Part shown: positions 1 to 64,000 of the stretch, in pieces
How positions within the stretch are numbered: the first letter of the stretch is position 1
How the letters are laid out: each line of letters begins with the position of its first letter
Origin: Litchfieldella anticariensis FP35 = DSM 16096
GTDB taxonomy: Bacteria; Pseudomonadota; Gammaproteobacteria; Pseudomonadales; Halomonadaceae
Direction of reading: 5' to 3'
Assembly: GCF_000409775.1 (NCBI RefSeq)
Contig: NZ_KE332377.1
Location: forward strand, 744,001 to 808,000
Length of the DNA stretch: 64,000 bases
Notes under the pieces: generated by a model
What the model saw: only the letters and a program-made list of their open reading frames with translations
Told to the model about the DNA's origin: nothing
Database searches by the model: none
Program-made: the position numbers and the translations under genes

Positions 1-276
1 TTGGCCGCCCATGCGATCGGCGTTGAAGTCGACCACTGCTTCCTCGAGAAAAGGCAGGCTGTGCTTGTCGAGGAAGACATTGATCTTCTCGAACTCGAGT
101 TTCTCGTCGCTGGGCTCTTCCTCACCGGGCCGGCAGTAGGCCAGACAGGTTTCAGCGTAAGGTGTGCCCGGTTGGGTAATGAAGATTCGTACCGCAATAC
201 CCTCGACGTTTTGCTTCTCGAGCAGCTCTGCGAGGTAGTCCTGGGCACTGACGGTGATCTGGATAGGTTGACTCAT
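1..276 (-). CDS. nfuA: Fe/S biogenesis protein NfuA, N-terminal part (runs off the left edge)
   Basis: The reverse strand encodes 92 codons from an ATG at 276, starting [20 protein letters not shown], with an AGGA about 10 bases upstream. The visible part is the degenerate A-type (IscA-like) domain of NfuA, including the stretch [20 protein letters not shown]. The Nfu domain with the CxxC cluster-binding motif would lie outside the window. NfuA assembles and carries [4Fe-4S] clusters to cytoplasmic target proteins. The gene is divergent from metH, with about 200 bases between the start codons. The plus-strand reading frame over the same bases is a shadow. Family call is firm for the part seen. 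Confidence 0.9.
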
Positions 277-305
277 GTTGCGGGAATCCTGACGCAGTGA
301 CGATG

Positions 306-326
306 TTTCCTTACATGGTAAGGAAA
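306..326. promoter_or_regulatory. Perfect 9-bp inverted repeat between nfuA and metH
   Basis: TTTCCTTAC and GTAAGGAAA are exact reverse complements separated by ATG. The dyad sits between two divergent start codons, so it is unlikely to be a terminator and is more likely an operator. No regulator is identified; it does not resemble an IscR site, and I see no cobalamin riboswitch upstream of metH. Confidence 0.45.
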
Positions 327-477
327 AGCGTCCGTCGACACAATCCCGAGTGAAATACTTGGTTTTGTCACGACTGCCCTGCCCAAGAGCCTTTCTGTTA
401 CCATGTACGGCCAACAACGAGGCATGCGCGCGACGTGCCCTAGACGCCCTTATCGACGCTGGAGAATGACCCCGACC

Positions 478-3400
478 ATGGCCGCTGCCCCCACTCCCTT
501 GACAGCCTCTCTCATTGAGCGCCTCAACGACCGCATTCTGATCCTGGATGGCGGCATGGGTACCATGTTGCAGAACGCCAAACTCGGCGAGACCGATTTC
601 CGTGGCGAACGCTTCCAGGACTGGCCATCGGACCTCAAGGGCAACAACGACCTACTGGCACTGACACGCCCGGATGTGGTGCGTTCGATTCATCGCGAAT
701 ATCTCGAAGCTGGGGCCGAGATCATCGAGACCAACACCTTCAATAGTACTCGCCTGTCGCAGGCCGATTACGGGATGCAGGATTTGGTACCCGAGCTCAA
801 CCGGGAATCGGCACGCATCGCCCGCGAAGTCTGTGATGAGGTGGCGAACGAAACCAGTGTGCCACGTTACGTGGCTGGAGTGCTGGGGCCTACCAGCCGT
901 ACCGCGTCACTATCGCCTGATGTCAACGACCCGGCCAAGCGCAATGTCACCTTCGATGAGCTGCGCGAGAACTATTACGAGGCCGCCGAGGCGCTGGTCG
1001 AGGGCGGCGCGGACCTGATCCTGATCGAGACCATCTTCGATACGCTCAACGCCAAAGCCGCTATCTATGCCTTGGAAGAACTTTTCGAGGCACACGGCGA
1101 GCGCCTGCCGGTGATGATCTCCGGCACCATCACCGATGCTTCCGGACGTACGCTTTCGGGCCAGACCACCGAGGCTTTCTGGAACTCGGTTCGTCACGCC
1201 CAGCCGCTGTCGGTCGGCTTGAACTGCGCCCTGGGTGCCGAGGAGCTGCGTCCCTATCTCGAGGAACTGTCCAACAAGGCGGACACCTTCGTCTCGGCAC
1301 ACCCCAATGCCGGCCTACCCAATGAATTTGGCGAATACGACCAGACCCCGGATGAGATGGCTGCCATCGTCTCGGAGTTCGCGCAAAGCGGCCTGGTCAA
1401 TATTATCGGTGGCTGCTGCGGTAGCACCCCGGAGCATATTCGCGCGATCGCCGAAGCGGTTCAGGGCATGACGCCTCGCACCGTGCCCAAGCGTCCACGA
1501 GTTTGCCGCCTCTCCGGTCTCGAACCCTTCAACATCGAGACCGATTCGTTGTTCGTCAACGTCGGCGAACGCACCAACGTGACCGGCTCGGCCCGCTTCA
1601 AGCGGCTGATTGTCGAGGAGGACTTCACCACCGCCCTGGAAGTAGCGCTCGAACAGGTGGAGAACGGCGCCCAGATCATCGATATCAACATGGACGAAGG
1701 GATGCTCGAGTCCCAGGAAGCCATGGTGCGTTTCCTCAACCTGATCGCAGGCGAGCCGGATATCTCGCGAGTGCCGATCATGATCGACTCTTCCAAGTGG
1801 GAGATCATCGAGGCCGGGCTCAAGTGCGTGCAGGGCAAGGCAGTCGTCAATTCCATCTCGATGAAGGAAGGCGAAGCCGCCTTTCGCGAGCAGGCTACCA
1901 AATGTCGGCGCTTCGGTGCCGCCGTGGTGGTGATGGCCTTCGACGAAGAGGGCCAGGCGGATACCTTCGCGCGCAAGACCGAAATCTGCGAACGCGCCTA
2001 TCGACTGCTGGTCGACGAGATTGGCTTTCCGCCGGAAGACATCATCTTCGACCCCAATATCTTCGCCATCGCTACCGGTATCGAAGAACATAACAACTAC
2101 GCAGTGGACTTCATCCAGGCCACCCAGTGGATCCGTGAGCATCTGCCACACGCCATGGTGTCGGGTGGTGTCTCCAACGTGTCTTTCTCGTTTCGCGGCA
2201 ATAACCCGGTGCGCGAAGCCATTCACTCGGTGTTCCTCTACTACGCCATCCGTGCCGGCCTGACCATGGGCATCGTCAACGCCGGTCAGCTCGCTGTCTA
2301 CGACGACCTACCCAGCGAGTTGCGCGAAGCGGTCGAAGATGTGGTACTCAACCGTCGCGACGACTCCACCGAGCGTTTACTGGAGATCGCCGACCAGTAC
2401 AAGGGTGATGGTAGCGGTGGCGCCAAAAAGGAAGATCTCGAATGGCGTTCCTGGCCGGTCGAGAAACGCATCGAGCATGCCTTGGTCAAGGGAATCACCG
2501 CGTTCATCGAAGAAGATACCGAACTTGCTCGAGAACGTGCTGCACGTCCCATCGAGGTCATCGAAGGGCCGTTGATGGACGGCATGAATGTGGTGGGCGA
2601 CCTGTTTGGTGCCGGCAAGATGTTCCTGCCCCAGGTGGTCAAGTCGGCGCGCGTGATGAAGCAGGCGGTGGCCTACCTGATTCCTTTCATCGAGGCGGAG
2701 AAGACCGAGGATACCAAGGCCAAGGGCAAGATCGTCATGGCCACGGTCAAGGGCGACGTCCACGATATCGGCAAGAACATCGTCGGCGTGGTCCTGCAGT
2801 GCAACAATTACGAGGTCATCGACCTCGGGGTCATGGTACCGGCAGAGAAGATCCTGCAAACGGCACGCGACCAAAAGGCCGATATCATTGGCCTTTCAGG
2901 ACTAATCACGCCATCGCTGGATGAGATGGTGCATGTTGCCAAGGAGATGCAGCGCCAGGGGTTTGAGATTCCGCTGCTGATTGGCGGGGCGACTACCTCC
3001 AAGGCACACACGGCAGTGAAGATCGAACCGCAATACCAACACCCGGTGATCTATGTCACCGATGCCTCGCGTGCGGTGGGCGTGGCCGGCCGGCTGCTTT
3101 CGCCAGGCCTCAAGGAGGCCTACGTGGCCGAAATCCGCGAGGATTACGTGATGGTGCGTGAGCGTAATGCCAAACGCCGTCCCAAGGCGGCTGACCTCTC
3201 CTATCTCGAGGCTCGCGAACGTCGCTTCCGTAGCGACTGGGCGGCATATACGCCACCGTCCCCGGCATTCACTGGCCTGAAGACCTTCGAGCACTATGAT
3301 CTCGATGAGTTGGTCGAGCGCATCGACTGGACGCCCTTCTTCATGAGCTGGCAACTGGCCGGCAAGTACCCGAAGATCCTCAACGACAAAGTGGTTGGCG

Positions 3401-4179
3401 AGGCGGCGCGCAATTTGTTCGCCGATGCACAGGCAATGCTGCGCAAGCTGATCGACGAGAAACATATCACGGCACGTGGCGTGATTGGCCTGTGGCCGGC
3501 CAACAGTGTCGATGACGATGTGATCGAAGTCTATGCCGATGAATCGAGAACCCGAGTCATCGAGCGGTTGCATCATATCCGCCAACAGATGACCAAGAAT
3601 CGCGACGGCACCTGTTACAGCCTGGCCGACTTCGTCGCACCTAAGTCGAGCGGCAAACCCGATTGGGTCGGTGGGTTCGCAGTGACTACCGGGCATGGCG
3701 TCGAGGAACTTACCAAGCGCTACGAGGCCGCTGGCGATGACTACAACGCCATCATGGTCCAAGCGCTGACCGACCGTCTCGCCGAAGCTTTTGCCGAGCG
3801 TATGCACGAGCGAGTTCGCAAGGAATTCTGGGGCTATGTCCCCGAGGAAAACCTCGATAACGAGTCGCTGATCGCTGAGAAATACCAAGGCATTCGACCT
3901 GCCCCCGGTTACCCTGCCTGCCCCGACCACACCGAGAAGGCCACTCTGTTCCGCCTATTGGAGGCCGAACGCAATACCGGGCTCACACTGACCGAAAACT
4001 ATGCCATGTGGCCTGCCGCAGCGGTATCCGGCTGGTACTTCTCGCATCCCCAGTCCAAGTACTTCTCCACCGGCAAGATCACTCGTGATCAGGTCGAGGT
4101 GTTGGCTGAGCGCAAAGGCATGTCGCTGAATGAGCTAGAGCGTTGGCTGTCACCGGTGCTCTCGTACGATCCCGACTGA
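478..4179 (+). CDS. metH: Cobalamin-dependent methionine synthase MetH
   Basis: Cytoplasmic enzyme that transfers the methyl group of 5-methyltetrahydrofolate through methylcobalamin to homocysteine. From the ATG at 478 it has 1233 residues, close to the usual about 1230. Order seen: homocysteine-binding barrel with the zinc cysteines at 313-314 (GGCCGST), pterin-binding domain, B12 domain with the cobalt-ligand motif DVHDIG (His about 762), and the AdoMet reactivation domain with [12 protein letters not shown]. The start is uncertain: in-frame ATGs also lie at 403, 424 and 466, and GGAG at 461 overlaps the region. I chose 478 because it keeps the motif numbering close to the E. coli enzyme. 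It is followed by a hairpin and is probably transcribed alone. Confidence 0.96.
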
Positions 4180-4195
4180 ACCGCCTCCATCTCGT

Positions 4196-4219
4196 GGGCC
4201 CGAGCAAGTGCTCGGGCCC
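4196..4219 (+). terminator. Strong hairpin after metH, no T-tract
   Basis: GGGCCCGAGC and GCTCGGGCCC form a perfect 10-bp stem with loop AAGT, 16 bases after the metH stop. No run of T follows, so it may act as a weak or factor-assisted terminator, or protect the mRNA 3' end. Confidence 0.55.
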
Positions 4220-4243
4220 TGAACCCACATACTGGAACACGGC

Positions 4244-5572
4244 ATGCTGCCTGAGCGCTCCCGCCGCGACATCATCTTGAAACTCGCCCTACCGATCATC
4301 GCCGGCATGCTCTCTCAGAGCTTGCTCAATCTGATCGATGCCGCACTGGTCGGCTCATTGGGCGAAATCGCCTTGGCGGGTGTCGGCATTGGCGGCTATG
4401 CCATGTTCCTGATCACAGCCATGGTGTTTGGCCTCTCTTCTGGGGTACAGGCCCAAACTGCACGCCGACATGGGGAACAAGACTGGCAGCACCGAGCGAT
4501 AGCTCTGAATGCCGGGTTGGTGATCGCCCTCGCAGTCGCCTTGCCCTTGATGCTGCTATGTCTATGGCAGGCACCACGCCTGATGTGGTTGATCAACCAA
4601 GACCCACAGGTGAATCAGATAGCGGTCGAGTATTTTCGCTGGCGTGTCGCGGGGTTGATACCTGTGGCCATGATCTTCTGCTTTCGTGGCTATTGGAACG
4701 GTATTCAACAAACGGGAGTCTACCTGCGCATCATTCTGATCATGCACATCGTCAATGTGCTGTCTAGCATTGGACTGATTTTCGGCTATTTCGGGTTCCC
4801 TGAAATGGGAGCCACGGGTGCCGGAGCCGGCACGACTCTGTCGTTGTTCGTGGGGCTCGCTATCTGGTCGGTATTCAGCATCAAGAGTGCGGCCAGCAGC
4901 GGCTTCCTGATGCGTTTGCCCCGTCGCGAGACCTTCGTCGCCACTCTGAAGCTGGCTACCCCTCACTCCTTCCAACAGCTATGGTTCGCCGCAGGATATG
5001 CTGTGTTGTTCTGGATACTCGGCCAACTGGATACGGCTAGCGTCGCGGTGGGGCATGTCCTGGTCAACCTGTCGCTGTTTCTGATCCTGCCAGGTGTCGG
5101 GCTGGGAGTTGCCGCCATGAGCCTGGTGGGACAGGCCATGGGGCGTGAGGCACATAACGATGCTCATCGTTGGGGATGGGAAGTGGTTCGAGTCGCCTGG
5201 GTTTGCCTGGGACTATTGGCATTGCCAATGATGTTCATGCCTGATCTGGTCCTGGGGCTTTTTCTACGCGATGCCGAGCTGATCCAGATGGGGGTGGTTC
5301 CCCTCCAACTCACTGCCTTGATGATCGTCCTCGATGCTGCTGCCTTGGTTCTGGGGCAAGCATTGCTGGGCGCTGGCGCTAACCGGACCGTCATGGCCAC
5401 AACGCTGACCATGCAGTGGCTAGTCTTCTTGCCCCTGGCCTGGTGGGTTGGCGTCGTGCTGGACTATGGCCTGATAGGAATCTGGTGGATCCAGCTCGGC
5501 TATCGTTGCTTGAATTCGTTGTGGTTCGCTGCGATTTGGCAGCGCCGTCACTGGCAACGTCTGGTACTCTGA
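4244..5572 (+). CDS. MATE family multidrug/cation antiporter (DinF-like)
   Basis: Inner-membrane protein of 442 residues with about twelve hydrophobic segments in two similar halves. The N-terminus has the family-typical stretch ALPIIAGMLSQSLLNLIDAA, and the second half begins near LATPHSFQQLWFAAGYAVLF. MATE proteins export drugs and metabolites in exchange for Na+ or H+. Length fits the DinF/NorM range. The ATG at 4244 follows a weak GGAA. The gene stands alone between metH and a c-di-GMP gene, and nothing nearby indicates the substrate. Confidence 0.88.
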   Translation: MLPERSRRDIILKLALPIIAGMLSQSLLNLIDAALVGSLGEIALAGVGIGGYAMFLITAMVFGLSSGVQAQTARRHGEQDWQHRAIALNAGLVIALAVALPLMLLCLWQAPRLMWLINQDPQVNQIAVEYFRWRVAGLIPVAMIFCFRGYWNGIQQTGVYLRIILIMHIVNVLSSIGLIFGYFGFPEMGATGAGAGTTLSLFVGLAIWSVFSIKSAASSGFLMRLPRRETFVATLKLATPHSFQQLWFAAGYAVLFWILGQLDTASVAVGHVLVNLSLFLILPGVGLGVAAMSLVGQAMGREAHNDAHRWGWEVVRVAWVCLGLLALPMMFMPDLVLGLFLRDAELIQMGVVPLQLTALMIVLDAAALVLGQALLGAGANRTVMATTLTMQWLVFLPLAWWVGVVLDYGLIGIWWIQLGYRCLNSLWFAAIWQRRHWQRLVL

Positions 5573-5697
5573 TGTTACAGAACGTTCCCATTCAACCAAG
5601 AGACCCTTGTCATGTGTCTGGTTGTTGCGTACCTGCTTAGCCTCATGTCGGAATTGCCTATTGCTGGCTTCTGGCAGGTGCCAACGGAGATCGAACG

Positions 5698-7677
5698 ATG
5701 ATCCAGCATGCCTCATTGAATCGCTTCTTCCTGGAGCGCATCATCCCTCTGGGGCTAGTGGTCACTCTATTCTTGGGTCTGATCAATGCCTGGCACCTGC
5801 AATACCGCTTCGAGCAAGAATTGGCACGCAAACAAGTCGAACTGCTACGTATTGGTGCCACGACTCTAGCGGTACCGATGTGGAACTTCGATCAGCAAGG
5901 TATCTCCGATCTCGTCGATACTTTGCTTGCCGACCCGGATGTGGCAAGTGTCGCGATCCACGATGCCGATGGCACCCTACTCCTCGCTCGACACGACAAT
6001 CATCGCCTTGGTGGCCAGCAAGCCCAATCCAAACCGATCCTCTTCGAGGATATGCAACTGCGTCGTGTGCTGGGGAGTGTCGAGCTCGTATTCACTCGAC
6101 AACGCTTGGCTTCTCAAATTCTCTGGTCAGTACTCTACACCCTGCTAGCCGTGGGTCTGATGGTGCTTGTTGTCTCATTGTGGACGCTGAGCTTCAATTC
6201 CCGACATGTGATCGCTCCACTCAATGCCATCCTCGACACACTTCGAGCACTGCGTGCCGGGAAGGGGTTCTCACCAGTAGGAACCCATGCTCCCGGGGAA
6301 GTTGGCCAGGCGCTGAGAGCCTTTAATACACTCGGAAGACAGCTTGACCACGCTCGTCACGAAATTGCCCAACAGGCGCGGCACGATGGACTGACCGGCC
6401 TGCTCAATCGCATCGGCTTCCAGGAAAGACTCGCCGACTGGCTCAAGGCCAATCCCGGGCAACCCTTGGGTATCCTGCACTTGGATATCAACCATTTCCG
6501 CTGGATCAACGAGAGCTTCGGCCAGGATGCAGGCAGCGGCATCTTGCACGATGTCGCCCAGCGCCTCCTGGTCATCACCGATGGCCGTACCGCCCTCCCC
6601 CCCGCGCGGCTCGGTGGCGACGAATTCGTACTCGTGTATACCGATGCCGATGCGACGCGCTTGGCAAAAGAGGTCCGCCACCTGCAGCAAGCCATGCTTA
6701 CCCCCATGTCAGTTGCAGATGAAGAGCTGTTCGTTTCATTCAGCATTGGTGGTGCGCTCTTCCCTTTACATGCCAACACGATGGAAAGTCTTCTCAAATG
6801 CGTGGAGCAAGCCCTTCATCAGGGCAAAGAGCGTGGGCGTGGCGATTACCGGCTCTATCGCCCCACGACCTCACGTCTTCCCGCCAGTGAAATGATCAGT
6901 CTGGAGCGCGATCTGCATTATGCGCTGCATCACGATGGCTTGCGTTTGGTGGTACAACCCATCGTCAGCCGTCATGAAGCAGCAATCAGTGGCGCGGAGA
7001 CGTTGGTTCGTATCGAGCATCCTACCCGTGGCGAGCTCTCTCCCCAGACCTTTATCCCGGTGGCCGAAGAATCCGGGCTCATCATTCCCATCAGCCAATG
7101 GATGCTGGAACAAGGCATGGCTTGGCTAGCCACTATCAGCACACAGGGGTATCAAGACCTGACGCTGTCATTCAATGTATCGGTGCGTGAATTCCATGAT
7201 GGCGGGCTGGTCGAACGGCTGAGCACGGCCCTGGCACGCCATGAACTCGCTGCTGACCGTATCATTCTCGAGGTGACGGAGAATCTGATGCTGGAACCAA
7301 GCCAAGGAATCCTCGACCAGTTCAACGCTATTCGAGCACTGGGCTGCCGTCTTGCCATCGACGATTTTGGTACCGGTTTTTCCTCGCTAAGCTACCTTCA
7401 AAGCCTGCCCTTCGATATCATCAAGGTTGATCGCAGCTTTGTCCGCGATATGCCTCACAACCGGCAACATACCTTACTCGTCGGAGCCATTGCCGAGATG
7501 GGCCACGCACTTGGGTTGGCAGTCACGATGGAAGGAATCGAGTCCGCCGAGCAAGCTTCGCAATGCTGGCGTCTTGGGGCTGACCATCTTCAGGGCTATT
7601 ACTTCAGCAAACCCTTGCCAATGGAGCATTTCCAAGATCATTTGGCGGGCGGAGTCGATTGCTCGACGCTACCCTGA
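5698..7677 (+). CDS. Membrane GGDEF-EAL c-di-GMP signalling protein
   Basis: 659 residues. A membrane segment at about 13-31, a periplasmic region of about 115 residues, a second membrane segment at about 145-165, a HAMP-like linker, then a GGDEF domain (DGLTGLLNR; GGDEF intact at 306-310) and an EAL domain. The diguanylate cyclase signature is complete, but the inhibitory RxxD site upstream reads RTAL and is probably lost. In the EAL domain the signature reads ETLVR instead of EALVR, while the other metal and catalytic stretches (NVSVREF, EVTENL, DDFGTG, MEGIES) are kept, so phosphodiesterase activity is plausible. Start has GGAG seven bases upstream. The input signal is unknown. Confidence 0.9.
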   Translation: MIQHASLNRFFLERIIPLGLVVTLFLGLINAWHLQYRFEQELARKQVELLRIGATTLAVPMWNFDQQGISDLVDTLLADPDVASVAIHDADGTLLLARHDNHRLGGQQAQSKPILFEDMQLRRVLGSVELVFTRQRLASQILWSVLYTLLAVGLMVLVVSLWTLSFNSRHVIAPLNAILDTLRALRAGKGFSPVGTHAPGEVGQALRAFNTLGRQLDHARHEIAQQARHDGLTGLLNRIGFQERLADWLKANPGQPLGILHLDINHFRWINESFGQDAGSGILHDVAQRLLVITDGRTALPPARLGGDEFVLVYTDADATRLAKEVRHLQQAMLTPMSVADEELFVSFSIGGALFPLHANTMESLLKCVEQALHQGKERGRGDYRLYRPTTSRLPASEMISLERDLHYALHHDGLRLVVQPIVSRHEAAISGAETLVRIEHPTRGELSPQTFIPVAEESGLIIPISQWMLEQGMAWLATISTQGYQDLTLSFNVSVREFHDGGLVERLSTALARHELAADRIILEVTENLMLEPSQGILDQFNAIRALGCRLAIDDFGTGFSSLSYLQSLPFDIIKVDRSFVRDMPHNRQHTLLVGAIAEMGHALGLAVTMEGIESAEQASQCWRLGADHLQGYYFSKPLPMEHFQDHLAGGVDCSTLP

Positions 7678-7700
7678 GGCGCTAATAACTCTTTAATAAA

Positions 7701-7730
7701 ATTCTATGATCATTTATTCTTTCATAGAAT
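7701..7730. promoter_or_regulatory. Inverted repeat in the cysI leader, possible CysB-type operator
   Basis: ATTCTATGA (7701-7709) and TCATAGAAT (7722-7730) are exact 9-bp inverted repeats with a 12-bp AT-rich spacer, in an unusually AT-rich patch 70-100 bases before the sulfite reductase gene. Sulfur-assimilation genes are normally controlled by CysB, which binds AT-rich sites; assignment to CysB is inference only. Confidence 0.45.
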
Positions 7731-7799
7731 AAACAGAGAGGAGTATGGTCCTATCTCGGCCTATTCCTTCATCCGCCCTGACTAGCAGGACACGCCTGA

Positions 7800-9452
7800 A
7801 TGTATCGGTACGACACCTACGACCAGACGCTTGTCGACGAACGCGTTGCCCAGTTTCGCGACCAGATGGAACGCTATCTGGCCGGGCGCCTGGGAGAAGA
7901 CGAATTCCGACCGCTGCGCCTCCAGAATGGTCTCTATATTCAGAAGCATGCGCCTATGCTGCGTATCGCCATTCCCTACGGCATGCTATCGAGCCGGCAA
8001 TTGCGGGCACTGGCCGCAATCACACGCCGTTATGACCGGGGTTACGGCCACTTCAGCACTCGCCAGAACCTGCAATTGAACTGGCCGGCGTTGGAGGATA
8101 TCCCCGATATTCTCGGTGAACTTGCCAAGGTGCAGATGCATGCCATCCAGACCAGTGGCAACTGTATCCGTAATACCACCAGCGATCAGTTCGCCGGCAT
8201 CGCCGAAGATGAGATCGAGGATCCGCGCCCTTGGTGCGAGTTGATCCGTCAATGGTCGACGCTACATCCAGAGTTTGCCTTTCTGCCACGCAAGTTCAAG
8301 ATTGCGGTGACTGGCGCCAAGGAAGATCGTGCCGCCATTCAGGTACACGATATCGGTTTGCGGCTATGGCGTGACGATAACGGCGAACTCAAGGTCAAGG
8401 TTTTGGCCGGAGGCGGCCTGGGGCGCACACCGATGATCGGTGACGTGGTATGCGAGGATCTGCCATGGCAGCACCTGCTGACCTATCTGGAAGCCTGTGT
8501 CCGGGTCTATAACCAGTTCGGCCGCCGCGACAACAAATTCAAGGCGCGTATCAAGATTCTGGTCAAGGCGCTTGGTATCGAGGAATATCGGCGCCGAGTC
8601 GAGGCCGAGTGGACGCATCTCAAGGATGGTCCGCAGACACTGACCCAAGCTGCCGTGGATGCTGCTCGCGCCCATTTCCCCGAACCCGAACGTCGCCCCG
8701 TGCCCGAGCAAGCTATCGCCGATTTCGAGCGCTTGAGAGCGGATAACCGCGCCTTTGCACGCTTTGTGACCAACAATGTCACTGCGCACAAGGTAGCTGG
8801 CTACAAGGCGGTAACGCTGTCACTCAAGCGTCGTGAACATGCGCCTGGTGACGTCACTGCCGACCAGATGGAAGCCGTTGCCAATCTTGCCGACCACTAT
8901 AGCTTCGGCGAAGTTCGTGTCACCCATGAGCAGAACCTGGTGCTTTCCGATGTTCCTGTCGACCAACTCGAGTCCTTGTGGCAGGAACTCGATGCATTGG
9001 GTATGGCCAATCCCACGGTCGGTACGCTTAACGATATCATCTGCTGTCCAGGGGGCGATTATTGCAGCCTGGCCAATGCGGTATCGATCCCTATCGCTCA
9101 AGCATTGCAGGAGCGCTTCGAGAGTCTCGACTTTCTCTATGATCTCGGCCCGTTGGACCTGAACATTTCCGGTTGTATGAATGCTTGCGGACACCACCAC
9201 GTAGGCCACATCGGTATTCTTGGCGTCGACAAGAAAGGTGAGGAATACTACCAGGTCTCGCTGGGTGGCAATGCCACCGACGATGCATCGTTGGGCAAGA
9301 TCCTGGGCCCATCCTTCTATCGCGAGGATATCCCCGATGTGATCGACAAGGTGCTCAACGTCTATGTCGAGCAGCGCCATGATGACGAACGTTTCCTCGA
9401 TACCTATCGACGGATCGGCTTGAAACCCTTCAAGGAGCGGGTCTATGCCTGA
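7800..9452 (+). CDS. cysI: Sulfite (or nitrite) reductase hemoprotein, CysI-like
   Basis: 550 residues of the siroheme/[4Fe-4S] sulfite and nitrite reductase family, with both ferredoxin-like half-domains and both reductase domains. Cluster and siroheme ligands are visible as CCPGGDYC (415-422) and CMNAC (459-463). It reduces sulfite to sulfide for cysteine synthesis in the cytoplasm. No cysJ flavoprotein is beside it, so electrons probably come from ferredoxin or another donor. The ATG at 7800 is directly preceded by an in-frame TGA and has AGGA about nine bases upstream. It overlaps the DUF934 gene by 8 bp. Assimilatory sulfite reductase is more likely than nitrite reductase because of the DUF934 partner, but this is not proven by sequence. 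Confidence 0.92.
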   Translation: MYRYDTYDQTLVDERVAQFRDQMERYLAGRLGEDEFRPLRLQNGLYIQKHAPMLRIAIPYGMLSSRQLRALAAITRRYDRGYGHFSTRQNLQLNWPALEDIPDILGELAKVQMHAIQTSGNCIRNTTSDQFAGIAEDEIEDPRPWCELIRQWSTLHPEFAFLPRKFKIAVTGAKEDRAAIQVHDIGLRLWRDDNGELKVKVLAGGGLGRTPMIGDVVCEDLPWQHLLTYLEACVRVYNQFGRRDNKFKARIKILVKALGIEEYRRRVEAEWTHLKDGPQTLTQAAVDAARAHFPEPERRPVPEQAIADFERLRADNRAFARFVTNNVTAHKVAGYKAVTLSLKRREHAPGDVTADQMEAVANLADHYSFGEVRVTHEQNLVLSDVPVDQLESLWQELDALGMANPTVGTLNDIICCPGGDYCSLANAVSIPIAQALQERFESLDFLYDLGPLDLNISGCMNACGHHHVGHIGILGVDKKGEEYYQVSLGGNATDDASLGKILGPSFYREDIPDVIDKVLNVYVEQRHDDERFLDTYRRIGLKPFKERVYA

Positions 9453-9963
9453 CAGTCAACTCGAGCATGCCCAGACCTTGATCAAGCTGGGACAACCTGA
9501 AAAGAACACTTGGGCGCTGTCTCGTGTCGACGATGCCCTGCCTCAAGCACGGCCGGTCATCGTGCCACTTGCTCTATGGCTCGATAACAGCACCGATAGT
9601 CAACTGGCGCCTTGGTTGTCGAGTGACACCGAGTTGACGAGCGACCTCGTCAAACGGCTGGGCGATGCTCCGCTGATCGCCATCGACTTCCCAAGCTTCA
9701 CCGACGGACGTGGTTACACCTTGGCTCGCCTACTTCGCGAGCGTTACGGCTATCAAGAGGAAATCCGTGCCATCGGCGATGTGTTGGTCGACCAACTCTA
9801 TTATATGAGTCGCTGCGGCTTCGATGCGCTGGCGTTACGTGAGGACCAGCATCTCGACGACGCTTTACGCGCCTTGGGAGCCTTCAGTGTCAGTTACCAG
9901 CCAGGCGTGGATGTCAAGGAAGCGCTCTTCGAACGTCGCCTTCGCGAAGAGCGACGTACCTGA
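9445..9963 (+). CDS. DUF934 protein, sulfite reductase partner
   Basis: 172-residue soluble protein of the DUF934 family, which is regularly encoded straight after a CysI-type reductase. Its start overlaps the end of cysI by 8 bp, so the two are translationally coupled. The conserved core is around DFPSFTDGRGYTLARLLRE and GDVLVDQLYYMSRCGFDA. No cofactor motif is visible. Family annotation often calls it an oxidoreductase; from sequence alone only a role in assimilatory sulfite reduction can be inferred. Confidence 0.88.
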   Translation: MPDSQLEHAQTLIKLGQPEKNTWALSRVDDALPQARPVIVPLALWLDNSTDSQLAPWLSSDTELTSDLVKRLGDAPLIAIDFPSFTDGRGYTLARLLRERYGYQEEIRAIGDVLVDQLYYMSRCGFDALALREDQHLDDALRALGAFSVSYQPGVDVKEALFERRLREERRT

Positions 9964-9991
9964 CTCCAAGTCGTCAGAACCCTCCGATACC

Positions 9992-10012
9992 TACCCGGCC
10001 TCGTGCCGGGTA
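9992..10012. terminator. Bidirectional hairpin between DUF934 gene and smr gene
   Basis: TACCCGGC and GCCGGGTA form an 8-bp stem with loop CTCGT. It abuts the stop codon of the convergent gene at 10013. No strong T-tract on either side. Confidence 0.6.
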
Positions 10013-10600
10013 TCACCCCCGCCGTTTCTGCTGTCGCTCCCGATTACGTGCCCGCGCCCGTTCGGATTTCCTGAGCATCACATACGTGGCCCCCAGCCCG
10101 CCGTGTGCCGGTTGAGCTGACACATAAGCCTGGACTTCCTCGAATTGACACAACCACTTGGCCAGATAAGAACGCAACACATTAGGTGGGCTATCGATCT
10201 CCCGCCCTCGCCCATGCACGATCAGCACACAGCGCAACTCATGCTCATGTGCCTCTCGAATGAAGGAGAATAGCTCGCGCCGACACTCGGCCAGGGGGCG
10301 TTTAAGAAGATGCAAGCGTGCTTCCGGTGCATAGCCGCCATGTCTGAGACGCTCCAATACGCCGGTTTGAATGCCGTCGCGACGATACTCGAAAGGATCA
10401 TGGGGAACTACCAGATCGACGAAATCGTCAGACAGGAAGTTGCTATCCTCATCGCTGGCCATCGCGCTCTCACGGCGTACCAACTGTGCCTCGGAAGGTG
10501 TATCACGACGTTGTCGTGACAGGTCGGCCTTGTTCTTTCCCCGGGATAGAGGGGTGACCTTGCCCATCAGGTCCTGAAAATCCACATCGCCCTGAGACAT
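10013..10600 (-). CDS. Smr domain protein (SmrA/YdaL-like)
   Basis: 195 residues from the ATG at 10600, which has GGGAGGG ahead of it; a longer frame to 10648 lacks this. The N-terminal half is charged and probably flexible; the C-terminal half is an Smr domain with LHLLKRP, LIVHGRGRE and the end VSAQPAHGGLGATYVML. Smr domains bind and nick nucleic acids; stand-alone bacterial members are thought to act as endonucleases in DNA or RNA processing. The C-terminus is very basic. Convergent with the cysI operon. Confidence 0.9.
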   Translation of the reverse strand: MSQGDVDFQDLMGKVTPLSRGKNKADLSRQRRDTPSEAQLVRRESAMASDEDSNFLSDDFVDLVVPHDPFEYRRDGIQTGVLERLRHGGYAPEARLHLLKRPLAECRRELFSFIREAHEHELRCVLIVHGRGREIDSPPNVLRSYLAKWLCQFEEVQAYVSAQPAHGGLGATYVMLRKSERARARNRERQQKRRG

Positions 10601-10767
10601 GTGCAGCCCTCCCGGATCGCTATTCGGCACCAATAATATCAAAATCAACAGGGCATCTTCAGGGACCCTTGAGTTCGTTAGTCATTACAGTGCATACCGT
10701 GGCTGGGAGAAAGCGTCAAAATCGTGACATCATTGGCGCGATACTTTGAACGTTCCGGAGATGGCCG

Positions 10768-11181
10768 TTGATCTACCTGCGATACCTGCTGCTCGGTACT
10801 ACAGGCACTACCCTCGCGGTGTTCGGCTATCTGTGGCTAACGCTGCTAAGTCCCTTCACTTATCACCCCCCCGAAGGCTTACCAACGATCAAGAGCGGCG
10901 AACATCAGGTTTTCGTGTACGGTACGTTGCGCTATCCCCTTGTTCGTTGGCTGGTATATGGCCGTACAGGAAATCCTGAACCCGCCACCCTCGAGGGTTA
11001 TCGACGTAAAGCACTAGATCTTGCTACCGCGCCGAAAGGGAAAGTCGAAGGTCTGTTGCTACGCGTCAGCGCCAAGGAGCTAGCAAGACTGGATCGTTAC
11101 GAACGTCTGGGCATCCGATATGAACGCACCCGAGAGACATTGTCGAACGGTCAACAGGTATGGGCTTATCGGCGGCTTTGA
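10768..11181 (+). CDS. Membrane-anchored gamma-glutamylcyclotransferase-like protein, TTG start
   Basis: 137 residues. An N-terminal hydrophobic segment (about 3-30) is followed by a GGCT/AIG2-like domain starting with VFVYGTLR, the substrate-loop signature of this fold, and containing LLRVSAKELARLDRYE with the glutamate usually placed as the catalytic acid. The domain is short, about 90 residues. The start is read as TTG at 10768 with GGAG seven bases upstream (10757-10760); an ATG at 10761 is out of frame. The membrane anchor on a normally soluble fold is unusual. Function beyond the fold is not known. Confidence 0.75.
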   Translation: MIYLRYLLLGTTGTTLAVFGYLWLTLLSPFTYHPPEGLPTIKSGEHQVFVYGTLRYPLVRWLVYGRTGNPEPATLEGYRRKALDLATAPKGKVEGLLLRVSAKELARLDRYERLGIRYERTRETLSNGQQVWAYRRL

Positions 11182-11298
11182 ATATACTCATCAGGCAACA
11201 AAATAGATAACGGTATAAATGATAGCATCGGTTGTGAACTTGCCGCCGGGGCCCCTACAATACGCTAATCTGTTGATTTCACGGTAAACCAAAACGCC

Positions 11299-12297
<999 letters not shown>

Positions 12298-12298
<1 letters not shown>

Positions 12299-12690
12299 TG
12301 CGCCAATTATTCGAACGCCTGGAAGAGCGTCATGGACTGGATATCTTGTCTCAACGGTCACGCCAGGTCGTGTTAGGGAGCTATGTCGCCCTACTCGTGC
12401 TATTGAGTTACGGTGGGCTGAGACTACATGGAGTAGAGGAAAGCAGCATAGCTCCTTTTGTACTTCGAGTGCTCCCGCTGATCCTGTTTCTGCCTTCGAT
12501 CCTGGCTCAGCGCCCACGCGGACACGCCTGGCTAGCTTTCGTCAGTCTGCTGTACTTCATGCAAGGCGTGATGATCACCACCCTGCCAGGACAAACCTTG
12601 CTGGGTATGCTCGAAATTCTGGCGTCGTTGACCCTGTTCGTCGGCAGCATGTGTTATGCCCGCTTCCGCAGCCGCCAGCAACGTCGGTAA
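12298..12690 (+). CDS. DUF2069 small inner-membrane protein
   Basis: 130 residues with four hydrophobic segments (about 27-43, 52-68, 77-95, 100-118) and basic ends. It matches the DUF2069 family, commonly encoded behind wrbA in gammaproteobacteria. No catalytic motif. One-base overlap with wrbA implies translational coupling. Function unknown. Confidence 0.85.
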
Positions 12691-12768
12691 CGTAACTGGA
12701 CATCTGATCGGGTGTTGAGCCCGACGTCATCAACGGCGAAGATGTAGAAAAAACCCAGGGAGATCGCC

Positions 12769-13410
12769 ATGACACGTGATATTGCCAAGATTCGGCGCGA
12801 CTATGAAGGGGGCAGCCTGGATGAGTCCACCACTCCAGATACGCCGATGACGCTGTTCGATGAATGGTTGACCCTAGCACTGGAGTCAGAGGGAGATGAT
12901 GGCAATGCCATGACCCTTGCCACTGTCGACAGTCAAGGGCTTCCTCATGCACGCATCGTCTTGCTCAAGGGCGTCGACCAGGGTGGATTGGTGTTCTATA
13001 GCAACTACCAGAGTCACAAGGGCAGTGAGCTGGCCAACGTTCCCTATGCTGCCCTAGTGTTTTGGTGGCCATCGCTCGATCGCCAGGTCAGGGTCGAAGG
13101 GAGTGTGGAGCTGATTTCCGATGACGAGTCCGATCGTTATTTCGCCAGCCGCCCACGTGGCAGCCAGCTTAGTACCTGGATTGCCACGCAGAGCGTGGAG
13201 ATTCCTGATCGCAGTTGGATCGAGGAGCGCAAGAGACGTTTCGAGCAACTCTACGAAGGCCAGGAGATCACTCGCCCTGCACATTGGGGAGGATACCGAG
13301 TAGTACCGGAGATGATCGAATTTTGGCAAGGCCAACCCAACCGACTGCACGATCGCATTCGCTACGAACTACGCGAAGGGGATTGGGCCAAGTTTCGTCT
13401 CGCCCCCTAA
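12769..13410 (+). CDS. pdxH: Pyridoxamine 5'-phosphate oxidase
   Basis: 213 residues. FMN enzyme that oxidises pyridoxine- and pyridoxamine-phosphate to pyridoxal 5'-phosphate. Visible signatures: ARIVLLKGVDQGGLVFYSNY, SHKGSEL, and the conserved C-terminal stretch HWGGYRVVPEMIEFWQGQ. Length matches the family. GGAG lies seven bases before the ATG. Separate from the upstream cluster by about 80 bases. Confidence 0.97.
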   Translation: MTRDIAKIRRDYEGGSLDESTTPDTPMTLFDEWLTLALESEGDDGNAMTLATVDSQGLPHARIVLLKGVDQGGLVFYSNYQSHKGSELANVPYAALVFWWPSLDRQVRVEGSVELISDDESDRYFASRPRGSQLSTWIATQSVEIPDRSWIEERKRRFEQLYEGQEITRPAHWGGYRVVPEMIEFWQGQPNRLHDRIRYELREGDWAKFRLAP

Positions 13411-13428
13411 GCGGCTTCTTGCATCAAG

Positions 13429-13483
13429 ACGCCCGGCTTCTGAACCGTCCAATAGTTGGGGACAGCTCATTCAAGCCGGGCGT
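13429..13483. terminator. Long-loop inverted repeat between convergent pdxH and pat
   Basis: ACGCCCGGCTT (13429-13439) pairs exactly with AAGCCGGGCGT (13473-13483), an 11-bp stem with a 33-base loop that contains a small inner GTCC/GGAC pairing. Placed between two convergent genes, it is probably a shared terminator, though the loop is unusually long and T-tracts are weak. Confidence 0.5.
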
Positions 13484-13502
13484 TCATGTCTCCAACCATG
13501 GG

Positions 13503-16250
13503 TCAATCCGGCTGGCTTTCCAGACGATGCCGCTGCCACTCGCTTTGCGGCTCATTCAGACGCAGACTGGCATCCACCACCTGTTCTTCCATGTTGTAAT
13601 GCATGCGAAAGCCCAGATGCTTCATCAAGGCGCGCATGGGGTGGTTATCGACCATGATCTTGCCGAACATCTCCAGCGTTCCCACGCTCTTGCAGTAACG
13701 GATCATCTTGTTCATCAGCAAACTTCCAAGTCCTTGGCCATGAAGATCATCGCGGATGATCACCGAGAACTCGGTACGTATGTTGTCCGGATCGTTCCAT
13801 ACCCTCACCACGCCCAACATTTCCTTGCTATCGTCGTCCCGGTGATGCTCGGCAATGAATGCCATCTGCCGGTCATAGTTGATATGGGCAAGCAACGACA
13901 AGTCGCGTTTGGTCAGATCGGCCTTGTGATGGAAATAGCGAAAACGAATGCTTTCTTCGGAAAGCTGGGTATGGAAACTGGTGATCAGAGGAGCATCCTC
14001 TGCACGAATCGGACGCACCTCTACCTGCATGCCGTTGTCGAGTATCACCCACTCACGTAATTCCTCGGGGTACGGCATGATCGCATAGCGGGCCGGCATG
14101 CCCAGGTCCATGGCAAAATCCACCGCCATCAATCCATCGCGGTTGAGCAACAAAGGATTGAGCTCTAGCCCTTTCATCTCCGGCAGATCCGATGCCATCT
14201 GCGATAATTTGATCAAAATCTGGCAGAGACGCTGAATGTCGCACTGAGGGTCTCGCGAGTGTTCGCGTATCAGCTTGGCCGCGTGTGTACGCGACACCAG
14301 GTCATCGGCCAGTGTCATGTTCAGAGGCGGCAAGGCCACATGCCGATCGGCGAGCACATTCACCTTGTAACCGCCGATACCGAATACGATCACCGGACCG
14401 AAAACGGCGTCACGTGTTACTCCGGCGCAAAGCTGCATGGAGTGCTTGCCACGCTGCATGGGCTGGAGACAGTACTCACGAATGGTGATATCGGGAAATT
14501 TCTCGCACACCTTCGCTTCCAAGCGACGCATGCCTTCGGCTACCTGTTCGTGCGTTTCCAGGTCTTGCAGCAGGCCGGCAGAGAGCTTGTGCGGATGGCG
14601 TCGATAACGATACGGCACGCAATTGTGCTCATGCACGACTTTCAGAGCCATGGATTCATTGAAGTCGGTCGCCGCCTGGGCGCCCTCTTCCGGTGTGGAG
14701 CAATACCGGCTGGGCGCCACGGGAATCCCGTAGGCTTCTAGAACTTGAGCCGTCTCCGAGTGCGTGAGACATTCACGCCCTTGCTCCTTGGCCTGCTCGA
14801 TCAATGTCCTGCAACGCGCACGAATCTCTGGCGTCGCGGTGAACGGCAAGCTCGGCGGTGTCTCCTGCAATAGCGCTTGCACACGTTGATAGTCGACCAT
14901 GTGCATGAAGGCCTTGACGGCCTTCTCCGGTGATACGTAGGTCGGAATCCCCGCCAAGTTGCTTTCGTGACGTGCCGATAGCGCCTCTTCCAACCCCATC
15001 CAACTGGTCAGCAGGTTGCGCCTGAAGCGCTTGCGATTGGCCACGATGGCCTCAGCCGTGATCTTGGAAGGCGCCAGCCGAGTCGGTGCATGCACCACCA
15101 ATACCGCATCCACATTGGCATCGGAAGCCACTATCTCCAAGGCATTGACCATCTTTTCCGGCGAGGCATTTCCACCCAAATCAACCGGATTGCGTCCCGG
15201 CAGGGTCATGTCGAAGTCTCCCTCGCGCAGCGCCTGGCAAGTTGCACCATCGAACTCGGCCAGTCGTCCCCCTGAGCTGATGAGCTTGTCGATGGCGAGC
15301 ATGGCCGGCCCCAACCCATTGGAAACGATCGCCAGCCGGTCTCCACGTAGAGGCTTCATGCGTGACAGGGTCTCCAGCGCGTCGAAAAGCTCGTCTGAAT
15401 CATCGACACGCACGACCCCGGCTCGGGCCAAGGCGGCATCGAAGATGACATCGCGATTGTCAATGCCAGGGGTCGGAGGTACGCCAGACAACTCCGATTG
15501 CGGTGTGCGCCCACTTTTGATCGCCAGCACCAACCGGTGACGCGAAGCCTCGCGCAAGGCTGTCATGAAATGCTGAGCATCGCGGATATATTCCAGATGC
15601 AGCAGGATCGCTTGAGACGGCGCATACTGATTGATGTAATCGATCAGGTCAGGCAACAACACATCGACACTGTCGCCAAGGGTGACCAAATGCGAGAAAC
15701 CAATGCCGCGACCTGCTGCCCAATCGATCATGGCATTGCCCAGCATTCCCGATTGCCCCAAATAGGCAACGCGTCCAGGCCGGATTGGCTGGCTAGCATA
15801 GGTGGCATTCAACTTCCGGCCCGGTACGACCACTCCCAGACATTCTGGCCCCAGAACCCGGATGCCAGAACGGCGCGCGGCCCTGAGCATGCGCTCACGA
15901 ATCGAACCTCCATCGCGGCCACGATCATCAAGATGCGAGCCGCCAGCAAGCACCATGGTGGCCTTGACACCGAAGCGCCCCAACTGCTCGATCAACCTGG
16001 GTACCGTGTCGACCGGAGAGCAAATCACTGCGAGATCGGGGACTTCAGGCAAGTCACGTACATGCTTGACACAAGGTCTTCCGAAAACATCTTTATATCC
16101 TTTGGGATTGACCGCCCATACCGGCCCTGGGAATCCAGCTTCCTGAAGGTTGCGGATGACCAATCCCCCCATCGAATGGGGTTTCTCGGATGCGCCTATC
16201 ACTGCCAGACTACGTGGCTCGAAGAAGTGGCGCAGGAATCGTGTGCCCAA
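13503..16250 (-). CDS. Pat/PatZ-type protein lysine acetyltransferase (acyl-CoA synthetase-like plus GNAT)
   Basis: 915 residues from a TTG at 16250 with GGAGG five bases upstream; the start gives MGTRFLRHFFEPRSLAVIGA, the usual N-terminus of the family. An ATG at 16364 would instead overlap the divergent gene. Order: CoA-binding Rossmann domain, two ligase-CoA domains, an ATP-grasp region at about 460-720, and a C-terminal GNAT domain with the acetyl-CoA loop RDDLHGQGLGSLLM. In relatives the NDP-forming synthetase part is inactive and regulatory, while the GNAT domain acetylates lysines of acyl-CoA synthetases and other enzymes. It is divergent from a deacetylase gene, which supports a role in reversible acetylation. 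Confidence 0.9.
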   Translation of the reverse strand: MGTRFLRHFFEPRSLAVIGASEKPHSMGGLVIRNLQEAGFPGPVWAVNPKGYKDVFGRPCVKHVRDLPEVPDLAVICSPVDTVPRLIEQLGRFGVKATMVLAGGSHLDDRGRDGGSIRERMLRAARRSGIRVLGPECLGVVVPGRKLNATYASQPIRPGRVAYLGQSGMLGNAMIDWAAGRGIGFSHLVTLGDSVDVLLPDLIDYINQYAPSQAILLHLEYIRDAQHFMTALREASRHRLVLAIKSGRTPQSELSGVPPTPGIDNRDVIFDAALARAGVVRVDDSDELFDALETLSRMKPLRGDRLAIVSNGLGPAMLAIDKLISSGGRLAEFDGATCQALREGDFDMTLPGRNPVDLGGNASPEKMVNALEIVASDANVDAVLVVHAPTRLAPSKITAEAIVANRKRFRRNLLTSWMGLEEALSARHESNLAGIPTYVSPEKAVKAFMHMVDYQRVQALLQETPPSLPFTATPEIRARCRTLIEQAKEQGRECLTHSETAQVLEAYGIPVAPSRYCSTPEEGAQAATDFNESMALKVVHEHNCVPYRYRRHPHKLSAGLLQDLETHEQVAEGMRRLEAKVCEKFPDITIREYCLQPMQRGKHSMQLCAGVTRDAVFGPVIVFGIGGYKVNVLADRHVALPPLNMTLADDLVSRTHAAKLIREHSRDPQCDIQRLCQILIKLSQMASDLPEMKGLELNPLLLNRDGLMAVDFAMDLGMPARYAIMPYPEELREWVILDNGMQVEVRPIRAEDAPLITSFHTQLSEESIRFRYFHHKADLTKRDLSLLAHINYDRQMAFIAEHHRDDDSKEMLGVVRVWNDPDNIRTEFSVIIRDDLHGQGLGSLLMNKMIRYCKSVGTLEMFGKIMVDNHPMRALMKHLGFRMHYNMEEQVVDASLRLNEPQSEWQRHRLESQPD

Positions 16251-16356
16251 GTCTTCCTCCCTCTTCAGGATGGTCTGCCTCTGTGTACGACTTATTGACA
16301 CTGTCGTGCAAGGGGTATCGCCAATTATGGTCGCTCTATCTCGGCTGGAGTCCACC

Positions 16357-17292
16357 ATGATCACCTCCTATATCACACACCCCCATTACCATTGTCACCA
16401 CATGGGGCCTGAACACCCTGAGAGCCCCCAACGGCTCGAGGCGATCCGAGCGCGCCTGGCACTGACCGGTATTCTGCAGCAGACCATGCAGTCGGAAGCC
16501 AAGGCCGCCACCGATGAGCAAATTGCCCGGGTGCATCCTGCACGACACATCCAAGCATTGGCTAAATGTGTCCCGAAACATGGCCTTGTCGCTCTCGACG
16601 GCGACACGTTGATGAACCCCGACAGTCTAACAGCTGCCTATCTGGCTGCCGGTGCCGCAGTTCGTGGGGTCGATCAGGTCTTTCGCCAACAGGCCGACAA
16701 TGTCTTCTGCGCAGTGCGGCCACCGGGCCACCATGCCGAAACCACCGACGCCATGGGCTTTTGCTTCTTCAACAACGTCGCCGTAGGCGCCGCCCATGCG
16801 CGAGCCCACTACGGGGCTGAACGGGTCGCCATCCTTGACTTCGATGTTCACCAAGGCAACGGTACCGTGGACATCTTCAAAGGGAATCCGAACGTCTTGG
16901 TCTGTTCGAGCTTCCAATTCCCCTTCTATCCGTGGCGCTACCTCAGAAGCGAATGGCATAACATCATCAACACGCCGCTGGCAGCCGGTACCGGCAGCGA
17001 CGAGTTCAGACGCGCCATCGAGGACGACTGGCTACCTGCCCTGCATGCCTTCAAACCTGACTTGGTACTAGTGTCGGCAGGTTTCGATGCCCATTACAAC
17101 GATCCATTGGCCGAGTTGTGCTTGAAAGAAGAGGATTACTATTGGGTCACACAACTGGCCATGGACATCGCCGCTCTGTACGCCGATAACCGCCTGGTAT
17201 CGGTGCTTGAAGGTGGATATGACCTCGACGCCCTCGGGCGCAGTGTCGAGGCCCACGTTACGGCCTTGCTGGGCTTGCCCTATTCGCATTGA
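16357..17292 (+). CDS. Histone deacetylase-like (class II type) zinc amidohydrolase
   Basis: 311 residues. All catalytic elements of the arginase-deacetylase fold are present: PPGHH (His125, His126), GFCFFNN, DFDVHQGNGT (zinc ligands Asp163 and His165), SAGFDAH (Asp244) and LEGGYD (Tyr288). Bacterial members remove acetyl groups from lysines, polyamines or other acetylated amines. The ATG at 16357 has GGAG seven bases upstream. Divergent from the Pat-type acetyltransferase with 106 bases between the starts, suggesting the substrate is acetylated protein; acetylpolyamine remains possible. Confidence 0.9.
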   Translation: MITSYITHPHYHCHHMGPEHPESPQRLEAIRARLALTGILQQTMQSEAKAATDEQIARVHPARHIQALAKCVPKHGLVALDGDTLMNPDSLTAAYLAAGAAVRGVDQVFRQQADNVFCAVRPPGHHAETTDAMGFCFFNNVAVGAAHARAHYGAERVAILDFDVHQGNGTVDIFKGNPNVLVCSSFQFPFYPWRYLRSEWHNIINTPLAAGTGSDEFRRAIEDDWLPALHAFKPDLVLVSAGFDAHYNDPLAELCLKEEDYYWVTQLAMDIAALYADNRLVSVLEGGYDLDALGRSVEAHVTALLGLPYSH

Positions 17293-17429
17293 GGTTGTTG
17301 TTTCCCTGCCTCCGGAAACCCTCACTCGATGTGCAACACCGCTTGACGGACCACGATACTTGGCGAGGTGTCGTGGTTGAGTATTCGGGCTACGTGCCCG
17401 GCCACTCGTCGGGTATGATTTGTGATAGG

Positions 17430-17455
17430 CTATCAGGAAATAATGTTTCCAATAG
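17430..17455. promoter_or_regulatory. Nested dyad just upstream of the XRE-cupin gene, possible autoregulatory operator
   Basis: GGAAA (17436-17440) and TTTCC (17446-17450) flank TAATG, and CTAT (17430-17433) and ATAG (17452-17455) flank them with slightly unequal spacing. The site ends 10 bases before the ATG, so bound protein would block translation initiation or transcription. XRE-cupin regulators often repress their own genes; assignment is inference. Confidence 0.35.
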
Positions 17456-17465
17456 TGAATCGCCC

Positions 17466-18101
17466 ATGTCCGCCACCACCGATCAGGATGCCGCCCTGCG
17501 CATCGCCTCCGGTCGCAAGGCCTTCGTCGAGCCGCTGCGGCTGGGAGAGCGCCTCAAGGAGATCCGGCTCGCCAACCAGTGGACGCTGGAAGACGTCAGC
17601 CAACGCACTGGTCTGGCCCGCTCCACGTTGTCAAAAATCGAGAATGACCAGATCTCACCAACTTTCAGTGCCGTTCAGAAGTTGATCGGTGGCTTGGGTA
17701 TCGACCTGCCCCAGCTTCTCAGTCCACCCAAGACTCAAGCTCGCACGCTCGGCCGTCGCGATCTCACACGGGTCGGCGAAGGGCAATTGCATCCTACCCC
17801 GACCTACGAGCACGAACTGCTCTCTTGGCAACTGGCCCAGAAACGCATGATCCCGTTCAAGACTATCGTCAGGGCTCGCCACTTCGAAGAGTTCAGCGAA
17901 TGGGTACGCCATGACGGTGAAGAGTTCTTGATCGTGCTCGATGGCGAGATCATGCTCTACACCGAATTCTACGAACCTCTGAATCTCGTGCGTGGCGACA
18001 GCATCTACTTCGACAGTGACATGGGCCATGCCCTGGTCTCGATTAGCGAAGAAGATGCCGTGGTGCTTTCGGTATGCACACGGGGGATGCAGCCTGATTG
18101 A
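17466..18101 (+). CDS. XRE-family transcriptional regulator with C-terminal cupin domain
   Basis: 211 residues. Helix-turn-helix at about 28-82 (RLKEIRLANQWTLEDVSQRT, GLARSTLSKIENDQISPT), then a linker and a cupin sensor domain at about 125-205 (HDGEEFLIVLDGEIMLYTEF, RGDSIYFDSDMGH). Such regulators sense small metabolites in the cupin and control catabolic or transport genes. It is convergent with the TRAP operon and separated from it by a strong terminator, so it is not in that operon, but could still regulate it. Start is ATG 17466; the longer frame to 17289 lacks family sequence. Confidence 0.9.
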   Translation: MSATTDQDAALRIASGRKAFVEPLRLGERLKEIRLANQWTLEDVSQRTGLARSTLSKIENDQISPTFSAVQKLIGGLGIDLPQLLSPPKTQARTLGRRDLTRVGEGQLHPTPTYEHELLSWQLAQKRMIPFKTIVRARHFEEFSEWVRHDGEEFLIVLDGEIMLYTEFYEPLNLVRGDSIYFDSDMGHALVSISEEDAVVLSVCTRGMQPD

Positions 18102-18139
18102 GCCTGGAGCGTATTGTCAGTACCTGCAGTGATACCAAA

Positions 18140-18176
18140 GACCAAGTCGGCCGGCATTTTGCCGGCCGACTTGGTC
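18140..18176. terminator. Strong bidirectional terminator between XRE-cupin gene and dctM
   Basis: A perfect 17-bp stem (18140-18156 with 18160-18176) closed by a TTT loop, between convergent genes. T-rich sequence (AAGTTTTCT) follows on the plus strand. Confidence 0.9.
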
Positions 18177-18186
18177 ATAAGTTTTC

Positions 18187-19566
18187 TTATCTGGATAACA
18201 GTCCAGGCAACCAAGTGATCAGTCCGGGCCATAGAGCAAGCACGAACAGCATACACAACTGGATCAGAATAAAAGGAGTCACTCCTTTATAGATTTCGAC
18301 GGTTTTCACACTCTCCGGTGCAACACCGCGTAGATAAAACAGCGAGAAACCAAAGGGCGGGGTGAGAAAAGAAGTCTGCAGGTTAATGGCGATCATGATG
18401 CCCAACCATACCGGATCCAAACCCAAGGTAAGCAACACTGGCGCCACGATGGGCACCACCACGAAAGTGATCTCGATGAAGTCGAGGATAAAGCCCAGGA
18501 AGAAGATCACCAGCATAACGATCAAAGTGGCTCCCCACACGCCACCAGGCATATCTTCGAACACACCATGCACCAGGTCATCACCGCCAAAGCCACGAAA
18601 TACCAACGAGAACAAAGCAGCCCCGATCAGGATCAGAAACACCATGCACGTGATCTGGGTAGTTGAGATGACGACTTCGCGGAGCTTCTCTTTACTCAAC
18701 TGCTTCTGTGACAGTGCCAGCAGCAAAGCTCCCATCGCGCCAACACCGGCCGCCTCGGTGGGAGTGGCAATACCGGCAAGAATGGAGCCCAGCACGGCCA
18801 GGATCAGCAATAGCGGCGGCACGAGGCTACCAATGAATGAAACCCTACGCTCTGATTCGACCTCGAGATCATTGGCCGTCAAGGCTGGAGCCGAGGTGGG
18901 CTTGAGCCACGCCACCAAACAGATATAGACCACATAGCACAGCACCAGCAGCAAGCCAGGGATCAACGCACCCACGAACAGATCGCCTACCGAGACGGTT
19001 TCCGGTGAGAAGAGGCCCATGTTGATCTGGGCTTGCTGATAGGCACTGGAGAGCACGTCCCCCAACAATACCAACGCAATGGAAGGCGGGATGATCTGGC
19101 CCAAGGTACCGGTGGCACAAATGGAGCCGGTAGCCAAACTCGGGCTATAACCACGCTTCAGCATGGTGGGCAATGATAACAAGCCCATGGTGACCACGGT
19201 GGCCCCCACGATACCGGTACTAGCGGCCAACAACATGCCAACCAGTGTCACCGAGATTCCCAAGCCTCCACGCAGGCGGCCAAACAAAAGTGCCATGCTG
19301 TTGAGCAGGTTCTCGGCGACCTTGGATTTTTCCAACAGCGTACCCATCAGCACGAACAGGGGAACCGCCATTAACGTCTGATTGGTGAGGATGCCGTATA
19401 TGCGGCTTGGCAAGGCATGCAGGAAGGCTGAAGCGAAAGTGTCGGTGACAATACCGATGCCTGCGAACAGCAAGGCGGTACCCGCCAAGGAATACGCCAC
19501 TGGATAGCCGAACAACAACACCAGGCATACCGCGCCGAACATGAACAAAGGGATGAGTTCAACCAA
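18187..19566 (-). CDS. dctM: TRAP transporter large permease DctM
   Basis: 459 residues, about twelve hydrophobic segments, typical of the ion-coupled TRAP large subunit. Family stretches include GYPVAYSLAG, ATGIVGATVVTMGLLSLP and GIATPTEAAGVGAMGA. It imports the substrate delivered by DctP using a Na+ gradient. The start is most likely TTG at 19566, which has AGGAGG nine bases upstream and overlaps the dctQ stop by 8 bp; a TTG at 19590 would place that ribosome site inside the gene. Last gene of dctPQM. Confidence 0.92.
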   Translation of the reverse strand: MVELIPLFMFGAVCLVLLFGYPVAYSLAGTALLFAGIGIVTDTFASAFLHALPSRIYGILTNQTLMAVPLFVLMGTLLEKSKVAENLLNSMALLFGRLRGGLGISVTLVGMLLAASTGIVGATVVTMGLLSLPTMLKRGYSPSLATGSICATGTLGQIIPPSIALVLLGDVLSSAYQQAQINMGLFSPETVSVGDLFVGALIPGLLLVLCYVVYICLVAWLKPTSAPALTANDLEVESERRVSFIGSLVPPLLLILAVLGSILAGIATPTEAAGVGAMGALLLALSQKQLSKEKLREVVISTTQITCMVFLILIGAALFSLVFRGFGGDDLVHGVFEDMPGGVWGATLIVMLVIFFLGFILDFIEITFVVVPIVAPVLLTLGLDPVWLGIMIAINLQTSFLTPPFGFSLFYLRGVAPESVKTVEIYKGVTPFILIQLCMLFVLALWPGLITWLPGLLSR

Positions 19567-20098
19567 GGCTAGCGCCCTCCTTTGCAACAAGGGTTGGGTA
19601 TCGACCGACGAGAATCATCAAGTTGCGAGCCAATTCCGCAATCCCCTGTAGGGTCATGGTAACGACCAGTACCAGCATCAAACTCTTGAGCAGGTATACC
19701 AATGGCAGGCCACCTGATTCCGGTGATGCTTCCATGAGCGCCCAGGATTTGGCGACGTAACCGAAGCAGAACCATCCGGTGAAAAGACAGACCGGCAGCA
19801 GGAGGAATAGCGTACCGAGCAGGTTGATCACTGCCCGACCGCGCGGTGACAACGTCCGATAGAAAATATCCACTCGCACATGCCCGTCATGTTTCAGAGT
19901 AAAAGCAGAAGCTGTCATGAACAGGATGGCATGCAGATACATCACGCTTTCCTGCAAGGCAATGGAACCGGTGTTGAACAGATAGCGCAATACCACCACC
20001 AGGAACATCAGCGCCATCATCACCGGCAGCAGCCAAGCAGTGGCACGGCCGACGACTTCGGTGAAGCCATCAATGGTTTCGCATAGTTGCTGTAGCAT
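19559..20098 (-). CDS. dctQ: TRAP transporter small permease DctQ
   Basis: 179 residues from ATG 20098 with four hydrophobic segments (about 20-40, 55-72, 90-112, 133-155). ETIDGFTEVVGRATAWLLPV and VVLRYLFNTGSIALQESVMY are typical of the DctQ family. It partners DctM in the inner membrane. An upstream in-frame ATG at 20194 would add a run unlike the family, so I prefer the internal start, although its ribosome site is weak. Overlaps dctM. Confidence 0.88.
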   Translation of the reverse strand: MLQQLCETIDGFTEVVGRATAWLLPVMMALMFLVVVLRYLFNTGSIALQESVMYLHAILFMTASAFTLKHDGHVRVDIFYRTLSPRGRAVINLLGTLFLLLPVCLFTGWFCFGYVAKSWALMEASPESGGLPLVYLLKSLMLVLVVTMTLQGIAELARNLMILVGRYPTLVAKEGASLG

Positions 20099-20220
20099 TC
20101 GCAGGCCTATTTGAATGATAACGAGAAATACTAGGAGTAATCGGGATGTGGGGAGCATGCCTGATGCGCTGATTCCGCAATCAAAACTCCCCACACGAAG
20201 CCATTTATCTACCCAATTGC

Positions 20221-21312
20221 CTATTGCCCCCGTGTCTCGATATAAGCCTGTTCCGCTACGTGGTTATAAGCTGCCGCCCCCTGCTGGTAGGCTCGGTATG
20301 ATTCATATATCCGGGTAGCCATTGGATCTTGCTCAGCCAACTCTTGCACCACTTCATCTGCATAGCCCTGTAGCTTCTGGAGCAGATCTTCCGGGAATCG
20401 ACGCAACTCGACACCAGATTCCTGCAATTGATTCAAGGCTTCGATATTGCGCGCATCATATTCCACCAGCATGTCATAACTGGCAGTCTTGGCTGCTTGT
20501 CGCACGATCGCCTGCAGATCTTCCGGCAGCGTTTGGAAAGCCTCTTCATTGACAATGAATTCAAACATGCTGCCGGGCTCGTGCCAGCCTGGATAGTAGT
20601 AATACTGAGCTGCGGTGTTCAGGCCGAATGCACGGTCATTGTATGGACCGACCCACTCGACGGCATCGATAGCACCAGTCTGAAGCGCGGTGAAAATCTC
20701 GCCGCCTGGCAACGATACCGGAACACCACCGGCACGGCTGAGCACTTCTCCACCCAAGCCCGGAATACGCATCTTCAGACCTTCAAGGTCTTCGATGGAA
20801 TTGATCTCCTTGTTGAACCATCCCCCCATCTGAGTGCCAGTGGAGCCTGCTGCCAGCGGTACCACACCATGAGGCCGATACAACTCCTCCCACAACGCCA
20901 TTCCCCCGCCATATTGCAACCAGCCATTGGTTTCAGATGCAGTCATCCCGAAAGGGATAGCAGCGAAGAACTGCGCTGCGGGAAGCTTGCCTTTCCAGTA
21001 ATAGGAACCGCTATGCCCCATTTCGGCCGTGCCATTGGAGATCGCATCGAATACTTCAAAGCCTGGCACCACCTCTCCAGCTCCAAATACGCGGATCTTG
21101 AGCCGACCACCGGACATGTCATCGACCATCTTGGCAAAGTTCTCTGGTGCAACACCCAACCCGGGGAAATTCTTCGGCCAGGAGGTCAGCAGTGACCAGC
21201 GATAGGTTTGATCACTGTCTGCAAGAGAAGGAGCGGATACACTAAGAGTCACGAGAGTGGCAAACAAGCTGCCCACCCCGAACCTTTTCAGGAACTGGCG
21301 TTTTTTCATCAT
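20221..21312 (-). CDS. dctP: TRAP transporter solute-binding protein, TakP-like (2-oxoacid/monocarboxylate type)
   Basis: 363 residues. Signal peptide MMKKRQFLKRFGVGSLFATL and on to about residue 32; KRQFLKRFG resembles a Tat signal with KR in place of RR. The mature protein is a DctP-fold binding protein; LTSWPKNFPG, MRIPGLGGEV and WVGPYNDRAFGL are characteristic of the TakP group, whose studied members bind 2-oxo monocarboxylates or lactate. Substrate here is inferred only. ATG 21312 has GAGG nine bases upstream. First gene of dctPQM, divergent from a sensor kinase gene. Confidence 0.88.
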   Translation of the reverse strand: MMKKRQFLKRFGVGSLFATLVTLSVSAPSLADSDQTYRWSLLTSWPKNFPGLGVAPENFAKMVDDMSGGRLKIRVFGAGEVVPGFEVFDAISNGTAEMGHSGSYYWKGKLPAAQFFAAIPFGMTASETNGWLQYGGGMALWEELYRPHGVVPLAAGSTGTQMGGWFNKEINSIEDLEGLKMRIPGLGGEVLSRAGGVPVSLPGGEIFTALQTGAIDAVEWVGPYNDRAFGLNTAAQYYYYPGWHEPGSMFEFIVNEEAFQTLPEDLQAIVRQAAKTASYDMLVEYDARNIEALNQLQESGVELRRFPEDLLQKLQGYADEVVQELAEQDPMATRIYESYRAYQQGAAAYNHVAEQAYIETRGQ

Positions 21313-21408
21313 GATAGGAAACCTCAAAGCATTTATCGTTATTGAAATCATATGGCTATCTTCCAATACCCAGAGCCACTGTAATGGAAGTCACCAGCAG
21401 GAAATATT

Positions 21409-21475
21409 CGTATGACTACGCAGATGACCTACGGAGAATCACTTAGCCTTATCCGTAAAACTACGTACTGATACG
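21409..21475. promoter_or_regulatory. Cluster of three CGTA-N4-TACG dyads between dctP and the sensor kinase gene
   Basis: CGTATGACTACG (21409-21420), CGTAAAACTACG (21454-21465) and CGTACTGATACG (21464-21475) share the same arms and spacing; the last two are centred 10 bp apart, one helical turn. An extra TACG half-site is at 21430. The cluster lies 100-175 bases from each divergent start. The adjacent NarL/LuxR-type response regulator is the obvious candidate binder; that link is inference. Confidence 0.6.
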
Positions 21476-21583
21476 ACCTTGGTCGCAAAGAAGGTTGTCC
21501 AGCAATAAATTCGCTTACAATGCCACGTCATAGGGAAAGCCAAAGCGAAACGGACACACTCCCTTCTTGCTGACCAATACACT

Positions 21584-22954
21584 ATGTCGTCATCATCCAT
21601 GTCCCTCAGAACGAAGATTCTTCTGCTCGCTGTGTTGCCCTTACTGGTGGTGACATCGTTGATCACACTGATGACCGTCAATCAGGCCCGCCAGCTGGGA
21701 AAGGAAGAAATCCTCACGTTCGAGCGCAATTTACTGGAAGCCAAGCGCACTGAACTCAAGCACTACGTCAGTTTGGCATTGACCTCCATTGAACCGGTGT
21801 ACCGTAACGCCGATCCCAATGACCCTGCTGCAAGAGAGTTGGTGAAAGCCATCCTGAATAGCTTGACTTACGGAGAAGATGGTTATTTCTTCGTTTACGA
21901 TCTGGAAGGGACCAATCTGGTACACCCCAAACAACCTGAGTTGGTTGGGCAAGCACTTTATGACCTGCAAGACATCAATGGCAACTATGTCATCCGAAAC
22001 CTACTGGAAGTCGCTATCAACGGCGGTGGGCATTACCGTTATATGTGGAATAAGCCCTCGTTAGGCAAAGTCGTGGACAAGTTGAGTTACGCAGTCATAT
22101 TGCCAGATTGGGATTGGATGTTAGGCACAGGCATTTATATTGACGATGTCGTCAATGAAATAAACAATATCAAGGCTCAAGTCAACAGAAATGTCCGCAA
22201 CACATTCCTTACAGTAATGGCAATTATCACCGTAGCCACGGCATTTATCGTAATGGTAGGAGTCGTTATCAACGTACATGAACATCGATTGGCGGATGGC
22301 AAACTAAAAGAGTTATCTCAGCAAACAGTACTGTTCCAGGAAGATGAAAAACGGCGGATTTCTCGAGAACTTCACGACGGCATCAATCAACTCATGGTGT
22401 CGGTGAAATATCGTATCGAGTTGAGCATCGAGAAAATGCGACTGAGCGATCATAGTGCCAAGCAAGACCTCCACAAGGGAGCACAGGTACTGAATGAAGC
22501 CATTCACGAAGTGCGCCGCATCTCGCGTGACTTGCGTCCCAGTATCCTCGACGACCTAGGACTAATGGCCGCATTGGATAGCTTGCTGGGAGAGTTCGTC
22601 GAACGCACCGGCATTCACCTGGAGCAGCATACACCACCCTACCGACATCGCTTGCCAGACCAGATTGAAACCACACTATACCGCATCGTGCAGGAAGCGC
22701 TGACCAACATCGAACGACATAGCGAAGCTAGCCATGTCCGCTTGAATACCAGTTGGAGCAACCATTCATTCCAGCTGACGATCCAGGACAATGGCAAGGG
22801 ATTCCTGATCAAGGAAGCGCTGTATCAACGTGGCATTGGCTTGAGAAACATGCGGGAACGGGTGGAGTTCCTCGGTGGGGACTTCACCATCCATTCAGAA
22901 CCAGAGCATGGAACGAAGCTGAAAGCTCTGTTTCCGATCCCCGTTCACGTTTGA
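21584..22954 (+). CDS. Cache-domain sensor histidine kinase (HisKA_3 type)
   Basis: 456 residues. Membrane segment about 12-32, a periplasmic single Cache domain about 35-200 with YGEDGYFFVYDLEGTNLVHP, a second membrane segment about 207-230, then a HisKA_3 dimerisation domain with the phosphoacceptor in RRISRELHDGINQ (His264) and a HATPase_c domain (IVQEALTNIERHS, DNGKGF, GIGLRNMRERV). This architecture fits kinases that sense small carboxylates. Divergent from the TRAP genes and followed by its response regulator, so it probably controls uptake of the TRAP substrate. Start codon is not supported by a strong ribosome site. Confidence 0.92.
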   Translation: MSSSSMSLRTKILLLAVLPLLVVTSLITLMTVNQARQLGKEEILTFERNLLEAKRTELKHYVSLALTSIEPVYRNADPNDPAARELVKAILNSLTYGEDGYFFVYDLEGTNLVHPKQPELVGQALYDLQDINGNYVIRNLLEVAINGGGHYRYMWNKPSLGKVVDKLSYAVILPDWDWMLGTGIYIDDVVNEINNIKAQVNRNVRNTFLTVMAIITVATAFIVMVGVVINVHEHRLADGKLKELSQQTVLFQEDEKRRISRELHDGINQLMVSVKYRIELSIEKMRLSDHSAKQDLHKGAQVLNEAIHEVRRISRDLRPSILDDLGLMAALDSLLGEFVERTGIHLEQHTPPYRHRLPDQIETTLYRIVQEALTNIERHSEASHVRLNTSWSNHSFQLTIQDNGKGFLIKEALYQRGIGLRNMRERVEFLGGDFTIHSEPEHGTKLKALFPIPVHV

Positions 22955-23009
22955 GGCCCCCCCTGCTGATAGTCATCAATCCGAGCAGCACATGACAAGG
23001 ACAATAAAC

Positions 23010-23648
23010 ATGAGCACGAATCAGCCGATAAGCGTTCTCCTCGTGGATGATCATCCACTGGTGCTGGATGGCATTCGCGCCCGACTGGAACATGAGAACT
23101 GTATTCAAGTCGTCGGAGAAGCCAATAACGGTGAGCAGGCACTGTCTCTAGCAGCACATCTGCGGCCCGACGTCGTCTTGATGGATATCAGTATGCCAGT
23201 CATGGGCGGGCTGGAGGCAACCCGCCAGTTCCACGATCTCTTTCCCGAGATGCGTGTACTGATTCTCAGCATGCATGACAATCAGGAATACATCATGAGT
23301 GTCATGCAAAGTGGCGCCAGTGGCTACATCCTCAAGGATGTCTCCTCCCAAGAAATGATTGGCGCCATCATCAGTGTCCACCAAGGCAACAGCTATTACA
23401 GTTCAGGCGTATCTCAAACCCTGCTGGATGGATATAGTCGGCATCAAAACGAGTCCCGGCTTCTTACACCTCGCGAAGAAGCCGTATTGACATTGCTAGC
23501 GCAAGGCAAGAATACCAAGGCGATTGGCCGAAATTTGGGTATCAGCCCCCGTACAGTGGAAACACATCGCCAAAACATCAAGCGCAAACTGGATATCCAC
23601 ACGCCTACAGGGCTGGCAAAATATGCCATCGAACATGAACTGACCTGA
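23010..23648 (+). CDS. NarL/FixJ-family response regulator
   Basis: 212 residues. Receiver domain with VLLVDDHPLVLDG, the phosphoacceptor in VVLMDISMPVMGG (Asp59) and the conserved lysine in YILKDVS, then a LuxR-type helix-turn-helix (LTPREEAVLTLLAQGKNTK, ISPRTVETHRQNIKRKL). Partner of the kinase 56 bases upstream. Start taken at ATG 23010 (AAGG nine bases ahead); ATG 22992 is the alternative and adds six residues. Probable target is the divergent TRAP operon. Confidence 0.93.
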   Translation: MSTNQPISVLLVDDHPLVLDGIRARLEHENCIQVVGEANNGEQALSLAAHLRPDVVLMDISMPVMGGLEATRQFHDLFPEMRVLILSMHDNQEYIMSVMQSGASGYILKDVSSQEMIGAIISVHQGNSYYSSGVSQTLLDGYSRHQNESRLLTPREEAVLTLLAQGKNTKAIGRNLGISPRTVETHRQNIKRKLDIHTPTGLAKYAIEHELT

Positions 23649-23664
23649 TACCCGTAGCGATCGG

Positions 23665-24522
23665 TCAGCCCGCTGAGCGACGGCCCGAAACATCGCCTGG
23701 GCGTTTGGCCGGCACCGCATCCAATATCAGACGATCGCTGGCATGAATGGCTTGAAAATGCTTCCCCTTGGCTCGTGCGATCAACAACACGCCAAAACGC
23801 TCGGCCAGTTCTGCCCCCTTCTGCGTCACCCCCGAGCGCGACACCAATACACTGATACCCATCTGCGCCACTTTGAGTACCATTTCCGATGTCAATCGGC
23901 CGGTGGTATAGAAAATATCCGCCCCAGTGCTAGGTACCTCGTCGAGCCACTGGCGGCCTGCCAGGGTATCCACGGCGTTATGCCGCCCCACGTCCTCGAT
24001 GAAATCCAACACTTCTTCTTGCCGGCACAGTGCACAGCCATGTACGGCCCCAGCACTCCGGTAGGTTTCGTTATAGGCACCGAGATTTTGTAGCAAACGA
24101 TAAAGCACCGACTGCGACAGTATGGTTCGAGGTAATGGTTTGAGGGCAGTGGAATCGAGTAACCGACCAAACACTGTGCCTTGGCCGCAACCGGTGGTGA
24201 CAGTGCGCTGCCCCAGGCGTTCCTCCAGATCCTCGGGTAGATGGCGAGCCACCACGGCAGCCGCTTCTACCTCCCAATCCACATGCACGGCCTGTAGATC
24301 TTCCAGGCCCCCCAGCAACCCCTGATTACGCAGATAGCCCACCACTAACGCCTCGGGATCGGCGCCGAGCGTCATCAGTGTGACGATCTCACGCTTGTTC
24401 AGGTACACGGTCAAGGCACGCTCCGCTGCGATCGCTTGGCAGCGATGCTCACCGTATTCGTCAATGACATCGATCTCCAAGGTCGCGGGTAGTCGCGCTC
24501 GACTCAAGCTAATCTCAGTCAT
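23665..24522 (-). CDS. fdhD: Formate dehydrogenase sulfurtransferase FdhD
   Basis: 285 residues. FdhD passes sulfur from IscS to the molybdenum cofactor of formate dehydrogenase, which is needed for activity. Family stretches: LNKREIVTLMTLGADPE, EDVGRHNAVDTLAG, FYTTGRLTSEMVLK and VSRSGVT. The sulfur-transfer loop reads TTGCGQGT (Cys112); the second cysteine of the CxxC seen in E. coli FdhD is Gly115 here. HGCALC follows later. ATG 24522 has GGAG seven bases upstream. Divergent from the fdh operon. Confidence 0.94.
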   Translation of the reverse strand: MTEISLSRARLPATLEIDVIDEYGEHRCQAIAAERALTVYLNKREIVTLMTLGADPEALVVGYLRNQGLLGGLEDLQAVHVDWEVEAAAVVARHLPEDLEERLGQRTVTTGCGQGTVFGRLLDSTALKPLPRTILSQSVLYRLLQNLGAYNETYRSAGAVHGCALCRQEEVLDFIEDVGRHNAVDTLAGRQWLDEVPSTGADIFYTTGRLTSEMVLKVAQMGISVLVSRSGVTQKGAELAERFGVLLIARAKGKHFQAIHASDRLILDAVPAKRPGDVSGRRSAG

Positions 24523-24616
24523 CCGCTGGCTCCGTAGCAAAGCGTTGATAGTTAATGATGGCATTCTCGACACCCAGTGTCTTTACTCAAGAGTGGATAG
24601 TACGAGAGCGAGAATC

Positions 24617-25048
24617 ATGACAGCCACTAGCAGCACTCGAGTATTGAGTTTCGACTTGGCGAGCGAATCCCGGCAAGTAAAAGGGTTTACCACCACCCAC
24701 TGGAAAATCAAAGACCTGCAACCCGGCGACAAGGGCCTTTGGGCTTTGACACTGCAGCTCTACCTTACCGAACGAGCCGCATACCGTTTCAACCTGATGG
24801 CGGATACCCCGCGGCTATTCATTCGTTGCGGAGTGGCTGACGACATACCACGACCGTCGGCCATTACTGCCAGCCAGGACGTCGCTGCCAGTTGGCTGGA
24901 TGGGGAACAACAAGTATTGGAAATCGACATGCCATTGGCGATCCAGGCCTGGCTGGAGGCATACCTTGCTCGCCACGGCGAAGCCCCCGACGAGGGTCGC
25001 AAAAAGAAACGCAATGGGCCTGGGCGTGCCCGGGAGAACATCGCATGA
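24617..25048 (+). CDS. DUF3305 protein of formate dehydrogenase locus
   Basis: 143 residues, cytoplasmic by composition, with the family core VKGFTTTHWKIKDLQP and LQLYLTERAAYRFNL and a basic C-terminal tail. DUF3305 genes are found with DUF3306 at the head of periplasmic formate dehydrogenase clusters. No enzyme motif is visible; a maturation or assembly role is inferred from context. Its stop overlaps the DUF3306 start (ATGA). First gene of the operon, divergent from fdhD with 94 bases between. Confidence 0.85.
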   Translation: MTATSSTRVLSFDLASESRQVKGFTTTHWKIKDLQPGDKGLWALTLQLYLTERAAYRFNLMADTPRLFIRCGVADDIPRPSAITASQDVAASWLDGEQQVLEIDMPLAIQAWLEAYLARHGEAPDEGRKKKRNGPGRARENIA

Positions 25049-25617
25049 ACCGACTGTCCCGTTGGTCGCAGCGCAAGCTTGGTGCAAAAGACGCTGACAA
25101 CGAATCGGAGTACACAGAGCAAGCCGAGGAGCCAGTCACGCCGATCCGTGACCAAGCCGATATCAAGCCAGCAACTCAAGAAGATACCGAGCCTTCCGAT
25201 CTCGAGCCCGGCAGCCTGGACGATACGTTGCCCGACCCAGACACCCTGCCCCCCGGCAGTGACATCAAAGCCTTCATGGTGCCAGGAGTCAGTGCCGGCC
25301 TGCGCAAACGCGCCTTACGCCGCCTGTTTGCCGCGGAGCGCTATGGCATCCGGGATGGCCTCGACGACTACGACGATGACTACCAGCAGCGCCTCAAGCC
25401 CTTGGCCAGCGAAGTCGCACAGCGGTTAAGGAAGTGGACTGACAAACTCGATGAGACATCCAGCGAAACGGCTGAGACCAATCACGAGGCAAAGGCGACC
25501 AACGAACAGGCAGCGGCAGCAAAGTCCGCCAATGATGGAGACACTCCTGAAGAGACCCCCGACCTGACGATTACGGCTCCCCATGATAGCGAGTCGCACT
25601 CCACGACCAAACATTAG
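25045..25617 (+). CDS. DUF3306 protein of formate dehydrogenase locus
   Basis: 190 residues. N-terminus MNRLSRWSQRKLG and the central core FMVPGVSAGLRKRALRRLF are the recognisable DUF3306 parts. The segments between and after (about 18-65 and 130-190) are acidic, rich in Glu, Asp, Thr and Ser, and probably disordered. Four-base overlap with the DUF3305 gene shows tight coupling. Function unknown; assembly factor by context. Confidence 0.85.
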   Translation: MNRLSRWSQRKLGAKDADNESEYTEQAEEPVTPIRDQADIKPATQEDTEPSDLEPGSLDDTLPDPDTLPPGSDIKAFMVPGVSAGLRKRALRRLFAAERYGIRDGLDDYDDDYQQRLKPLASEVAQRLRKWTDKLDETSSETAETNHEAKATNEQAAAAKSANDGDTPEETPDLTITAPHDSESHSTTKH

Positions 25618-25626
25618 ACGAATGAT

Positions 25627-25658
25627 GTGTTGGCAAAAAATCACAAACCGACCAACAC
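25627..25658. repeat. Inverted repeat in the gap before the polyferredoxin gene
   Basis: GTGTTGG (25627-25633) and CCAACAC (25652-25658) are exact complements with an 18-base AT-rich spacer, in the 95-bp gap between the DUF3306 and ferredoxin genes. It could be an operator for an internal promoter or a weak hairpin; nothing decides between them. Confidence 0.3.
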
Positions 25659-25712
25659 TGAAACATTAGTAAAACTTAACAATAACGAAACGACCATCGA
25701 CCGTGAGACTTC

Positions 25713-27431
25713 ATGAATCAGCGAATCACCCTGATGCCGGTGGATGACTCTCGCAACCGGCAAGCAAGAGAGCACGCGCATCATCGGGTATCCTGGCCAG
25801 TCAACCTCACACCTGCCAGTGTGAGTTATGTCAGTGACGGCCATGCCCTGATTGTGGGCAATGAACGTGACGCCCGATTTGCCGCTCGCTCGCTCCGAAA
25901 CAAGGGTCTGTCATCCGTGACCCTATTGTTTACCGCTCCTGTCAGCGAGTCCCACGACTCACTCGACGAGGAAACCATCGACATCTTGCTGGCCGATACC
26001 GTCGACCTGAACAGCCATACCCTGGCACCCAGCCAAGTCCAAGCACTGCGTATCGAAGGATATCTGGGCCGTTTCTCGGTCAGCCTTTTACAGGATGGTG
26101 TCTCGCTGAACCTGGCAACAGCCCTGGTCTCTCGTGACCATTTCGATCTGATTCTGGATCTCGGTGAAACACCGGTCCTACCACTTGAGCTACCTCCCCC
26201 CGGTTACATAACCAGCGGCCTGGACGACAGTGATCGGGATGCGACGCTTGACGCGTTCGCCAACCTGGTCGGTGAATTCGACAAGCCGCGTTATTTTCAG
26301 ATCAACAACGACCTCTGTGCTCACTCCAACAGCGGTAACATCGGCTGCACGCGCTGTCTGGATGTGTGTCCTGCCGATGCCATCACCAGCCATCAGGGAC
26401 GCATCGAAGCATGGGTCGAGATCGATCCCTTCCGTTGCCACGGTGTTGGCAGTTGCACCAGCAGTTGCCCTACCGGCGCCATTCAATACCGCATGCCGGA
26501 AACCCAACGTCAGCAGGAGACCCTACTGGCTTGGCTGGATGCATACCGACAGGCCGGGGGCATAACCCCGGTGGTACGCTTTGGCGAAGCGGAGGATATG
26601 GCTGGTGAGGATGCTGCCGGTCATGTCCTTGATATCCCTCTCGAGGAACTCGGCGCCGCCGGCCATGACCAGTGGCTTGCTGCCTTGGCCGGTGGCGCGG
26701 CCGAGGTACGGATTCAGTACCACGGGCGTATGCCCGAACGCCTCGTTGCCTTTATCGATGACCAACTCGCACAGGCCCATACCCTACTCGAGGCTTTGGG
26801 CCACTCCCGAGATCGTGTGAAGCGCATTGACGCTGGTGATAACGTAGCCCGTGACGCCTTGCCAACGTTTCCCCCGCTGACAACCGGCACCTTGGCTTTC
26901 GAGACCACCGGAAAGCGTGAACGCCTGAATCAGGTGCTCGCGCGACTAGTCGAACTGGGCCGATTCGATGGGCAACGCCACCGGATGCCGGCTGGTGCCG
27001 CTTACGGCAACATCGAAGTGAACACTGCAGCTTGCACACTCTGCATGGCCTGCGTCGCCAACTGTCCCACCCCCGCGCTGGCAGCCGGACTGGACAGCCC
27101 ACAGTTGAGTTTTCGAGAAGCCGACTGTGTCCAGTGCGGACTCTGTGCTGCCGCCTGTCCGGAGAATGCCATCTCTCTAGCCCCAGGATTTTTGTCCGAC
27201 AAGACCCGCGAGCAGCGGCATGTATGCCACGAGGAAGCAGCATTCGAGTGTATTCGCTGTGGCAAGCCCTTCGCCTCGGCCAGCGCCATCGCCAACATCA
27301 AGGCCAAGCTGGCCGACCATCCCTATTTTGCCGGCGACGCCCTTTCGCGACTGGAAATGTGTGAAGACTGCCGCGTGCGGGATGTCTGGCAAGAACTGGC
27401 ACGTGACCCCGAATCGCAACTCAAGGTATGA
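25713..27431 (+). CDS. Polyferredoxin (multi-[4Fe-4S] protein) of formate dehydrogenase locus
   Basis: 572 residues with no membrane segments. Four ferredoxin-type motifs: GCTRCLDVCP and CHGVGSCTSSCP near 210-255, then CTLCMACVANCP and CVQCGLCAAACP near 440-490. Further cysteines follow at the C-terminus (CIRCG, CEDCR). The N-terminal 180 residues lack clusters. Proteins of this kind recur in formate dehydrogenase clusters and are thought to handle electrons in maturation or to link the enzyme to other carriers; the exact role is not known. Overlaps the chaperone gene by 4 bp. Confidence 0.88.
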   Translation: MNQRITLMPVDDSRNRQAREHAHHRVSWPVNLTPASVSYVSDGHALIVGNERDARFAARSLRNKGLSSVTLLFTAPVSESHDSLDEETIDILLADTVDLNSHTLAPSQVQALRIEGYLGRFSVSLLQDGVSLNLATALVSRDHFDLILDLGETPVLPLELPPPGYITSGLDDSDRDATLDAFANLVGEFDKPRYFQINNDLCAHSNSGNIGCTRCLDVCPADAITSHQGRIEAWVEIDPFRCHGVGSCTSSCPTGAIQYRMPETQRQQETLLAWLDAYRQAGGITPVVRFGEAEDMAGEDAAGHVLDIPLEELGAAGHDQWLAALAGGAAEVRIQYHGRMPERLVAFIDDQLAQAHTLLEALGHSRDRVKRIDAGDNVARDALPTFPPLTTGTLAFETTGKRERLNQVLARLVELGRFDGQRHRMPAGAAYGNIEVNTAACTLCMACVANCPTPALAAGLDSPQLSFREADCVQCGLCAAACPENAISLAPGFLSDKTREQRHVCHEEAAFECIRCGKPFASASAIANIKAKLADHPYFAGDALSRLEMCEDCRVRDVWQELARDPESQLKV

Positions 27432-28066
27432 CCACGATGAGCGAGATCACCACGCTACCGAATGACGCCGAACTCGAGGAGACTCAAGCGCTTCGGGCCG
27501 AGATCTATCGACTGCTGTCACGACTGCTTCGAGAGGCTCCTGACCAGCCACTGCTCGACTGGTTGTCCGCCTTGGAAGTCGAGAACGATGGCAGCGCACT
27601 CACCTCATGCTGGTCGTCGCTAGCCATCGCTGCTCGTGAAGCCTCATCCGACGCATTGACGCGCGCCCATTTTCGTCATCTGGTGGGGGTGATCGAGGGT
27701 GACGTGATTCCTTATGCCTCCTGGTATCGAAACGGCGACTTGATGGATGAAGCCCTGATTACTCTGCGCCGCGATATTAAACAGTTGGGGTTTGAACGCT
27801 CCGAGGACACTCAGGATCCGGAAGATCACCTGGCCGCGATATGCGAAGTGATGGCCATGTTGATCGAAGCCCATTCCAGTGCCGAAGCGACATTCTTCAT
27901 GAAGCATCTGGCACCTTGGGCCTCACGCTGTTTCGCGGATTTGGAAGCGGTTGACACCCTCTTCTATTCGCGACTCGGTCGTCTCGGACGAACGTTTATC
28001 GATATGGAGTTTGGTCGCCTAGAGGATGAGGCGAATCATGAAACGGTTCGGCTCGTCGAGCCTTGA
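27428..28066 (+). CDS. TorD/DmsD-family molecular chaperone
   Basis: 212 residues, all-helical. LRAEIYRLLSRLLREAPD at the N-terminus and VIPYASWYRNGDLMDEAL with FMKHLAPWASRCFADLE match the TorD family (NarJ/TorD/DmsD). These cytoplasmic chaperones bind Tat signal peptides and hold molybdoenzyme subunits until the cofactor is inserted. Here the client is most likely FdhA, which carries a Tat signal. Overlaps the polyferredoxin gene by ATGA. Confidence 0.9.
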   Translation: MTTMSEITTLPNDAELEETQALRAEIYRLLSRLLREAPDQPLLDWLSALEVENDGSALTSCWSSLAIAAREASSDALTRAHFRHLVGVIEGDVIPYASWYRNGDLMDEALITLRRDIKQLGFERSEDTQDPEDHLAAICEVMAMLIEAHSSAEATFFMKHLAPWASRCFADLEAVDTLFYSRLGRLGRTFIDMEFGRLEDEANHETVRLVEP

Positions 28067-28142
28067 CACCATCACATTGGATCGTGATGACACAACGACA
28101 ACAACGCCAATCAACGGCCATTGCTTGATCGAGGAGACACCC

Positions 28143-28343
28143 ATGCGCAAGACACGCAACCCAGAGCGGCGCCGCTTCCTGAAAACGCTCGGAATGGGCA
28201 CGGCAGCAGCCGGTGCGGCTGCAACCGTCGGCCACATCACCCTGGCTGAAGCAGAAACCGCCCCTGCGAAAAACACGGAAACCTCCCAGCAATACCGGGA
28301 AACCGACCATATTCGTACCTTTTACGCCACCCTGCGTGATTGA
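28143..28343 (+). CDS. Small Tat-signal protein of formate dehydrogenase locus
   Basis: 66 residues: a twin-arginine signal (RRRFLKTLGMG, hydrophobic stretch to about residue 35) followed by a short hydrophilic tail ending HIRTFYATLRD. It matches the small family known as the formate dehydrogenase region Tat target, found directly before fdhA. The ATG at 28143 follows GAGGAG. The role is unknown; it may be a small subunit or assembly partner that travels through Tat. Confidence 0.85.
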   Translation: MRKTRNPERRRFLKTLGMGTAAAGAAATVGHITLAEAETAPAKNTETSQQYRETDHIRTFYATLRD

Positions 28344-28370
28344 CGGCTCGCCAGCCAGGAGATCGATGCC

Positions 28371-31226
28371 ATGCGTTTATCTCGAAAATCCGATACCCCG
28401 AAGGCTGCCGGTCTAGGTATTTCCCGTCGCCAATTCCTCAAGCGTAGCGGTGCTGCCACCGGCGGGCTGGCCGCTGCCGGTTTCCTGAGCGCCCCGATGA
28501 TGCGCAAGACCAAGGCTGACGAGAAGACGCCGGTGCTGGATGGGAAGGTAGAAACGAAGCGTACCATTTGCTCCCACTGCTCAGTGGGCTGTGGCGTCTA
28601 CGCCGAGGTCCAGGAAGGCATCTGGACGAAGCAGGAACCAGCCTTTGACCATCCCATCAACCGCGGTGCCCACTGTGCCAAGGGCGCTTCGCTGCGTCAG
28701 CACGGCCACTCCAAACATCGTCTGAAATATCCCATGAAGCTGGTCGGTGGTGAATGGCAACGCATGAGTTGGGACGAGGCCATAGAGGAAATCGGCAACA
28801 AGGTACTGGAACTCACCGACCAGCACGGCCCCGACAGCATCTATTGGCTAGGCTCAGCCAAATTCAACAACGAGCAGGCCTATTTGCTGCGCAAGTTCGC
28901 TGCGTTGGCCGGCACCAACAATACCGACCACCAGGCACGCATCTGTCACTCCACCACCGTGGCCGGGGTCGCCAATACCTGGGGCTACGGGGCGATGACC
29001 AATTCGCTCAACGACCTGCAGAACAGCAAGTCGATCATGTTCGTCGGCTCCAACCCTTGTGAAGCACACCCTGTCGCCATGCAGCACATCCTGCTGGCCA
29101 AGGAGCGCAGCCAGGCCAACATCATCGTGGTCGATCCGCGCTTCACACGCACGGCAGCCAAGGCCGACAGCTATGTACGCATCCGGCCCGGTTCCGATGT
29201 CGCCTTCATCTGGGGGCTACTGTGGCACATCTTCGAGAACGGGTGGGAAGATCGCCAATACATCGACCAACGCGTCTACGCCATGGACGAGGTCCGTGAT
29301 GAAGTCGCCAACTTCCCTCCCGATGTGGTCGAGAACATCACCGGTGTCCCCGAGGAGACAATGCGCGATACCGCTCGGCGACTGGCCGAGAATCGGCCCG
29401 GTTGTGTGGTGTGGTGCATGGGCGGTACTCAACACACCACCGGCAACAACAACACCCGCGCCTACTGCATCCTCGAGCTGGCACTGGGCAACATCGGCAA
29501 ATCCGGTGGCGGTGCCAACATCTTCCGCGGCCACGATAACGTCCAGGGCGCTACGGACCTGGGACTGATGTCTCATTCCCTGCCCGGCTACTACGGGCTG
29601 GAGGAAGGTGCCTGGAGGCATTGGGCTCGCGTCTGGGACCTCGACTACGATTGGCTCGAGAGCCGCTTCGACCCGAACGAATACGTCGATGGCAAGCCGA
29701 TGAATGCCAACGGCATCACCGTCTCACGCTGGATCGACGGGGTGCTCGAGGAAGACGAGAGCATCTCCCAGCGCACGGCGTTGAAGGCAATGTTCTACTG
29801 GGGCCATGCCGTGAATTCTCAGACCCGTGGCCCGGAAATGCGCCAGGCGATGCAGAAACTCGACATGATGGTGATCGTCGACCCCTACCCGACCGTGGCA
29901 GCCGTCATGCACGACCGCAGCGACGGGGTCTATCTGCTGCCTGCCTGCACCCAGTTCGAAACCACTGGCAGCGTCACCGCCACCAACCGCTCGCTGCAAT
30001 GGCGCGACAAGGTCATCGAACCGTTGTTCGAGTCGAAGCCAGACCACGAGATCATGTACCTACTTGCCCATAAGCTAGGTTTCGCAGATCAGCTCTGCAA
30101 ACACATCCAGGTCAACGGCTCCGAACCATTGGTCGAAGACATCACTCGGGAGTTCAACCGTGGTATGTGGACCGTTGGCTATACCGGCCAGAGTCCCGAG
30201 CGTCTCAAGGCTCATCAGCAGAACTGGCACACTTTCAGCTTCCGTACCCTGCAAGCCGAAGGTGGTCCAGCAGATGGTGATTACTACGGCCTGCCTTGGC
30301 CCTGTTGGGGTACCGCCGAGATGGGCCATCCTGGTACGCCAATCCTCTACGACACCAGCAAGAAGGTCTCGGAGGGTGGTCTGACCTTCCGTGCCCGCTT
30401 CGGTATCGAGCGCAATGGTGAGAACATCCTCGCCGATGGCGTCTTCAGCCAAGGCTCGGAACTTGAAGACGGTTACCCGGAGTTCACCGCCGACATGCTC
30501 AAGGATCTCGGCTGGTGGGCTGATCTCACCGACCAGGAAAGGACAGAGGCCGAAGGCAAGAACTGGAAGACCGACCTTTCCGGTGGCATCCAGCGAGTCG
30601 CCATCGCCCACGAGTGCGCACCGTTCGGCAACGCCAAGGCACGCTGTAACGTCTGGACTTTCCCCGACCCCATTCCCAAGCATCGCGAACCGCTCTATAC
30701 CAGTCGACGCGATCTGGTCGCCGACTACCCGACCTGGGACGATGTGGCATCTCACTACCGCCTACCGACCCTCTACAAGAGCATCCAGGAAAAGGATGTC
30801 ACCGGAAACTACCCGATCATCCTCACCTCCGGACGCCTGGTCGAATATGAAGGCGGCGGCGAGGAAACCCGCTCCATGTCCTGGCTAGCTGAACTGCAGC
30901 AGGAAATGTTCGTCGAGATCAACCCGGCACTGGCCAATGACTTGGGAGTTGCGGAAGGCGATATGGTCTGGGTCGAGGGCGCCGAAGGGGGACGCGTCAA
31001 GGTCAAGGCCTTGGTGACTCCTCGCGTTGCGCGCGAGGTGGTATTCATGCCCTTCCACTTCGGCGGCATGTTCCAGGGCGAAAACCTTCATGACCGTTAT
31101 CCCGAGGGGTCGGCACCCTACGTGCTTGGTGAAGCGGCCAACACTGCCACCACCTACGGCTATGACTCGGTGACCCAGATGCAGGAAACCAAGTGCACCC
31201 TGTGTCGCATCGAGAAGGTAAGCTGA
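28371..31226 (+). CDS. fdhA: Formate dehydrogenase catalytic (alpha) subunit, Cys-type, Tat-exported
   Basis: 951 residues. Tat signal SRRQFLKRSG at about 18-28, so the enzyme works on the periplasmic side. N-terminal [4Fe-4S] site Cys67, Cys70, Cys74 and Cys102 (CSHCSVGCG, HCAKG), then bis-MGD molybdopterin (or tungstopterin) domains. The metal ligand is cysteine: ARICHSTT, Cys192, codon TGT, not selenocysteine. It oxidises formate to CO2. GGAG lies nine bases before the ATG. It forms a membrane complex with FdhB and FdhC encoded next. Length and motif layout fit FdnG-like enzymes in a single reading frame. Confidence 0.96.
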   Translation: MRLSRKSDTPKAAGLGISRRQFLKRSGAATGGLAAAGFLSAPMMRKTKADEKTPVLDGKVETKRTICSHCSVGCGVYAEVQEGIWTKQEPAFDHPINRGAHCAKGASLRQHGHSKHRLKYPMKLVGGEWQRMSWDEAIEEIGNKVLELTDQHGPDSIYWLGSAKFNNEQAYLLRKFAALAGTNNTDHQARICHSTTVAGVANTWGYGAMTNSLNDLQNSKSIMFVGSNPCEAHPVAMQHILLAKERSQANIIVVDPRFTRTAAKADSYVRIRPGSDVAFIWGLLWHIFENGWEDRQYIDQRVYAMDEVRDEVANFPPDVVENITGVPEETMRDTARRLAENRPGCVVWCMGGTQHTTGNNNTRAYCILELALGNIGKSGGGANIFRGHDNVQGATDLGLMSHSLPGYYGLEEGAWRHWARVWDLDYDWLESRFDPNEYVDGKPMNANGITVSRWIDGVLEEDESISQRTALKAMFYWGHAVNSQTRGPEMRQAMQKLDMMVIVDPYPTVAAVMHDRSDGVYLLPACTQFETTGSVTATNRSLQWRDKVIEPLFESKPDHEIMYLLAHKLGFADQLCKHIQVNGSEPLVEDITREFNRGMWTVGYTGQSPERLKAHQQNWHTFSFRTLQAEGGPADGDYYGLPWPCWGTAEMGHPGTPILYDTSKKVSEGGLTFRARFGIERNGENILADGVFSQGSELEDGYPEFTADMLKDLGWWADLTDQERTEAEGKNWKTDLSGGIQRVAIAHECAPFGNAKARCNVWTFPDPIPKHREPLYTSRRDLVADYPTWDDVASHYRLPTLYKSIQEKDVTGNYPIILTSGRLVEYEGGGEETRSMSWLAELQQEMFVEINPALANDLGVAEGDMVWVEGAEGGRVKVKALVTPRVAREVVFMPFHFGGMFQGENLHDRYPEGSAPYVLGEAANTATTYGYDSVTQMQETKCTLCRIEKVS

Positions 31227-31236
31227 GGAGAATACC

Positions 31237-31851
31237 ATGGCCACAATGAAATTCATGTGCGACGCGGAACGCTGTATCGAATGCAACGGCTGCGTTACCG
31301 CCTGCAAGAATGCCAACGAGGTGGAATGGGGTATCCAGCGTCGCCGTGTGGTAACTCTCAATGACGGCGAGCCCTCCGAAGTCTCCATCTCGGTGGCCTG
31401 CATGCACTGCGACGATGCCCCGTGTATTGCCGTCTGCCCTACCGAGACGCTGTATCAGCGCGATGATGGCATCGTGCTGCATGACAAGGATCTGTGCATC
31501 GGCTGCGGTTATTGCCTCTACGCCTGCCCCTTCGGGGCACCGCAGTTCCCCACGCAGAGCGCCTTTGGTGAACGCGGCAAGATGGACAAGTGCACCTTCT
31601 GCGCCGGTGGCCCCGCCGAGACCAAGGAAGAGGAATACCAGAAGTACGGCGCCAATCGCATCGCCGAAGGCAAACTGCCACTCTGTGCCGAAATGTGTTC
31701 GACCAAGGCACTGCTTGCCGGTGATGCGCAGACGGTGGCCGATATCTTCCGCCAGCGGGTCGTCCAGCGCGGTCACAAGGATGGCGCCTGGTCCGGTAAC
31801 CCGAGGGCCGATGCCGACAACCTCGCCTACGATGCCAGCCGTCAGGGCTAA
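31237..31851 (+). CDS. fdhB: Formate dehydrogenase iron-sulfur (beta) subunit
   Basis: 204 residues with four [4Fe-4S] motifs: CIECNGCVTACK, CMHCDDAPCIAVCP, CIGCGYCLYACPFGAPQ, and the split CTFC and CAEMC. This is the electron wire from FdhA to cytochrome b. No signal of its own, so it is probably carried through Tat with FdhA. Eleven bases after fdhA, behind GAGGAG. Confidence 0.95.
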   Translation: MATMKFMCDAERCIECNGCVTACKNANEVEWGIQRRRVVTLNDGEPSEVSISVACMHCDDAPCIAVCPTETLYQRDDGIVLHDKDLCIGCGYCLYACPFGAPQFPTQSAFGERGKMDKCTFCAGGPAETKEEEYQKYGANRIAEGKLPLCAEMCSTKALLAGDAQTVADIFRQRVVQRGHKDGAWSGNPRADADNLAYDASRQG

Positions 31852-31860
31852 GGAGGTACC

Positions 31861-32922
31861 ATGTCCACTCCCCACACCTGGCTGGTGTTCTGGCGAACGC
31901 TGGCATTCGCCCTGGTGGTATTGGGCAGTTTGAGTCTTTCCACCACCACGGCACTGGCACAGGCCGATCCGGAAAGGGAAATTTCCACTGCCGTGCCGGC
32001 GGTGGATGCCGACGTCTGGCGGCAGGTAAAAAGCGGTGAAACGGGAGCCAACTACCGCGACAGTCGCTTCGACTCCAACTACAACCTGATCAATGCCAGT
32101 GGTGAAACCTGGCGACAGATTCGTAACCGATGGGTCTCGCCCTTCGGCATGATCGCAATTGGCGCGATGCTGGCGATGATCGTGCTGTTCTATCTGATCG
32201 TCGGCCGCAAGCACCTGGATGAACCACGCAGCGGGCGCAAGCTACTGCGCTGGACGATATTGGAACGCTCTCTCCATTGGTCGGTTGCAACACTTTTCAT
32301 CGTTCTGGCCCTGTCCGGGCTCAACCTGTTATACGGCAAGTTCGTGTTCAGGCCGCTATTCGGTGATGCCATCTGGGCCAGCATGATGTCCGGTACCAAG
32401 GTGCTGCACAACTACATTGGGCCAGTGTTCGGGATCCTGTTGGTGATCATCCTGGCCAAGTTCCTGGTGCGCAACCTACCCAAGAAGCATGACTGGGCAT
32501 GGTTCAAACAAGGAGGTGGGTTGATCGGTAAGGGTCGCCATCCAGATGCCGATTTCGCCAATGCCGGTGAGAAAGTCTGGTACTGGTTGCTCGCTACCGC
32601 CGGGCTCGCAGTGGTCGTCAGCGGGTTCGTCCTCGACTTCCCCAACTATGGTCAGGACCGCGATGCCATGCAATGGGCCAATATCATCCATGCCATTGGC
32701 GCACTCGGGCTCACGGCGGTGGCATTAGGACACATCTATATCGGCACGCTAGGGACCGAAGGATCGCTGGAAGGCATGGCCACCGGTTACGTCGATGAGA
32801 CCTGGGCCAAGGAGCACCACAACCTGTGGTACGAAAAAGCCAAGGACCAGGCCGTCGATGTCAATGATCCCGGCCAGCCCAGCCTCGGTAACGAACCCAC
32901 CAGCCCCCAACGATCGAGTTGA
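31861..32922 (+). CDS. fdhC: Formate dehydrogenase cytochrome b556 (gamma) subunit
   Basis: 353 residues. N-terminal signal-like segment (about 10-34), a periplasmic stretch of about 60 residues, then membrane segments near 97-117, 136-156, 176-200, 235-255 and 268-290. Histidines that fit heme b ligation are in ERSLHWSVAT, LHNYIGPVFG and NIIHAIGALG. It anchors the complex and passes electrons to quinone. AAGGAGG precedes the ATG. Last gene before a clear terminator. Confidence 0.94.
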   Translation: MSTPHTWLVFWRTLAFALVVLGSLSLSTTTALAQADPEREISTAVPAVDADVWRQVKSGETGANYRDSRFDSNYNLINASGETWRQIRNRWVSPFGMIAIGAMLAMIVLFYLIVGRKHLDEPRSGRKLLRWTILERSLHWSVATLFIVLALSGLNLLYGKFVFRPLFGDAIWASMMSGTKVLHNYIGPVFGILLVIILAKFLVRNLPKKHDWAWFKQGGGLIGKGRHPDADFANAGEKVWYWLLATAGLAVVVSGFVLDFPNYGQDRDAMQWANIIHAIGALGLTAVALGHIYIGTLGTEGSLEGMATGYVDETWAKEHHNLWYEKAKDQAVDVNDPGQPSLGNEPTSPQRSS

Positions 32923-32937
32923 TCATGATGTCGTTCC

Positions 32938-32966
32938 GACACCGCCCACGGGCGGTGTCTTTTGTT
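32938..32966 (+). terminator. Rho-independent terminator of the fdh operon
   Basis: GACACCGCC and GGCGGTGTC form a 9-bp stem with loop CACG, followed directly by TTTTGTT, 15 bases after the fdhC stop. Confidence 0.92.
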
Positions 32967-33001
32967 ATGCTTGAGGCAATTTCCTCAAGGAGTTCCATGT
33001 C

Positions 33002-33319
33002 ATGCATCAACTCGACGATAGCACTCGCACTGAATTGGAAGCCGCCGCCTTCCGTCGCCTGCTCAGACATCTCGACGAGAACAAGGACGTGCAGAACATC
33101 GACCTAATGATCCTGGCCGACTTCTGCCGCAACTGCCTGTCGAAGTGGCTGGTGGCTGCTGCCGAGGAGCGCGGTACCGAACTCGATTACGAAACGGCAC
33201 GCGAATACGTCTATGGCATGCCTTATTCTGAATGGAAAGACAAGTATCAGATGCCGGCAACACCCGAACAGCTGGCCGCTCTGGAAACCCGTCAACAGAA
33301 GAAGAAGGCACAGGAATGA
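33002..33319 (+). CDS. DUF1244 family protein
   Basis: 105 residues, small soluble helical protein. Recognised by LADFCRNCLSKWLVAAAEE and YVYGMPYSEWKDKYQ; the CRNC pair is strictly kept in the family. Function unknown. AAGGAG is ten bases upstream, and its stop overlaps moaB by ATGA, so it is co-translated with the molybdenum cofactor genes here. Confidence 0.88.
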   Translation: MHQLDDSTRTELEAAAFRRLLRHLDENKDVQNIDLMILADFCRNCLSKWLVAAAEERGTELDYETAREYVYGMPYSEWKDKYQMPATPEQLAALETRQQKKKAQE

Positions 33320-33837
33320 GCGACGAGTTCGTCCCACTGCAGTGTGCGGTGCTGACGGTTTCCGATACCCGCACCGAAGAGACTGATCGCAGCGGCCAAG
33401 CCTTGGTTGAGCGTCTAACCGAGGCTGGTCATGTACTGGTTGAGAAACGTATCGTCGTCGATGACGTTTATCGCATTCGTGCCCAGGTTGCCGCTTGGAT
33501 CGCTAATCCGGAGATCCAGGTGGTACTGACCACCGGAGGTACCGGCTTCACCGGGCGTGACTCGACACCTGAAGCCGTGCGTGTGCTGCTGGACAAGACC
33601 ATTGAGGGCTTTGGTGAACTGTTCCGGCATCTATCCTGGCAGGAGATCGGCAGCTCGACCATCCAGAGCCGTTGCCTTGGAGGGCTATCCAACGCCACGG
33701 TGGTGTTCTGTCTGCCCGGCTCTACCGGAGCCTGTCGCACCGCATGGGACGGCATTCTGCGCGAACAACTCGATAGTCGCCACAAGCCATGCAACTACGC
33801 GAACCTGGTCATTCCCGGTCGAGGTACGCATGGCTAA
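33316..33837 (+). CDS. moaB: Molybdenum cofactor protein MoaB/Mog-type
   Basis: 173 residues of the MoaB/Mog fold, with [32 protein letters not shown] and [16 protein letters not shown], the molybdopterin-binding loops. In relatives it adenylylates molybdopterin before metal insertion, or has a related role. It overlaps moeA by 8 bp. Placement behind the formate dehydrogenase operon fits supply of cofactor to FdhA. Confidence 0.93.
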
Positions 33838-35038
33838 CGAGCTACAAAGTGTCGAAACGGCACTGGATGCACTGCTCGATGGCGTCGCTACCTTGCCTAG
33901 TGAAATCTTGCCTTGCGAGCAAGCTGCCGGTCGGGTACTGGCCAATTCCGTGACTGCACGCCTGGATGTCCCACCTTTCGACAACAGCGCGATGGATGGT
34001 TATGCCGTGCGCGCTGTGGATACCGGCCGGGTGCTACCCATTTCCCAGCGCATTGCCGCCGGAGAGTCTGGCGCACCGTTGGATGCCGGCACCTGTGCAC
34101 GCATCTTCACCGGCGGTGCCATCCCTGCTGGCGCGGATTGCGTGGTGATGCAGGAACGAGTGGAAATACGCGACGAGGGCGTATGGATCCCAGCTGACAT
34201 TCCAGCCGGAGATAACGTCCGCCGCCGCGGCCGTGATGTACACGCCGGTCGCGAATTACTGCCCGCTGGTACACGCCTCGAGGCAGCTGCACTGGGTCAG
34301 CTCGCTTCCCAGGGGATCACCGAGGTGGCAGTGCGCCGGTGTCCACGCATTGCATTGCTTTCGACAGGGGATGAAGTCATCTCACCCGGCGAGCCACTTG
34401 CTGCGGGACAGATCTATAACTCCAACCGACCGATGCTGAAACGCCTGCTGGAACGTTTCGGGGCGGATGTCGTGCACCTCGCCAGTGTCCCGGACGACTA
34501 CGTGACGACTTGTGACATGCTGGCCGAAGCCGCCGAAATCGCCGATGTGGTGATTACCACTGGCGGTGTCAGTGTCGGTGAAGAAGACCACGTCAAACGC
34601 GCTCTGGAGCATCTGGGACAGTTGGACATGTGGCGCTTGGCCATGCGACCCGGCAAGCCCCTGGCCTTGGGTAGGCTACCCAAGACACATGGTGAAGCCC
34701 GCTTCGTCGGGTTACCTGGCAATCCGGTTTCTGGTTATGTCGGCGCCTGGCTATTTTTGCGTCCATTGATCGGCGAACTCCTCGGCTGCCCAGTACTCAA
34801 GCAGCTGCCACGCATTCATGCACGTAGTGAGTTCGCTACGCGTACCCAGGCGAGGCAGCACTACATGCGAGTCGCACTGATATTCGACCCCGCAGGCCCG
34901 AGAGCCGCAGCATTTGCCGACCAGAACTCCGCAGTACTGTCATCATGTATCGCAGCCAATGCACTAGCCGTAATTCCTGCTTACAGCGAACTAAAGGAAG
35001 GCGATACAGTGGAATGTTTATGGCTGGTCGAGGGCTGA
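33830..35038 (+). CDS. moeA: Molybdopterin molybdenumtransferase MoeA
   Basis: 402 residues, four-domain MoeA. VPPFDNSAMDGYAV near residue 50, RIFTGGAIPAGAD, the Mog-like domain with LSTGDEV, NSNRPML, TTGGVSVGEEDHVK, and GLPGNPVSGYV. It inserts molybdate into adenylylated molybdopterin in the cytoplasm. GAGG precedes the ATG inside the end of moaB. The gene ends seven bases before an inverted-repeat element. Confidence 0.96.
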   Translation: MANELQSVETALDALLDGVATLPSEILPCEQAAGRVLANSVTARLDVPPFDNSAMDGYAVRAVDTGRVLPISQRIAAGESGAPLDAGTCARIFTGGAIPAGADCVVMQERVEIRDEGVWIPADIPAGDNVRRRGRDVHAGRELLPAGTRLEAAALGQLASQGITEVAVRRCPRIALLSTGDEVISPGEPLAAGQIYNSNRPMLKRLLERFGADVVHLASVPDDYVTTCDMLAEAAEIADVVITTGGVSVGEEDHVKRALEHLGQLDMWRLAMRPGKPLALGRLPKTHGEARFVGLPGNPVSGYVGAWLFLRPLIGELLGCPVLKQLPRIHARSEFATRTQARQHYMRVALIFDPAGPRAAAFADQNSAVLSSCIAANALAVIPAYSELKEGDTVECLWLVEG

Positions 35039-35044
35039 TCCCAC

Positions 35045-35186
35045 GGAAACACTGAATAAATGCCTGCGCAGCTCAATCACCGCGTTACGCGGTGCTCACA
35101 AGCCTTACATATACCCCATATGCTCCAGTTGCTGCGCTCCGGGCGCCTTGTGCTTGAAGCCACTCGTCGATTTATTCAGTGCTTCC
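35045..35186. repeat. 142-bp element with 17-bp terminal inverted repeats (MITE/REP-like)
   Basis: The left end GGAAACACTGAATAAAT (35045-35061) is matched by the inverse of the right end, GGAAGCACTGAATAAAT (35186-35170), 16 of 17 identical. Inside are a hairpin CACCGCG-TTA-CGCGGTG (35078-35094) and a small CATAT/ATATG dyad (35108-35122). No ORF of note lies inside. I see no clear target duplication and no second copy in this window. The right end supplies the last codons and stop of acpH. It probably arose as a small non-autonomous mobile or palindromic repeat; mobility is inference. Confidence 0.65.
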
Positions 35187-35744
35187 TACACCCAGTCGTT
35201 CGTGTAACTCTTTCCATAGCGCCTGGAAATCCACTTCCAGGCGCTGGTAGTCGGCTTCCATCCATGGCACCAGCAAAGCCAGTCGATTAGGCCCCGACAG
35301 GCGGCGGCCGATATTTGTCACCGCCATGCACGTGAAGGAAAAGTCAGCGTAGCGACGTAACCAGTCCTCTTCGACCAGCACCGGCATCATCGGCGCCAGC
35401 CGCTCCGGTGCCGGACGTTCTTCAAGCAGACGATAACAGCGAGCTACCAATCGCTGGTGAGCCGTTGACGTTTGCATGCGCCGGGCTAGGAAATGATCCC
35501 ATAACAGATCCAGAGCGATCCCGGCGTAACGCCGCTGATCTACAGGAGCGCGATGTCGCGCCTGGAGTACGATATCGTGAGTATCGACGAACGCATCGAC
35601 CCGCCGGTGATGTCGAATGCCGTCGGCAACTATCGGCCTCCAGGCCGACAGATCGGGCCCTTTCACACCATCAGCAATCAAATTTCCGTACAGAAAATCG
35701 TCGCTGCCACCATGGGCCAATGCGGCATGGGCAAGAAAATTCAT
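35172..35744 (-). CDS. acpH: Acyl carrier protein phosphodiesterase AcpH (DUF479)
   Basis: 190 residues. MNFLAHAALA, the N-terminal GNLIADGVKG motif and HHRRVDAFVDTHD are the HD-like metal-binding signatures of AcpH, which removes the 4'-phosphopantetheine group from ACP. The last four residues, GSTE, and the TAA stop lie inside the right end of the inverted-repeat element, so the C-terminus has been rewritten by it. Five bases behind tusE, likely the last gene of the tus operon. Ribosome site weak. Confidence 0.9.
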   Translation of the reverse strand: MNFLAHAALAHGGSDDFLYGNLIADGVKGPDLSAWRPIVADGIRHHRRVDAFVDTHDIVLQARHRAPVDQRRYAGIALDLLWDHFLARRMQTSTAHQRLVARCYRLLEERPAPERLAPMMPVLVEEDWLRRYADFSFTCMAVTNIGRRLSGPNRLALLVPWMEADYQRLEVDFQALWKELHERLGVGSTE

Positions 35745-35749
35745 GTGGG

Positions 35750-36103
35750 TTACAGGCAGTTGGCTGGTTTGGGCAATCCAGCCAAACGTGCCCCTACTTT
35801 GGCAGGGCTATCAGGAAATAATTTCATCAGGTGCAAGGATTTGCCTTTCTCGGGACCTAACGCCTGCCCCACGGCCTTGACCAGGGGCCGCATTGACGGC
35901 GCTGCCTCAAAGCGAGTGTAGAAATCGCGTAGCACCCTGATGACATCCCAGTGATCCTGAGTCAGCTCGCGACCTTCCTCAGTAGCCAGTGCTTGTGCCA
36001 CTTCGGGCGACCAATCTTCAAGGTGCACGAGATAGCCTTCGGGATCCAAGGGGATATCCCTGTCGCCCACCCTAAGATAACGGTATATTTCGGTTGCTGC
36101 CAT
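35750..36103 (-). CDS. tusE: Sulfurtransferase TusE (DsrC family)
   Basis: 117 residues. Final carrier of the Tus sulfur relay; it accepts persulfide from TusBCD and hands it to MnmA for 2-thiouridine at the tRNA wobble position. DPEGYLVHLEDWSPEVA, KLFPDSPAK and the C-terminal GLPKPANCL with penultimate Cys116 are characteristic. Start ATG 36103 overlaps the tusB stop (TGATG); a TTG at 36112 is possible but less likely. Confidence 0.94.
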   Translation of the reverse strand: MAATEIYRYLRVGDRDIPLDPEGYLVHLEDWSPEVAQALATEEGRELTQDHWDVIRVLRDFYTRFEAAPSMRPLVKAVGQALGPEKGKSLHLMKLFPDSPAKVGARLAGLPKPANCL

Positions 36104-36393
36104 CAGAACCAACTCACTGTCTTGTCGGCTTCTTCGGTCAAAGTGACGAAACCGTCTACATCGACTACCAATACCCGATCATCACAGCGCCCCTCCAGCC
36201 CACGCGATACCAGATCCTCGCGCAGTGCGAAGAGCCGACCGATCACCGGCTCGAAATAGCGCACTAGTTGCGGCAATGCGCCTTGCACCGCATCCTCGAT
36301 CAACAACAAACGGTCATCCGGTCCCATGGCATCCAGGGCCTGCTGAAAGATGCGACTCGCGGACGGCGACCGGTTGAGTATGTGCAGAATCAT
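36103..36393 (-). CDS. tusB: Sulfurtransferase complex subunit TusB (DsrH family)
   Basis: 96 residues, MILHILNRSPSAS start, DDRLLLIEDAVQGAL in the core and the C-terminal end VSWF. TusB is the smallest part of the TusBCD hexamer. AAGGAG is nine bases upstream of the ATG. Between tusC and tusE in the conserved D-C-B-E order. Confidence 0.92.
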   Translation of the reverse strand: MILHILNRSPSASRIFQQALDAMGPDDRLLLIEDAVQGALPQLVRYFEPVIGRLFALREDLVSRGLEGRCDDRVLVVDVDGFVTLTEEADKTVSWF

Positions 36394-36428
36394 GCCGGCT
36401 TACTCCTTATGAGGCCCAGCCCCGTCGA

Positions 36429-36815
36429 CTAGAAATTCAAGATCTGCCGATGATGAGCCAAGACATTGGCAATGTCCTCACTCTCGACGAGCGATACCGT
36501 CACGGACAGGTCACTGACGCCGATTCCGCGCTCGACCAATGCTCCCCGATCGACCAAAAGCGTCTCGATATCGTACATTCCCAACATTTCTAGCATCGGT
36601 TGCGTCCCTTTCTGCCCCAACGGCCCCACCTGCTGCCCCCCCAACAGGGCCATTACACCATCACCGAGAAACAGCAGGCTGACACGCTGACCAAAAGCAG
36701 CCGCCACCAGAGCGGCATCCAAACCCTCTCGCAACCAGCTACTACCATGGGGCCCATGGCGTAAAATCACTAGTAGATCACCGTTGGGAATGGCACTCAT
36801 ATCCTGTCTCGTCAT
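36429..36815 (-). CDS. tusC: Sulfurtransferase complex subunit TusC (DsrF family)
   Basis: 128 residues from ATG 36815. DsrE/F fold with LLVILRHGPHGSSWLREGLD, AAFGQRVSLLFLGDGV and QKGTQPMLEMLGMYDIETL. Structural partner of TusD in the sulfur relay. The start is uncertain: ATG 36815 and ATG 36800 are both usable, and a TTG lies at 36827 overlapping the tusD stop. Confidence 0.9.
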   Translation of the reverse strand: MTRQDMSAIPNGDLLVILRHGPHGSSWLREGLDAALVAAAFGQRVSLLFLGDGVMALLGGQQVGPLGQKGTQPMLEMLGMYDIETLLVDRGALVERGIGVSDLSVTVSLVESEDIANVLAHHRQILNF

Positions 36816-36823
36816 GTTGCATC

Positions 36824-37216
36824 TCAAGGGGAGAAGGTCACCAGACGATCATGGTGACTACCAGCCTCAATCAGTTGACCCAGTCCGGTCAATTCAAAGG
36901 GGGCCTCGAGACTGTGCCCCTGCTTTCCATGGCGCGCCGCTTCGCGCTCATCAAGCAGCCCCCGACGCAAACCTGCCGCAATGCACACCAGCAGCTCAGT
37001 ACCATGCTCGTCATTCAAGCGACGCCAGGCATCGAGTAGATGCGGTTCATCCTGAGGAGGCGCTGACAGGCGCGCAGCGTTGTAGACACCATCATGATAG
37101 AAGAACACCGTTGCCAGATGGTGGCCACGCGCTACGACCGCCTGCGCAAAGCGCAGCGCTGAATGCGATGCCTGGTGGCTATAGGGTCCGCCTTGTACCA
37201 GTAGCGCATAACGCAT
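36824..37216 (-). CDS. tusD: Sulfurtransferase complex subunit TusD (DsrE family)
   Basis: 130 residues. RYALLVQGGPYSHQASHSAL, VFFYHDGVYNA and the sulfur-accepting cysteine in LLVCIAAGLRRG (Cys78, the same number as in E. coli TusD). It takes persulfide from TusA and passes it to TusE. GAGG nine bases before ATG 37216 decides the start over 37231. First gene of tusDCBE-acpH. Confidence 0.94.
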   Translation of the reverse strand: MRYALLVQGGPYSHQASHSALRFAQAVVARGHHLATVFFYHDGVYNAARLSAPPQDEPHLLDAWRRLNDEHGTELLVCIAAGLRRGLLDEREAARHGKQGHSLEAPFELTGLGQLIEAGSHHDRLVTFSP

Positions 37217-37251
37217 GACCTGAATCCTCATCGATGAGAGCTACAAACAGA

Positions 37252-37278
37252 CTGGCCCCACCAAGTCGGCGGGGCCAG
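37252..37278 (-). terminator. Terminator after yccA (minus strand)
   Basis: CTGGCCCC and GGGGCCAG form an 8-bp stem with an 11-base loop; on the minus strand TCTGTTTGT follows. It separates yccA from the tus operon. Confidence 0.75.
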
Positions 37279-37299
37279 CGCTTTACCACACGCATATTG

Positions 37300-37968
37300 T
37301 CAATCGCTGCTCATGATGCCCAGCAACGAAAGCAAGCTGATGAACAGGTTGTAGATCGACACATACAGCGTAATGGTGGCGAGAATGTAGTTGGTCTCAC
37401 CCGCACGGTGGACAATCTCACTCGTTTGGTAGAGGATCGCCGCCGAAGAGAACAGCACGAAACCGGCGGAAACCGCCAAGGAAAGCGTCGGGATGTTGAA
37501 GACCAGCGCCGCCACCATGGCCAGAACCAGTACGATGGCTCCCGCCAACAAGAAGTTCCCCAGGAAGCTGAAGTCCTTCTTTGTCACCAAGGCCACGGCC
37601 GACAGACCAATGAAGGTTGCCCCCGTCATTGCCAAGGCGTTCATGATCAGCGTCGGACCACTGGGTAACGCCAGATAGGCGTTGAGAATCGGCCCCAACG
37701 TGAAGCCCATGAAGCCAGTGAAGGCAAAAGTAGCCAACAGGCCCGCCGCGGAATTGGCGGTCTTATGGACCAAGAACATCAGTCCATAGGCACCGATGAA
37801 GAACACCAATATGTTCATGCGTTCGATGCCCATTGCCATGGCCGCCCCAGCGGTCACAGCAGAGAACAGTAATGTCATCGCCAGCAAGGCATAAGTGTTG
37901 CGCAGTACCTTGTTGGCACTGACAGCACCCACCTGGCGGTGAGTTACCTGCGTATCATGATAGGCCAT
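37300..37968 (-). CDS. yccA: YccA, Bax inhibitor-1 family membrane protein
   Basis: 222 residues, seven hydrophobic segments, with VLRNTYALLAMTLLFSAVTA at the start and SEIVHRAGETNYILATITLY near the end, as in the BI-1/YccA family. E. coli YccA binds and modulates the FtsH protease in the inner membrane. AAGGAG nine bases before ATG 37968 decides the start. Proximity to tusE is shared with E. coli. Confidence 0.92.
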   Translation of the reverse strand: MAYHDTQVTHRQVGAVSANKVLRNTYALLAMTLLFSAVTAGAAMAMGIERMNILVFFIGAYGLMFLVHKTANSAAGLLATFAFTGFMGFTLGPILNAYLALPSGPTLIMNALAMTGATFIGLSAVALVTKKDFSFLGNFLLAGAIVLVLAMVAALVFNIPTLSLAVSAGFVLFSSAAILYQTSEIVHRAGETNYILATITLYVSIYNLFISLLSLLGIMSSD

Positions 37969-38108
37969 CGATCGATGCTCCTTCTGTTGTTGATCAAGCC
38001 TGCCGGCCAAGAATGCCGTCTCGAGGTTCTCAACGCAAGATTTACCGCTTAACGTTCGAACCACCGGTCACTTGCTAACCACCCTGGATTCTCGCCGCAC
38101 ATGCAGTG

Positions 38109-38567
38109 TTATGTATGGGGGCTAAGCGCCAATTTCGCAAGTGCAAATACACCGTCACTAGCACGATTACCCAAGCCGGCCACCTGCTCCAGCGTAAACC
38201 ATCCCAGTGCATGGACATCATCGGCGGCCGTTCCTGAGCCTCCCTTCCAGGCACAACGCACCGCCACCAGGACAAAATGATGGTACCCGATGCCTTCAGC
38301 CACCTCCTCCGCCTGCATGTCCAACGCTGTCAGCACTTCTTCCGCGCGCGCGTCGACACCGGTTTCTTCATGTAGTTCACGTTCCGCTGCATCGAAAAGC
38401 CGTTCGCCCCATTCGATATGGCCACCGGGGAAGCCCCAACACCCGGCATCCGGGGGGTTGCTCCGCTGTACCAACAACACCTTGTGATCATGCACGACGA
38501 CAGCCAATACCGCAGGCACGGGCCTGTGCTCCCTCTCGCGCTTCGTCACCTCGCCTCCATGACTCAT
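38109..38567 (-). CDS. Nudix hydrolase
   Basis: 152 residues with a full Nudix box, GHIEWGERLFDAAERELHEE followed by TGV (about 49-71), giving GX5EX7REX2EEXG. RSNPPDAGCWGFPGGH precedes it. Probably a (deoxy)nucleoside triphosphate or nucleotide-sugar hydrolase; the substrate cannot be read from sequence. Its ATG at 38567 overlaps the upstream phosphatase stop by ATGA. A GTG at codon 7 with GGAGG ahead is an alternative start. Confidence 0.9.
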   Translation of the reverse strand: MSHGGEVTKREREHRPVPAVLAVVVHDHKVLLVQRSNPPDAGCWGFPGGHIEWGERLFDAAERELHEETGVDARAEEVLTALDMQAEEVAEGIGYHHFVLVAVRCAWKGGSGTAADDVHALGWFTLEQVAGLGNRASDGVFALAKLALSPHT

Positions 38568-39223
38568 TCGCCGATCATCCTGATCACATCCACAAGTCGT
38601 ATCAGCGTAAGTCGCCCCGTAGTGAACGCTCCGGTATCGATATAGTAGACGTTACCCAACCATAGCGGTTCCCTAAGGATGGTATGGCCAACCACCACGC
38701 CATCGATGCCTGTGACTCGTGACGTATCGCGTCGCTCGATGCGTCGGCGCGACCATACCAGATGGTGTTCCAAGGCATCGTCGCCGGGCACGATCATGGA
38801 CCAATCGGTTGGCGGCTCGGCATGCACGATCCCCACGCGGGCTCCTTCAACCTCGATCTCGAATGCATAGGGCATATGGGGCAAGGCCTCGCGCAAGCGC
38901 TCGCGGACCTCCTGCGGGTCCTCGTCGCGCACCCACACACCACCATTGAGCAGCCACATGCCCCAACGTCCCAGTTCAAAGGCATCATGGGCCAGCAACT
39001 CGTGATTGCCGCGTACCGAATGGAACCAAGGTTCGAAAGGAAGTTGCAGGCACTCCAGGGAACTGGGCCCTCGGTCGATCAAGTCCCCGACACAAAATAG
39101 ACGATCACGCTGGTAATCGAACCCGGCCCGCTTGAGTTCTCTTACCAGCAGGTCGTAGCAACCATGTATATCGCCCACGACATAGTCCGTACCCGCTGTG
39201 TTGGTTGCGAAGCGTTGCAGCAT
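38564..39223 (-). CDS. PphA/PrpA-like metallophosphatase
   Basis: 219 residues, the length of E. coli PphA. All PPP-family metal motifs are present: GDIHGCYDLL, GDLIDRGPSS, VRGNHELL, and later VHAEPP and GHT. It uses two metal ions to hydrolyse phosphate esters; E. coli relatives are serine/threonine/tyrosine protein phosphatases. ATG 39223 sits behind GGGGAGG; the longer frame upstream is not supported. Couples with the Nudix gene. Confidence 0.9.
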   Translation of the reverse strand: MLQRFATNTAGTDYVVGDIHGCYDLLVRELKRAGFDYQRDRLFCVGDLIDRGPSSLECLQLPFEPWFHSVRGNHELLAHDAFELGRWGMWLLNGGVWVRDEDPQEVRERLREALPHMPYAFEIEVEGARVGIVHAEPPTDWSMIVPGDDALEHHLVWSRRRIERRDTSRVTGIDGVVVGHTILREPLWLGNVYYIDTGAFTTGRLTLIRLVDVIRMIGE

Positions 39224-39372
39224 AACCTCCCCTCTACCAGCGTTCCTATCACCAGTATCGCTACTGGGTAGCCGAGTTGTCGAAGCGTCATGGACGCAAT
39301 GTGGTGCCTTGGCAGGAACATCCAAAGAACATCGGGAGTCTCTACTACGAGTCAATCAATCACGAGGTAAGA

Positions 39373-39570
39373 ATGCTAAGAAACGCCATAGAAATCAGGA
39401 AGGTATTCGGCAAGGAAGGCGTTCGCTACGAAGTCTACGATGCCGATACCGGTACCAGCCTTGGCGTATATGACACCATTGCAGGGGCTGAAGAAATGCG
39501 CCAAAGCATGAAATCCTCCCAGGATGCCGAACAGGAAGAAGCGAACGATCCCGATCCCACGGTGGAATGA
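39373..39570 (+). CDS. Small hypothetical protein, 65 aa
   Basis: Not recognised. ATG 39373 has GAGG five bases ahead. The sequence reads as one small alpha/beta unit (VFGKEGVRYEVYDADTGTSL, then a helix GAEEMRQSMKSS) and an acidic tail ending DPDPTVE. Soluble and cytoplasmic by composition. It is followed by a good terminator and divergent from the phosphatase gene. It resembles small DNA- or stress-associated proteins only in size; no function can be given. Confidence 0.6.
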   Translation: MLRNAIEIRKVFGKEGVRYEVYDADTGTSLGVYDTIAGAEEMRQSMKSSQDAEQEEANDPDPTVE

Positions 39571-39607
39571 CGGTAGCACCGACGCGCACACTCTTCATTG
39601 AATGCAA

Positions 39608-39641
39608 AAAGCCCACCGCACCTTTACGATTCGTGGGCTTT
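39608..39641 (+). terminator. Rho-independent terminator after the 65-aa gene
   Basis: AAAGCCCAC and GTGGGCTTT form a 9-bp stem with a 16-base loop, flanked by A-rich and T-rich ends (CTTTCT), 38 bases after the stop codon. Confidence 0.8.
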
Positions 39642-39740
39642 CTCATCTCTGTCCAGCCAGCAGTGTTACGCACATGTTTGTAACCATGTGTTACGAAAGA
39701 CTATGCTAGTAAAAACGCGCAACAATAATAGGCTTGGACA

Positions 39741-39986
39741 ATGAAGAAAATAATAGTCCTGGGAATGATATGTATTGTTGCCGCAGGCGTTTACGTACTA
39801 GTCCTGGATCAACCCGAACAAGAGAACGTGGTGGTCGATCCTAAGAACCTGACTCCTGAGCAGGAAGAGTATTGTGAAAGGGTCGAGCAATGGAACAGGG
39901 AAGAAATGCTGGACATCGAGCAAAAGTGGCGTTGGGGCAGCCCCGATACCAAAGGCACCTATGACCAGTGGTGCAGGGAACGTTGA
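39741..39986 (+). CDS. Small membrane-anchored or secreted hypothetical protein, 81 aa
   Basis: Not recognised. An N-terminal basic-hydrophobic segment (MKKIIVLGMICIVAAGVYVL) acts as signal peptide or anchor, then about 55 acidic residues with two cysteines (about 44 and 78) that could form a disulfide outside the membrane, and aromatic-rich KWRWGSPDTKGTYDQW. The local sequence is more AT-rich than its neighbours. The ribosome site is weak. The ORF is followed by the tRNA terminator hairpin. Confidence 0.55.
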   Translation: MKKIIVLGMICIVAAGVYVLVLDQPEQENVVVDPKNLTPEQEEYCERVEQWNREEMLDIEQKWRWGSPDTKGTYDQWCRER

Positions 39987-40040
39987 GTTCCGCGCAGTAA
40001 AAAACTGAACAGAAACATTCGGCAGATCACCTGCAAAGAA

Positions 40041-40070
40041 AAAGGCATCAGCCAAGTAGCTGATGCCTTT
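40041..40070 (-). terminator. Terminator of tRNA-Ser
   Basis: AAAGGCATCAGC and GCTGATGCCTTT form a 12-bp stem with loop CAAGTA. On the minus strand it is followed by TTCTTT, making TTTTTCTTT in all, so it ends the tRNA transcript. It could also stop plus-strand transcription from the 81-aa gene. Confidence 0.88.
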
Positions 40071-40088
40071 CGATATTCTGATAGTGAG

Positions 40089-40178
40089 TGGCGGAGGGAC
40101 AGGGATTCGAACCCTGGAAGGGCGTTAACCCTTGCCGGTTTTCAAGACCGGTGCATTCAACCGCTCTGCCATCCCTCC
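40089..40178 (-). tRNA. tRNA-Ser(UGA)
   Basis: 90 nucleotides with encoded CCA. The acceptor arms GGAGGGA and TCCCTCC pair fully, the anticodon stem is CCGGT/ACCGG with loop CTTGAAA (anticodon TGA), the T-arm carries GGTTCGAATCC, and there is the long variable arm typical of serine tRNAs (AAGGGTTAACGCCCTT). Confidence 0.97.
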
Positions 40179-40193
40179 GGCTCACGGCGGTGA

Positions 40194-40221
40194 ATATTAC
40201 CAGCTCTTACGTGTTCGTCAA
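40194..40221 (-). promoter_or_regulatory. Sigma-70 promoter of tRNA-Ser
   Basis: On the minus strand TTGACG (40221-40216), a 16-base spacer, and TAATAT (40199-40194), about 15 bases upstream of the tRNA 5' end, with a GC-rich discriminator between. Confidence 0.8.
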
Positions 40222-40264
40222 GAGCCTGTTTGCGATCAAGACGTTATCGCTTCTTGATGACGGG

Positions 40265-41974
40265 TCAATGATAAAGGCGTAGCCCGACCTTGGTGACCTT
40301 ATTGCCTTCCATCTCACTGACGACCCAGTGGATACCATGCCAGCCCACGTCATCGCCTACCACAGGGTGCCCACCAACGCGCAGCGATACGAACTCCGCC
40401 AGGGTCATGTCCTGTTCCCCTGGGCTCAGGGTCAAACCATAGGCCGCCGCCACATCGCTCATCAGGGCATCGCCATCCAACGTGAATGTCCCGAAGAAGG
40501 CACGTTCCCGCTTCAGCTTGGCATCGCCATTGAACAGGCGATTGAGCGCCGGCAGGTCACCGGTACGTCCTATCACACATACCACATCCCCCGCCCGTAG
40601 ACGCGTACTGCCTTTGGGATGCAGCATGGCATGCTGACGGAATAGTGCCGATATCAAAGCGCCGGATGGAAAACGCAACAGTCGGATCGGAACATCGTCG
40701 AGATCTTCATTCTCGACCTGGTAGACGAACATTTCATAATCGTTTTCTGGCAGGACACCCAAGGGACCACGCCGGTTGGGAGTTACACCCAGCGGAACCT
40801 CGACCTTCATCCAGCGCGCCACCTGCGAGAGAGTCGCCCCTTGGATCAACAGCGACATCAACACCACAGCGAAGGCCACATTGAAGTAAAGGGAGGCATT
40901 TTCCACCCCGCCGATCACCGGAAAGATCGCCAGTACGATCGGCACGGCACCACGCAAGCCCACCCAAGAAATGAAACCAATTTCTCGCCAGCGGAATTTG
41001 AAGAACGGCTTGATCGATATCAGAACCGCCAAGGGCCTGGCGATGAAGATCAAAGCCAGGGCCACCAAGGAAGCCGGTAACGCATATTCGAGCATCTCGC
41101 TGGGTGTGACCAACAGCCCCAACACCAGGAACAACCCGATCTGGCTCAGCCAGGCCAACCCATCATGGACAGGCAAGATGAAGTTGAGATGTCGACCAGG
41201 CTGGTTGCCGATCATCAATCCCGCGAGATAAATCGCCAGGAAACCGCTACCTCCAAGCCCGCTGGTCAAACCGAAGACACAGAAACCCAATGCCAGTGCC
41301 AGTAATGAGTAAAGTCCTGGCGCCAGGTCCAACGAGCGCAACAGACGGGCGATCGACCAACCGGCTCCAATACCAATGAGCAGCCCTAGCCCGAACTGAG
41401 ATACCAGAAAGGTCAGCGTCTCACCGATGCCGCCGATTTCGCCCACTAGCAGTTCGACCAGCATAATGGTCAAAAAGATCGCCATCGGGTCGTTGGTCCC
41501 CGACTCGATCTCCAAGGTGGCCCCGACCCGCTCATTGAGATTGACACCGCGCCCACTGAGCATCGAGAACACGGCTGCCGCATCGGTGGAACCGACAATC
41601 GCCCCAACCAGCAACCCTTGTACCAAGCTGAGGCCAAAGACCCACATCGCGATCAATCCGACCAAAGCGCTGGTGATGAACACTCCCAAGGTAGCTAGCG
41701 ACAAGGCCGGTTTGAAGCCAACACGAAAGGTCTTCAGCCGTGTACGCAAACCGCCATCGAGCAGGATCATGGCCAGCGCCAAGTGCCCGATCAAGAACGC
41801 CAGCGAGTAGTCGTCGAACTGGATACCCAGCACTCCTTCTTCGCCCGCGAGCATCCCCAGGCCCAGGAAGATCAATAACAAGGGAAGCCCCACCATTGCC
41901 GACAAGCGGCTGGCAAGGATACTCAAGGCGATCAGGAGGCCGCTGAACAGGAAGAGAGTATTGATGCTATCCAT
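40265..41974 (-). CDS. nhaP2: Potassium/proton antiporter NhaP2 (CvrA), CPA1 family
   Basis: 569 residues. About twelve membrane segments over residues 1-390 with GSTDAAAVFSML and ESGTNDPMAIFLT carrying the acidic ion-binding residues, then a cytoplasmic TrkA-C domain (about 400-490) and a CorC/HlyC-like C-terminal domain. In relatives it exports K+ (and Na+) for H+ and protects against potassium loading and osmotic downshift, which suits a salt-tolerant host. Start weakly supported by ribosome site; the family N-terminus supports it. Confidence 0.92.
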   Translation of the reverse strand: MDSINTLFLFSGLLIALSILASRLSAMVGLPLLLIFLGLGMLAGEEGVLGIQFDDYSLAFLIGHLALAMILLDGGLRTRLKTFRVGFKPALSLATLGVFITSALVGLIAMWVFGLSLVQGLLVGAIVGSTDAAAVFSMLSGRGVNLNERVGATLEIESGTNDPMAIFLTIMLVELLVGEIGGIGETLTFLVSQFGLGLLIGIGAGWSIARLLRSLDLAPGLYSLLALALGFCVFGLTSGLGGSGFLAIYLAGLMIGNQPGRHLNFILPVHDGLAWLSQIGLFLVLGLLVTPSEMLEYALPASLVALALIFIARPLAVLISIKPFFKFRWREIGFISWVGLRGAVPIVLAIFPVIGGVENASLYFNVAFAVVLMSLLIQGATLSQVARWMKVEVPLGVTPNRRGPLGVLPENDYEMFVYQVENEDLDDVPIRLLRFPSGALISALFRQHAMLHPKGSTRLRAGDVVCVIGRTGDLPALNRLFNGDAKLKRERAFFGTFTLDGDALMSDVAAAYGLTLSPGEQDMTLAEFVSLRVGGHPVVGDDVGWHGIHWVVSEMEGNKVTKVGLRLYH

Positions 41975-42157
41975 GGCAACAGAACGTAATCGAAAAACGA
42001 ATTATGCCATGCTCCCGGCTCGGCGGCGATGACGAAGGCCAGGAACGACAGCTTAGCGACTATGCAGACAATGTAACCAAAGGATAAACTTGGCTTTCCG
42101 TATCACTGGTCATGCTTGCCATCGCAGGCCAGAAGATTCGCTGGTGGAGACACTCTG

Positions 42158-43327
42158 ATGACGAGCATGCAACGCCGCTTGGGTGGGGTATGCCTGGCCC
42201 TGTTCGTAGCGTTGATTCTGAGCACTCCGCTGCTTACCGGCAGGCCAGATAGCGTTCAGGCCAACCAAGTCGACGACGAAGCCGCACTAGAGGTAATCGA
42301 GGTAGTATCCCGTATTGCGGATGGTGAGCCTACGACCGGTGGCGGCCCAGGCATCGATACACCAGGCCCGCCGTCAGGCGTTCCCGTAGTGCCACCCTCC
42401 ATTATCCTGCGTGCCCCGGAACCTATTGCGCCGCCGCCTACGCGGGAACTGAATGTGGTACTCGATTGGTACCTCAGTCCTCAGCATGCGGCCTTCATCG
42501 TGGCGCGTGAGCGAGGTGATTTCGATCAGCAAGGGCTCAAGGTCAGCTTTTCAGCGCCCGCCGATCCAAGCGTACCCACCAAACTCGTCGCTGCCTCACG
42601 GGCTGACCTGGCCTTAGGTCGTCAACCACAGCTACACCGGCAGATCGATCAAGGGCTACCACTGATCCGTGTTGCTACCCTGGTTGGCACACCACTCAAT
42701 AGCTTGGTCGTTCGCGAAGGTAATGGCATCGGTGCCATCTCTGAGTTGAGGGGCAAGACCATCGGCTACGCTACCCAAGACGATATCCAGCCGGCTTTGG
42801 CCATCATGCTTGCCCATCACGGCGTGACACTCGACGATGTCACCTTGAAAAGAGTGGATTTTGCCCTGGGGCCGGCATTGGTAGAAAAGCGTGTCGATGC
42901 CGTGATTGGCGCCATGCGTCATGTTGCCCCTTTCCAACTTGTGGAGGAAGGGATTGTGCCCTTGAGCTTCATGGTCGAGGAGCACGGACTGCCGCGTTAT
43001 GACGAACTGATTCTGATAGCCAATCGCGATCACCTCAATGGACAGCGAGACGATATTCGCCGGCTAATTGCCGCTCTCGAAGATGCAACCCACTGGATCA
43101 TCAACCATCCCGACGAAGCCTGGGAGCTAATGATACGTAGTGAGCCGGGACTGAATACCAAAGCCAACCAGCAGGCTTGGCCAGGCATGCTACGCCGACT
43201 GTCGTTGCGCCCGGCAACGCTTGATGCACGCCACTATCTGAACTTCCAGACCTTTCTTTATGAACAAGGACTAATTCAGGAGCGATACCCCATCGAAAGG
43301 CTTGCTGTGGATCTGAGTGCTCCCTGA
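42158..43327 (+). CDS. Orphan NMT1/THI5-like (SsuA-type) substrate-binding protein
   Basis: 389 residues from ATG 42158 (GGAG nine bases ahead). An N-terminal membrane or signal segment (about 8-27), then a Gly/Pro-rich low-complexity linker around residues 60-95 (TGGGPGIDTPGPPSGVP), then a periplasmic type II binding-protein fold of the NMT1/THI5 family (VVLDWYLSPQHAAFIVARE, LRGKTIGYATQDDIQPALAI). Such proteins feed ABC importers of thiamine precursors, pyrimidine analogues, nitrate or sulfonates. No permease or ATPase gene is near, and no thiamine riboswitch is seen, so the partner and ligand are unknown. The long linker is unusual. Confidence 0.82.
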   Translation: MTSMQRRLGGVCLALFVALILSTPLLTGRPDSVQANQVDDEAALEVIEVVSRIADGEPTTGGGPGIDTPGPPSGVPVVPPSIILRAPEPIAPPPTRELNVVLDWYLSPQHAAFIVARERGDFDQQGLKVSFSAPADPSVPTKLVAASRADLALGRQPQLHRQIDQGLPLIRVATLVGTPLNSLVVREGNGIGAISELRGKTIGYATQDDIQPALAIMLAHHGVTLDDVTLKRVDFALGPALVEKRVDAVIGAMRHVAPFQLVEEGIVPLSFMVEEHGLPRYDELILIANRDHLNGQRDDIRRLIAALEDATHWIINHPDEAWELMIRSEPGLNTKANQQAWPGMLRRLSLRPATLDARHYLNFQTFLYEQGLIQERYPIERLAVDLSAP

Positions 43328-43345
43328 CGGAACGGCCAACCTAGT

Positions 43346-44137
43346 TTAGACCTGCCGTCTTCCTTCGACCTGGTCGAGAAAGGCATTGACCGTGTCCTGG
43401 AAGGCGTCAGGGCGTTCAGCGTGTAGCCAATGCCCCGCATCGAGCGAGACGATCTCAGCCTGCGGCAACACCTCATGCACCCGAGGCAACATCTCATCGG
43501 TGACATAATGCGAGTTGGCTCCTCGCACCACCAAGGCCGCCCCCTCATAAGGGCGATCACCATCTGGCTCAGCCCGGATGTCCTCATAAGCGTCCTGGAT
43601 CTGATCAAGCCCGACCCGCCATCGCATGAGACCGTCTTCATCGCGTACCAGGTTGGTAGCCAGGAACAGACGAATGGGCTTTTCCGGCACATACTCCGCC
43701 AACAGGGCATCGACTTCACGTCGATTGTCAGGCGACTTGGCCTCCACATGGCGCAACCCGGCAAATATTGCATCGTGACCATGGCCATAGCGTACCGGCG
43801 CGATATCAGCAACCAACAGTGAAGCCACTCGTTGTGGATGGAGTCGCGCCAAGGTCATGGCCACTTTCCCCCCCATTGAATGGCCCAGCAGATGGCAGTG
43901 CTCGATATCCAACCGATTCAGCACGCCCAGCACATCGTCAGCCATGTCACGGTAACTCATTCCTTCGGCATGCGGTGAGCGACCATGATTGCGCAGGTCC
44001 ATGGCCACCACGCGTCGCCGTTGCTGCCACTGCTTGATATGCGAGCGCCAGTTGTCGGCACTCCCCAGCAAACCATGAATGACCACCAGTGGAGTCCCCT
44101 CGCCGCCGGTGTCGAGGGTGTGAAGTTCCAGCGTCAT
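43346..44137 (-). CDS. ybfF: YbfF-like alpha/beta hydrolase (esterase)
   Basis: 263 residues. Oxyanion region VVIHGLLGSADNW, nucleophile elbow GHSMGG (Ser near 96), acid and base in the C-terminal part with DAGHWLHAERP. E. coli YbfF hydrolyses acyl esters including acyl-CoA. Cytoplasmic. AAGGAG is seven bases before the ATG. It lies 37 bases downstream of yhhQ on the same strand and may be co-transcribed. Confidence 0.9.
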   Translation of the reverse strand: MTLELHTLDTGGEGTPLVVIHGLLGSADNWRSHIKQWQQRRRVVAMDLRNHGRSPHAEGMSYRDMADDVLGVLNRLDIEHCHLLGHSMGGKVAMTLARLHPQRVASLLVADIAPVRYGHGHDAIFAGLRHVEAKSPDNRREVDALLAEYVPEKPIRLFLATNLVRDEDGLMRWRVGLDQIQDAYEDIRAEPDGDRPYEGAALVVRGANSHYVTDEMLPRVHEVLPQAEIVSLDAGHWLHAERPDAFQDTVNAFLDQVEGRRQV

Positions 44138-44174
44138 GGCATTCTCCTTGCGATATCTCCAAGAGGTTGGCTGC

Positions 44175-44861
44175 TCAACGTGAAATAGGTGTCGTCAACT
44201 CAGGGGCACGATCTGTCTGGCCGGTCCTTCCCATCAGGCGACGACTGAGCCATCCCAACAACAGCCCGTACAGCGGCAGGAAGAACAGCAGACTGATCCC
44301 TAGCTTGATGACGTAATCGACCCAAGCGATTTCCGGCCAGTTAGCAGCCATGAAAGCATCGGGGCTATTGTGAAAAGCAATCGAAAAGAACGCGAAGGTA
44401 TCGGCCAAATTGCCGAACAGCGTGGAAACCGCTGGCGCCACCCACCACAAGCGCAGTCGGCGCAAGCGATCAAAGACATGAATGTCCAATAGTTGACCGA
44501 GCACATAGGCCATGAAACTGGCCAACGCAATACGCGCCACGAACAGGTTCCAATCCCCCAGCCCTTCGAGACCGGCGAAGCTTCCTCGTGGAAAGACCAC
44601 CGAAACCACATAGGAAATCACCAACGCTGGCAGCATTACCCGCGTGATGATTGCCCTCGCTGGTTCCTTGCCGAACAGTCGCACGGTCAGGTCAGTGGCC
44701 AAAAAGATGAATGGAAAACTAAACGCTCCCCAAGTGGTATGCCAACCAAACATCGTGAACGGCAACTGTACCAGATAGTTGCTGGCAGCGATGATGAGGA
44801 TATGAAAAGTGACCAGAGCCGCCAACAAGCGACGAGTTTGGGAAGACGACAGTGCGAACAT
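44175..44861 (-). CDS. yhhQ: Queuosine precursor transporter YhhQ
   Basis: 228 residues, six hydrophobic segments. FTMFGWHTTWGAFSFPFIFL and FLATDLTVRLFGKEPARAII are signature stretches of the YhhQ/QPTR family, which imports preQ0 and preQ1 across the inner membrane for queuosine modification of tRNA. Start at ATG 44861, where AAAGG is about ten bases upstream and forms part of a probable preQ1 riboswitch. The longer frame to 44942 runs through the leader and is not used. Confidence 0.93.
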   Translation of the reverse strand: MFALSSSQTRRLLAALVTFHILIIAASNYLVQLPFTMFGWHTTWGAFSFPFIFLATDLTVRLFGKEPARAIITRVMLPALVISYVVSVVFPRGSFAGLEGLGDWNLFVARIALASFMAYVLGQLLDIHVFDRLRRLRLWWVAPAVSTLFGNLADTFAFFSIAFHNSPDAFMAANWPEIAWVDYVIKLGISLLFFLPLYGLLLGWLSRRLMGRTGQTDRAPELTTPISR

Positions 44862-44870
44862 TATCTGCAA

Positions 44871-44904
44871 GCCTTTTTTTGCCAGGAGGGGTGAGGGAAC
44901 CCTC
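44871..44904 (-). promoter_or_regulatory. Probable preQ1-I riboswitch controlling yhhQ translation
   Basis: On the minus strand GAGGG (44904-44900) pairs with CCCTC (44890-44886), the loop is TTCCCTCAC, and a five-base linker leads to seven A (44880-44874) and GG, which overlap the Shine-Dalgarno. CCT in the loop can pair with AGG, closing an H-type pseudoknot that hides the ribosome site. Layout, A-rich tail and linker lengths are as in short preQ1-I aptamers of the Thermoanaerobacter type, aligned from memory. The gene downstream imports preQ1, which supports the call. Confidence 0.6.
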
Positions 44905-44914
44905 GAACATACGC

Positions 44915-44940
44915 GACGCCACGGCTTATGCCGTGGCGTC
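44915..44940 (-). terminator. Perfect hairpin between prpE and yhhQ
   Basis: GACGCCACGGC and GCCGTGGCGTC form an 11-bp stem with a 4-base loop. It lies between a TATAAT-like -10 and the riboswitch, so it could either end prpE transcripts or be part of the yhhQ leader. No T-tract follows on the minus strand. Confidence 0.5.
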
Positions 44941-44958
44941 AATCATTGGTAGGGAGTG

Positions 44959-44989
44959 ATTATACGCGAGTCAGGGCCATACTGCGCAA
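44959..44989 (-). promoter_or_regulatory. Possible promoter for yhhQ
   Basis: A consensus TATAAT at 44964-44959 (minus strand) with a TTGCGC 19 bases upstream at 44989-44984. The spacer is long, so strength is uncertain. It would start yhhQ mRNA upstream of the hairpin and riboswitch. Confidence 0.4.
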
Positions 44990-44991
44990 GC

Positions 44992-46902
44992 TCATACCTG
45001 CCGCGCATCCGTAGCCTGCCCTACGTCACGGGCACACATGGCATCACGCACGTGCTCGAGGCTAGTGGGATCATCGATGGTCGACGGCACGCCATATTCC
45101 TTGCCATCCGCAATATGACGCAGCAATTTGCGTAGGATCTTGCCAGAGCGCGTCTTGGGCAACCGCGACACCACCAGCACCTGCTTGAAACAAGCGATGG
45201 CGCCGATCTTCTGGCGAACCAGAGCGATCAGCTCTTCTTCCAGTGCCACCTCATCACCGGAAAAGCTATCCTTCGGAATCACCAGCCCCACTGGCACCTG
45301 CCCCTTCAGAGCATCGTGAATGCCGATTACAGCGCATTCAGCCACCACTGGGTGTGCCCCCAACACCTCCTCCATCTCTCCGGTTGAAAGCCGATGACCG
45401 GCGATATTGATCACATCATCAGTACGCCCCATGATGAAAAGGTAACCTTCGTCATCGAAGTACCCTCCATCTCCGGTCAGGTAATATCCCGGAAAGGCCG
45501 CCATGTAGGCGCCATGGAAGCGCTGGGGATCGCGCCAGATACCCGCCAGACATCCCGGCGGCATGGGCTCGCGAATCACCACGCTGCCCTGCTCGTTGGC
45601 CGCGGCCGACTCACCGTCACGGTTCAGTACTTGAACATCGAACCCTGGCACCGCCACGGTTGCCGAACCAGCCTTGATCGGCATCGCTTCCAACCCCTGC
45701 AGGTTGGCGACAATCGGCCAGCCGGTTTCGGTCTGCCACCAGTGATCGACGATAGGCACTGACAATAAATCTTCCAACCAGTGGAAGGTTGGTGGATCGA
45801 GTCGCTCACCCGCCAGGAATAATGCCTTAAGACTGGAAATATCATGCTTGGCCAGCCACTGACCATCCGGATCCTCTTTCTTGATCGCCCGGAACGCCGT
45901 GGGAGCGGTAAAGAAGGTCTTGACTCGATACTCCTCGATCAAACGCCAGAAAGCGCCCGCATTCGGGGTACGCACCGGCTTCCCCTCATAGACGAGCGTG
46001 GTGCACCCCCGCAGCAGAGGACCATAAACGATATAGGAATGTCCCACGACCCACCCCACGTCGGAGGCCGAGAAGAACACCTCGTCCGGTGCCATGTCAT
46101 AGATGGTTTCCATGGAGTAGTACAGAGCCACGGCATGACCGCCATTATCGCGCACTACCCCTTTGGGCTTGCCGGTCGTACCTGAGGTATACAGGATATA
46201 CAAAGGATCCGTGGCTTTGACCGGCACACAAGGTACCGGCTTGGCAGCATCTACCAATGCTTGCCACTCGTGGTCACCTTCACCGAGTTCGGCATGCAGC
46301 TGATCGCGCTGCAGGATCACAGTCGCATCCGGTTGATGGCGGCTGGTGCGTAGCGCTTCGTCGACGATTGGCTTATAGGGAATCACTCTGTCGACTTCCA
46401 CACCACAAGAAGCGGCAATGACGACCCGGGGTTCGGCATCTTCAATGCGCACCGCCAGTTCATGAGGCGCGAAGCCGCCGAATACGACCGAATGCACAGC
46501 ACCCAATCGCGCGCAGGCATACATGGCGATCAGGGCCTCCGGCACCATAGGCATGTAGATCACCACTCGATCGCCCTTTTCAACACCTAACTCGGCCAAA
46601 GCACCGGCGAACATTGCCACCTGGTCACGCATCTCACGATAACTCAGTTGCCGCTTGGCGCCCGTAACCGGAGAGTCCCAAAGTATCGCGGCCTGCTCAC
46701 CACGCCCCGATTCGACATGATGATCCAACGCCGCATGGCAAGTATTCATTTCTCCATCCACGAACCAACGAGCATGCCCCTGATCGTCATATTCCAGAAT
46801 GGTCTGTGGCGAAACGAACCAGGGAATACGTTTGGCCTGCTCGGCCCAGAAGATTTCAGGATGCTCGATGGACTGGCGGTATTCATTCTTGTAGGAGCTC
46901 AT
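44992..46902 (-). CDS. prpE: Propionyl-CoA synthetase PrpE-like (acyl-CoA ligase)
   Basis: 636 residues from ATG 46902 (MSSYKNEYRQSIEHPEIFW). AMP-forming ligase with the P-loop YTSGTTGKPKGVVRD, core motif WWQTETGWPI, YLTGDGGYFDDEGY and hinge IMGRTDDVINIAGHRLSTGE. SRLPKTRSGKILRKLLR near the C-terminus carries the lysine that Pat-type acetyltransferases modify in this family. It activates propionate, and possibly acetate or other short acids, to the CoA ester. The PrpE group is favoured over AcsA by length and by PKGVVRDNGG. A longer start at 46980 is possible. Confidence 0.9.
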   Translation of the reverse strand: MSSYKNEYRQSIEHPEIFWAEQAKRIPWFVSPQTILEYDDQGHARWFVDGEMNTCHAALDHHVESGRGEQAAILWDSPVTGAKRQLSYREMRDQVAMFAGALAELGVEKGDRVVIYMPMVPEALIAMYACARLGAVHSVVFGGFAPHELAVRIEDAEPRVVIAASCGVEVDRVIPYKPIVDEALRTSRHQPDATVILQRDQLHAELGEGDHEWQALVDAAKPVPCVPVKATDPLYILYTSGTTGKPKGVVRDNGGHAVALYYSMETIYDMAPDEVFFSASDVGWVVGHSYIVYGPLLRGCTTLVYEGKPVRTPNAGAFWRLIEEYRVKTFFTAPTAFRAIKKEDPDGQWLAKHDISSLKALFLAGERLDPPTFHWLEDLLSVPIVDHWWQTETGWPIVANLQGLEAMPIKAGSATVAVPGFDVQVLNRDGESAAANEQGSVVIREPMPPGCLAGIWRDPQRFHGAYMAAFPGYYLTGDGGYFDDEGYLFIMGRTDDVINIAGHRLSTGEMEEVLGAHPVVAECAVIGIHDALKGQVPVGLVIPKDSFSGDEVALEEELIALVRQKIGAIACFKQVLVVSRLPKTRSGKILRKLLRHIADGKEYGVPSTIDDPTSLEHVRDAMCARDVGQATDARQV

Positions 46903-46959
46903 GACAGTACCCAGTTGGCGGCCCAGTATGCGAGATGGATGACGACATCCACTCTGCTG

Positions 46960-47045
46960 ATTGTTGACACTGTAGAGCATGAAAACAAATTTTCACTTCA
47001 TACCATCGGCTAACTAGCCGACAACCCACGCCTATTGTCAACAAT
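46960..47045. promoter_or_regulatory. Pair of ATTGT-N2-ACAAT-type operators upstream of prpE
   Basis: ATTGTCAACAAT (47034-47045) is a full palindrome; ATTGTTGACACT (46960-46971) is a weaker copy 74 bp away (about seven helical turns). Together they also give an exact 11-bp inverted repeat, GATTGTTGACA and TGTCAACAATC. GT-N-AC palindromes like these are typical of GntR-family regulators, including propionate regulators of the PrpR type; that match is from memory. The rest of the 391-bp gap from 46903 to 47293 holds no gene I can support. Confidence 0.5.
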
Positions 47046-47108
47046 CTTACGGCCCCATCCATTCAGGACTAAATCCTTAGTCACATTGACTTATCGTTAA
47101 ATGCTTGC

Positions 47109-47168
47109 TTGAAAAAGGCTTGCCGAGTTCTTGAAGCTTTACTAAACAAATATTGAGGCTTCACTAAA
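47109..47168. promoter_or_regulatory. 22-bp-phased direct repeats upstream of the ArsR gene
   Basis: TTGAAGCTTTACTAAA (47131-47146) and TTGAGGCTTCACTAAA (47153-47168) match at 14 of 16 positions and start exactly 22 bp apart. A third TTGA at 47109 keeps the same 22-bp step. They lie in an AT-rich stretch 125-185 bases before the ArsR-family start. A tandem binding site for that regulator is likely by position; not proven. Confidence 0.5.
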
Positions 47169-47293
47169 ATGAGATAACAAACAAAAGACGGGAGCGTCAC
47201 CCACTCGCTGCCACGGCGTCGGGTAATGGGATGGTCGTGAATGGCTTGAATGGCGGCCGCTACCCGCAAAGCCTGACGACCAGGAGACATGAC

Positions 47294-47611
47294 ATGAGCA
47301 CACGCCAACCCGCTAGCCAACTGCTGGATGCAGGGGATCCGGTACTCGGCGAAGCCACCGCCTTGCTCAAGGCGATGGCCAACGAAAACCGGTTGCGTAT
47401 TTTGTGCTTGCTCAACGGTACCGAATTGTCGGTGTCGGAGCTCAATGCCAAGCTAAGTCTGAGTCAGTCGGCGCTTTCCCAACACCTGGCCATTTTGCGA
47501 CGCGAAGGCATGGTGACGACTCGTCGCTCCTCACAGACTATCTATTACTCGCTGCAAGGAGAACATGCCAAGCGCATCATCGATGCCCTGGCCAAACTCT
47601 ACTTGGCATGA
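47294..47611 (+). CDS. ArsR-family transcriptional regulator
   Basis: 105 residues, winged helix-turn-helix: ALLKAMANENRLRILCLLNG, LSVSELNAKLSLSQSALSQH, LAILRREGMVTTRRSSQTIYYSL. Only one cysteine (about residue 37) and no ArsR or SmtB metal-site pattern, so it is more like the metal-independent or redox-sensing HlyU/BigR-like members, but it lacks the second cysteine those use for persulfide sensing. AGGAG is seven bases before ATG 47294. Target genes unknown; autoregulation is plausible. Confidence 0.9.
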   Translation: MSTRQPASQLLDAGDPVLGEATALLKAMANENRLRILCLLNGTELSVSELNAKLSLSQSALSQHLAILRREGMVTTRRSSQTIYYSLQGEHAKRIIDALAKLYLA

Positions 47612-47626
47612 TCGTGACATGCGGAA

Positions 47627-47650
47627 AGCGATCACATCGATGTGATCGCT
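47627..47650. terminator. 24-bp perfect palindrome between convergent arsR-type gene and sohB
   Basis: AGCGATCACATC and GATGTGATCGCT are exact complements; outer GCGG and CCGC (47621-47624, 47651-47654) extend the stem. It lies between two convergent genes and probably ends both transcripts, though T-tracts are absent. The core TGTGATCGCT also recalls CRP-like half-sites, but the position argues for a terminator. Confidence 0.6.
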
Positions 47651-47662
47651 CCGCGGAAGCGG

Positions 47663-48697
47663 CTATTTACGTAGCCAACGGCTGGCATCGGCCACCTCGA
47701 TGGTGCGTTCCACTCCTCGCTCCACTCCCTTGGCGATGGCCAACCCCAAGCGCTCGCTCAATCCTTTGCGTGTTTCCAAGCGCACGGTCAGTATCCTGGC
47801 ATCGCTCATACGCTCCATCAGGTAGGCCTCACTGGTGCCCAAGCTATCCGCCAATCCACGCTGCACGGCATCGCTGCCATACCAGATCTCCCCAGTCGCC
47901 GCGCTATCGATATCCAACCCAGACCGCCGCTCGGCGACATAGCGCTTGAACAACTCGTGAGTGTTTTCCAGATCTTCAACGAACTTCTCCCTGCCCTCTT
48001 CCGTGTTTTCTCCAAAAACGGTGAGGGTACGCTTATAGCGACCGGCGGTAAGTACCTCGACATCGATATCATGGCGCTTGAGCAAGCGATGAACGTTGGG
48101 CAACTGCGCCACCACACCGATCGAACCCAACACGGCGAATGGCGCGACATGCAGCCGGTCAGCGCAACAAGCCATCAGATAACCACCACTGGCCGCTACT
48201 TTATCGACACAGACCGTGGTGCTCACTCCAGCCGCACGCAGTCGATCCAATTGGGCAGCCGCCAGACCATAGGCATGTACTAACCCTCCAGCCGACTCCA
48301 ACCGGATCACCACCTCGTCACCTTCTTTGACGACCCCCAACAGGGCGGAGATTTCCTCGGCCAGGCGTAAGGCCCCGGAAGCCTTCAAATCCCCATGAAA
48401 ATCCAACACCCAGACACAGGATCGTTCAGACTGCCCTTTTGCCTGGCGTTTCTCATCCTTGTCTGCACGCCGAAAGGCTTTGAGTTGCCCTTTGCGCAAT
48501 CCCCGGGCGGTACGGGCCAAGCGCAAACGTCGACGGCGCTGAAGGTAGCGTTCATTGAGTTCTTCGATGCACAGTCGTGTGCGATCACTGGACTCATGCC
48601 GGACTCTCGCCACCAAGGCTATGACCAATGCCGCAACGACCAGCAAGGTCAACGCCTGGGCCAGAAACATACCGTAATCCGTTAGCCATTCGGTCAC
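47663..48697 (-). CDS. sohB: Inner-membrane serine protease SohB (S49 family)
   Basis: 344 residues from a GTG at 48697 preceded by GGAGGAG; E. coli SohB has about 349. N-terminal membrane segment about 8-31, SohB-specific N-terminal domain, then the S49 protease domain with RLESAGGLVHAYG, the nucleophile in DKVAASGGYLMACCAD and the conserved lysine in AGRYKRTLTVF. A signal peptide peptidase-like protease facing the periplasm. Confidence 0.93.
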   Translation of the reverse strand: MTEWLTDYGMFLAQALTLLVVAALVIALVARVRHESSDRTRLCIEELNERYLQRRRRLRLARTARGLRKGQLKAFRRADKDEKRQAKGQSERSCVWVLDFHGDLKASGALRLAEEISALLGVVKEGDEVVIRLESAGGLVHAYGLAAAQLDRLRAAGVSTTVCVDKVAASGGYLMACCADRLHVAPFAVLGSIGVVAQLPNVHRLLKRHDIDVEVLTAGRYKRTLTVFGENTEEGREKFVEDLENTHELFKRYVAERRSGLDIDSAATGEIWYGSDAVQRGLADSLGTSEAYLMERMSDARILTVRLETRKGLSERLGLAIAKGVERGVERTIEVADASRWLRK

Positions 48698-48831
48698 TAA
48701 ACACTCCTCCAAGAAACGACCCGTTCCATTGTCCGTGCCACCACGGTGATACAACACAAGAAGCTTGCTCCAAACGCGTGTTTTAAATAATCTCCTTTTC
48801 CACCCGTGGTTCGACATCAAGGATATACGAC

Positions 48832-49143
48832 ATGGCCAACCCCATTATCGAGAAGCTTCAGGCTCGTTTCGATACCTCTGCCGCCCAAGATATGGACGAC
48901 GTCTTCCAGTTTCTTTTCGACGACACCGACGACTACTACTTGATCGTCAAGAATGGCAATCTCGACGTCAAACAAGGTGAGCACGATGATCCTTCAGTCA
49001 CCCTGTCGATGAGCACCGACACCCTGAAAGGCATCATGAACGGCGAAGTCAATGGTATGACCGCCTTCATGACTGGCAAACTCAAGGCATCAGGCAATGT
49101 CATGCTGGCTACTAAGCTGACGAGCCTCTTCCCTACCACATAA
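48832..49143 (+). CDS. SCP2 sterol-carrier-like lipid-binding protein
   Basis: 103 residues making one SCP2 domain: VFQFLFDDTDDYYLIVKNGN, DPSVTLSMSTDTLKGIMNGE, AFMTGKLKASGNVMLATKL. The fold binds hydrophobic ligands such as fatty acyl groups; the bacterial role is unclear. AAGGA lies before the ATG. Divergent from sohB; stands alone. Confidence 0.9.
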   Translation: MANPIIEKLQARFDTSAAQDMDDVFQFLFDDTDDYYLIVKNGNLDVKQGEHDDPSVTLSMSTDTLKGIMNGEVNGMTAFMTGKLKASGNVMLATKLTSLFPTT

Positions 49144-49177
49144 GCACAGCTCTCTGCCCAAAGGCCGCTCGCCGCCT

Positions 49178-49957
49178 TCACCGGACCTTACGCGCCACAC
49201 TTCCCAAGTGCATCTCGATCAGGGTCCGGGAAATGGAATAGAGCGGCGGCAATTGCGGCAACTTCCCCGGCGAGAACCACGCCGCATCGACAATTTCCTC
49301 GCCATCGATACGAATACGGCGGCTAGCAGCCTCGGCAAAAAAACCCAGCATCAACGAATGGGGGAAGGGCCAGGCTTGGCTACGGTAATAACTGACACGC
49401 CCCACCGCGATACCCACTTCCTCATAAATCTCACGCCGCACGGCATCCTCGGCAGACTCACCCGGCTCGATGAAACCTGCCAGAGTCGAGTACCGGCCGG
49501 GAGGGAAACGCGGGCTGCGTGCCAACAACATGGCATCCCCATGCGTCACAAGAGTAATGATGCACGGTGATATACGCGGATAGTTGCGGTGTTCGCAAAT
49601 AGGGCAGCGCATGGCAAATTCGTGTGCCACACGCGCTGTCCGACTCCCGCAGCGACCACAGAAACGATGGTCTCGCCACCAGGTTCCCACTTGCAGGGCA
49701 GTCGACAAGAGTGAGAATTGCGACTCGGGGAGTTGCGATAACCACGCCCGACCATCTAGCCAATCCGCTCCCGGCGCCGACTCCTCAACCACCAGAGCCA
49801 CTGGAGTATCATGCCACCACCCCAGCGGCAACGCCGACTCAGGCCATTTCTGGAGCGATTGCAGCAGACCACCATCCGCCCCAGGAGCGATATGCCCTTG
49901 AGCCATACGAATCAGAAAACCCTGGTCTGCATTGGTTGGCAGATCACGGCGGAACAT
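49178..49957 (-). CDS. nudC: NAD+ diphosphatase NudC (NADH/NAD-RNA decapping)
   Basis: 259 residues. Zinc ribbon CGRCG with CPIC (about 101-121), Nudix box GFIEPGESAEDAVRREIYEE, and the NudC-specific SQAWPFPHSLM. It hydrolyses NAD(H) to NMN(H) and AMP and removes NAD caps from RNA. ATG 49957 overlaps the dnaQ stop (TGATG), which fixes the start and shows coupling. Confidence 0.94.
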   Translation of the reverse strand: MFRRDLPTNADQGFLIRMAQGHIAPGADGGLLQSLQKWPESALPLGWWHDTPVALVVEESAPGADWLDGRAWLSQLPESQFSLLSTALQVGTWWRDHRFCGRCGSRTARVAHEFAMRCPICEHRNYPRISPCIITLVTHGDAMLLARSPRFPPGRYSTLAGFIEPGESAEDAVRREIYEEVGIAVGRVSYYRSQAWPFPHSLMLGFFAEAASRRIRIDGEEIVDAAWFSPGKLPQLPPLYSISRTLIEMHLGSVARKVR

Positions 49958-50724
49958 CACTGCTGCTTCCGATCCAGCGCTCCCCAGCCTGGCAACTCAT
50001 CCCACCGACACTGCCCAGCCGTTTGGCGAAGCTTTTCCAGCTTAGCGTGATGAGCCGCCAACTCGTCATCATCGGGACACAGTACCGCCAATCGCCCCCG
50101 TTCTGCCGCCAACCGACGAATACCGGCATGCCCAGCATCAGGTTCATCACTAGCGTGCTCTTGCGACAATCCATCCAGAGATAGAGCCGTCTGGCCCCCA
50201 GTCATCGCCAGATAGACCTCGGCCAGGATCTCGGCATCCAGCAAAGCGCCATGCAATACACGGTGGCCATTGTCAATGTCGTAGCGCTTGCACAGAGCAT
50301 CGAGGCTGTTGCGTTGCCCCGGATGTTTGTCACGCGCCATCTTCAGGGTATCGAGTACACGACAATGCTCTGCCACGGGACCCAGCATGGGTTCACTGCG
50401 AGCCTGATTGAGCATCAGGAACTCATGATCGATGAAGCCCACGTCGAAGGCAGCGTTATGGATGATCAGTTCGGCGCCGCGAATGTAGTCCCAGAACTCA
50501 TCGGCGATGGCCGCGAACACAGGTTCGCCGGCGACCCGCTCGTTGGTAATGCCATGGACCTCGATCGCTTCGGCATCGATATCGCGTTGAGGATTGATGT
50601 ACTGGTGATAGTTGTTGCCGGTAAACCGGCGATTGACCATCTCCACTGCCCCGATCTCGATCAGCCGATGGCCTTCCTTGGGATCGATGCCGGTGGTTTC
50701 GGTATCCAGAATGATCTGACGCAT
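49957..50724 (-). CDS. dnaQ: DNA polymerase III epsilon subunit (3'-5' proofreading exonuclease)
   Basis: 255 residues. DEDDh exonuclease: DTETTG (Asp7, Glu9), HNAAFDVGFIDHEF, LDTLKMARDKHPGQRNSLDA and HGALLDAEILAEVY with the catalytic His and Asp. The C-terminal tail (about 185-255) would contact the alpha subunit. It is downstream of rnhA in the common rnhA-dnaQ pairing, here on the same strand with a 32-base gap. Confidence 0.96.
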   Translation of the reverse strand: MRQIILDTETTGIDPKEGHRLIEIGAVEMVNRRFTGNNYHQYINPQRDIDAEAIEVHGITNERVAGEPVFAAIADEFWDYIRGAELIIHNAAFDVGFIDHEFLMLNQARSEPMLGPVAEHCRVLDTLKMARDKHPGQRNSLDALCKRYDIDNGHRVLHGALLDAEILAEVYLAMTGGQTALSLDGLSQEHASDEPDAGHAGIRRLAAERGRLAVLCPDDDELAAHHAKLEKLRQTAGQCRWDELPGWGALDRKQQ

Positions 50725-50756
50725 GCTATTTCTCAGCTCTCGGCAAAAGCGTGCGA

Positions 50757-51218
50757 TCAGACTCGCGACGCTTGATGATCGTCGATGGCTTCATTGGCCA
50801 GTGCATCTGCCCGTTCGTTACCGGGATGCCCACTGTGTCCCTTTACCCAATGCCACTGGATGCGGTGTCGGGCCACTTCGTCCAGCAAGGACCGCCACAA
50901 CTCGGCATTCTTCACCGGCTGACGGGCCGATGTTTTCCAGCCGCGCTTTTGCCAGCCATGAATCCACTCGGTAATTCCCTTGCGCAGGTATTCGGAGTCG
51001 GTCCACAGATCAATCGCACAAGGGCGCTTGAGCTCGCGCAGTGCCATGATGGCCGCCGTCAGTTCCATGCGATTGTTGGTAGTATCGGTTTCGAACCCCT
51101 TCAGGTCCTTCTCATGGCGGCCACTGACCAGCACAGCGCCCCAACCTCCTGGCCCAGGGTTACCACGGCAGGCACCGTCGGTATAAATGGTTACATGGGG
51201 AAGCGAGGTATCAGTCAC
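50757..51218 (-). CDS. rnhA: Ribonuclease HI
   Basis: 153 residues. Catalytic Asp14 ([16 protein letters not shown]), Glu52 (NRMELTA), Asp74 (WTDSEYL) and Asp138 with His128 ([16 protein letters not shown]). It cuts RNA in RNA-DNA hybrids. The start is GTG at 51218, overlapping the methyltransferase stop by 8 bp, with AAGGA about nine bases ahead and an in-frame stop just upstream. Confidence 0.96.
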
Positions 51219-51966
51219 CCTCTGTCATCCTTTCCGGTTGGCGACTTATCCGGGTGGCATGCCCCAACGAGGCTCCCCCGAGCGACGACCCAATGGCCAA
51301 CTTGGGCCGTTGGATCTGCGCCAATTGTGACTTGCGCCGGGCACGTATCATGAAGGTGTCACCCAATGGCAGATTATGACGACGTCCCAGGGTTTCCAGC
51401 ATGGCATTGCGTGGCGCTCGGCCCGGCAAGTGAAAACCGCAGTAGTCTACCCGCTCGATCTCGAAGTCGACAAACGCTAGCCAATCACCCAACCGGCCGG
51501 GAGTACGCCAATGCCCCCGCCATGGCAAATGACGACGACGCTGAGGCCACACCCGCGATAGGCCAGTCACTCCCAGCGGCCCCCAGCCAAAGATGATCAA
51601 GCGCCCGCTATCGGCCGTCACTCTCGCGGCCTCTTGCAGCACATGGTGTGGATCTTCCACCACTTCCAACAGGTGGTGAACGATCACCAATTGCATCACC
51701 CCGTCAGGCAATGGCAAGCGATCGGGTTGGCAAACCAAAGTTTGGGATGATTCTGCCAATTCTGCGGTCGGTGCCCAGCGTATAGGGTGACGTATCGGGC
51801 ACATATCCCCCAAGCGTGGCGCCATCCCCAACTCGAGACTGTAGGCGCCAAACAGGCGCTCACATACTGGCCCCAAGCAAGCGCGCTCCGCCTGCCAATG
51901 AGCCTGCCCATCGGCCGAACCCCAATAGCGGCGGCCATCGCGCACCAACTGCGCCAGCGATATCAT
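51211..51966 (-). CDS. SAM-dependent methyltransferase (class I)
   Basis: 251 residues from ATG 51966; a GTG at 51984 is the alternative. The SAM pocket is poorly conserved at the glycine-rich loop, but [20 protein letters not shown] followed by [20 protein letters not shown] is a typical methyltransferase_11 strand 4-5 region. It is the conserved upstream neighbour of rnhA-dnaQ and gloB in gammaproteobacteria (YafS-like). Substrate unknown. Confidence 0.85.
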
Positions 51967-52161
51967 AACATCCGAATTTGACACAGCGCGGCGTTCTCCC
52001 CACAGTATTCGGTTTTGCGCAGCCTATTCGTCACTAGGCAATGTTTATTATTTACCACCGGTCGGCCCGGCACCAACGACCTCGCTTGAAACTCTTGAAA
52101 CTATAGCGGGAGCGGCACGGATGGTTAAGTCGATGACTTGCAACGCGAGGACAGCGATCCC

Positions 52162-52929
52162 ATGTTGAGCGTGACACCGATTCCGGCCTTTAGCGACAAC
52201 TATATCTGGCTAATGCGCCAGGATACGAGCCCCGAAGTTGCCGTTGTCGATCCCGGCGATGCCAGTCCTGTGATCGACGTGTTAGAGCGTGAAGGGCTCA
52301 AGCTTGGAACGATTCTGATCACGCACCATCATCATGACCACACTGGCGGCCTGGCCGAACTCATCCGCCAATACCGGCCACGCGTCATCGGGCCGCAAAA
52401 CCCTAATATCGAGGGAATCGACGAACGTCTCGTCGAGGGAGACGAATGCCTGATCCTGGGGCGCCGCTTCGAAGTTATCGAAGTACCCGGCCACACCCTG
52501 GATCATATCGCCTTCTTCGCCGCGGGTATTCCTCCCCTGCTATTTTGTGGCGACACCCTGTTTTCCAGCGGCTGCGGGCGCTTGTTCGAAGGTTCGCCCG
52601 AACAAATGCATGCCTCCCTCACGAAATTGGCGGCACTGCCCAATGAGACGCTGGTATTCGCCGCTCATGAATACACGCTGGCGAATCTGCGTTTCGCCAA
52701 GGCTGCCGACCCTGAGAATACTGTCATCGACGAGTATCTCGAAGAATGCCAACGAGCCCGAGAGCAGGACAAGCCCACCCTGCCAAGCAATCTCGCCAGG
52801 GAGTTCCAAATCAATCCCTTCCTGCGAGCCGACCAAGCCGGTGTGCAAAAAGCAGCTTCCACACAGGGTGATGTCGACTCAGCGCTTTCCACGTTCACCA
52901 CCTTGAGAGCCTGGAAAGATCGTTTCTGA
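52162..52929 (+). CDS. gloB: Hydroxyacylglutathione hydrolase (glyoxalase II)
   Basis: 255 residues. Metallo-beta-lactamase fold with the binuclear metal motif THHHHDHTGG, PGHTLDHIAFF, FCGDTLFSSGCGRLFEG and AAHEYTLANLRFA, which is the glutathione-binding part of glyoxalase II. It hydrolyses S-lactoylglutathione in methylglyoxal detoxification. ATG 52162 is used (MLSVTPIPAFSDNYIWL); GAGG lies eleven bases upstream. Divergent from the methyltransferase gene, as in many relatives. Confidence 0.95.
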   Translation: MLSVTPIPAFSDNYIWLMRQDTSPEVAVVDPGDASPVIDVLEREGLKLGTILITHHHHDHTGGLAELIRQYRPRVIGPQNPNIEGIDERLVEGDECLILGRRFEVIEVPGHTLDHIAFFAAGIPPLLFCGDTLFSSGCGRLFEGSPEQMHASLTKLAALPNETLVFAAHEYTLANLRFAKAADPENTVIDEYLEECQRAREQDKPTLPSNLAREFQINPFLRADQAGVQKAASTQGDVDSALSTFTTLRAWKDRF

Positions 52930-52977
52930 CCCCATGGACGCCAAACCTACCGTCTGCGCCCCAGAGGAATCCGCGAC

Positions 52978-54159
52978 ATGACATACCGAACGGCCCGCCG
53001 CCAGGCCTCCTGCCTGGCGGGTGCTCTTTTTTTGACCATTGTAGGCCTTGCCGCTACTGCGCAAGCCCACCCCGGCCTCTCCTCTTATCCCTATAGTTCC
53101 GATGAAACACCCACGCATTTCATGGAGGAACTGGTACTCGAGCCAGCCGCAGCGGAAAGTGCCTGGGCCCGGTTACGCGACGCCTTTCAGTGGCAGACCG
53201 ACACTCACCGGCCACGTGTTCAGGAATGGATAGATCGCTATCTGTCCAGCCCTGAAAACATTGCCGAAATCACCGAACGCGCCACGCCCTGGCTACGCTG
53301 GATCACCCGGCAACTCGAGGCCCGCGATCTACCTGGCGAGATCGCCCTGCTACCTTTCGTGGAAAGCTCTTTCGATCCCGCAGCCCGCAGCTCTCGAGGC
53401 GCCAGCGGGCTTTGGCAATTCATGCCGGGAACCGCTGATGCACTGGGCCTTCCGCGCAACGGTGTGTATGACGGCCGTCTCGATGTCGTGGCCTCGACCA
53501 ATGCTGCTCTCGACTACATCCAGCAGCAAGCCGAGCAGTGGTACGAGGGCGACATGGAACTCGCACTTGCCGCCTACAACGCCGGTGCCGGCACCGTGAA
53601 CAAGGCACGTCGCGCCGCCTCCAGCCGTGGAGAATCCGACGACTACTGGCATCTTGAACTGCCCGGCGAAACCATGCATTACCTGCCCAAGCTGCTGGCC
53701 ATTTCGGCCATCATCGCCGAGCCGGACAAGTACGACATCGTGTTACCGGATATCGCGGATGCACCCGCCATTGCTGAAGTCGAACTAGAGAAAACACTTA
53801 ACCTCAAAGATGCCGCCATATTGGCTGGCACCACACGTGAAGCACTTGAAGCACTCAACCCTGGCCTTCTCAATGGGACCTTATCGCCCTCCTACTCCAA
53901 CGTCTTGCTGGTACCGGCGGAAAGCCACGAGACGCTAGTCGCCAGCCTGGAGACGCTGCAACCATCCAAGACGCCTTCGGGAAGCGATACCTATGTCGTA
54001 CAACGCGGTGACAACCTCTCGACTATCGCCGCCATGCATGGCATTTCTCTGGCCATGATCCGTGAATATAACGCTCTGGACGGTGACCTGATCCGTGAAG
54101 GTCAGATACTGTTGATACCACAACCTACATTCGCCCAGGCTCAGGCCTCCAGCAGCTGA
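52978..54159 (+). CDS. mltD: Lytic transglycosylase MltD-like with LysM domain
   Basis: 393 residues. Signal peptide about 1-30 (cut near TAQA-HPG), no lipobox, unlike lipoprotein MltD of E. coli. SLT domain about 115-225 with PFVESSFDPAARSSRGASGL (catalytic Glu in VESSF), WQFMPGTADALGL and LALAAYNAGAGTVNKA, then one clear C-terminal LysM repeat (YVVQRGDNLSTIAAMHGISL). It cleaves peptidoglycan glycan strands in the periplasm. GAGGAA precedes the ATG. A terminator-like hairpin lies inside the signal-peptide codons. Confidence 0.92.
   Translation: MTYRTARRQASCLAGALFLTIVGLAATAQAHPGLSSYPYSSDETPTHFMEELVLEPAAAESAWARLRDAFQWQTDTHRPRVQEWIDRYLSSPENIAEITERATPWLRWITRQLEARDLPGEIALLPFVESSFDPAARSSRGASGLWQFMPGTADALGLPRNGVYDGRLDVVASTNAALDYIQQQAEQWYEGDMELALAAYNAGAGTVNKARRAASSRGESDDYWHLELPGETMHYLPKLLAISAIIAEPDKYDIVLPDIADAPAIAEVELEKTLNLKDAAILAGTTREALEALNPGLLNGTLSPSYSNVLLVPAESHETLVASLETLQPSKTPSGSDTYVVQRGDNLSTIAAMHGISLAMIREYNALDGDLIREGQILLIPQPTFAQAQASSS
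52998..53033 (+). terminator. Terminator-like hairpin inside the start of mltD
   Basis: CCGCCAGGC (52998-53006) and GCCTGGCGG (53012-53020) form a 9-bp stem with loop CTCCT, then GTGCTC and seven T. This is a textbook intrinsic terminator, but it falls in codons 7-19 of mltD. It could end gloB read-through and attenuate mltD depending on translation. Confidence 0.6.
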
Positions 54160-54255
54160 CCCAATATCTGCTTGAAAAGCTCTGCCTGGATAGGGTTGAA
54201 GCTACGCTGACAGTCGGTATTTACAATTGCGACTGCGGCTGACACTTTAGCGATG

Positions 54256-54274
54256 GGCGGCCAGGCTGGCCGCC
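54256..54274 (+). terminator. Hairpin between mltD and yejA
   Basis: GGCGGCCA and TGGCCGCC form an 8-bp stem with loop GGC, about 100 bases after mltD. No T-tract follows (ATATTGTGG). The rest of the 180-bp gap shows nothing else definite. Confidence 0.45.
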
Positions 54275-54339
54275 ATATTGTGGTGTACTGCAACGTCAGG
54301 CAGTGCCTCATTTCTTGAATGACCTCAAGGATGTCATCC

Positions 54340-56184
54340 ATGCTTGCTGTCCATCGCCGCTTGGCTGCCCTGCCACTTGTCGCCATGTTGTTCCTGGTCG
54401 TCATGGCCTTGCCAGCCTTCGCGCAGGATGACGTGCCCACGGTTCACGGCTTGGCACTCTACGACGAACCGGCCTTGCCACCCGATTTTTCCCACTTCCC
54501 CTATGTCAACCCCGACGCCCCCAAGGGGGGCAGTATGGTTCGCTCCGCGGTAGGCAGCAGCTTCGACTCGACTAACCCTTTCATCATCAGGGGCACCCCG
54601 GCGATCGGCATTGGCGAAATATACGACACGCTAGTGGAAAGCAATCCCGATGAACCCTTTTCCGTTTATGGATTGCTCGCTGAAGGCATTCGTCTCGACC
54701 CCGAACGCCATTGGATCGAATTCGACCTGCGGCCCGATGCACGCTTCCACGATGGCGAGCCGGTCACCGCTGAGGATGTGGTATTCAGTTTCGAGCTACT
54801 GATGGAGAAAGGTAGTCCCTTCTATGGTGCTTACTATGCCGATGTCGACCAGGTCACGGCTCTGGATGAGCACACCGTACGTTTCGAATTCAGCAATAAC
54901 CTGTCTCGTGAGCTGCCCCTGATCGTCGGTCAATTGCCCATCCTGCCCAAGCACTACTGGAGTGAACATGATTTCACCTCTCCCACTCTGGCACGGCATC
55001 CTGGCTCGGGGCCTTATCGTATTGCAGAAGTCGATCCTGGACGGCGCATCGTCTATGAACGAGTACCCGACTATTGGGGCCAAAACCTGCCGGTGAAACG
55101 CGGCCGTCACAACATCGACCGCCTGATCTACGATTACTATCGCGATCGCGACGTAGCCATGGAAGCCTTCAAGGCCGGGGTCATGGATCTTCGTATCGAT
55201 GCCCGAGCCGCCACCTGGGCTACCGGCTACGACTTCCCGGCCTATCAGGAGGGTTATGTCAAGCGCCTCACCATTCCTGATGGCCAGCCGGCCGCCATGC
55301 AGGCCTATGCCATCAACTTGCGCAAGGAGAAGTTTCAGGACATACGAGTGCGCGAAGCGCTCAACCTAGCCTTCGACTTTCCCTGGCTCAACGCCAATAT
55401 CTTCTATGACAGCTACAAGCGCACCAGGAGCTTCTTCCAGAATTCAGAAATGGCCGCCGAAGGGCTCCCCAACGAAGCCGAACTGAAACTCCTCGAACCT
55501 TTTCGCGACCAATTACCTGAACGCGTCTTCACTGAACCGCTTCCCATCGATCACCCGAAAAACCTTCGCGATCGCCTGAAACTAGCCTACGATCTATTGC
55601 TTGATGCCGGCTACGAAGTGCGTGATGGCGTACTGGTGAATAGCGAAAACGGCAGAACTCTGACAGTGGAAGTGTTGCTATACGACACGGGCCTGGAACG
55701 TGTCGTACAACCAATGCTGCGCAACCTGTCACGACTGGGCATTCGGGGAAGTATTCGTATCGTCGACGTCAATCAATATCTCAACCGTTTGCGCAGTTTC
55801 GATTTCGACCTGGTGACCGCGCAGTTCCCGCAGTCTAATAACCCGGGGAATGAGCAACGCGAATTCTGGACCAGCGCCTATGCCGAACAGCCCCAGGCGC
55901 GCAACATCATGGGGCTGAGCAACCCAGTGGTAGATGCCTTGGTGGACAAACTGATCCGTGCCGATAGCCGCGAAGAACTCAATACTCGTGCACATGCGTT
56001 GGACCGAGTGCTGCGCTTCGGCTTCTATGTCATTCCCCATTATCATTCGGGCGAAACCCGCATCGCCATGTGGGATAAGTTCGACTATCCCGATTTCCCC
56101 GAATACGGTATCGACCTATCATCCTGGTGGGTCGATCCCGAACGGGAAGATGAGATCCTGCGCCGTCAGGGGCGAGCCAAGTAG
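54340..56184 (+). CDS. yejA: ABC transporter peptide-binding protein YejA
   Basis: 614 residues. Signal peptide about 1-28 (cleavage near AFA-QDD). SBP_bac_5 family: FPYVNPDAPKGGSMVRSAVG at the mature start and LVESNPDEPFSVYGLLAEGI; ARFHDGEPVTAEDVVFSFEL is the family core. In E. coli YejABEF imports oligopeptides and microcin C. ATG 54340 has AAGG nine bases upstream; two in-frame ATGs at 54319 and 54331 are less suited. First gene of yejABEF. Confidence 0.94.
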   Translation: MLAVHRRLAALPLVAMLFLVVMALPAFAQDDVPTVHGLALYDEPALPPDFSHFPYVNPDAPKGGSMVRSAVGSSFDSTNPFIIRGTPAIGIGEIYDTLVESNPDEPFSVYGLLAEGIRLDPERHWIEFDLRPDARFHDGEPVTAEDVVFSFELLMEKGSPFYGAYYADVDQVTALDEHTVRFEFSNNLSRELPLIVGQLPILPKHYWSEHDFTSPTLARHPGSGPYRIAEVDPGRRIVYERVPDYWGQNLPVKRGRHNIDRLIYDYYRDRDVAMEAFKAGVMDLRIDARAATWATGYDFPAYQEGYVKRLTIPDGQPAAMQAYAINLRKEKFQDIRVREALNLAFDFPWLNANIFYDSYKRTRSFFQNSEMAAEGLPNEAELKLLEPFRDQLPERVFTEPLPIDHPKNLRDRLKLAYDLLLDAGYEVRDGVLVNSENGRTLTVEVLLYDTGLERVVQPMLRNLSRLGIRGSIRIVDVNQYLNRLRSFDFDLVTAQFPQSNNPGNEQREFWTSAYAEQPQARNIMGLSNPVVDALVDKLIRADSREELNTRAHALDRVLRFGFYVIPHYHSGETRIAMWDKFDYPDFPEYGIDLSSWWVDPEREDEILRRQGRAK

Positions 56185-56211
56185 CAGAAAGACAATCGAT
56201 AAGGATGCATC

Positions 56212-57285
56212 GTGGCCAGCTATATTCTTCGCCGACTGCTACTGATGATTCCCACCCTGCTGGGCATCATGCTGCTCAACTTCATCATCGTTCAGGCTGC
56301 CCCGGGCGGCCCTATCGATCAGTTGCTGGCCCGCTTTGAGGGCATGGACTCCATGGCCAGCACGCGTCTTGACGTAGGTGGCGGAGAGGTAGTGACACGG
56401 GATGAGTCAAGGGGCTCGCGAGGGGTGGATCCGCGTTTCATCGAACAGCTGGAGAAGCAGTTCGGCTTCGACCAGCCTGCTCATGAACGCTTTCTCGGGA
56501 TGATCGGCGACTACGCGACTTTTGACTTCGGAAACAGTTTCTTTCGTGATCGGCCCGTCGTATCACTGATGATCGAGCGCTTGCCAGTATCTATCTCGCT
56601 GGGCCTGTGGACCACCCTACTGGTCTACCTGGTGTCTATCCCACTAGGCATTCGCAAGGCACTGCAACACGGCTCATCCTTCGACATATGGACCTCAGGG
56701 TTAGTGATCGTGGGCTATGCCATCCCCGGCTTCCTGTTCGCCATCCTGCTGATCGTCCTGTTCGCCGGCGGCAGTTATTGGGATCTCTTTCCACTGCGCG
56801 GACTCGTTTCTCCCAATTTCGAGGATTTATCCACCTGGAGCAAGATCAAGGACTACTTCTGGCATATCACCTTACCAGTGATAGCCATGACGATCGGCAG
56901 TTTTGCCACTCTGACCATGTTGACCAAGAACAGCTTTCTCGATGAGATTCACAAGCAGTACGTACTGACGGCTCGAGCCAAGGGCGCCAGCGACCGTCGT
57001 GTCCTCTACGGCCATGTCTTTCGCAACGGCATGCTGATCATCATCGCCGGCATGCCTTCCGCACTGGTTACCATCTTCTTCACCGGCTCACTACTGATCG
57101 AGGTGATCTTCTCGCTGGAAGGCTTGGGACTGTTGGGTTTCGAAGCAGTGATGCAGCGCGACTATCCGGTGATCTTCGGCACTCTCTACCTCTATACCTT
57201 GATCGGACTGATTCTCAAGTTGATCTCCGATCTCACCTATGTATGGGTAGATCCACGCATCGATTTCGAGACTCGGGAGTCCTGA
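56212..57285 (+). CDS. yejB: ABC transporter permease YejB
   Basis: 357 residues, GTG start at 56212 with AAGG seven bases ahead. Opp/Dpp-type permease: N-terminal [20 protein letters not shown], a long periplasmic loop about 35-120, then five membrane segments and the EAA loop around [20 protein letters not shown]. The fold pairs with YejE to form the channel for peptides bound by YejA. Confidence 0.95.
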
Positions 57286-57288
57286 CCG

Positions 57289-58365
57289 ATGTCGGCAACC
57301 ATGACCCTTTCACCCATCTCCCGCCGCCGCCTGGCAGTCTTCCGACACAACCGACGCGCCTGGATTTCGCTGTGGATATTCCTGGTCCTATTCGGCATCA
57401 GCTTGTGTGCCGAGCTGATCGCCAATGACAAGCCTCTTATCATGCGCTACGACGGCCAGTGGTACGCGCCGCTGCTCGTGGACTATCCCGAAACCGAATT
57501 CGGTGGGTTCCTACCCACGGGTACCGACTACCACGACCCCTTCATCATAGAGCAGTTGGAGACCCACGGCTGGGCTCTGTGGCCACCAATTCCCTTCTCC
57601 TATCAGACACTCGACATGCAGATGCGTCAGCCTTCACCGTCGCCTCCCGACAGTCGTCACTGGCTAGGTACCGACGACCAAGGGCGCGATGTCCTGGCTC
57701 GCGTGATCTACGGCTTTCGACTGTCAGTATTCTTCGCTTTGGTGTTGACCGTGGGGTCGTTGGTATTGGGCGTCGTGTTCGGCGGTATTCAGGGCTATTT
57801 CGGCGGCAAGACCGATCTCATCGGACAACGCCTCATCGAAATCTGGTCCGGGCTACCGGTGCTGTTCCTGTTGATCATCCTTGCTAGCCTGGTACAGCCC
57901 AACCTATGGTGGCTATTGGGCATCATGCTATTGTTCTCATGGCTAGGCTTGGTCGACGTCGTGCGAGCGGAATTCCTGCGCGCTCGCAACCTCGAATACG
58001 TACGCGCGGCCAAGGCACTGGGATTACCTTCTCATCTGATCATGCGGCGACATGTATTGCCCAATGCCATGGTCGCTACCCTGACCTTTATCCCGTTCCT
58101 GTTCACCGGCGCCATTACCACGCTCACGGCTCTCGACTTCCTGGGGTTCGGCTTACCGCCGGGCTCACCCTCGTTGGGCGAACTCGTGGCCCAAGGCAAG
58201 AACAACCTGCAAGCTCCCTGGCTAGGAATTACGGCTTTCGTCAGCCTTTCGGTCATGCTGTCGCTATTGGTCTTCATCGGTGAAGGCCTGCGTGATGCCT
58301 TCGATCCACGCCATATTCAGGCCACTAATGGCACAGCCACGAGGATAACGCCGCATGCCAGTTGA
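57289..58365 (+). CDS. yejE: ABC transporter permease YejE
   Basis: 358 residues. Starts after three bases. First membrane segment about 25-45, a periplasmic loop typical of YejE with WLGTDDQGRDVLARVIYGFR, then five membrane segments and the EAA loop YVRAAKALGLPSHLIMRRHV. Second permease of the Yej importer. Its end overlaps yejF by 11 bp. Confidence 0.95.
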   Translation: MSATMTLSPISRRRLAVFRHNRRAWISLWIFLVLFGISLCAELIANDKPLIMRYDGQWYAPLLVDYPETEFGGFLPTGTDYHDPFIIEQLETHGWALWPPIPFSYQTLDMQMRQPSPSPPDSRHWLGTDDQGRDVLARVIYGFRLSVFFALVLTVGSLVLGVVFGGIQGYFGGKTDLIGQRLIEIWSGLPVLFLLIILASLVQPNLWWLLGIMLLFSWLGLVDVVRAEFLRARNLEYVRAAKALGLPSHLIMRRHVLPNAMVATLTFIPFLFTGAITTLTALDFLGFGLPPGSPSLGELVAQGKNNLQAPWLGITAFVSLSVMLSLLVFIGEGLRDAFDPRHIQATNGTATRITPHAS

Positions 58366-59953
58366 ACCCCTCTTTCGCTTACAGGATCTCTCCGTCGCTT
58401 TCGATGGCGTGACGGTCGTCGATCGGCTGTCACTGGAAGTCCGCCGCGGCGAAACGTTGGCACTGGTCGGTGAATCAGGATCCGGCAAGTCGGTCAGCGC
58501 CCTTGGAGCCATGGACCTGCTACCGGCCAATGCCGCCGTCAGCGGAGGCCGTTGGCTGGAAGATACAAGCCTAGATCATTTGTCGGCCCGCGCATGGCGC
58601 GCTCTGCGCGGTGGCCGAGTGGGTTTCATTTTTCAGGAGCCCATGACATCGCTCAACCCCCTGCACACCGTAGCCAAACAAATTGGCGAGACACTGCGTC
58701 TGCATCAGGGACTCAGCGGTCGTGCCGCACGCGAACGCACTCGCGAATTGCTGGTGCAGGTCAAGCTGCCACGTCCCGACGAACTGCTCGATGCCTGGCC
58801 GCATCAACTTTCCGGCGGGCAGCGCCAGCGCGTGATGATTGCTATGGCGATAGCCAACGATCCCGTGCTACTGATTGCCGATGAACCGACCACCGCTCTT
58901 GACGTCACCGTGCAACGGGACATCCTCAATCTGCTCGACGAACTACGTGGCCACTACGGCATGGGTATGCTGTTCATCACCCACGATCTAAACCTGGTCA
59001 AACGCCACGCTGACAGAGTCTGCGTTCTCTACGAAGGACGTGAGCAGGAAACCGGCCCGGTCGGCGACGTCTTCGCCAATCCGCGCACTGCCTATACCCG
59101 AAACCTGATCAATGCTGAGCCAGAGGGCCAACCCCAGCCTCTCGCTTCACAGCACTCCTTACTTGATGCCAAACAGCTATCGGTGGCTTTCTCCCGCCCC
59201 AAGCGCTGGCTGTTTGGCAAGCAGCCAGCCCCGTTCGTGGCCGTGCAGCCGTTATCGCTCGAACTGGCTCGTGGCGAAACACTGGGTATCGTCGGTGAAT
59301 CCGGATCGGGCAAGACGACACTGGCCATGGCACTGCTACGCCTGACTCCCAGTCAAGGAGAAATACGTTTCGATGACGAACGCCTGGACAGACTTACCGG
59401 AAATGACCTTCGCAAGCATCGAAAACGTTTCCAGATCGTCTTTCAGGATCCTTACGGGTCACTCTCACCACGTCTACCGGTTTCCGAGATCATCAGTGAG
59501 GGTTTGAGATTCCACCATCCGGAACTCTCCGAGCAAGAAGTCCTACACCGTGTGCAAGCGACACTCAAGGAAGTCGGATTGCCACAAGATTGCGCCTCAC
59601 GCTATCCACATGAGTTCTCCGGCGGCCAACGCCAGCGCATCGCGGTGGCGAGAGCCATCATTCTCGAACCCGAACTCGTGGTGCTAGACGAACCCACGTC
59701 GGCGCTGGATCGCAGTGTACAGAAACAGCTCGTGATCCTGCTTCGTGATCTCCAGCGCAAACGTGGTCTCAGTTATCTGTTCATCAGTCACGATCTGGCA
59801 GTGGTCCGGGCCATGGCTCACCGAGTGCTCGTACTCAAGGATGGGGAGGTCGTGGAGCAAGGCGAATGCGATCAAGTACTCGGTGCTCCTCGCCACTCCT
59901 ACACCCAAGCCCTAGTGGAATCCTCGGGCCTGGGCATGATGGCCAGCGCCTGA
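58355..59953 (+). CDS. yejF: ABC transporter fused ATPase YejF
   Basis: 532 residues with two complete ATP-binding cassettes. First: GESGSGKS (about 42), [33 protein letters not shown]. Second: GESGSGKTT (about 315), [28 protein letters not shown]. Energises YejBE. The 11-bp overlap with yejE shows coupling. Last gene of the operon; the following 71-bp gap to convergent rsuA shows no clear terminator. Confidence 0.95.
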
Positions 59954-60024
59954 CCTCTGGGAACGGAACCAATGGGAATAGACTAGGTTTGACAGCAGTT
60001 CGGCAAGGAAGATAACGGTATAAG

Positions 60025-60738
60025 TCAGAAAACGGCAATTTCATCGGCCGTTAATTCTCGCCACTCGCCCGGCGCCAGTGTCGCATCCAGCGTGATGTCT
60101 CCAATCGACTCGCGATGCAGCGCCTCGACACGATTGCCGATGGCGGCAAACATGCGCTTCACCTGATGATACTTTCCTTCGTAAATCGTCAGTCTGACCT
60201 TGTGATCTGAAAGCAACTCGAGCTCAGCAGGTCGTGTTGGCTTCTCTTCGCCATCAAGCAGTATCCCCTCGCCAAAGACCTTCACCGCCGCTTCGGCATC
60301 CTTCCCTTCCAGAGGGTCGGCTAGGCTTGCGCGATAAACCTTCGCACATTGTCGTCGCGGCGAGGTGATACGATGCGCCCATTGGCCATCGTCGGTCAGC
60401 AGCACCAGTCCGGTCGTGTCTACATCAAGCCGCCCAACGGCCTGTAGCCGCTCCACCTTAGGCAAGTCGACCAGATCAGTTACGATCGGGTACAACCCTC
60501 GACGAGCCGTACATTCGACCCCCACCGGCTTTTTGACCGGCTTGTGCAGCATCAGATAACGCAGGCCGACCAATATCAAGGTCCGCCCCAACCACTGAAC
60601 ACGACTATGAGCGTCGACCTGGGTAGCAGGATTTTTGACCACCTCACCATCGACACTAACCTCCTCGCGGTGCATGGCCTTCTTGGCTAATGTGCGAGTC
60701 AACTCCGTGGTCTCGCAGAGAAACTTGTCCAGGCGCAT
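60025..60738 (-). CDS. rsuA: 16S rRNA pseudouridine(516) synthase RsuA
   Basis: 237 residues. S4 domain at the N-terminus (MRLDKFLCETTELTRTLAKK), then the RluB/E/F-RsuA synthase core with catalytic Asp in GRLDVDTTGLVLLTDDG and KVYRASL and YEGKYHQVKRMFAAIGN. Modifies U516 of 16S rRNA. Its ATG directly follows the TAG of the amidase gene, so the two are co-translated. RluE-like specificity cannot be fully excluded, but the S4 domain favours RsuA. Confidence 0.93.
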   Translation of the reverse strand: MRLDKFLCETTELTRTLAKKAMHREEVSVDGEVVKNPATQVDAHSRVQWLGRTLILVGLRYLMLHKPVKKPVGVECTARRGLYPIVTDLVDLPKVERLQAVGRLDVDTTGLVLLTDDGQWAHRITSPRRQCAKVYRASLADPLEGKDAEAAVKVFGEGILLDGEEKPTRPAELELLSDHKVRLTIYEGKYHQVKRMFAAIGNRVEALHRESIGDITLDATLAPGEWRELTADEIAVF

Positions 60739-61542
60739 CTAGGTCAGCACCTCGAAACGATCGGCATCCATCCAGGCCGGAAATTTTTCGCGGAACTGGG
60801 CCAACGTCTCGCGATCGAGGGTGGCGGTACGCAAGAAAGGTTGATCGCGCGGTTCATCGACTAGCGGTTCGCCCTTGAAATCGACCAGCATCGAGTCCCC
60901 GGCATAGTCCAGGCCCTTGGCATCTTCGCCGACCCGATTGACACCGATGACGTAGCAAAGATTCTCTATCGCCCGGGCCTGCAACAGCGTTCGCCAAGGT
61001 TGGCGTCGCGGTGCCGGCCAATTCGCGACACATAGCATCGCATCGTACTCGAACTTTTCATCACCACGGGGCTGCTGGCGCAACCAAACCGGGAAACGCA
61101 GGTCATAGCACACCGTCAACAATAGGCGGAATCCCTTGAGCTCGACGACGACGCGCTTCTGGCCCATGCCATATCGCTCGTGTTCCCCCGCCATACGAAA
61201 GAGATGTCGCTTGTCATAGTGAATTGGCTGACCACCGGGTGTGGCCCATATCATGCGGTTGTAATAATCGTTGCCATCCTGTACTGCCACACTGCCGGTC
61301 ACCACACAACCACGCCTATCGGCCTGCTCACGCAGCCAGGCAACGGTATGACTACTTTCCATTGGCTCAGCCATCTCGCGCGAATTCATGGTGAAACCGG
61401 TGGCGAACATTTCCGGCAGCACGATCAGATCGGTTTCCTCTCCTCCCAAGTCACCAAGTAACTCCTCGAGCATCTGGCAGTTGGCCTCGGGATTCTCCCA
61501 ACGCAGGTCGCACTGCACCAACGTAGTGCGTAACTTGCTCAT
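60739..61542 (-). CDS. yafV: Omega-amidase YafV (Nit2-like nitrilase superfamily)
   Basis: 267 residues. Catalytic triad Glu44 (VLPEMFATGF), Lys111 (HYDKRHLFRM) and Cys145 (LLTVCYDLRFPVWLRQ). The group hydrolyses 2-oxoglutaramate and 2-oxosuccinamate, cleaning up products of glutamine and asparagine transamination. GGAGG is eight bases before the ATG. Operon with rsuA. Confidence 0.92.
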   Translation of the reverse strand: MSKLRTTLVQCDLRWENPEANCQMLEELLGDLGGEETDLIVLPEMFATGFTMNSREMAEPMESSHTVAWLREQADRRGCVVTGSVAVQDGNDYYNRMIWATPGGQPIHYDKRHLFRMAGEHERYGMGQKRVVVELKGFRLLLTVCYDLRFPVWLRQQPRGDEKFEYDAMLCVANWPAPRRQPWRTLLQARAIENLCYVIGVNRVGEDAKGLDYAGDSMLVDFKGEPLVDEPRDQPFLRTATLDRETLAQFREKFPAWMDADRFEVLT

Positions 61543-61699
61543 TTCCTTGTCCTCCTATCGCTCGTCATGGCGGCCCAGTTCTCGTCGACAGCCTAAACGA
61601 GTCTTCGTTTCGTCGCAGCTTCCAGATGGCGTCCCCCCAGTAGCGCTGGGTTCGTAGCCGCATTGTGTTAGATTAGAGGTTTTCGATAATGAGGTCACG

Positions 61700-62632
61700 A
61701 TGAGTCTCGCCCCAGGCGCTTCCCCACCCATCGATCCAGAAGCCAGCAAAGGTGTGGGCTTTGGGCTAACCGCCTATTTGATGTGGGGTTGCTTCCCGCT
61801 CTTTTTCGCCCTGTTCGAGGGCATTCCCGCCTGGGAAGTTTTGATTCATCGGGTCATTTGGTCGTGCGTGTTCCTGGTCGGTCTGGTGACACTCTTGAGA
61901 CGCTGGGCCCCGGTCGTACGGGCTTTGGCCGAGCCAAGGCGCCTGGGGCGTGTTCTGGCGTGTGCGCTATTGATCGGGCTCAATTGGGGGATCTATATCT
62001 ATGCCGTGGAAAGTCGCCAGGTTTTCCAAGCCAGCTTAGGGTACTTCCTTACCCCACTGGTCAATGTCGCCTTGGGCATGCTGATACTGCGTGAAAAAAT
62101 GGCTTGGCTGCAGGGAGTCGCTGTCATCCTCGCCATGCTGGCTATTGCCATCCAGCTGTTGATACTGGGTGAATTGCCCTGGATCACGCTGACCTTGGCG
62201 CTTTCCTTCGGCACCTACGGCTTGCTACGCAAGCAAGTACCACTGGATGGGCTATCGGGCCTGTTCGTCGAAACGCTGCTGTTGCTTCCCTTGGGGCTCA
62301 TCGCCCTAGCCTGGTTGAGTGCCAGTGATGCCTCGCACTTCTTATCGACGCATCAAACGACTCTGCTGCTTATCGCCAGTGGTGTGATCACGGCGCTGCC
62401 CCTGATGGCGTTCGCTGGCGCCGCTCGTCGCCTTCGCCTGGCCACTCTGGGTTTCTTGATGTACTTGAATCCCAGCATTCAGTTCTTCATCGCCTTGCTG
62501 ATATTCCACGAGCCTCTGACAACGACCCAGCTCACCACCTTTGTCCTGATCTGGTCAGGGCTGGCGCTCTACTCGTGGTCGGCGTGGCAAACACGCTCCA
62601 AGCCGCGTAGGGCAGCACCTGATCAAGGATGA
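61700..62632 (+). CDS. rarD: EamA-family permease RarD
   Basis: 310 residues, ten hydrophobic segments in two EamA halves. GFGLTAYLMWGCFPLFFALF, HRVIWSCVFL, NWGIYIYAVESRQVFQASLG and LGFLMYLNPSIQFF are signature stretches of RarD, named for chloramphenicol resistance in Pseudomonas; real substrate unknown. GAGG lies five bases before the ATG. Ends eight bases from the convergent unknown gene. Confidence 0.92.
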   Translation: MSLAPGASPPIDPEASKGVGFGLTAYLMWGCFPLFFALFEGIPAWEVLIHRVIWSCVFLVGLVTLLRRWAPVVRALAEPRRLGRVLACALLIGLNWGIYIYAVESRQVFQASLGYFLTPLVNVALGMLILREKMAWLQGVAVILAMLAIAIQLLILGELPWITLTLALSFGTYGLLRKQVPLDGLSGLFVETLLLLPLGLIALAWLSASDASHFLSTHQTTLLLIASGVITALPLMAFAGAARRLRLATLGFLMYLNPSIQFFIALLIFHEPLTTTQLTTFVLIWSGLALYSWSAWQTRSKPRRAAPDQG

Positions 62633-62640
62633 CGCAGTGG

Positions 62641-63690
62641 CTAGGCACGGGTTCCAGAATACTTCGAAAGGGACTCTTCCCGCACCGAACCCTTGGCGAA
62701 GTAATCGATCAGCCCTTCGAGAACCGCCATGGTTGGCACCTGGAACTGCCACAGCTGTTGCCCCGGTGCTGTAAGAAAGCTCTCCTGATAAAGCCGGGCC
62801 GCAGGGTCGTCGCTACGATTTTCTAGCGCCTGAGCACCCAGGAGTTTCAGCGGCTCAGCATCGTCCAGGGACACCATCATCAGGCAATGCTGTATTCCTT
62901 GGGAATTAATTGCGAAACGCTGCCCTGTGGCACGCACTTGCCACTCGCTCAATCGCAACCGGCTGATCTGGCGACGATGCTCCACCTCTGACAACTGTGC
63001 TAGATGCGCTGCAGCGAGCCGCCCATTGATACGACGTTCGCGGCTGGCGGCATTGATGGCGGGATAGAGAAACCCCTTGCGCTTGATCATCCAATCCATG
63101 GCCTCGCCGATTTCGACGCCTTCACCTCGGCGAAAACGCATCTCTCGACGCGATAGCGCATTGCGCACGGTAGCCAAGCGGATTGAGCAAGCTGCCGCAA
63201 TCTCGAGGTGATCGACAACTCCCGGATGCTGGATCATCAGGCCCACTCTTTCGGCTACCATCTTGGCAAGTGCCGGAGAAGGATCCAGTTTCAAGCGTAG
63301 CGCAGCCAGTCCCAGCAGATGCTCAAGGCGTGGCCAACCAGCCTTGCTGTGCTGCATAGCCACCGCACGTGTCAACGCAACGAAATCGACGAAATCTTTC
63401 AGGATATGAGTGATATCCGAGGCCTCGGCTCTCCATTGCTGAAGATCCTGCTTACCACATGCCAAGGCTTTCCATTGAAGTGCGGCACGAATCATCTGAT
63501 GTTGAAGACAGTCTTCTGACTTCAGCGGCTCATCTCTCCCACCTGATAACCGCCGCAAAGGTTCTGCCACTTCCTCGCCAGCAGAAGCGACATCAGCCGA
63601 AAGCGCATCGTCGTCGAACAGTACGTCAGCAGGCTGCCCCAATAGAGCATCCTGTAACCCCTGGCCCGATGGTCTCGTGTCTTTCGCCAT
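62641..63690 (-). CDS. Unrecognised protein, 349 aa, possible DNA-binding
   Basis: I do not recognise this family. GGAGGGGG precedes the ATG at 63690, and codon use resembles the neighbours, so it is a real gene. No signal peptide or membrane segments. The first about 60 residues are acidic and probably flexible. A helical middle part follows, with a stretch that could be a helix-turn-helix near 163-183 (VVDHLEIAAACSIRLATVRN, then ALSRREMRFRRGEGVEIG). The C-terminal half has KRKGFLYPAINAASRERRIN and a mixed alpha/beta part. It could be a regulator or a nucleoid- or plasmid-type DNA-binding protein; this is a guess. Confidence 0.7.
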   Translation of the reverse strand: MAKDTRPSGQGLQDALLGQPADVLFDDDALSADVASAGEEVAEPLRRLSGGRDEPLKSEDCLQHQMIRAALQWKALACGKQDLQQWRAEASDITHILKDFVDFVALTRAVAMQHSKAGWPRLEHLLGLAALRLKLDPSPALAKMVAERVGLMIQHPGVVDHLEIAAACSIRLATVRNALSRREMRFRRGEGVEIGEAMDWMIKRKGFLYPAINAASRERRINGRLAAAHLAQLSEVEHRRQISRLRLSEWQVRATGQRFAINSQGIQHCLMMVSLDDAEPLKLLGAQALENRSDDPAARLYQESFLTAPGQQLWQFQVPTMAVLEGLIDYFAKGSVREESLSKYSGTRA

Positions 63691-63873
63691 GCCCCCTCCG
63701 CCGGCTCCCGCCCTTTTAAGAAAGGTTATTTTAATTAACTACACTGTAATTCGGGTTAACGGCCTATGGGGGAAAAACTTGAGCGTAAACATGGCAGAAT
63801 CGCCTTCCATGCGCCCTTTAGCACAATTTAGAGGCACGATCTAAAGCTCCCTCGAGGCAATACCTCTCAATCA
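63691..63873. other. Intergenic region with no assignable feature
   Basis: AT-rich stretch upstream of the 349-aa gene, with TTTTAATTAACTACACTGTAA near 63730-63750 that may contain its promoter, then a short region after the chemotaxis gene. I see no RNA gene or convincing terminator. Confidence 0.4.
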
Positions 63874-64000
63874 TCAAGCCGCTTCGGGTTGATAACCGAC
63901 ACGAAAACCTCCCCAGTGCTCTCCCTTGACGAAGATCGGTACCGACAAGTCGTGCATCACCTCGCCGGTATCGCGCTTGTATGTCTGCACCAACAAAGGG
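63874..64000 (-). CDS. Methyl-accepting chemotaxis protein, C-terminal end only
   Basis: The reverse strand from the right edge encodes 42 residues ending at a TGA (63876-63874), with a second TGA next to it. KRDTGEVMHDLSVPIFVKGE and HWGGFRVGYQPEAA match the C-terminal module found after the signalling domain in a group of chemotaxis receptors. The receptor body lies outside the window, so its ligand cannot be judged. Confidence 0.8.
   Translation of the reverse strand, partial: PLLVQTYKRDTGEVMHDLSVPIFVKGEHWGGFRVGYQPEAA

Follow-up and report, generated by a model that had tools for sequence, protein, structure and literature searches.

The window, a 64,000-nucleotide stretch of contig NZ_KE332377.1 of Litchfieldella anticariensis FP35, holds a 142-bp element at the junction of acpH (acyl carrier protein phosphodiesterase) and a convergent moeA-like gene (Table 1; all coordinates are window positions). 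As the initial annotation had described, the element is bounded by 17-bp terminal inverted repeats with one mismatch, and the tip pattern (≤2 mismatches) was found within the window only at these two ends (shuffle mean, 0.03). The reported CACCGCG/CGCGGTG hairpin is also present; it is peculiar to the focal copy, while the covarying fold of the family is a single long hairpin spanning the whole element. As single-stranded DNA, the focal element folds better than 200 of 200 shuffles (z = -3.8). A length of 142 bp is insufficient for a transposase gene and encodes less than the 60 aa threshold of the open reading frame list; one ATG reading frame of 76 aa begins within the element and continues antisense across acpH.

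Table 1. Features at the acpH–moeA junction, in window coordinates.
Feature	Position	Strand	Remarks
moeA-like gene, putative start, convergent with acpH	33827..35038	+	own stop TGA retained at 35036-35038
Left flank CCAC	35041..35044	none	probable decayed target-site duplication, from the empty-site comparison
Complete MITE, 142 bp	35045..35186	none	paired tips and near-full-length copies elsewhere in the genome
Left terminal inverted repeat GGAAACACTGAATAAAT	35045..35061	+	tips common to an IS5-family element of relatives
Structured core, 108 nt	35062..35169	- (putative; sX9 on the other strand)	better-folding strand in 63/71 family copies
Local hairpin CACCGCG TTA CGCGGTG	35078..35094	+	arms at 35078-35084 and 35088-35094
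Apical hairpin CATATACCCCATATG	35108..35122	none	CCTAT..ATAGG in other copies
Right terminal inverted repeat GGAAGCACTGAATAAAT	35170..35186	-	from reading the sequence
Right flank TAC	35187..35189	none	probable decayed target-site duplication minus one base, from the empty-site comparison
acpH, 190 aa	35172..35744	-	Pfam ACP_PD, E = 1.2e-51

The right tip supplies the end of acpH, with the last four residues (GSTE) at 35186-35175 and the TAA stop at 35174-35172. The acpH gene was located in 27 of 38 genomes, focal genome included, and amongst these 27 the focal genome alone has an element tip (≤3 mismatches) no farther than 500 bases from where acpH ends (in a few distant genomes the wrong frame was chosen by the script, and the ends there are unreliable). 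A relative from the same genus (G001, 88% identity) has an empty site, where acpH, with the C-terminus GSGLDQP, overlaps moeA; in a further genome (G014), as in G001, acpH terminates in LDQP within the 3' part of moeA, which is convergent with it. The element is absent from the acpH–moeA site in G001 and in other relatives. With GSTE at the insertion and GSGLDQP at the empty site of G001, the proposal that the element rewrote the end of acpH held up in the comparison of C-termini. Judging from the relatives, the two genes would have overlapped before the insertion, which would have separated them, left the moeA stop untouched, and exchanged the GSGLDQP of acpH for GSTE and a stop. Alignment of the joined flanks to the empty site leaves three extra bases beyond the focal element, without a perfect duplication at this copy; these bases may represent a 4-bp target duplication minus one base.

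Dispersed copies and target duplications

The focal genome (5.07 Mb, 21 contigs) was searched with the 142-bp sequence, giving at least 65 rows at E ≤ 10. At least 23 copies, including the focal copy, cover ≥133 of the 142 bases (40 of 57 candidates scored), and the rest are fragments, split copies, and single tips. The tip pattern (≤2 mismatches) has 87 sites in this genome, compared to none for the backward control. Of 58 genomes searched, 15 gave a match to the 142-bp query at E ≤ 0.001 (focal genome included); these 15 belong to the 37 from the window's family, and the 21 from elsewhere gave none, such that the sequence is not unique and its matches amongst the 58 are confined to the family. 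The tip pattern alone, at one mismatch, was found in 19 of 58 genomes, including five outside the window's family with one match each; the control had a single match in each of two genomes. The suggestion of a scattered MITE-like repeat family is thus borne out by the dispersed copies in the focal genome and the matches in its relatives.

Paired tips allowed the extraction of 109 elements, with a perfect 4-bp duplication in 37 and three of four bases duplicated in 33. After similar sites were removed, 26 of 86 distinct sites had a perfect 4-bp duplication and 50 of 86 matched in at least three of the four bases; the perfect duplications read YTAR in 12 of 26 cases and are mostly close to YTAR in the remainder. 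Because it combines dispersed copies, terminal repeats and target duplications in the family, and an empty site in a related species, the focal element is firmly identified as a non-autonomous transposon (MITE).

Several variants were observed amongst the extracted loci and the viral data. Four loci (L087:298-324, L090, L100, and L104) consist of both tips with almost no interior (27 to 57 bp), and at one site shared by two genomes the element measures 192 bp in the focal genome (L009, G000) and 141 bp in G001 (L133), the extra stretch carrying small hairpins. Plasmid and phage records had no match to the 142-bp element. Eight viral contigs carry an exact tip; two of these (L082 and L083) possess elements of ~160 bp with similar tips and a different interior (160 bp at L083:2021-2180), and no long element was found when sought in the eight.

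The fold of the interior

Alignment A1 comprised 71 copies of 138–144 bp, with the longer, shorter, and poor-tipped copies amongst the 109 excluded. RNAalifold predicted 27 pairs from this alignment, with changes on both sides at 13. A structure of 46 pairs was written from this result and the tips; double changes occur at 23 of its pairs (shuffle mean, 14.9) and in 256 cells (shuffle mean, 91.5; 0/500 shuffles as high), with slid versions reaching at most 40, though the structure was derived from the same sequences and is hence favoured in the slid control. Against the fold, further pair types number 42 compared to 47.0 in shuffles (500/500 as high), and two of the 46 written pairs form in just 0 and 2 sequences. 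One pair of the apical hairpin (alignment columns 68-83) is AU in 28 of the 71 copies and CG in another 28, with the remaining 15 left unpaired. In a wider set of 99 non-redundant cores (of 147, Halomonadaceae included), 427 cells were double-changed (shuffle maximum, 169; slid maximum, 117); by the number of pairs with double changes (25), the wider set failed its control, as a slid version also reached 25. By parsimony, with mismatched tips treated as unknown, double switches at the 15 varying pairs numbered 48, against 10 single ones, on a tree from all columns, and 82 against 11 on a tree built without the paired interior columns. As modelled here, the interior is a conserved long-hairpin core kept through paired substitutions, and the fold may be kept by selection on RNA or on single-stranded DNA, or by palindrome correction.

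Long imperfect palindromes are subject to quasi-palindrome correction by template switching. It is possible, if short of probable, that the paired changes reflect such DNA mechanics, with template switching in the imperfect palindrome or recombination between copies restoring pairing without selection. An excess of standard-pair double switches over single-sided ones is consistent with this process (8 vs. 0 at pair 56-93 and 5 vs. 0 at pair 36-113, with mismatched states such as A-C uncounted), as is the shared site at which the G000 and G001 elements differ in length, since interiors evidently change in place. Certain unpaired positions, however, are likewise conserved across genera, and the family is strand-biased in a way not expected from DNA correction, with A-C in excess over G-U at 26 pairs and G-U over A-C at four (interior alone, 13 vs. 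3, p = 0.02); in the wider core set this bias is not clear, the two directions being nearly balanced by pair count (11 and 12). The strand that folds better is the one that is minus at the focal locus in 63 of 71 copies and the other strand in six; the wider core set leans weakly in the same sense (62 vs. 36, p = 0.01).

A role of the fold as RNA within host transcripts, whether in stabilising mRNA, offering an RNase III site, terminating transcription, or acting as an sRNA like sX9, appears rather unlikely. In its favour, the Rfam family sX9 (RF02228) matched four of 24 distant loci, above gathering at L274 and L272 and below it at L296 and L248, with some of the 24 scored at gathering only. 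In these four elements, the 76-nt sX9 model covers part of the core and part of one tip. Three of these loci are also matched by R1, a model built from 29 interiors with the tips removed (49.3 bits for L274, 50.1 bits for L272, and 90.7 bits for L248). The name sX9 belongs to a Xanthomonas sRNA, the genes of which are upregulated under copper according to a passage in one report (PMC10924375), and a passage in another lists it among the sRNAs most present in bacterial genomes (PMC9029176). The focal copy also contains one terminator-like match (0.2 expected) on the plus strand at 35134-35146, in agreement with an RNA role. Against it, every sX9 match lies on the strand that R1 does not match, opposite to the better-folding strand of the focal family, and the elements have no orientation bias relative to neighbouring genes (++ 13, -- 14, -+ 17, +- 12). 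No promoter-like site was found when sought in 34950-35300. The core further differs from sX9 in that the latter is described as an sRNA gene and that three loci from the focal genome had no Rfam match at E ≤ 1.

The source of the ends

The transposases of the focal genome itself were considered as donors and set aside, as none of its nine DUF772 and ten DDE_Tnp_1 matches has paired MITE tips. Following 18 seemingly unpaired tips of this genome ~2.5 kb inward revealed no long element. A DDE_Tnp_1 search of nine relatives led to a candidate donor IS in G001 and G019. The G001 copy is 1227 bp long, with tips GGAAACGCTGCATAAATC / GGAACCGCTGATTAATTG and CTAG on both flanks, and its protein is an IS5-family transposase (NF033581 [transpos_IS5_4], E = 1.3e-86; PF01609 [DDE_Tnp_1]; PF05598 [DUF772]). 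A match to this transposase at E ≤ 1e-30 occurs in 43 of 201 genomes of the family. Amongst 30 loci of the IS, 26 possess a pair of tips (weak in a few cases), and 16 of the 26 have a perfect 4-bp duplication. An autonomous transposase with the same ends, which the initial annotation had proposed to look for, therefore exists in relatives and makes the same kind of 4-bp duplication.

Given this agreement in both ends and duplication, the IS5-family element of the relatives is the likely transposase donor, and its transposase would have mobilised the focal element in trans. The focal genome has no match to the donor transposase at E ≤ 1e-30 and no full copy of the IS was found there, and so any present movement would be hypothetical. 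Amongst the loci examined from that genome, one holds a relic, L096:347-403 (C15:111246), in which 57 bp from the left end of the donor IS survive (89% identity).

Overall, it is very probable that the focal element is a MITE moved by an IS5-family transposase, with an interior that is a separate, folded passenger core of 108 nt. It would be an ordinary MITE if it were an internal-deletion derivative of an IS5-family element, and its tips and duplication agree with such an origin. That origin is nonetheless very unlikely: in the best 20 matches between IS and MITE, the likeness stops after 17–20 bp of the tip and the element interior has no resemblance to the donor IS, and the interior recurs behind other ends. 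The focal element thus resembles the IS5-family MITEs in being small, in having no transposase gene, and in the tips and kind of duplication that it has in common with an IS5-family element, but differs from them in an interior that is not derived from the IS and in a structured core common to elements with other tips.

Other families of small repeats were compared to the element. ERIC was rejected as the family on the basis of one copy from E. coli, to which R1 gave no significant match (2.5 bits over the repeat and 4.2 bits beside it). REP elements are tied to the RAYT transposase. A REP is a palindrome of 20–40 bp in the part of the source describing it (PMC3733652), and at 142 bp the focal element lies outside that size. 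Correia elements (NEMIS) are, like the focal element, small MITEs, and transcripts containing them are cut by RNase III according to a passage in one source (PMC10969869); they too were rejected as the family, as R1 was not significant at 13 stretches containing a Correia sequence (two of these also with filters off).

The initial annotation had further proposed that the tip could be selected because it ends genes cleanly. Gene context was available for 58 of the 109 elements, which had long enough flanks for a simple gene call. A stop lies at the element edge (within one base) in 16 of the 58, of which 12 are TAA or TAG and four are TGA; at L040 stop and element share one base, the last of the former and the first of the latter. 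Amongst YTAR sites outside coding DNA, a stop coincides with 19 of the 185 in the flanks and, within the window, with 8 of 55. An apparent enrichment (16/58 vs. 19/185, p = 0.002) was dropped, as the comparison set holds TAA and TAG only. Compared on equal terms, any excess is weak or absent (TAA/TAG, 12/58 vs. 19/185, p = 0.04; exact abutment, 9/58, p = 0.34; vs. the window sites, 8/55, p = 0.46), and therefore no stop enrichment is claimed. That the element is kept for the in-frame stop of its tip, as would fit acpH and the two of three frames entering the focal tips that stop within 15 bases, is scarcely credible when the tip supplies a whole stop in just one of the 58 copies with context, namely the focal copy.

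The core behind other ends

Searching with R1 extended the core beyond the family, with a match at E ≤ 0.001 in 49 of 369 genomes of the class (focal genome included). Inspected by eye, most of the 30 R1 loci listed (one of them from the focal genome) have the core enclosed by an inverted repeat, of which there are several kinds; in three (L261, L270, and L271) such a repeat was not clear. Species genomes were also scanned with an exact core pattern written from known members, which offers no measure of prevalence, giving at least 117 stretches. The matches include the isolates Chlorobaculum thiosulfatiphilum (Chlorobiota) and Chlorobium ferrooxidans, and metagenome-assembled genomes (MAGs) labelled Geobacter, Nitrospirae, Troglogloeales, and Chloroflexi. 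The core of the Chloroflexi MAG is probably misbinned, because its tips and flanks are identical to those of a Gammaproteobacteria MAG. In 80 of the at least 117 scan loci there are 85 cores, 69 of them with a detectable inverted repeat (in some a stem rather than a tip), mostly at a distance of 18–20 nt from the core.

Example tips of the other end types are AGAGCTTGTGAAGAAATC, GGGCACCTCGAAAAACC, and CAGGCTGTTGAAAAAC. Elements of the second end type (type B, the first of these sequences) contain the core in 19 of 20 cases, and a perfect duplication of 3 bp, compared to 4 bp in the focal family, accompanies 11 of the 20 (best of 40 offset-length settings). No transposase for the other end types was found in the tips listed from 10 genomes (by eye) or in 30 of 49 further matches, and the only known-type tips amongst those 30 were of type A (L428 and L451).

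Further arrangements were noted. A 1601-bp element with a DDE transposase (L433:812-2412) is flanked by GGCC and bears tips AATTCTGTTGAAAAACTC, which resemble end type C in part, and the genome that holds it carries the core behind other ends. In a Proteobacteria MAG, five cores lie head to tail with a spacing of mostly 142 bp (L335:1764-2389). Two records of a plasmid collection, NZ_AP026896.1 (Aeromonas caviae) and NZ_MT039226.1 (Yersinia frederiksenii), have partial matches to the distant core of L274; the former is a record of chromosome size.

From sequence comparison, we infer that the core has been joined, as a passenger, to ends belonging to several different transposases. The broader proposition, to which we assign an even chance, is that one structured core is a cross-phylum passenger that repeatedly takes the ends of different transposases and outlives each of them, with sX9 being part of it. 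Neither the letters of the core nor a description of it was found in the literature consulted, mostly open-access text.

Bacterial MITEs are usually viewed as decayed ISs that retain little besides their tips, whereas here the middle is conserved and the tips vary by lineage. If the proposition is true, the heritable unit would be the folded core and not the ends, and some of the sX9 annotations in genomes would count transposon copies. The family offers a system for testing why small mobile elements retain secondary structure.
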